A model generated the notes under the pieces. The model was not told the origin of the DNA, did no database searches, and saw nothing but the letters and a program-made list of their open reading frames with translations. The position numbers and the translations under genes were made by a program. DNA of 22,059 nt from a virus, in IMG/VR virus record IMGVR_UViG_3300006793_000323, positions 1 through 22,059 of that record. The stretch is one strand, 5' to 3'. Shown here piece after piece: positions 1 through 22,059 of this stretch (its first letter is position 1; each line of letters begins with the position of its first letter).

Positions 1-147
1 CTTAATGTCATTAAGAACTCCCAGAGGATTCGTCCTATCCTCATAATAAGTTGCTTCTCCAGTTTTAGCGTCAACGACACAATAAACCCTTTTACCCGCA
101 ATCTCAAAGGTATTGTCGCTGCCTTTCCCTCCGTATGTATCGGCCAT
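1..147 (-). CDS. Unidentified phage protein, N-terminal 49 residues only
   Basis: The frame is open leftward from an ATG at 147-145 and runs off the window edge, so the 3' part is missing. It begins MADTYGGKGSDNTFEIAGKR and continues with a short stretch that looks like beta strands (VYCVVDAKTGEATYY). It follows the 116-aa gene on the same strand with a 15-base gap and is presumably co-transcribed from the leftward late promoter at 977-984. I do not recognise the family. In T4 the gene after the gp4 gene is the baseplate wedge gene 53, but nothing visible here supports that identity. No clear Shine-Dalgarno precedes the ATG. Confidence 0.7.
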   Translation of the reverse strand, partial: MADTYGGKGSDNTFEIAGKRVYCVVDAKTGEATYYEDRTNPLGVLNDIK

Positions 148-162
148 TACGCACTATCTTTT

Positions 163-513
163 TTATCTATTTAGCACAAATTTTCCATATTGTATTGAGT
201 TTAACTCATCAAGTTCATCTCTCTGTACAATATAAACTTGACCTGAGATTTCTTCCCAAGTATATTGTCTATACTTTCTCCAATGGAAGTTAAACCCACG
301 GAATCCCCATTGGAATAGTTCTGTTACCAGGACTAAAGGATGCTGATCGTATCTTATTCTGGGAGTTTTTGCTTGGTATAAAAATGTGCAGAGAGTTCCA
401 GGATCCGGGACAGGAGTAACGGTATCATTGAGAGCATCCATGATCAGTATCATCTGATCCTCAGTGTCCATGGTCTCGTTTAATTTTGTGAGTATGGGTT
501 CGATACGGTTCAT
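163..513 (-). CDS. Conserved-looking phage protein of unknown function (116 aa)
   Basis: This is the second gene of the leftward unit. Its ATG (513-511) overlaps the TGA of the gp4 gene in an ATGA, indicating translational coupling. The N-terminal third is acidic and probably helical. The middle holds an aromatic-rich core (PLVLVTELFQWGFRGFNFHW) followed by a basic KYRQYTWEE segment. There is no signal peptide or membrane segment. I do not recognise an enzyme motif. Placement behind the head-completion nuclease suggests a late virion or assembly protein, but that is inference only. T4 gp53 is longer and does not visibly resemble it. Confidence 0.85.
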   Translation of the reverse strand: MNRIEPILTKLNETMDTEDQMILIMDALNDTVTPVPDPGTLCTFLYQAKTPRIRYDQHPLVLVTELFQWGFRGFNFHWRKYRQYTWEEISGQVYIVQRDELDELNSIQYGKFVLNR

Positions 514-953
514 CTGATTCCGAGTTCTTTCTCTGTGATTATTTTGAATTCAATTCTTCTATCAGCACAGAACTCAACAGCAGCTTTCCATTTTGCTTGG
601 TTGACTGCATAGGTTGTACACTCACGTATCAAAGTTTTCTTTTGCTTTTTACCTGGCACTGGTGGTAGAGTTTCTCTTTTTGGTTTTACTTCTACCACGT
701 AAGTTTTAATTGTGCCTGTACTCTCCTTGACTTTAATAATAAAGTCTGGGTAATACTTATGAACTCGTCGATCGACTGGAGATACATATGGAATGTAAAA
801 CTCCTCACTACCCCACTCAAGAATATTTTCGTTTAGATCACAGTAACGACAAAACTTTCGCTCCCAACTACTACGGCAGATGATATTTTCAACATTACCT
901 TTATATTTCTTTGGATGCGAAGGTTTGTATTTACTTTTTATGCTTTCTCCCAT
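510..953 (-). CDS. 4: Head completion nuclease, T4 gp4 (gp50) family
   Basis: The 147-aa protein, starting MGESIKSKYKPSHPKKYKGN, matches T4 gp4 in length and in a series of landmarks: KYKPxxxKKYxGxV, the SSWERKFCRY block (Glu31), SEE at 49-51, YYPDF (Asp70) and VVEVKPK (Glu88, Lys90). Asp70, Glu88 and Lys90 form the PD-(D/E)xK nuclease signature, with Gln119 and Lys121 in NQAKW as a likely trailing helix. In T4 the protein is needed to finish DNA-filled heads before tail joining; a nuclease role is the family expectation. It is the first gene of the leftward late unit, and its stop overlaps the next start as ATGA. No strong Shine-Dalgarno is seen before the ATG. Confidence 0.9.
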   Translation of the reverse strand: MGESIKSKYKPSHPKKYKGNVENIICRSSWERKFCRYCDLNENILEWGSEEFYIPYVSPVDRRVHKYYPDFIIKVKESTGTIKTYVVEVKPKRETLPPVPGKKQKKTLIRECTTYAVNQAKWKAAVEFCADRRIEFKIITEKELGIR

Positions 954-976
954 ACATAGTATATAAGGTAAAAAAC

Positions 977-984
977 TATTTATA
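977..984 (-). promoter_or_regulatory. T4-type late promoter for the leftward unit
   Basis: Read on the minus strand, 984-977 is TATAAATA, an exact match to the T4 late -10 consensus recognised by the phage sigma factor gp55. It lies 23 bases upstream of the gp4 ATG, in the 32-base divergent gap between the leftward and rightward units. It implies a very short leader, with initiation expected near 970. No equally good late box faces right in this gap. Confidence 0.75.
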
Positions 985-985
985 G

Positions 986-1867
986 ATGCCTAGCGTAAAA
1001 ACAGTTGATGATATCAAATCATCAATACTAAGACCATCAATAACATCGCATTTTCTAGTGGAGTTTGCTTTACCCTCTGGGGGAGCAACGGGAGCTGATG
1101 CTTTCACTCAGAAACTTAATTCTGCTGGTATGACATTTGGTACTAGTCAAGAAACCTTGAACTTACTCTGCTCTGAGGCAGTTCTACCAGGATCTAGTAT
1201 TGCGACTATGGAGATTAATAATGATCATACGGGTGTGACTGAAAGGCACGCACATAGAAGATTCTTTGATGATAGAATTGACTTTACTTTTTATGTTGAT
1301 GTGGAAAATTATCTACCTATCATATTTTTTGAGACTTGGATTGATTTTATAACTGGAGCAGGAACCACTGGAGACTTTGTATCTGCTGATCGCAACACCC
1401 TTGGCAGTAAAAACTATTACTATAGAATGAATTATGCAGATGATTATACTGCTGATAGAGGACTCAAGGTGTATAAGTTTGAGAAAGACTTTGGGAAAAA
1501 GGCTAACAGTCCACTATCCAATCCTCAATGGAATCCCACTGGACAATATCTAGAGTATGAATTTTACAGGTCATTCCCAATATCAATTAATTCAATGCCA
1601 GTCTCTTATGAGGCAGCAAATCTTTTGAAGTGTACCGTGTCCATGAATTATATTCGCTATACTGTTAGAAGGTCTAGTAGTTCTAACATTGCTTCAGATT
1701 CTCCATCATTAACACCCCCAACAGCATCTCCAGTACAAAAAATTCAGTCAGTTCTAAATTCCGACGAATATTATAACAACTTTGGAGATAATAATCAGAA
1801 CTCTACTAATTTTGGAGATTTTCTTGATGGATCTGGCAGTAATCCTTTTACCGAAACAGTTGCCTAA
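986..1867 (+). CDS. Baseplate tail-tube initiator/cap protein (gp48/gp54-like)
   Basis: This 293-aa protein has the look of a tail-tube-fold baseplate protein: a SHFLVEFALPSG strand early, LLCSEAVLPGSSIATMEI, then an FTFYVD...FFETWIDFI block that is usual in phage tube and tube-initiator proteins. In T4, gp48 and gp54 cap the hub and nucleate the gp19 tube. Cyanophage relatives at this position are, as I recall, usually called gp48, but I cannot separate gp48 from gp54 by eye. The C-terminal ~65 residues are Ser/Asn/Pro-rich and probably flexible. It is the first gene of the rightward run; the ATG is preceded by AT-rich sequence with no good Shine-Dalgarno. Confidence 0.8.
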   Translation: MPSVKTVDDIKSSILRPSITSHFLVEFALPSGGATGADAFTQKLNSAGMTFGTSQETLNLLCSEAVLPGSSIATMEINNDHTGVTERHAHRRFFDDRIDFTFYVDVENYLPIIFFETWIDFITGAGTTGDFVSADRNTLGSKNYYYRMNYADDYTADRGLKVYKFEKDFGKKANSPLSNPQWNPTGQYLEYEFYRSFPISINSMPVSYEAANLLKCTVSMNYIRYTVRRSSSSNIASDSPSLTPPTASPVQKIQSVLNSDEYYNNFGDNNQNSTNFGDFLDGSGSNPFTETVA

Positions 1868-1907
1868 CCCCACTAAATAATCACACTGAAAAACTCTATA
1901 GGATATT

Positions 1908-2627
1908 ATGCCTTTACCAAAGATTGCTACACCAACATATGAACTTGAGTTGCCATCGACAGGAGAACCAATTCAATACAGACCTTTCCTTGTAAAAGAG
2001 GAAAAGATTTTAGTCATTGCTCTGGAGAGTGAAGATACTAAACAGATTACTACTGCCATCAAAGGTGTTATTAAGAACTGTATTAAGACAAAAGGTATCA
2101 AAGTAGAACAACTCCCTACATTTGATATTGAATTCCTCTTCCTAAACATTCGTGGTAAGTCGGTTGGTGAAGAGATTGAACTCAATATTGTTTGTCCTGA
2201 TGATGGTGAAACTGAAGTTCCTGTCTCAATTAATATTGATGACATTAAAATTCAGAAAGATGAAGAACATGATAATAAGATTAAGATTGGTGATGACTTG
2301 ATGATGGTAATGAAGTATCCTTCTTTGGAACAATTTATCAAAAACAACTTTGACTTTGAAGATAAGAATGCGATGGACCAATCATTTGATTTGATTGCAT
2401 CTTGTATTGAATCTATTTGTAGTGAAGAAGAGGTGTGGGCAGCAGGAGATTGTACCAAGAAAGAAATCAATGAGTTCCTTGAGTCTATGAACTCGTCTCA
2501 GTTTAAAGGTATTGAGAAGTTCTTTGAGACAATGCCTAAGTTATCGCACACTGTTTCTGTGACTAACCCTGCTACTAAAGTTAAGAGTGATGTTGTACTT
2601 GAGGGATTAGCGTCTTTTTTCGCGTAG
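1908..2627 (+). CDS. 26: Baseplate hub assembly chaperone, T4 gp26 family
   Basis: The 239-aa product has the layout of the T4 gp26 baseplate family: a short N-terminal beta region (TPTYELELPSTGEPIQYRPF), a helical middle ending in FDIEFLFLNIRGKSVG, a strand pair around a lone Cys (IELNIVCPDDGE) and a helical C-terminal half. In T4 gp26 acts in hub assembly. By position and function it parallels the gpG-type tail assembly chaperones encoded just before tape-measure genes. An AGGA at 1900-1903 precedes the ATG by 4 bases. The last codons contain a slippery run, TCT TTT TTC, just before the TAG, so a fraction of ribosomes may continue in the -1 frame (see 2601-2648). Confidence 0.85.
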   Translation: MPLPKIATPTYELELPSTGEPIQYRPFLVKEEKILVIALESEDTKQITTAIKGVIKNCIKTKGIKVEQLPTFDIEFLFLNIRGKSVGEEIELNIVCPDDGETEVPVSINIDDIKIQKDEEHDNKIKIGDDLMMVMKYPSLEQFIKNNFDFEDKNAMDQSFDLIASCIESICSEEEVWAAGDCTKKEINEFLESMNSSQFKGIEKFFETMPKLSHTVSVTNPATKVKSDVVLEGLASFFA

Positions 2628-2648
2628 GCATGGTTCATATGAACCTTG
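2601..2648 (+). promoter_or_regulatory. Candidate -1 programmed ribosomal frameshift signal
   Basis: Three elements line up. A Shine-Dalgarno-like GAGGG lies at 2601-2605. The heptamer T_TTT_TTC at 2615-2621 is in the gp26 zero frame, so both tRNA-Phe can re-pair after a -1 slip. A hairpin follows: perfect stem GGTTC/GAACC (2632-2636 with 2641-2645) with an ATAT loop, extended past a T-T mismatch by A2630-T2647 and C2629-G2648. Seven bases separate the heptamer from the extended stem, ten from the core stem. The gp26 stop TAG (2625-2627) follows within two codons, and the -1 frame stays open to 2809. The spacing resembles known bacterial -1 sites such as dnaX. It has not been tested. Confidence 0.7.
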
Positions 2649-2809
2649 AATCATACCTCAGGTTAAATTTTTCGCTGATTCAGTATCATAAATACTCATT
2701 AACGGAGATTGAAAATATGATACCATGGGAACGTGATATCTACGTCGCTTTATTACAACAACATCTTGAAGAAGAAAAGTTAAAGCATCAGCAAGCGAAT
2801 GGCATCTAG
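2630..2809 (+). CDS. Small -1-frame ORF, probable frameshift extension of gp26
   Basis: As a free ORF it would be 59 aa from the ATG at 2630 (or 56 aa from 2639). It lies in the -1 frame relative to gp26 and is open back through the slippery site at 2615-2621. Slippage there would add 62 residues to the first 238 of gp26, giving a 300-aa fusion. The segment is helical and rich in aromatic and charged residues; IPWERDIYVALLQQHLEEEK resembles the C-terminal extensions of gpGT-like tail chaperones. T4 has gene 51 at this position, but this ORF is far shorter and not visibly gp51. No Shine-Dalgarno precedes either ATG, which favours frameshift expression. Its 3' end overlaps the next gene by 11 bases. 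Confidence 0.7.
   Translation: MVHMNLESYLRLNFSLIQYHKYSLTEIENMIPWERDIYVALLQQHLEEEKLKHQQANGI
2687..2694 (+). promoter_or_regulatory. Candidate late promoter before the tape-measure-like genes
   Basis: CATAAATA matches seven of eight positions of the T4 late box TATAAATA. It lies inside the small -1-frame ORF, about 105 bases before the ATG at 2799. It could give extra late transcription of the large hub and tail genes. Because it is within coding sequence, a chance match is quite possible. Confidence 0.4.
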
Positions 2810-5800
2810 GACTACTACCGATCCAATAGAAATACTCTTAGAGATGGGTGTAGACCTGGATAATCTCTCCGAAGAGGAGGATTATCTTAGTGCGTTAAAA
2901 GAGGCGATTGCAACTATTCAGTTTCAAACGAAGGGTGCGGGTGATGAGAGATCTACCATCCTTCAGCAAGAAGTAGTAAAAGTAAGAAAGCAAAGAAAAG
3001 CAGCAGACCCTAAGTTTAAAGCAAGAAAGACAAAAATATCTGCAGATGCTTTTAAGAAAAGAACTGCATCTGAAGTACGACAGAATGTAAGGACTGGTGT
3101 AATCGATCCGTCTAAATTAAAATTTGATTCGGTTGATGTTGGACCAAAACCAAAAGCATTACCTACTAGTGCGATAGTTCCCTATCAGGCACCTGAGGCA
3201 GAAGAAGATACTAAAGCAAAGAAAAAGGAAAAACCAACAAATCTTTTAGAACAAATTGCTAAGTCGGTTACTAATATTGCCGATACACTTAAGGATCAAT
3301 ACAATTTAAAGAAGAAAGCGGGTGAGTTTGATAGAAAGAAAGCACAGAGAGATGCGAGAAAACTTAAGGAAAGTAATTTAGAGAAGGGATTCTCTGCATT
3401 ATTTAAGACAGCACAAAAAATAATTGCACCTGTCAGAGGAATTTTTGATAGGATATTTGGTTTCATTGCAAATATATTAATTGGAAAGTTTCTAGTTAAA
3501 CTGATAGGTTGGATATCTAAACCGGATAATCAGAAGAAACTAAAAAATATAATACAATTTCTAGGTAAACATTGGCCTAAGTTATTATCATTATATCTTG
3601 TATTTGGTACTGGACTAGGAAGATTTATCTTTGGTCTTACTAAGACTTTAATTGGTGGAGCAGTAAAACTTACTGTTGCTATTGCAAAACTTTTAGCAGC
3701 AAAAAAACTAGTCGGTGGTCTGGGTGCTAGAAAATTTGCACGACTACTTGGTGGTAAAAAAGGAAGACTTATAGCTGCTGGACTCACAACTGCATTGACA
3801 GTTGGAGGTACTTATGCTGCTACTAGTGCATTAGCAGGTGGAGGTGGAGAAACCCAAACACAAGGATTCTCTGGTGGCGGATTAGCAAAACCACCAAAAG
3901 TAGAACCACTTCCTAAAAATGCAGAGAGAAACCAGGGAATGTCTGGTGCTCAGAAGGGCATGGCATTTGGATCTTTATTTGGTCCACTTGGAATGGCTGC
4001 CGGTGCTGGTATCGGTTCTTTGTTTGATAATTTTGGTAAGAAGAAAGATGATACTGTAAAACTATCTTCTCCTGCAAAAGTAGAACTTGAAGTTCCATCT
4101 GGAACTGGATCTGAAGGTGAAGTAGATGGTCCTGGTGGAACTGATAAAGTACCAGCAATGCTTACTGCTGGTGAGTTTGTTATGTCTCGTGGTGCCGTAC
4201 AAAAGTATGGTGTTAAAGCACTCGAAGGAATGAATGCTGCTGGTGGAGGAACTAATCTGCCAAAAATGGTGAAGAATAAAGTTTATGCTGCAGGTGGTGG
4301 ATATATTGGTGGAGAAGGTGGTCCTGAGAAAATGAGTCCCCTACAGAGAATGAATACGCATTTTGGGGATCTTCCTATTATTGGTGATGTTATAAGAACT
4401 GTTTTAGCATACGAAGATAGGGCAAATTATCGTGGTGTTGATCAAAGATACCGTGATATGATGGGTCTCCCGCCCGGTCAAAAACCTGGTGGAGAAGGTG
4501 GACCTTACACTGATCCTATAATAAACATGGGAGTCACTGTACAGAGGCAACTGGAGAACAGACTTGTACATTTGATTCACCAAGCAGAGCAAATAATTCC
4601 AAGAATAGAAACAGCATTAGTTGGTATTGCAGTAGGATCGCAAACACTGGCGCAACAGACACAATTAACACTAGAACAAACAGCGATTGGTGCATATCGG
4701 CAGAGTGAACAATTTGCTACTGGACTTGCAAACGCAGGGCAACAAGTTGCTAATGATGTAGTTAATTATTATGAAAGTGGTGAAATGCAACGACAGATAG
4801 AAAAAACTGGTCAAGGTATTTTTGATACAGCGATGTCTACTGGTGAGTCTCTTAAGGAGGGAGCAACTTCTGCGGTTGCTGGTACTTTTGATGGTCTGTC
4901 TGCTGCTACTTCAAGTGAATCTTATACGAAAATGACAGAGATAACTGCTAGTGTCAATGATAGTAGTATAAAAGCTATGGATAGTATAGTTGATTCTCTA
5001 CCTGAAGATTCTCCTATGCAGGACATGGTGGATAAGGGATTAATCCCTATTCCAACTAGTAGTCCCGGTATGATGAGGAACATGACCTTTGTTAAGGCAT
5101 TGTTGGGTCCTCTTGGAATGCCATTTAAGATTATGAGTAACCCTGAAGTTGATAGGATGCGTCAACTTACTATTGATAAAACTTTAGAAAAATCTGGGTT
5201 GGTTATGGGTAAGGATGGTGAAGTTAAAATGAACTGGAACCAAGAGGATATCAATAAAGGGAGAGCAGGTGGTGGCGCGTATACTGATGATCTTGGTCCT
5301 GGTGGTAAAGCATTTAACTCTATCCTAGGAAGATTTACTGCATCTACTAAAGATGGTGGAAATGTTTTGTACACTGATGATAGGTATAACTTTAATAAGT
5401 CTACAGCAGAATATTTACAGAATGCAAAAGACCAAATGTTAAGTGGTGCTTTTGGTGAGGCAGCATACTTTGGCGCTGCTGCCTTAGGTAAGTTTGCAGA
5501 AGACCTTGGTTGGTTGAATCAAAGAGCACTTGGTAGTAGAATCGCAGTTGGGGAGGTAGATAGGGATGATAAACGGATTACAGGGTCAGCAAAACCAACA
5601 ACTGCTAGACCCAATGTTTCAGCAGCAGTAAAGCAGTTTGAAGGTGGCAATTATGATGCTGCAACTAAGGCGTTAGGTGGTGATCCATCTAAACCAGAAC
5701 CAATACCTCAGTTAACCGCACCATCACCTAAACCAGGAAAACCACAAAGAGAATGGTATGATCCTCGTGGATGGGTTGGTATGAACCAAGGTGGTATGGT

Positions 5801-6005
5801 TTCAGATGGTAATCTAAAACTGGGTACTAACACTCCAAGATTTAATTCTCCTGAAGCACCAATGCAAGCTAAAGTATCGGTCATTAGAATACCAAAAACA
5901 AAATCTAATGATAGTCTTCCAGCACCACGCGGAGGATCTAAAACTCCTGATATCAATGCTGGTAATGGAAGTGCTTCCAAGCGTAAGATTTTGGGGATAG
6001 TGTAA
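2799..6005 (+). CDS. Large tape-measure-like structural protein (paralogue 1)
   Basis: This is a 1068-aa protein. The N-terminal ~200 residues are highly charged and probably coiled coil. Residues ~208-345 are hydrophobic and Gly/Ala-rich (for example IFGFIANILIGKFLVKLIGW), like the membrane-active parts of tape measures. Residues ~440-460 carry a GPGGTDKVPAMLTAGEF motif common in tape-measure and hub proteins, and the C-terminal half is Gly/Pro-rich. It sits directly after the gp26 chaperone module, where tape-measure genes belong, and overlaps the small ORF by 11 bases. T4 gp29 (590 aa) is the functional counterpart, but homology is not visible by eye. The next gene shares its hydrophobic block and VPAML motif, so the two look like diverged duplicates. 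No enzyme domain is recognised. Confidence 0.75.
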   Translation: MASRTTTDPIEILLEMGVDLDNLSEEEDYLSALKEAIATIQFQTKGAGDERSTILQQEVVKVRKQRKAADPKFKARKTKISADAFKKRTASEVRQNVRTGVIDPSKLKFDSVDVGPKPKALPTSAIVPYQAPEAEEDTKAKKKEKPTNLLEQIAKSVTNIADTLKDQYNLKKKAGEFDRKKAQRDARKLKESNLEKGFSALFKTAQKIIAPVRGIFDRIFGFIANILIGKFLVKLIGWISKPDNQKKLKNIIQFLGKHWPKLLSLYLVFGTGLGRFIFGLTKTLIGGAVKLTVAIAKLLAAKKLVGGLGARKFARLLGGKKGRLIAAGLTTALTVGGTYAATSALAGGGGETQTQGFSGGGLAKPPKVEPLPKNAERNQGMSGAQKGMAFGSLFGPLGMAAGAGIGSLFDNFGKKKDDTVKLSSPAKVELEVPSGTGSEGEVDGPGGTDKVPAMLTAGEFVMSRGAVQKYGVKALEGMNAAGGGTNLPKMVKNKVYAAGGGYIGGEGGPEKMSPLQRMNTHFGDLPIIGDVIRTVLAYEDRANYRGVDQRYRDMMGLPPGQKPGGEGGPYTDPIINMGVTVQRQLENRLVHLIHQAEQIIPRIETALVGIAVGSQTLAQQTQLTLEQTAIGAYRQSEQFATGLANAGQQVANDVVNYYESGEMQRQIEKTGQGIFDTAMSTGESLKEGATSAVAGTFDGLSAATSSESYTKMTEITASVNDSSIKAMDSIVDSLPEDSPMQDMVDKGLIPIPTSSPGMMRNMTFVKALLGPLGMPFKIMSNPEVDRMRQLTIDKTLEKSGLVMGKDGEVKMNWNQEDINKGRAGGGAYTDDLGPGGKAFNSILGRFTASTKDGGNVLYTDDRYNFNKSTAEYLQNAKDQMLSGAFGEAAYFGAAALGKFAEDLGWLNQRALGSRIAVGEVDRDDKRITGSAKPTTARPNVSAAVKQFEGGNYDAATKALGGDPSKPEPIPQLTAPSPKPGKPQREWYDPRGWVGMNQGGMVSDGNLKLGTNTPRFNSPEAPMQAKVSVIRIPKTKSNDSLPAPRGGSKTPDINAGNGSASKRKILGIV

Positions 6006-6006
6006 G

Positions 6007-9000
6007 ATGGCAATAATCGGAGCGTTGGCAAAGGGATTGGCTAAAGGCGGCGGCCGTGCTGTTGCATCTAACATTATGGGACGCAAAAAGAAGGTGAAAC
6101 CATCTGCGATTGCACCCAGACAAGATCCTCAAGGTCAACAGCAGGGTCAAAGGAAGGGTAGTGCATTAGTTAAGTCTCCTACTACAGCAATAACAAAGGC
6201 GATGGCACCTATTCAAAAGGTTTCCACTGGTCCTGTTGCTAAAGGAGACTACCTTGCCATCATTCATGAGAAGGTTCTGACCATTGAGAAGATTGTCACT
6301 GGTGTTTACAAAGCAGAGAAAGATAATCTAAAGGCAGAGAAGCAAGCAGATAAAGATGACGATAGAAAGAATAGAGAACAAAAACTAGAAACAAAAGATA
6401 AGAAACCAGAGAAGAAAAAACCATCTCTTAAACAGTTACCTAAACTTGGTGTGTTTGGTTGGCTAAAAAGATTTATAGGAAATATTTTGATGGGATTATT
6501 CCTATCTAAAATGGTTGACTTTGCAGGACTCTTGCCTGGTATAGTCAGAGCGATTGATGGTATAACAACTTTCTTGGCAGACTTTGGCATCCTAATGGTC
6601 GATGCTCTAACCACGTTTGCTGACTGGGGTATCAAAGCATATAATTTTACGTTTGGTGCCATAGAAAAAGGTATAGGTCCTCTCTTTGGAGAAAATAGTG
6701 ACAAAGTTCTTGGTTTAATAGACACTGCAATATTTTTAACAACCACCATTGCTGCTGCCATGGCAGCAGAGGCATTGATGGGTGGCGGAGATGATGGACC
6801 TGGACTCTTAGATTTTATAAAAGGAAAGGGTGCCGCTAAAGGTGCTACTGCTGCTAAGGGTGCCACTGCTGCTAAGGGAACTGCCGCTGCTGGCGCTAAG
6901 GGAACTGCTGGTGTTGCTGGTGGTGCTGCCGCTACTGCTGCTGCGGTTGTTGCTGGTGTTGGATTGCTTTCATCTGCACTAGGTGAAGGTGCTTTCCAAC
7001 TCAGAAAAATTGGTAAGGGTCTTGAAGGTGGTGCTAAACAAAGATATGAAGAGAAAGGTCCTCTTGATCCAAGAAAACCACTTGATTGGTTATTATATCA
7101 GGGAGCAAGATTTGTAAATCATAATCTTAATGGTCTTGGTCTTCTTCTTGATATCGTTGGAGCACCATTCAGATATGCGATTGAGTTAATTAGTTTTGGT
7201 ATCATGGCTCTTCTTGGTGATACTGAGGGGATGAAGAAGCAGAGAAAAAATCTTGCAAAGTTTGATGCCAGAGTTCGTGAGGGTATTCGTCAGTTATTAA
7301 ATGTAGCAACTCTAGGATTTGGGTTTAAAGAGAAAGGATCTTTTGGAAACATTTTTGGTGACAATGAAGCCACCAAAGAAATGGTGGCTAAGATGCAAGA
7401 AGGTGGTAAGGTTAAAGGATCTGGAAAGGGTAAAGTACAGCGTGGTATTAAAACTAAAAAGAAAAAAAGAAAAAAACTTAGACTTGCTAGACCAACTAGA
7501 GAAGTAATGCAACCGCTGCCTACGGTAGATGAGAAAAAACTAGATCCAGATGATGTAGAAAAAAATAATAGAGAATGGTGGGATTTCCTTGGATGGGCTG
7601 GCACTGGAAATGCTCAGAAACCACTTGGACAAGGTGGAAAAATTCTTGCAGAAAAAACAACTAAAGTTGGTAATGAGTTAGGGAAGAACGAATACTTTGG
7701 ACCTATCTTAAGAGTGGCATCCAAGTTAATTTTGGATCAAGATATTACCTCAAGAGATTATTCAAATATTGGTCGCGGTATTAATATACTGGTTGATGAT
7801 GGTTTAGTAAAAAATAAAATTGGTGTACTAGGATATAATCAAGGTGGACTTGCTGAGAATCTCCCTCAGTTAGATGTAACTGATTGGGTATCTAAAACAT
7901 TTGAGGATACCTTGAGAGATGATTTGAAGAAAAAATATTTACCTAACTCTTCGTATGGTTCTACTGACGGACCAGGTTCTATACCAGGTGATAGAGATTC
8001 TTCTTCTGGTGAGTTGGTCCCAGGAAGTTCTCCTTTTATTGGAAGCATGAAGGGAGCGCGGATTGGTGAACAGCATCTTTTAGATGCTATGAAGAAATAC
8101 AATTATACTGGTGATCCTGCTGTTCTGATGGCAATTGTAAAAGGAGAATCAAATTTCCAGGCAACAGAAGAAAAGATGTATGTTTCTGCTGAACGTGCAA
8201 ATAAGATATTTCGTGGTAGATTTAGAGATGTAGCACATGCACAACAGTTAATTAATGCTGGAAAGAAAGCATTCTATGATCATGTATATCAACCAAAGTA
8301 TGTTAGTATGAATGAAAAACCCGATGATGGATATCGATATATTGGCAGGGGTCACATTCAATTGACCGGTCGTTCAAATTATAGAGAAATTGGAGAGCTT
8401 ATTGGTAGAGATCTTGAAGGAGACCCGTTACAACTACTGAATAATCCTACTGTTTCTGCAGAAGCAGCAGTTGGTTTCATGATAAATGCAAATAAGAGGT
8501 ATGGAAAAGATATTAACACCATGGAAGGTTCTTTAAGAACAGTTGGTGGATCAGACACAAGTTGGCCCCAGAAAAGACAATATTATGAGGAATATAAAAA
8601 GAAAATTAAATCAGGACAGGTAGGTAATAATGCAACACCAGATGGAGTTGAACAAGGATTACCAGAAACTCCAGAGATGCAAGCTGGTGCTAGTGGATAC
8701 ACTGTAACTAGAAGTGGACAAACTATAAGCAACTTTTCACAACTTCCACCACACCACACATATCAAAGAAGTAAAGATGGTAGAGGTGCTTTAGTTCAAG
8801 ACTTTACTTTGTATAAGAATAAAAAGTTTTTTGGTATACCAGTTCCTTCTCCTGTAAGTGGTAAAGTTTCTTGGGCTGGTTCTGCAGGCGGTGGTGGAAA
8901 CTGGGTCGAACTTATGAGTGACTCTGGTCAAAAAGTTGAGTTAGGTCACTTTGATAAAATTGGAGTGAAAGCCGGACAAACTGTAAAAGCATTCTCAACT

Positions 9001-9450
9001 TCACTTGGTACTCAAGGATTTACTGGAAACATAAGACCAAAAAATAAAGATGGAACTCATGTTCACATGCAGGCACCAGATGAAGTGATGAAGAGGTATG
9101 TCAATACCTTAGCAAAATATCAATACGGTGGTTTAGTAAGAGGACCTGGTGGCATTGACAATGTTCCTGCCATGCTGACTGCTGGTGAGATAATCATTGA
9201 CGTTGATAGTGCTGGTCCAGCAAGGAATTTGTTACTTGCTATGAATCAGGCATCAGACAAAGCAGGGATTATCAAAGCAATCAGAGACTATGCTCCTTAT
9301 GATGCAAGAGCAGAGCAGACAGTCATAGTCCCTGAGGAGTCTGAAGATGCGCCACAGGTGATGGCATCTGGTGGTTCCTCCTCAACAACATTGTTACCAG
9401 TTCTTATGGGTGGTTCAAATCCATTTGAGTTCTTGGAATATCAAGGTTAA
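6007..9450 (+). CDS. Tape-measure/hub protein with GH19 lysozyme-like and M23-like domains (paralogue 2)
   Basis: This 1147-aa protein starts one base after the previous stop. Residues ~100-145 are charged coiled coil; ~149-260 are hydrophobic (FGWLKRFIGNILMGLFLSKM); an Ala/Gly/Lys low-complexity run follows at ~274-310. Residues ~681-870 match GH19 chitinase/endolysin landmarks: a KGES motif with Glu714, TEEKMYVSAER with Glu721/722, then YIGRGHIQLTGRSNY. Residues ~925-1030 resemble an M23 (LytM) peptidase: Asp932, LGH with His981, and the HVH motif with His1018 and His1020. The usual first zinc-ligand His, four before Asp932, is Ala928, so activity is doubtful. VPAMLTAGEI follows at 1053-1062. 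Probable role: a virion-borne peptidoglycan-cutting tail protein that opens the host wall, replacing the lysozyme domain of T4 gp5. Confidence 0.85.
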   Translation: MAIIGALAKGLAKGGGRAVASNIMGRKKKVKPSAIAPRQDPQGQQQGQRKGSALVKSPTTAITKAMAPIQKVSTGPVAKGDYLAIIHEKVLTIEKIVTGVYKAEKDNLKAEKQADKDDDRKNREQKLETKDKKPEKKKPSLKQLPKLGVFGWLKRFIGNILMGLFLSKMVDFAGLLPGIVRAIDGITTFLADFGILMVDALTTFADWGIKAYNFTFGAIEKGIGPLFGENSDKVLGLIDTAIFLTTTIAAAMAAEALMGGGDDGPGLLDFIKGKGAAKGATAAKGATAAKGTAAAGAKGTAGVAGGAAATAAAVVAGVGLLSSALGEGAFQLRKIGKGLEGGAKQRYEEKGPLDPRKPLDWLLYQGARFVNHNLNGLGLLLDIVGAPFRYAIELISFGIMALLGDTEGMKKQRKNLAKFDARVREGIRQLLNVATLGFGFKEKGSFGNIFGDNEATKEMVAKMQEGGKVKGSGKGKVQRGIKTKKKKRKKLRLARPTREVMQPLPTVDEKKLDPDDVEKNNREWWDFLGWAGTGNAQKPLGQGGKILAEKTTKVGNELGKNEYFGPILRVASKLILDQDITSRDYSNIGRGINILVDDGLVKNKIGVLGYNQGGLAENLPQLDVTDWVSKTFEDTLRDDLKKKYLPNSSYGSTDGPGSIPGDRDSSSGELVPGSSPFIGSMKGARIGEQHLLDAMKKYNYTGDPAVLMAIVKGESNFQATEEKMYVSAERANKIFRGRFRDVAHAQQLINAGKKAFYDHVYQPKYVSMNEKPDDGYRYIGRGHIQLTGRSNYREIGELIGRDLEGDPLQLLNNPTVSAEAAVGFMINANKRYGKDINTMEGSLRTVGGSDTSWPQKRQYYEEYKKKIKSGQVGNNATPDGVEQGLPETPEMQAGASGYTVTRSGQTISNFSQLPPHHTYQRSKDGRGALVQDFTLYKNKKFFGIPVPSPVSGKVSWAGSAGGGGNWVELMSDSGQKVELGHFDKIGVKAGQTVKAFSTSLGTQGFTGNIRPKNKDGTHVHMQAPDEVMKRYVNTLAKYQYGGLVRGPGGIDNVPAMLTAGEIIIDVDSAGPARNLLLAMNQASDKAGIIKAIRDYAPYDARAEQTVIVPEESEDAPQVMASGGSSSTTLLPVLMGGSNPFEFLEYQG
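6841..6894 (+). repeat. 18-base in-frame tandem repeat (Ala/Lys/Gly low complexity)
   Basis: Units at 6841-6858 and 6859-6876 differ at one base and encode GATAAK twice. A third, degenerate unit follows at 6877-6894, and related Ala/Gly codons continue to about 6960. It probably makes a flexible or helical linker after the hydrophobic block of the tape-measure-like protein. The repeat could vary in copy number between relatives. Confidence 0.7.
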
Positions 9451-9473
9451 ATAGTAGTAAGAGGTAACTATAC

Positions 9474-10817
9474 ATGTCGCAAGAAGTATTTTCTAAGGAT
9501 GCTGAACCCACTAGTATTAAACAGATAGACATCCAGTCAAACGTAGACCAAAGTAAAATTGCTGGTCTTACTAATGGTTTTGCTGGAATGACTTATACAG
9601 AAAGTATCATGAGTGATACTATTAAAGTCAGAGTTAGTTTTATTGACAGTGGAGATAGTCTTGATGATAAAACTGTAACCGAGGCATTGCCTTTAGTTGG
9701 GCAAGAGCAGGTCAGATTAAAATTTTCTGATAATAATGAAAACACTTTAGAACCAATTTTATATGTCAATAAAATTACTAATAATGTAGATAGAACACAA
9801 GACTCGATGGTAACTTTAGATCTAGTATCTAAAGAGTTTATTCTGAATGAAAAGAAAAGAGTTAATCAAAGATTTGACGGCAAGGTTTCCGATCACATCA
9901 ATAAGTTGATGACTGACAAAAAATATCTTGGTACAGAAAAGACTGTTGATATCGAACAAACTTCAAACTTATATAATTTTTTTGGTAATAATAAGAAACC
10001 TTTTTATACATTGACTTGGCTGTGTAATAAATCTGTGTCAGAAGAAAATCAAACTCTTGGTAAGAGTGCTGGATATTTTTTCTATGAAACATCTGAAGGT
10101 TTCTTTTTTAAATCTATTGATGGTTTATTGAGTCAAGAACCAAAATTAAAGTTAATTTATAATGAAACACCCGACGTTAATGGTAATATCCCTGAAGGAT
10201 ATGATCAAAAGATTCTTGACTTCAAAAAAGATAACAGTACAAATGTGCAAAGCAAATTGCAGATGGGTGCTTTCTCTAGTAGAACGGTTTTATTTGATCC
10301 CTTTACATGCTACTATGAAGTAAAGGCACCAAACGTATCAGAGAAGGGTGTTGAGGAATCATTAACACTAGGTGGTAAAGATTTATATCTTGGAAAGAAA
10401 TTTAGAAATAAAGAGTTTGACCAGGAAGGAACGAACGAAGAGTTCTCAAGAACAACTTACTTCTTACTCGATAAAGGAACTGCTCCAGCTGGAGATGTTG
10501 ACCAACAACTTTCTAAGTCAGGAGAGGAGAACTTTGAGTATGGTCAAATTGCAAATCAATCTGTTATGAGGTACAATCAAATGTACTCTGCGAGAGCAAG
10601 TATAACGATTGCAGGTAATTTTTCTTTGCACGCTGGCGATGCGATTTACATAGATTCACCAGGACTTAAAAAAGAAAAGACTTCTGATGTGGATCGCAAA
10701 GATGGTGGGCTATATATTATAACGGATATCTGTCATCAAATTACATCTGAAGGAACATATACTCAATGCAATTTAGCTAGAGACTCTTTCGGAAGAAAAC
10801 CAAAATCACGTAATTAA
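9474..10817 (+). CDS. 27: Baseplate central hub protein, gp27-like
   Basis: The 447-aa protein has the strand-rich make-up of a hub ring protein. It opens with IKQIDIQSNVDQSKIAGLTN and a SIMSDTIKVRVSFIDSG strand block, then VTLDLVSKEFILNEKKRV, and ends with GDAIYIDSPG and a YIITDICHQI...YTQCNLARD closing segment. That last segment is common to gp27/GpD-type hubs, where it closes the second barrel. T4 gp27 (391 aa) forms the trimeric ring that holds gp5. The location one small gene upstream of gp5 supports the call. A GAGGT at 9461-9465, eight bases before the ATG, is one of the few good ribosome binding sites here. The identification rests on layout and fold-like features rather than on strong sequence identity. 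Confidence 0.7.
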   Translation: MSQEVFSKDAEPTSIKQIDIQSNVDQSKIAGLTNGFAGMTYTESIMSDTIKVRVSFIDSGDSLDDKTVTEALPLVGQEQVRLKFSDNNENTLEPILYVNKITNNVDRTQDSMVTLDLVSKEFILNEKKRVNQRFDGKVSDHINKLMTDKKYLGTEKTVDIEQTSNLYNFFGNNKKPFYTLTWLCNKSVSEENQTLGKSAGYFFYETSEGFFFKSIDGLLSQEPKLKLIYNETPDVNGNIPEGYDQKILDFKKDNSTNVQSKLQMGAFSSRTVLFDPFTCYYEVKAPNVSEKGVEESLTLGGKDLYLGKKFRNKEFDQEGTNEEFSRTTYFLLDKGTAPAGDVDQQLSKSGEENFEYGQIANQSVMRYNQMYSARASITIAGNFSLHAGDAIYIDSPGLKKEKTSDVDRKDGGLYIITDICHQITSEGTYTQCNLARDSFGRKPKSRN

Positions 10818-10822
10818 AAAAA

Positions 10823-11050
10823 ATGGAAAGTGTAGAAAAGCATATTGAAGTAGATAAAAAGATCCTTGAAGATCCAACTACTTCGCCCCAACAACGTCGC
10901 CACATTGAAGGCGAACTAAATGAACTCAATGTATATGTTGAGAATCATAAGGAAGAAATTGCTGCTGGTGACCATCATGATCCTACAGCATTAGAACTTT
11001 ATTGTGAGATGGAACCTGAAGCAGACGAATGTAGGATGTACGACGACTGA
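10823..11050 (+). CDS. CP12-like small protein
   Basis: This 75-aa acidic protein ends DPTALELYCEMEPEADECRM-YDD. The C-x8-C pair (Cys61, Cys70) followed by R-x-YDD is the C-terminal signature of CP12, the disordered Calvin-cycle regulator that locks GAPDH and phosphoribulokinase into an inactive complex. TTSP at 19-22 also aligns with the TTSPEC region of cyanobacterial CP12. The N-terminal cysteine pair is absent and the AWDxVEEL core is degenerate (GELNEL), so phosphoribulokinase binding may be changed. Cyanophages are known to carry cp12. Here it sits in the hub operon: 5 bases after gp27 in an A-run with no Shine-Dalgarno, and TGATG-coupled to gp5. It would be expressed late. Alternatively it is a virion protein that only resembles CP12. 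Confidence 0.72.
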   Translation: MESVEKHIEVDKKILEDPTTSPQQRRHIEGELNELNVYVENHKEEIAAGDHHDPTALELYCEMEPEADECRMYDD

Positions 11051-12897
11051 TGGAAGGAGGAACACTATTTAACCCTGGATTTCTTGGAGCGTCTTTCTTA
11101 TGGTGGGTCGGTCAGATTGCTGACGACTCTACTTGGAGGGAGAATATTAACGAAGGTAATTATGAGGACAAATATAGTATTCCTGGTTGGGGTAAGAGAT
11201 ATAAAGTAAGAATCATTGGTCTTCATGACCAAGGTGAAACTGATATTCCTTCAGATCAGTTGCCTTGGGCAAATATTATGTATCCTGTCACGGGAGGTGG
11301 ATTCCAAGCAAATGGTGGAGCATCATCTCAACTCCGTCAGGGGAACATGGTGTTTGGTTTCTTTCTTGATGGACAGGACCAACAAGTTCCTGTCATTATG
11401 GGAGTCTTGGGCAATAACTCTCAGACAGAACTATCCCAAATTATCGGTGATAATTCTGTAACTAACGCTCAAGCAGGAAGTATTGCGAAGAGTGGATATT
11501 CTACTGGTAAAAAAAGTAAAGGTAATGCAAAGGAGATTACTCCAGACCAAGACAAGGTAATTAAACAACCTGCAAGAAAGGGAACTACAGCAAAACATTC
11601 ATCAGGTAGCGCAAATTCTACTCCGACTGCTGCTTATGATCCTTTTGATCCAAATCTAGATAGATCTGCTGAGGCAACTCTCGCTCGTGAAGATGCAGCA
11701 GTAGCGGAAGCACTTGCCAGAGAAGCAGCTGCACAGAAGGAAGCACAGTCGGAGGCAGGACCAGGTGCTCCACCAGCACCAGGGGCAGCTCTTGAAAATG
11801 AATCCGTCCATCAAATCACTGCTGGAGATGTAAAAAGATCTGCTAAGTGTGATGAAAAGATTGTTTTGATGAAACCAGATGGGCAAAATAATCTAGTTCA
11901 GTCAGCATTGAAAGGTATTCAAACTGTAATAGAAAATCTTACTAGTAAAATTGATAAGTATCTTCAGGCAATCCAAAGTTATGTTGATGCTGTCTCTAGC
12001 ACTATTAATAATTTACAGAAATTAATCAGAGATGCTGCTTGTGAAATAGCAAAATATATCAAAATCCTTATGGATAAGGTAATGGAGTATGCGATGAAAA
12101 TACTCAATAAAGGAATGAATGCAGTTGTTGCGGCACTTCCATCATCTCTGAGATATCAATTCTCTGATATGAAAGAGGTTCTTACAGAATTATGCATGTG
12201 TTTATATAATAAATTGATGGATGGAATGTGTGATCTCATAGCAGGAGTTTTAAATGATGCTTTGAATCCAGACCAACTTGAAAAAGATGCTAATGACAGA
12301 GCATCAAAGGGTGTGGATGATAATGGAAAAACTCCTAATGATAAAACAAATCCTAAAGTTCCTATTTGTTATTCGGAAGACATTGTAAGTTCTGTTTTTG
12401 CAGGTAAAAAATCTGCTATTGATGATGCTAATAATAATCTTCTTGATAATATGAATGCATACATGGAAGATATCTCTAGCATGTTGGCAGGAGTATCAGG
12501 TGCCCTTGCTGATATAAAAAATTTGATTCCAGATATTAGTGGAGGTATGGCAGCTGCGATGAATTTTACCAATCTTAGTTTTAATGTTTTTGGGTGCGAT
12601 TTATCTCCTAATGTTGCTACATCAGATATATACACGTTCTGCGCTGGTGGTGATGGAACACCTCCAGGACAATTACCAAGTGAAGCATCTGTTGCAAAGG
12701 GAGTTGTCAATGCTACGGAAGGACCTGCAATTGAAGACACTCCGTATGTTGAACCCACTAGAGACACGCCACCAGTAATTCATCCTAAACCAGTAACTAC
12801 TGTGAATCCAGAAACAACAGAAATTACGAGTAGACCCTTGACTCAAGCAGAGCAAACGGAGAGACAAGCAGCCATAGATTCTCTTGATATTTCATGA
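11050..12897 (+). CDS. 5: Baseplate hub protein, gp5-like OB-fold without lysozyme domain
   Basis: Of the 615 residues, 18-122 match the N-terminal OB-fold of T4 gp5: WWVGQIAD, YKVRIIGLH (51-59), DIPSDQLPWANIMYPVTGGG, GNMVFGFFLDG and VPVIMGVLGNN all have direct T4 counterparts. After that the resemblance stops. There is no lysozyme domain and no beta-helix repeats. Instead there is an Ala-rich, charged linker (~190-250), then a long helical region (~270-520) with several cysteines, and a Pro/Thr-rich tail. The OB-fold should sit on the gp27 ring. The start codon shares its A with the stop of the CP12-like gene (TGATG). The missing functions seem to lie elsewhere: lytic domains in the 6007-9450 protein and a beta-helix in 19531-20163. 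Confidence 0.85.
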   Translation: MEGGTLFNPGFLGASFLWWVGQIADDSTWRENINEGNYEDKYSIPGWGKRYKVRIIGLHDQGETDIPSDQLPWANIMYPVTGGGFQANGGASSQLRQGNMVFGFFLDGQDQQVPVIMGVLGNNSQTELSQIIGDNSVTNAQAGSIAKSGYSTGKKSKGNAKEITPDQDKVIKQPARKGTTAKHSSGSANSTPTAAYDPFDPNLDRSAEATLAREDAAVAEALAREAAAQKEAQSEAGPGAPPAPGAALENESVHQITAGDVKRSAKCDEKIVLMKPDGQNNLVQSALKGIQTVIENLTSKIDKYLQAIQSYVDAVSSTINNLQKLIRDAACEIAKYIKILMDKVMEYAMKILNKGMNAVVAALPSSLRYQFSDMKEVLTELCMCLYNKLMDGMCDLIAGVLNDALNPDQLEKDANDRASKGVDDNGKTPNDKTNPKVPICYSEDIVSSVFAGKKSAIDDANNNLLDNMNAYMEDISSMLAGVSGALADIKNLIPDISGGMAAAMNFTNLSFNVFGCDLSPNVATSDIYTFCAGGDGTPPGQLPSEASVAKGVVNATEGPAIEDTPYVEPTRDTPPVIHPKPVTTVNPETTEITSRPLTQAEQTERQAAIDSLDIS

Positions 12898-12903
12898 TAA
12901 ATA
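12896..12903 (+). promoter_or_regulatory. Candidate late promoter for the giant structural gene
   Basis: GATAAATA matches seven of eight positions of the T4 late box. It overlaps the gp5 stop codon and lies 32 bases before the ATG at 12936. This is one of the few real intergenic gaps in the operon, which makes a promoter here more believable than one inside a gene. Confidence 0.6.
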
Positions 12904-12935
12904 CCACTATGATGAACAGTAATTCATAGCACCGA

Positions 12936-15900
12936 ATGTCGTTTAATATCTTCGGACCAACGCAAAAAAAAGATATTCAAGTTGGATATATTTCAACTGA
13001 TAGAGGTTATATACAAAATGTTAGCATCCTTGCTGCCAACAATTATGCATTTAAAAATCCTGGCACCACTTTTATCGTAGAGACGAGAGATGGAGTAAAA
13101 TATTTTAATATAAATGAGGTTAATAATTTAAAACCAGAGGATATTCTCCCAAGTAATACTGCTGCAGATGGAACTTGTCAGGGAGTGGTTGGTTTAAGTC
13201 CACAAACTATTGGAAATGCTGTTGCAATAGGAACTGGAAGTCCTGGTAATAATACAAATCTGCATGATTATCTTCCTCGCGGACCATATGGACAACGACC
13301 AACTGGACTTACACCTCCTACAGACCGACCAACTGGACTTACACCTCCTACAGACCGACCAACTGGACTTGGACCTGCTCCTACCGGCATTGGAACGGTT
13401 GGTAATGGAGGTCCGATTGTAGTTATCTCTGGGTGTGGTGGTGTTGGTGCATCTGCTGTTCCTATCATCGGTGATGATGGTGGTATTTTGGATATTGTAG
13501 TGACTTCTGGTGGATTTGGATATAGGTGTCCACCAAAAGTTAGTGTAATTGATCCAAATAAAAGGGGAAGTGGAGTTGTTGCTACATCAGTGATTGGTGT
13601 ATCAACATCTCCGACACTAATAACTTATGATGATGAGGATGATTTTGAAATATATGATTTCGATCCTAGAAATGGTATTCCAGGTCTCACTGGATATGGA
13701 AATAGAGTAGGTCCTGATGGAGATGATTTAGGAGACTGGGATCCAACTTTATATGCTACTTTTGCAAAGGATCCCATCGGTATTGAGATTGCAAGATACC
13801 AAAAATATTTAAAAGAATTAAGAAATCCTTGGTGGTCTACTAGAAAAGAGACTCCTTTAAATATTTCGTTTGGGAAAAAGAAAGATAGAGTAAAACATGA
13901 TGTACAACATCATGCTTGGGATGGTGATGAGAAACTTAAATCAGGACTCAACACTCAGTATAAAGATGTAGAGTTTGAGGTTTTCACTCAAGGTGGAAAT
14001 AATGCTGATAAAGGGTTGATATTTAAGTTTGTTTCGGAAGATGGATCCCACAAATTTCAATTCAAAGCAGAGAGTTATACAGACAGTAGAAAGACTAAAG
14101 TCACGAAAAAGATAAGAGTAAACACTACCTATTTGATTACTTCCTCAGGATCCTTTAAAGGGGGAGGAGTTGAGCAAGGTCTTATCGGAAATCTTGGAAG
14201 AGACGCAAAAGAAATTAAAGGCAATAATAAAAAAGGATCTACTATATTTGCCGACTTTGTTAGGTCATCTAATGACAATGATGATTTACAAATCAGAGCA
14301 ACTCAAGGTAGATTTACTGCGACTGGTGAAAGAAAATTTGAAGGACATTCTACAACTGACCTTGAATATAGATTTGATGTTAAGGGACCTGGTGCTGGTA
14401 CGGATAAGAAAATAAAACCATCATTCATGAACAACTATGCTATTTCTCCTGTTCCTGCATCAGATGTTCCTGGTAGTGATTTTGCTGGTAGATGGTGTAC
14501 CTTTGATTGGGAAGAAGATTTCCCTTATTCGGGTGAATATGTCTTCAGAGGAATGGCAGATAACATTGGTAAGATGTATCTTGATAATGAACTCATCATG
14601 GAAGCAAGACATTTTAGAGGAGATCCATTACCTTCTAATGTAATTAAAAAAACTGTTGAGGCAGGAGTTCATAAAATTAAGGTAGACCTGTTTAATGCAC
14701 CTCAGAAAGATAATACTTCTACCACTGTAAAAAATAATACGCAAGATGAGAAGAAAAAAATTCCTGTAAACTTTGATGTTTATGGTCAGGGAAGTAAGAG
14801 CAATACTGCTATTAATATGGTGTTTACTTCTGAAGATGGCAAGCATTCGTTTACATTTAAACCAGAAAAACTTAAAGGTAGTAAGTACGATTACAAGAAA
14901 ACAGTAAGAGTTTTTCCAAACACTCAATATAAAGTGCAAGCAATTGCTACTGCATCACATAGAATTAGAAGGAATGATCCATCACCAACCCCAAACAGTG
15001 AAACAAAATTTCCTATAGCAATCACGGGCAATTCTTCCACTTCGGGGTTAGAAGTTAATGATAGTGGAAAAAGAATTAGATATGATGATAATGCCGCCAA
15101 TGGTTTTGATGAGAACGCTCAACTTAGAATTATGTCATCGTCTCCTGGAGTTAATGCCAGATTCTCTAGAGATGGGTCAGAACTTGTGGTTAGGGGTTCG
15201 GGTGATGTCACCTTAAAGTTTAGTTGGGATGATAACCCCAATACCTCTGGACTCGCAGTAGGAAGACTGACAGTAGGAGGACAAGTTTTCCAACAGATTA
15301 ATGAAAAAGGTAGTCAAACCAAAACTGTTACCATTGGAAGTAATGTTTCAGGTGTTAGTGGTAATGAAAGAAGCACTCCTATTAACTATACGAATTTAAA
15401 TTCTGCAAATCTAGGACAAATCGATGTTTCGCGTAGTGGTAGTAGAATTAAATTAAAAGATGGTGACGGTAATGATACGAATGCATCTATTCGTATCCTG
15501 AATGTACGAAATGGGACAGCAAAATTTAGTAGGAGTGGCACGCAAATAATTACGACAGGTAATTGTAGAGTTACGATCAAGTTAGAGTGGGATGATAATC
15601 CAAGAACTGCTGGAGTTGCATTAGATTCTGTTGAAATTGGTGGAGTTAATTTCAGAAGAAGGGGTGAGGATGGAGATGTTACTAAAGATGTAACATTTGA
15701 GGCAGTAGAAGCACCCGTAAGTAGAGATCAAACCGTAAACTTGGTTCCAGAACAAGGAACTTTGAAATCAAATGCGTTCAAAAAAGGTAAACAGAAAGAA
15801 AATGGCACTAGATCTAATGTAATTTTTGCCGACATCATTGGGTCTGTAAATGATAATGATGACATGCAAGTGAGATGTGGTCAAGGAGTTTTTGTCCCAA

Positions 15901-18900
15901 CTAATAGAAGAAAGATTACCGGAACTGGACCTAGGGGTGAGCAAACTAGAAGCACTTGGGATCTTACTTTTACAGTAAACGCAAAACCATCATTAAAACC
16001 TAAAGATTCTGGAACAAATGTAACTGAAATCTTTAACACTACAGACTACATTAATAAGGCAGATAGAAAACTTTGGAGAACAAATCTCTACGGTAATGCT
16101 TCTTTTTTAAATGCATATGGAATCTGCCCCTTCAATACGGTCACTAAAAAGAATGAAGATTATGATGGAACTCATATAATTCGTTGGGAACACATCACTT
16201 TTCCTGCTGATGGCAATTATCAGATTGAACTGGAAGTTGATGATAAAGTCAAACTATTCATTGGTAATCGCTCTGGTGCTGGCGCTATGGGAATTGGTAA
16301 TGGACTGAAAAATGTTGATAATGGTGGAGATGAAGTTATCATTGAGAAGGACGGATTTGTAGGAGGCAGTAACAGGTCAACTGGAAAGAGCACCTACACT
16401 AGATTCTTTAGGAAAGGTCAGTATAGAATCAGAGCAGAACTTTATCAAAAACCTGGTGGTGATTTTGGTTTTAGTGGTAGAAAATCTTATGGACAAAAAG
16501 ATGGGTCCAATATCTCTGCAAAGTTTGTCAGACGTGGAGACAAAAACTTTCTTAAGGTAGATGGATCTGGGACTGCAGAAATTAGTTTTCGTTTAAGAGT
16601 AGATGATAATCCAAGAGTATCTGGAATTTTTGGATCTAAAGTTAAAATCGGTCGTCCGCCGAATGATTATGTTCTTCTGTCTAGAAGAAAATCTGGAAAT
16701 GGGTATAAAGAAAAAGAAAGAATTACTGGGTCTGATACATTTGAGGCAGGAAGAGAGTATCCCGTAGAGACTATTGGATCATCTAGAGGAACAGGATCTG
16801 TTATAAAAAATAATGGAAGGACAATTGAATATGATGATAACATTGGCAACGGATTTGATGAGAACGCAGATCTTTCTATCACTAAAGTAAAAAATAAACA
16901 GGGCGCACCTAATAAGGGACTCAATCCAATGGCGCTTGCCATTAGAATTAGGGCAGATGTGCTTGAAACTACTAGAATCTCCCCCAGAACCTGGAATCAA
17001 AATCCAATGGGAGCAGCATTCACTATTGATGCACCTCTTCCACCTATTCCCATCTCACCCAAACCAATTAGCGAGGGTAGATGTCCAGATAACCCTACAT
17101 GGACTACGAGATTCTCTGGCGGTAACGAAAAGTGGTGGCCTGTTACTCATAAATTTAGAGATGGATCAAGGTCGTGGTCTAAGTTTATGAATAGATTTGC
17201 AATCTCACCGATTCCTCCTTTAGGAACAATCAATAGTGATGGTGGTGGAATTGTTTATAGAAACACTTGGAATATTGACATTCTTCATGCAGGTTTTTAT
17301 GCACTCAAAGGAACTGTTGACAATGGAGGAAGAATTTTAGTTGATGGCGCAGAAAAAATGCGTGGAGGTTATTTTAGTGGCGCGACGTTTGCTGGTTCAG
17401 GTTCAGAGGGTCAGGGAAGATTGGCAGGATTTAGAGAGACATCTCCGCCGATGCATAAGTTCTACTTAGATGAAGGTAAGCATACCATCACTGTTGAAGT
17501 TGAGAATCAAAAGACTCTTAAGCAAAAGAAAGTAGAGAAAAAAATCTTCAGCACTCGGGATTGGAGAGAACCAAAACCAAAATCCTCAGGTGGAGGAAAA
17601 CCAACAAATGTTGACTTTAGAGTTACGACTGATGCAAAATTTGCAAACTCAGTTGAATTTGTTGGTGAATTTTCTTTCGGTAAAACTTATGATGGACCAC
17701 AATTGAGGGAGTCTACCACTAAATCTTTACTAGATGGTACTGTATATGATGTAATCTTTAATAGTAATCGTGGTGGTGGCAATACTAGTAGTAGTGGTGG
17801 TGAATATACAATCAACTATGAATATGCAAATGCCACTGCTTTTGGTTTAGAAGTTAATGATAGTAGAAAAAGAATTAGATATGATGATGATGCCAGCAAC
17901 GGTTTCGATGAAAATGCTCAACTTAGGATCATGTCATCATCTCCTGGAGTTAATGCTAGGTTCTCCACTGATGGAACTAAACTTTTAGTTCAAGGTGATG
18001 GGGATGTAACAATCAAATATGATTGGGATGACAATCCAGGTACTTCTGGATCTGTTTTGAGGTCCCTCGAAATTGCCGGAAAAACTTGGAGACAAAGTGG
18101 TGGATCGGGTGAGCAAACTGAAACGATAAGAGTATCTGGTCCAACTGGTCCAACAAGAAGTAGAACTCCTGGTAACAATAACTCAAATATTAAACTTAGA
18201 AATGCTGGTGAGAAAGTTGTTCAGATGGAAGACCATACTGATAATGATTGGAGTGATCTTGTTATTAGTGCATCTGTTGGTAGATTTTATGATTTTAACG
18301 GTAACAGATGTAAGTTTGCGCTTGCGCCAACCACTCCCACAAAAGATGTAAGAGTAACTAAGGGTGGTGTTACTTATGTGGGACCCCCATTGTTTGTTAT
18401 TAAGTCTGGAGCAGCAGCTAAATTTTGGAGTAAATATATGCTGAGAAACTCTGTTTCTCCTTTCATTCCCCCAATAGATGTAGATAGTACTAATCATCTT
18501 GGAGACAAAACATATATTTGGAAGAATGTTGATTTCTTTGAGTCTGGACAGTACAAATTCTTATTCCAATCTGATGATGGAGCAACTCTTTATATTAACG
18601 GTAATAAAGTTGTAGAGTCTAAATCTAATTTTAGAGGAGAAGCTAGTCCTACATATGCGGAACTTTCTCCAGGAAAATATGAGATAAAGGTTGTTTGTAA
18701 CAATATAAGGTTTGATAGAAATGTTTTGACAGGCAATAATCCAACTGGATTTGCTCTAAAAATCATGAAGGATGTTGTTATCTCTGAAAAATCATTCCCA
18801 TGGACAACCAATCCTGTTGGAATATCTGCAATGCTGATCCCGCCACCATGTCCTAAAGTTGTTAAAGGAAAAGGGGTAGTCACTGATATCATTGTAAAAG

Positions 18901-19505
18901 ACCCTGGAAATGGGCATGAACCAGATAAAGGACCAGGAACTCCCACGATAGTTACGATTAAAGATATTGAACCAACTCTTCCTGGCATTAACTATAGTTC
19001 AGGTGACATAGGAATCATTAATGATATCCCTGTCACTCTTGAAGTTGATAATTTTGGTAGAATTACTAAAATCAATGTTCCTACAGGTAGTGGTGACGGT
19101 GATGGTAGTGGTACAGCAATTAGAGTTACAGATACTCCTGTAATTGATGTACCATCTTTGACTGGAGTTGGATTTAGAGGAACTCCTATCTTAGAAACAA
19201 CTATTGTTCCAGAGGAAGTATTTGCGCCCGAAGACATAATCCAAGTTACAGATTTGGTTGGTCTTACACAAAACGGTTATGTCAATGGCAAACCTTACTA
19301 TGGCAGTGTATTCTCCAGAGATGGTAGATTGTTTGCTGGAATCTATGAAACAACTGGAGAATTAGTTCCTGTTTATGCAACTCTTCAAGAGAGTATTGCT
19401 AATAGAGTTACCACTAGACCTTCTGCAATCCTTAGACAGGGTACAAGTGCCAACAGTAACAATCCTAACCTTAATATTCCAGGAACTCCTCAAAATCTCA
19501 TCTAG
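12936..19505 (+). CDS. Giant modular virion structural protein (2189 aa), likely adhesin or fibre
   Basis: The N-terminus (~1-70, IQVGYISTDRGYIQNVSI) looks like a docking domain, followed by a Pro/Thr repeat linker and a Gly-rich GGFGYRCPPKVSV module. The body alternates modules. Four PA14-like beta-sandwich units start near residues 497, 1057, 1417 and 1834, sharing F/YMNxxAISP, a W-x-F/I segment, GxYxF and LYINGNxVxE. At least four modules end in a DDNPxTSG hairpin (near 764, 885, 1223, 1697). D/N-rich stretches (SNDNDDLQI, VNDNDDMQV, HTDNDWSDL) may bind calcium. The C-terminus (ITDLVGL-like, then NPNLNIPGTPQNLI) resembles other large cyanophage structural proteins as I recall them. PA14-like units usually bind glycans, so host-surface attachment is plausible but inferred. 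No enzyme motif is seen. No Shine-Dalgarno precedes the ATG. Confidence 0.8.
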   Translation: MSFNIFGPTQKKDIQVGYISTDRGYIQNVSILAANNYAFKNPGTTFIVETRDGVKYFNINEVNNLKPEDILPSNTAADGTCQGVVGLSPQTIGNAVAIGTGSPGNNTNLHDYLPRGPYGQRPTGLTPPTDRPTGLTPPTDRPTGLGPAPTGIGTVGNGGPIVVISGCGGVGASAVPIIGDDGGILDIVVTSGGFGYRCPPKVSVIDPNKRGSGVVATSVIGVSTSPTLITYDDEDDFEIYDFDPRNGIPGLTGYGNRVGPDGDDLGDWDPTLYATFAKDPIGIEIARYQKYLKELRNPWWSTRKETPLNISFGKKKDRVKHDVQHHAWDGDEKLKSGLNTQYKDVEFEVFTQGGNNADKGLIFKFVSEDGSHKFQFKAESYTDSRKTKVTKKIRVNTTYLITSSGSFKGGGVEQGLIGNLGRDAKEIKGNNKKGSTIFADFVRSSNDNDDLQIRATQGRFTATGERKFEGHSTTDLEYRFDVKGPGAGTDKKIKPSFMNNYAISPVPASDVPGSDFAGRWCTFDWEEDFPYSGEYVFRGMADNIGKMYLDNELIMEARHFRGDPLPSNVIKKTVEAGVHKIKVDLFNAPQKDNTSTTVKNNTQDEKKKIPVNFDVYGQGSKSNTAINMVFTSEDGKHSFTFKPEKLKGSKYDYKKTVRVFPNTQYKVQAIATASHRIRRNDPSPTPNSETKFPIAITGNSSTSGLEVNDSGKRIRYDDNAANGFDENAQLRIMSSSPGVNARFSRDGSELVVRGSGDVTLKFSWDDNPNTSGLAVGRLTVGGQVFQQINEKGSQTKTVTIGSNVSGVSGNERSTPINYTNLNSANLGQIDVSRSGSRIKLKDGDGNDTNASIRILNVRNGTAKFSRSGTQIITTGNCRVTIKLEWDDNPRTAGVALDSVEIGGVNFRRRGEDGDVTKDVTFEAVEAPVSRDQTVNLVPEQGTLKSNAFKKGKQKENGTRSNVIFADIIGSVNDNDDMQVRCGQGVFVPTNRRKITGTGPRGEQTRSTWDLTFTVNAKPSLKPKDSGTNVTEIFNTTDYINKADRKLWRTNLYGNASFLNAYGICPFNTVTKKNEDYDGTHIIRWEHITFPADGNYQIELEVDDKVKLFIGNRSGAGAMGIGNGLKNVDNGGDEVIIEKDGFVGGSNRSTGKSTYTRFFRKGQYRIRAELYQKPGGDFGFSGRKSYGQKDGSNISAKFVRRGDKNFLKVDGSGTAEISFRLRVDDNPRVSGIFGSKVKIGRPPNDYVLLSRRKSGNGYKEKERITGSDTFEAGREYPVETIGSSRGTGSVIKNNGRTIEYDDNIGNGFDENADLSITKVKNKQGAPNKGLNPMALAIRIRADVLETTRISPRTWNQNPMGAAFTIDAPLPPIPISPKPISEGRCPDNPTWTTRFSGGNEKWWPVTHKFRDGSRSWSKFMNRFAISPIPPLGTINSDGGGIVYRNTWNIDILHAGFYALKGTVDNGGRILVDGAEKMRGGYFSGATFAGSGSEGQGRLAGFRETSPPMHKFYLDEGKHTITVEVENQKTLKQKKVEKKIFSTRDWREPKPKSSGGGKPTNVDFRVTTDAKFANSVEFVGEFSFGKTYDGPQLRESTTKSLLDGTVYDVIFNSNRGGGNTSSSGGEYTINYEYANATAFGLEVNDSRKRIRYDDDASNGFDENAQLRIMSSSPGVNARFSTDGTKLLVQGDGDVTIKYDWDDNPGTSGSVLRSLEIAGKTWRQSGGSGEQTETIRVSGPTGPTRSRTPGNNNSNIKLRNAGEKVVQMEDHTDNDWSDLVISASVGRFYDFNGNRCKFALAPTTPTKDVRVTKGGVTYVGPPLFVIKSGAAAKFWSKYMLRNSVSPFIPPIDVDSTNHLGDKTYIWKNVDFFESGQYKFLFQSDDGATLYINGNKVVESKSNFRGEASPTYAELSPGKYEIKVVCNNIRFDRNVLTGNNPTGFALKIMKDVVISEKSFPWTTNPVGISAMLIPPPCPKVVKGKGVVTDIIVKDPGNGHEPDKGPGTPTIVTIKDIEPTLPGINYSSGDIGIINDIPVTLEVDNFGRITKINVPTGSGDGDGSGTAIRVTDTPVIDVPSLTGVGFRGTPILETTIVPEEVFAPEDIIQVTDLVGLTQNGYVNGKPYYGSVFSRDGRLFAGIYETTGELVPVYATLQESIANRVTTRPSAILRQGTSANSNNPNLNIPGTPQNLI
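13296..13370 (+). repeat. 30-base in-frame tandem repeat, 2.5 copies
   Basis: Units 13296-13325 and 13326-13355 are identical, and the first 15 bases recur at 13356-13370. Each encodes RPTGLTPPTD, a proline-rich linker between the N-terminal docking region and the rest of the giant protein. Identity at the DNA level suggests recent slippage or expansion. Confidence 0.9.
15048..15251 (+). repeat. Copy A of a ~204-base internal duplication
   Basis: It aligns without gaps to 17847-18050 at roughly 80% identity by hand count; the first ~120 bases are more alike than the rest. It encodes a unit from LEVNDSGKRIRYDD through NGFDENAQLRIM to SWDDNPNTSG. A more distant third relative (NGFDENADL) lies near 16840. 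Confidence 0.9.
17847..18050 (+). repeat. Copy B of the ~204-base internal duplication
   Basis: It aligns to 15048-15251 at a constant offset of 2799 bases with no indels. It encodes LEVNDSRKRIRYDD through NGFDENAQLRIM to DWDDNPGTSG. Most early differences are synonymous, which points to duplication or gene conversion inside the giant gene. Confidence 0.9.
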
Positions 19506-19530
19506 ATAGTAAGTAAGTTATAATATAAAA

Positions 19531-20163
19531 ATGCCAACTAATCCCACCACTAGTAATGATAGATTGCCGAGTAAATCTGGGGGTGGCAATAACTTAAAGC
19601 AGAACTTTACTGCTATTAAGTATGGAAACGACCACGGATCGATTGCTTTTGGTAAGATTCATAAGAAAGCAGATGTGACATCTGATATCATGCTTGCTGC
19701 GTCTGATGGTGAGCATTTTATGTCCATGGATAAAGATGGGCAGAGAACTGGTTGGACAACCATCATGAGTCCTGGAAACTTTCAGGTCGAGTGTGGAAGT
19801 AACAGAGAGGAAAGCGATGATGCTTGCATGATCAATGCCAAGAATGGTAACATTGACATTATCGCCACAAATGGTAAAATAAGACTGCAGGCAACCGATA
19901 TTGAACTCATTGCTGTAGGAGGTTCAGTTGATAAAGGTAACATTAGAGTTAGTGCAACTGAAAATTTTTCTGTAGATGCAAAGAAAGTTCTTCTTTCATC
20001 AAAGGTTAACACTAAAATTATGTCAGCAGGAATTACTGAAGTGATTGGTAATAGTTGCCTCAAAATCTATGGTTCTGTTATTCGTGGAGTTAGTGATGCA
20101 TGTGCCGTTAAAGACACTAAAGTCGGTGGTCAAAGATATCAACAACAACAAAATCAAGTATAA
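19531..20163 (+). CDS. Beta-helical spike-like baseplate protein (resembles the gp5 C-terminus)
   Basis: This 210-aa protein has a short Ser/Asn/Gly-rich N-terminus followed by regular short strands: GSIAFGKI, SDIMLAASDG, GNFQVECGS, NGNIDIIATNGKIRL, GNIRVSATENFSV and TEVIGNSCLKIYG. Repeats of this kind are typical of the trimeric beta-helix at the C-terminus of T4 gp5 and of VgrG/gpV spikes. The neighbouring gp5-like protein lacks such a region, so this may be the membrane-piercing spike as a separate gene. The Gln-rich end (QRYQQQQNQV) lacks an obvious metal-binding tip motif. It could instead be a fibre or hub decoration. A 25-base gap containing TATAATATAAAA precedes it; the next gene starts 2 bases after its stop. 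Confidence 0.65.
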   Translation: MPTNPTTSNDRLPSKSGGGNNLKQNFTAIKYGNDHGSIAFGKIHKKADVTSDIMLAASDGEHFMSMDKDGQRTGWTTIMSPGNFQVECGSNREESDDACMINAKNGNIDIIATNGKIRLQATDIELIAVGGSVDKGNIRVSATENFSVDAKKVLLSSKVNTKIMSAGITEVIGNSCLKIYGSVIRGVSDACAVKDTKVGGQRYQQQQNQV

Positions 20164-20165
20164 AC

Positions 20166-20927
20166 ATGTCATTTAATTTAGACGATGCCAATGTAGGCGG
20201 ACAATTAAAATGTGGTACGGGCATCTTCCCTGCCATTGGTGAAGGTATTACTAGAGTAAATGGATCAGCAGGTATCGAAGGTCCAGTTGTTGTTGGATCA
20301 CCATTACATTTTCCATTCCCATTTGCAGGAACAAATATTGGTCCTTTGACCAACAGTGATTCGATTCCAGCATTTGCACCAGGAGCATTACCACTTGGAT
20401 TGAGTAATCCATATTCATTGATGGTGTCTCCTAATGCAGGTGTATTGGGTAACCTTGATGTTAATTTTAGAATTCAGGCAGGCGGAACTGTTTCTGGAAT
20501 ATCTGTCTTTGATTATGCTGGAAACATTCTAGCAGCAAAGAAAGACTTTGATATCCCCCACCCAACTAAAAAAGATTGGCGACTGAGACATGTTGCACCT
20601 GAGGCACCAACAGCAGACGTATATATTAGGGGGAGAGTAACAAATAAAACTGAAATTTTCTTTCCAGAATATTGGAAAGGATTAGTTGATTGGACCACAA
20701 TTACGGTCAATCTAACTCCGATTGGTGCTCATCAGAATGTTATCGTAAAGAGAATTGATGAGGAGAAAGTATATCTTCAAGCACATGGAGGTATGCCAAT
20801 CAACTGTTTCTATCACATCTATGGTGAGAGACAGGACTGCGAAAGAAACATCGCAGAATATGAAGGTACGTCACCTGAGGATTATCCAGGAGACAATAGT
20901 GAATACTTACAATCAGGAAAAGTTTAA
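20166..20927 (+). CDS. Virion structural protein with C-terminal FDIPHP/EYWxGLVD module (paralogue A)
   Basis: The 253-aa protein has a Gly/Pro/Phe-rich N-terminal half of unknown fold, with a strand section around GNLDVNFRIQAGGTVSG. From residue ~128 it has a module shared with the next gene: FDIPHP, RLRHVAPEAP, VYIRGRV, FFPEYWKGLVD, TITVNLTPIG and a closing EGTSPEDYPGDNSEY. I recall this module from tail-fibre-like and structural proteins of many marine phages, where its function is not settled. A position at the end of the baseplate operon fits a small fibre or decoration protein. Its start is 2 bases after the previous stop with no Shine-Dalgarno, suggesting coupled translation. Confidence 0.75.
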   Translation: MSFNLDDANVGGQLKCGTGIFPAIGEGITRVNGSAGIEGPVVVGSPLHFPFPFAGTNIGPLTNSDSIPAFAPGALPLGLSNPYSLMVSPNAGVLGNLDVNFRIQAGGTVSGISVFDYAGNILAAKKDFDIPHPTKKDWRLRHVAPEAPTADVYIRGRVTNKTEIFFPEYWKGLVDWTTITVNLTPIGAHQNVIVKRIDEEKVYLQAHGGMPINCFYHIYGERQDCERNIAEYEGTSPEDYPGDNSEYLQSGKV

Positions 20928-20931
20928 GGAG
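20926..20931 (+). promoter_or_regulatory. Strong Shine-Dalgarno for the second 253-aa gene
   Basis: AAGGAG, followed by A, overlaps the stop of the upstream gene and lies 8 bases before the ATG at 20940. It is the strongest ribosome binding site in the window and fixes that start. Most other genes here have weak or no such site. Confidence 0.85.
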
Positions 20932-20939
20932 ATTTAATC

Positions 20940-21701
20940 ATGTCAGAACCAGCAAAGGAATTTGTACCCTCACCAAAAACAAAGGATTGCGATAAAAAAG
21001 CAGGTGGTTGGGGTAGACCAATGACCGACCCAGAGTTTATTTGGTATGGAAATAAAGGTGAGGATGATTATCCAAAAGATGCATGTGTTCCGTGGTATCA
21101 TAGGAATGCACAGATTGACAATTTTCAAGTAAACCTAACACTCACTGGTAATCTTGCTACTTTTTCAACCAGTGTTACTGCACCAGTTTTTAATGGAAGT
21201 GCTACTTCAGCAAAAACTATTGGCGGTGCATTTGATATTCCTCATGTTAAAGATGAGAAGAAAAGAATTCGCCATGTCATCGCAGAAGGACCAGAGGCAG
21301 GTATTTACGTTCGCGGAACTCTGAAGGATGCCAATCAAATTAATTTACCAGAGTATTGGGATGGTCTTGTTGACCCAAAAACTATTACCGTGACTCTTAC
21401 TCAAATTGGGTATTCTCAAGACCTAATTGTAGAAGGCATTGAATGGGGTAAGGTTGTTAAGATTAAGTCTGGTACTGGGGCAAACATTAACTGTTATTAT
21501 GAAATTTGGGCAGCACGTTACATTAACCCAATGGATCCTAGTGAAAAACTCCATGTTGTATATGAAGGAGATAGTCCTGAAGATTATCCAGGAAACAATG
21601 AGTACTATCTAATCGGAGGATGGGACTACGACAGGCGAGAGACCAAGTGGAGGCGTCCAACAGATGAAATGTACTCTGTAAACCTTGACAAAGACGCCTG
21701 A
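20940..21701 (+). CDS. Virion structural protein with FDIPH/EYWxGLVD module (paralogue B)
   Basis: This is also 253 aa. The N-terminal ~95 residues differ from paralogue A and include a strand block NLTLTGNLATFSTSVTAPVF, such as occurs before C-terminal fibre domains. From residue ~98 it carries the shared module: FDIPHV, RIRHVIAEGPEAGIYVRGTL, LPEYWDGLVD, TITVTLTQIG, INCYYEIWAAR and EGDSPEDYPGNNEYY. It then has an extra charged tail rich in Asp, Arg and Trp. It is the last gene of the rightward structural run. Its final codons contain the -35 box of the next promoter (21685-21690). Function unknown; fibre or decoration protein is the best guess. Confidence 0.75.
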   Translation: MSEPAKEFVPSPKTKDCDKKAGGWGRPMTDPEFIWYGNKGEDDYPKDACVPWYHRNAQIDNFQVNLTLTGNLATFSTSVTAPVFNGSATSAKTIGGAFDIPHVKDEKKRIRHVIAEGPEAGIYVRGTLKDANQINLPEYWDGLVDPKTITVTLTQIGYSQDLIVEGIEWGKVVKIKSGTGANINCYYEIWAARYINPMDPSEKLHVVYEGDSPEDYPGNNEYYLIGGWDYDRRETKWRRPTDEMYSVNLDKDA

Positions 21702-21713
21702 GTGTCCTATAAT
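21685..21713 (+). promoter_or_regulatory. Consensus sigma70 promoter
   Basis: TTGACA at 21685-21690 and TATAAT at 21708-21713 are both exact consensus hexamers with an ideal 17-base spacer. The -35 lies in the last codons of the structural gene and the -10 lies just beyond its stop. Initiation is expected near 21720, giving a leader of about 18 bases before the ATG at 21738. This host-type promoter contrasts with the late boxes used upstream and suggests early expression of what follows. Confidence 0.88.
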
Positions 21714-21722
21714 ACCTAGGTA
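21713..21722. promoter_or_regulatory. 10-base palindrome at the expected transcription start
   Basis: TACCTAGGTA is a perfect inverted repeat that begins on the last base of the -10 box and spans the likely start site. It is well placed for a repressor operator, but it is short and nothing else here supports protein binding. Confidence 0.3.
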
Positions 21723-21737
21723 AGCAAGACACCCCCC

Positions 21738-21920
21738 ATGCAAGACGACTACCTCACACGCTGCGTCGTGGACCCCGTGAAGCGTAAGTTCTATCTGTAC
21801 TCTGAGCAGGGTGACGAAAAAGTTCTTGATTGTGAAACCGTGGACCAGTTCATGAGTGTGCTGGAACTGTGTCGTGCTGTGCTTGATGAAGACACACTTG
21901 CGTATGCTAGCCCTCTCTGA
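21738..21920 (+). CDS. Small conserved-looking early protein (60 aa), unknown function
   Basis: The product starts MQDDYLTRCVVDPVKRKFYL and ends LDEDTLAYASPL. It looks like a compact strand-strand-helix protein (VVDPVKRKFYLYS, then TVDQFMSVLELCRAVL). I recall similar small hypothetical proteins in cyanomyoviruses but no function. It sits directly behind the consensus sigma70 promoter. The ATG is preceded by CCCCCC with no Shine-Dalgarno. Its first half uses many C- or G-ending codons (CGC, GTC, GTG, CCC), unlike the AT-rich structural genes, which suggests a different history or selection for early expression. Confidence 0.8.
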   Translation: MQDDYLTRCVVDPVKRKFYLYSEQGDEKVLDCETVDQFMSVLELCRAVLDEDTLAYASPL

Positions 21921-21991
21921 CTAAAATCAACTTTTAATTCCAAAAAAGGGCGAAAAAAAATCCCAGTAAAAAATCGCTCTATTACTTTTTT

Positions 21992-22059
21992 ATGCATAGG
22001 TACAGTCCAGACTTTTATCAAGAAATCCTGATTTGTTACGATTATGAGACCAGAAACCC
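21992..22059 (+). CDS. Possible start of an unidentified gene, cut by the window end
   Basis: An ATG at 21992 opens a frame that stays open for 22 codons to the edge, reading MHRYSPDFYQEILICYDYET and on. The composition looks like a real protein start and it lies downstream of the early-type gene. No Shine-Dalgarno is present; T-rich sequence precedes the ATG. The gap before it (21921-21991) is A/T-rich with poly-A runs, and I see no convincing terminator or promoter in it. Confidence 0.5.
   Translation, partial: MHRYSPDFYQEILICYDYETRN

Follow-up and report, generated by a model that had tools for sequence, protein, structure and literature searches.

A probable −1 ribosomal frameshift linking gp26 to a small downstream reading frame in a T4-like marine phage

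In the stretch of DNA analysed here (22,059 nucleotides; hereafter the window), which covers part of the structural gene cluster of a marine phage of the T4-like kind, one gene very probably gives rise to two versions of a tail chaperone by way of a −1 ribosomal slip at a run of six Ts. By analogy, we infer that gp26 itself is the short tail assembly chaperone (TAC-N), and that its fusion to the small reading frame downstream (TAC-C) is the long one (TAC-NC). Frameshifting is the favoured reading because a slippery heptamer, a −1 frame that is coding even where it has no start, SD-like codons upstream, a covarying hairpin downstream, and homology to T4 gp51 all point to it. Likewise, we infer the occurrence of slippage, its rate, and the chaperone role of the products. 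The features concerned are collected in Table 1.

Table 1. Features of the putative frameshift region, with positions counted in the window.
Feature	Position	Strand	Basis
gp26 / TAC-N, putative short tail assembly chaperone	1908..2627	+	PF12322, PHROG 150, T4 gp26 profile
GAGGG, putative SD-like stimulator, 9 nt before heptamer	2601..2605	+	Codon choice, anti-SD match
Slippery heptamer T_TTT_TTC, in gp26 phase	2615..2621	+	In-frame T_TTT_TTY conserved in relatives
−1 frame / TAC-C, 62 residues (RVGM...NGI) appended to gp26 after the slip	2615..2809	+	Open in all scorable relatives; PHROG 634; T4 gp51
Frame-0 stop TAG	2625..2627	+	Stop of gp26 frame
Alternative longer hairpin, 8-bp core 2630-2637/2647-2654	2627..2657	+	Best predicted fold; P-SSM2 clade position
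First in-frame ATG of the −1 ORF (mechanical 'gp51' start), not needed by the model	2630..2632	+	Missing in many relatives
Inner hairpin GGTTC-ATAT-GAACC	2632..2645	+	Paired cells, compensatory changes

The gp26 gene and its slippery heptamer

The 239-residue product of gp26 shares 79–81% identity with those of the Synechococcus phages SynMITS9220M01, Bellamy, and S-SM2, and is matched by Pfam PF12322 (T4_baseplate; E 3e-74) and PHROG 150 (E 2e-78). A sequence search of the PDB with gp26 gave no match, nor did a search of NCBIfam. A fold search of the PDB with an AF2 model of gp26 (pLDDT 84.5), whose alignment was made up of the window and the IMG/VR loci only, likewise gave nothing significant; the HK97 chaperone 2ob9 ranked 3–4 at an E of about 1.

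For the comparative analysis, we used 420 sequences, these being the window, T4, 17 annotated regions in which a gp26 relative occurs, and 401 loci from IMG/VR, with the relatives spanning Kyanoviridae, Straboviridae, and unplaced T4-like phages. Among the relatives there are 356 distinct gp26 3′ ends, and such sequence counts do not equate to independent events. The gp26 frame in the window ends in TCT TTT TTC GCG TAG, and the preliminary description of this DNA had correctly placed gp26, the heptamer, the GAGGG, the TAG, and a −1 frame that is open to 2809. An in-frame T_TTT_TTY is present in 353 of the 356 distinct 3′ ends, the exceptions being Vibrio phages K444 and VP-1 and one Klebsiella phage (with the T4 arrangement), and the check on conservation of the slippery run that had been suggested earlier thus speaks for a frameshift. 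In fact, the heptamer is almost invariant at synonymous positions, and the run is fixed at six Ts followed by C in 337 of the 353 relatives. This conservation is significant because, elsewhere in these genes, TTT TTC encodes just 14 of 368 Phe-Phe pairs (3.8%). Moreover, in 336 of the 353, the first base of the frame-0 stop lies 7–10 nt past the start of the heptamer. As a separate observation, frame 0 runs seven codons further beyond the slip site in Pelagibacter phage Mosig (L082, 1201–1932) and 15 similar distinct relatives.

Within the window, TTTTTTC occurs 15 times against 11.6 expected, with just two of these on the + strand; a chance origin of the heptamer in gp26 is excluded by its conservation across relatives. 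The second in-frame T_TTT_TTC (10076–10082), located inside gene 9474–10817, stays open in the −1 frame for just three codons and looks like a chance occurrence. Relatives that lack any slippery run had been named at the outset as evidence against frameshifting, and K444 (L090) and VP-1 (L091) literally are such relatives, in that the second ORF has an overlapping TAATG start and there is no in-frame heptamer, but both phages are distant and leave the cyanophage group untouched. This TAATG overlap suggests a switch in expression strategy.

The −1 reading frame and its likeness to T4 gp51

The predicted fusion comprises 238 residues of gp26 and the 62 of TAC-C, for a total of 300. TAC-C matches PHROG 634 and the C-terminal end (242–281) of PHROG 150. 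From the slip site, the −1 ORF extends for 58–71 codons in all 344 scorable relatives, while the +1 frame in the same relatives has a median length of just 10 codons before it closes; the reading-frame relation, which the preliminary description had suggested checking, is thus conserved. In 100 of the 344, the −1 frame lacks ATG, GTG, and TTG codons all the way from its upstream stop to codon 16, and the −1 ORF of Mosig has no start ahead of its conserved part. This start-less stretch is nonetheless coding in the −1 frame, because its variation lies mainly at third −1 codon positions, with mean entropies for the three positions of 0.09, 0.09, and 0.87 in the S-RSM4 clade, 0.40, 0.45, and 1.14 in the S-E7 clade, and 0.77, 0.63, and 1.16 in the Mosig clade. 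Frameshifting would be the simplest route to such a stretch.

Alternatively, gp51 could be a separate gene, expressed through termination-reinitiation (TAG GC ATG) or from the ATG at 2639, with the T-run being incidental, though this we regard as very improbable. It does match the way in which gp51 is annotated in records, and starts exist both in the window and, as ATGs, in 209 of the 344 relatives; the distant Vibrio phages K444 and VP-1, moreover, have the TAATG overlap and no heptamer. The anti-SD match of the ATG at 2639 is passable, its AGG having a predicted pairing of −4.6 kcal/mol, which is on par with that at gp26's own start (−4.0). The earlier claim that neither internal ATG has a ribosome-binding site thus stands for the ATG at 2630, which has no anti-SD match, but not for the one at 2639. 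We dropped weak SD pairing at the internal ATGs as a case against reinitiation, since the anti-SD match at the start of the next gene is weak as well. What speaks against a separate gene is that the stretch remains coding in the −1 frame in the 100 start-less relatives, that the heptamer is near-invariant at synonymous positions, and that T4 gp51 joins both domains covalently. In five publicly annotated regions from such start-less phages (L081, L082, L083, L084, and L097), the annotated 'gp51' starts 29–53 nt past the gp26 stop, and conserved N-terminal residues are therefore lost from it.

T4 transcribes gene 26 (208 aa) and gene 51 (249 aa) in divergent directions, and both products are listed as hub assembly chaperones, of which gp51 is needed but not present in the virion (PMC3004832). 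Using hhalign, T4 gp26 was aligned with only the gp26 part of the window's fusion (probability 99.6%), while the alignment of T4 gp51 runs over the entire fusion and across its junction (probability 98.3%, E 1.6e-14). The C-terminus of T4 gp51 matches TAC-C alone (E 2e-6), and T4 gp51 also matches gp26 (probability 96.2%). The comparison with the two T4 genes that had been drawn previously proved correct and can be sharpened, for T4 gp51 is, by these profiles, a full gp26-like domain plus the domain of the small ORF, which is the one that cyanophages would reach via a frameshift. Also annotated in T4 is gene 26' (L098, 4303–4590), as a shorter product of gene 26.

Elements upstream and downstream of the slip site

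Five codons ahead of the slip, Glu-Gly is encoded as GAG GGN or GAA GGG in 227 of 240 cases, against the 33% expected from codon use in the rest of gp26. In four of five clades, this spacing is also where the best anti-SD match falls; for the S-RSM4 clade, it lies 30 nt upstream and outside the usual spacing. The choice of codons upstream keeps an anti-SD match intact.

Downstream, the arms of the inner hairpin (2632–2636 and 2641–2645) begin 10 nt past the heptamer. This hairpin has 90.8% of its cells paired (slid registers reach at most 57%), and 20 cells are altered on both sides compared with 7.5 in shuffles, the variant pairs among relatives being GTC/GAC, ATC/GAT, GTT/AAC, and ATT/AAT. 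Compensatory changes in a conserved downstream hairpin had been named before as something to check, and these two-sided changes speak for a frameshift. While the GGTTC/GAACC hairpin of the preliminary description is real, the best predicted fold of 2622–2675 is instead the longer stem (−11.5 kcal/mol; z of −1.5 when taken alone), which is predicted to win over the inner hairpin in the window itself. The longer stem sits where the P-SSM2 clade has its conserved stem, 87.5% of which is paired. As a feature of the window's whole clade, the longer stem was rejected, given that just 31.6% is paired; the stem is restricted to the window's close relatives and to the P-SSM2 clade. A different hairpin, 84.6% paired, occupies the same place in the S-RSM4-like clade. 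Measured against synonymous recodings of the same peptide, the hairpins are the stronger, with a median z of −2.7 in the window's clade, −4.3 in the P-SSM2 clade, and −3.9 in the S-RSM4 clade. The hairpin is not universal, because it is weak in the Mosig clade (median z of −1.5 against such recodings), and in the S-E7 clade no hairpin signal was found (median z of −0.4). In our estimate, there is an even chance that the frameshift signal of marine T4-like phages is a three-part and fast-diversifying recoding cassette, in which an SD-like element maintained through codon choice and an unchanging heptamer are joined by a hairpin that differs between clades, shifts its register and sequence yet stays in place, and is absent from some lineages.

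The internal ATGs also allow for a non-exclusive refinement of the frameshift model, by which the fusion is made together with some free TAC-C from reinitiation wherever a start exists. We consider this possible but rather unlikely: about 60% of relatives have ATGs a short way from the stop, and the second ATG (HM) is common in the window's clade, but free TAC-C is unnecessary, as start-less lineages manage, and the ATG at 2630 is without an anti-SD match. Moreover, the ATGs sit within the hairpin, so that any selection on them is confounded. It is extremely improbable, on the other hand, that the −1 product comes from transcriptional slippage on the T-run rather than from the ribosome. The homopolymer run is indeed conserved in relatives, but it has just six Ts, fixed and then followed by C, and transcriptional slippage usually needs longer runs than this; the X_XXY_YYZ phase, the SD-like element, and the hairpin are, in addition, ribosomal signals.

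Proposed mechanism, gene context, and known systems

In the proposed frameshift, most ribosomes would end at the TAG and release the 239-residue TAC-N. Some would be held at TTT TTC by the purine run pairing with 16S rRNA and by the hairpin ahead, and would then back up by one base, with the Phe tRNAs giving up their pairing to UUU UUC for one to UUU UUU. Having slipped, these ribosomes would continue to 2809 and make the 300-residue TAC-NC at a set ratio to TAC-N. By analogy with lambda gpG/gpGT, both forms may coat and deliver the tape measure or hub during tail assembly.

The upstream gene (986–1867) is tail tube-like (PF23849), while matches of the next gene (2799–6005) are limited to families of unknown function. 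In HTVC008M, a 'putative tail tape measure' is annotated two genes downstream of its gp51. The products of 2799–6005 (1068 aa) and of the adjacent 6007–9450 (1147 aa) are both very large and mostly match unknown families, and have in common a GPGGxDxVPAMLTAGE motif, with N-terminal regions that are weakly alike; the product of 6007–9450 also carries GH19 and M23 domains. Either of the two may be the tape measure. Elsewhere in the window, a CP12-domain gene (10823–11050), homologous to a host carbon-metabolism regulator, is found within the tail/baseplate cluster, and 12936–19505 encodes a 2189-aa virion structural protein (PHROG 32965), several stretches of which match 'major head protein' families.

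The proposed arrangement resembles lambda gpG/gpGT in that a tail gene is frameshifted by −1 close to its end, yielding a minor form with a C-terminal extension, and in its position after the tail tube gene, although the PDB searches gave no significant sequence or fold match between gp26 and lambda-type chaperones. Tail-gene frameshifts were reportedly treated by Xu, Hendrix and Duda in 2004. The abstract of a 2022 paper by Vladimirov and colleagues is likewise said to name T4 genes 26 and 51 and to describe frameshifting as conserved in several other T4-like groups. As cited in PMC12846349, that paper (Vladimirov, Gautam & Davidson 2022, Virology 566:9-15, doi 10.1016/j.virol.2021.11.003) concerns slippery poly-T signals that T4-like phages have in their TAC-N genes, and, as cited in the PRFect paper (PMC10885494), some T4-like phages pair a short gene with a fused long one in place of frameshifting. 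Going by these citations, the same kind of locus, the short and long forms, and the poly-T slippery site are shared with the window. Our finding is thus one well-supported case of something already proposed in print and known in substance, to which the SD-like element, the clade-specific covarying hairpins, and the start-less lineages are possible additions. In the open-access literature searched, we found no other cyanophage description and no report of stimulatory elements, which is weak evidence.

In what PMC12846349 relates of the TAC locus in Vandenendeviridae and Andersonviridae, the −1 frame is likewise open in every allele, a T-run is conserved at the TAC-N 3′ end, and the downstream ORF is misannotated as a gene, though the motif is GTTTTT and not the T_TTT_TTC of the window. 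Escherichia coli dnaX and IS911 similarly have an SD-like element upstream and a stem-loop 5–8 nt downstream of X_XXY_YYZ, but these other genes use an A-run and Lys tRNA where the window has a T-run and Phe tRNA (PMC4066793).

A frameshift would explain the tiny cyanophage 'gp51' records with inconsistent or implausible starts, and would mean that such annotations miss the real product. More broadly, the comparison lends support to the view that the hub-assembly proteins gp26 and gp51 are T4's counterpart of the lambda G/GT pair, made from two genes where relatives would rely on recoding.

Follow-up and report, generated by a model that had tools for sequence, protein, structure and literature searches.

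A CP12 gene embedded between baseplate-hub genes of a T4-like cyanophage: probable function and plausible late expression

Among the main means by which infecting cyanophages have been proposed to halt carbon fixation in the ocean is CP12. The C-terminus of CP12 binds GAPDH and PRK binding lies near the N-terminus (reviewed in PMC11257934; PMC9406205). Canonical CP12s have an N-terminal cysteine pair and an AWD_VEEL core (PMC3906501; PMC9406205), and CP12 of Synechococcus elongatus 7942 is described as having no N-terminal cysteine pair (PMC11257934; PMC9406205). For cyanophage CP12 in general, slowing of the Calvin cycle via host GAPDH has been proposed (PMC5082946; PMC3906501). That cyanophages carry cp12, as the earlier note on this DNA said, has been in print since at least 2010, when the gene was placed "near gp5" in some cyanophages, gp5 being described as a hot-spot with tRNAs, and S-PM2 was reported to have no cp12 (PMC3037559). 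In P-HM2, cp12 is reported to belong to a middle expression cluster together with the other auxiliary metabolic genes of the phage and to be highly expressed (PMC5082946). Host CO2 fixation has been reported to cease 2 h sooner in infections by S-RSM4 than by S-PM2 (PMC10665884); the effect cannot be assigned to cp12 in particular, because S-RSM4 also has talC, gnd and zwf. In the available text of the literature joining cyanophage CP12 with gp27, gp5 or the baseplate, nothing was found about the arrangement described below as such. The gene type and its placement near gp5 are already known, and the copy reported here adds another example.

The window analyzed here is a stretch of 22,059 nucleotides of viral DNA (IMG/VR record IMGVR_UViG_3300006793_000323). 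Its cp12 and the surrounding features are as follows.

2688 to 2694, plus strand: ATAAATA, T4-late-promoter-like, at the head of the hub unit, followed by a small ORF in the place of gp51.
9474 to 10817, plus strand: gp27-like baseplate hub/tail protein gene of the T4-GC15 type (phrog_350 'tail protein', E = 1.8e-96), in the same order as in named phages.
10818 to 10822, plus strand: AAAAA, the 5-nt gap between the gp27 stop and the cp12 start; no promoter motif of cp12's own was seen in the window.
10823 to 11050, plus strand: cp12, 75 aa, a C-type CP12 (C-terminal cysteine pair only) matching PF02672, phrog_627 and PDB CP12 chains.
11050 to 12897, plus strand: gp5-like baseplate hub gene (Pfam Gp5_OB, E = 3.8e-6; phrog_33098 'baseplate hub and tail lysozyme', E = 5.5e-208).
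12897 to 12903, plus strand: ATAAATA directly past gp5, ahead of the PA14 protein gene, with no copy on the plus strand between 2695 and 12896.

The TGA of cp12 (11048-11050) shares one base with the ATG of gp5 (11050-11052), forming a TGATG junction; together with the 5-base gap after gp27, this bears out the tight coupling to hub genes on both sides described earlier. The name gp27 for phrog_350/T4-GC15 follows the earlier note and the gene order, the records themselves saying 'tail protein'. No match to an Rfam family and no tRNA was found in the window. Elsewhere in the window, the 1147-aa product of 6007-9450 combines GH19 chitinase-like with M23 peptidase domains and is likely a tail-borne cell-wall enzyme, and a putative virion protein of 2189 aa with PA14 domains is encoded at 12936-19505, a position whose equivalent in S-SM2 is also occupied by a PA14 protein.

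The product of 10823-11050 belongs to the CP12 family. The profile search proposed in the earlier note, which had called the ORF CP12-like, gave a clear match to Pfam PF02672 (E = 4.4e-11), which scores 43.8 bits where the curated cut-off is 22.7 and spans residues 3-74 of the protein and positions 4-70 of the 70-position profile; the protein also matches phrog_627 (E = 1.2e-38). As a single sequence it found CP12 chains among solved structures at E values of 0.0065 to 0.055, and a profile of 38 relatives matched the full-length CP12 chain 6gfo (residues 5-77) at E = 1.3e-6. We take 6gfo to be the Thermosynechococcus protein. The same Pfam cut-off is passed by the host copy of Synechococcus WH7803 (L139), by those of P-HM2 (L091) and S-RSM4 (L186) and by two further loci (L053 and L002), as well as by the P-SSM2 protein, with its tail only. 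NCBIfam gave no CP12 match at E up to 0.01; it is uninformative here because a host CP12 used as query was also unmatched. In P-SSM2 (L190, 2809-3075) only the last 24 residues of an 88-aa protein are shared with CP12 (Pfam E = 9.8e-7 over residues 64-87), the front half not matching the CP12 profile.

How does the window protein compare with known CP12s? With the canonical proteins (6gfo, 3qv1, 6kez) it shares the C-terminal GAPDH-binding loop, here C61-x8-C70 (CxxxPxxxxC, with P65), and the YDD/YDN tail, here an acidic C-terminus ending in C-R-M-Y-D-D, whereas it has neither their N-terminal cysteine pair nor their AWD_VEEL core; AWD is absent from every row of the alignment, host rows included. 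It has two cysteines only, as had been noticed before, and this is not odd, because all 80 host picocyanobacterial CP12s examined (69 distinct) have only two as well; the missing pair was accordingly discarded as a sign of repurposing. Judged by its sequence, the window protein is the C-type variant of the family, the local picocyanobacterial form. Host CP12s such as that of WH7803 (L139) belong to the same family, likewise with the two C-terminal cysteines only, at about 35-48% identity to the window protein (tblastn), but are without two features of the phage proteins, the TTSP stretch and an insert of 5 residues that precedes DHHDP. TTSP, residues 19-22 of the window protein, had been read as a CP12 motif; it proves instead to be a phage-lineage trait, since it is in none of the 6 host rows of the alignment and none of the 10 host rows printed from the cysteine survey, and it does not serve as a CP12 signature.

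Among phages, the cyanophage CP12s of the T4-GC337/phrog_627 group (S-SM2, Bellamy, S-SSM7, S-RSM4) resemble the window protein in length (70-76 aa), in the CxxxPxxxxC ending and in the gene order gp27-cp12-gp5. Identity of the window protein to the aligned named phages is 50-77%, and its closest relatives are metagenomic loci at 91-92%. CP12s of P-HM2 and MED4-213 share the family and the cysteine loop but differ in being 70 aa long and encoded ahead of talC, outside the hub operon. C61, P65, E69 and C70 are invariant in all 38 aligned phage and host sequences, and the C-x8-C ending is present in 107 of 107 translated phage copies (86 distinct). Conservation of both the cysteines and the YDD end had been anticipated; it holds for the former throughout the 107, while the tyrosine, third from the end, is kept in 93 and gives way to His in 11 and to Phe in 3. 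All 80 host copies end in YDD. The His-type tail, ECKxHDN, is found for example in L053 (3001-3225), L084 (4001-4225) and Syn9 (L175, 15325-15534). Replacement of this tyrosine by His or Phe could alter the affinity of phage CP12 for GAPDH.

CP12 relatives were found by tblastn in 367 of 50,697 phage records, at one place in each; many are annotated as CP12, and all 367 records are named Synechococcus, Prochlorococcus, cyanophage or marine virus. Relatives of gp27 are present in 438 phage records. The comparison with other cyanophages that the earlier note called for shows the arrangement to be widespread. In 27 named genomes, hand-picked from the match lists and inspected around cp12, gp27 lies directly 5′ of cp12 in 22, and gp5 comes next in 12 of these 22 (S-SM2, Bellamy, S-SCSM2R, Sf-CH8, S-CAM4, S-SCSM1, S-CAM9, S-SSM7, SynMITS9220M01, ACG-2014i, S-BM3 and S-RSM4); the S-RSM4 gene is embedded exactly as in the window. 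In the remaining five (P-HM2, S-SKS1, S-TIM54, MED4-213 and P-SSM2) cp12 is elsewhere. No tail genes were seen in the initial 20 kb of S-PM2, inspected as a 28th stretch. Among the best 80 of 285 IMG/VR relatives, gp27 is directly upstream in 60, one (L015) is at a contig edge and 19 are elsewhere; L015, whose 30 upstream nucleotides match the gp27 end of other loci, was scored as non-hub in the locus count, the dN/dS analysis and the tree, making the non-hub counts one too high. Neighbors were inspected for 12 of the 20 loci scored as elsewhere, and cp12 there lies mostly among small genes. A second tail-linked home was seen in L042 (3001-3228) and L044 (818-1045), where the end of a 235-aa ORF and cp12 overlap and cp12 has as neighbor what we take to be a baseplate-wedge-like gene. 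The ORF 3′ of cp12 in both is presumably gp25-like, and in L044 a presumably gp6-like ORF is present as well.

When is a cp12 gene in this position expressed? T4-type late promoters have ATAAATA at their core; TATAAAT was searched as the T4 late motif by Sullivan (2010). The window carries ATAAATA twice on its plus strand, before the hub unit (2688) and past gp5 (12897), with cp12 in between; as this is fewer than the 6.7 copies expected by base shuffling, simple scatter of the motif through AT-rich DNA does not account for the sites, small as their number is. The 83 hub loci give 71 distinct 60-nt upstream stretches once duplicates are dropped. ATAAATA is present within these 60 nt in 12 of the 17 with a gap of at least 21 nt, where base shuffling predicts 0.6 of 17, and in one of the 54 with a smaller gap; L067, with the motif at −70, was scored as being without it. 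Among non-hub copies the motif precedes cp12 in 12 of 17 distinct stretches (L015 not scored). From the operon layout and these late-like motifs it is plausible that cp12 is expressed in step with the baseplate genes. The cp12 of P-HM2 is preceded by ATAAATA overlapping TTGACA, and because this middle-expressed gene carries the same motif, ATAAATA suggests late timing without proving it and is weakened as a pure late marker. In several loci (L176, 14322-14352; L184; L182; L091), ATAAATA is followed, by eye, after about 4 nt by a TGTATAAT- or GTATCAT-like box. Such an ATAAATA plus TGTATAAT/GTATCAT-like combination 5′ of several cp12 genes may be a dual late and host-like promoter. A terminator scan of the window region stayed near the shuffle level.

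The alternative that survives best accepts a functional CP12 but not late timing: cp12 would be driven in the middle phase by an internal, host-like sigma-70 promoter within gp27, its position in the hub being incidental. It draws on the published middle-phase, high expression in P-HM2 (PMC5082946), on sigma-70-like hexamers seen by eye beside ATAAATA upstream of cp12 in P-HM2 and S-SM1, and on weak sigma-70-like matches inside the window's gp27, such as one ending at 10577. Against it, promoter-like matches in the window region stay close to the shuffle level (16 against a mean of 12.0, s.d. 3.4), and of the 54 distinct embedded loci with a short gap, just one carries ATAAATA within the 60 upstream nucleotides. 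We regard this account as unlikely, though it deserves to be weighed.

The earlier note had also considered that a CP12-like peptide has turned into a structural or assembly factor, which would here work in the baseplate hub together with gp27 and gp5. The very tight coupling to both hub genes, in the window and its relatives, and a position conserved across many genera would fit such a role, but P-HM2 builds its tails with the site empty, gp27 and gp5 abutting there and sharing base 14775, and with cp12 beside talC; other genes, such as cpeT, tRNA-Val and an oxygenase gene, part cp12 from gp5 in 10 of the 22 gp27-linked genomes (Syn33, Syn9, S-SM1, S-8S29, S-SSM5, ACG-2014b, Syn19, P-RSM1, ACG-2014d and S-WAM1); and the GAPDH-binding cysteine loop is kept everywhere. 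CP12s 92% identical to the window copy sit in clusters of small genes away from tail genes, and such near-identical proteins outside tail operons argue against a structural role. On these grounds a structural role is very improbable. For S-SM1 virions, 41 proteins are reported in a supplementary table, and the text section on them names no CP12 (PMC3037559). Of the earlier reading as a whole, the CP12 identity and the tight embedding stand, TTSP as a CP12 trait falls away, and the structural or assembly alternative is not favored.

The phage cp12 family is under purifying selection. Hub-embedded copies gave a median dN/dS of 0.10 (interquartile range 0.07-0.13; 255 pairs with usable synonymous divergence among 62 distinct 75-codon copies) and non-hub copies 0.07 (49 pairs, L015 being counted as non-hub). 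A protein tree of 104 rows, rough and poorly resolved because it rests on 75 columns, separates the hosts from the phages as a single group with full support; among the phages, hub and non-hub copies are intermingled, and well-supported branches require seven or more switches between the two, L015 being miscounted as non-hub. The nearest group to the window (L005, L011, L016, L028, L030 and L050) is entirely hub-embedded. That cp12 is an unneeded or inactive passenger of a mobile insertion at the gp5 hot-spot, as its variable positions, the reported hot-spot (PMC3037559) and those switches might suggest, is hardly credible in view of the dN/dS of about 0.10, the intact reading frame in all 93 loci L001-L093 and the very wide distribution over 367 records.

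We favor, at a probability of roughly three in four, the reading that the phage CP12 encoded by the window is functional and that its gene is an auxiliary metabolic gene lodged in the late transcription unit of the baseplate hub in a T4-like cyanophage. The S-RSM4 observation on CO2 fixation fits this reading within the limit given above; the loss of the C-terminal tyrosine in 14 of 107 phage copies tells against it. Having no promoter of its own within the hub unit, cp12 would be transcribed by read-through and translated in coupling to gp5, chiefly during the late phase. By binding host GAPDH, the oxidized C-terminal loop (C61-C70) and the tail would slow the Calvin cycle, directing ATP and NADPH to nucleotide synthesis; as the N-terminal cysteine pair is absent, the protein probably does not gather PRK via an N-terminal disulfide. 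The cp12 of the window is thus a real virus-borne gene whose product probably shuts down the carbon fixation of ocean cyanobacteria during infection.

A broader proposal is tentative, possible rather than probable: in most cp12-bearing T4-like cyanophages CP12 would be made late, with the hub, so that carbon fixation would be shut down in time with virion assembly or the end of infection and not with DNA replication as in the model based on P-HM2, the talC-adjacent cp12 genes having shifted to the middle phase. The published expression evidence considered here is from P-HM2, in which cp12 neighbors talC. Should the hub-embedded majority express cp12 late, the accepted view of when and why the Calvin cycle is blocked would need qualifying.
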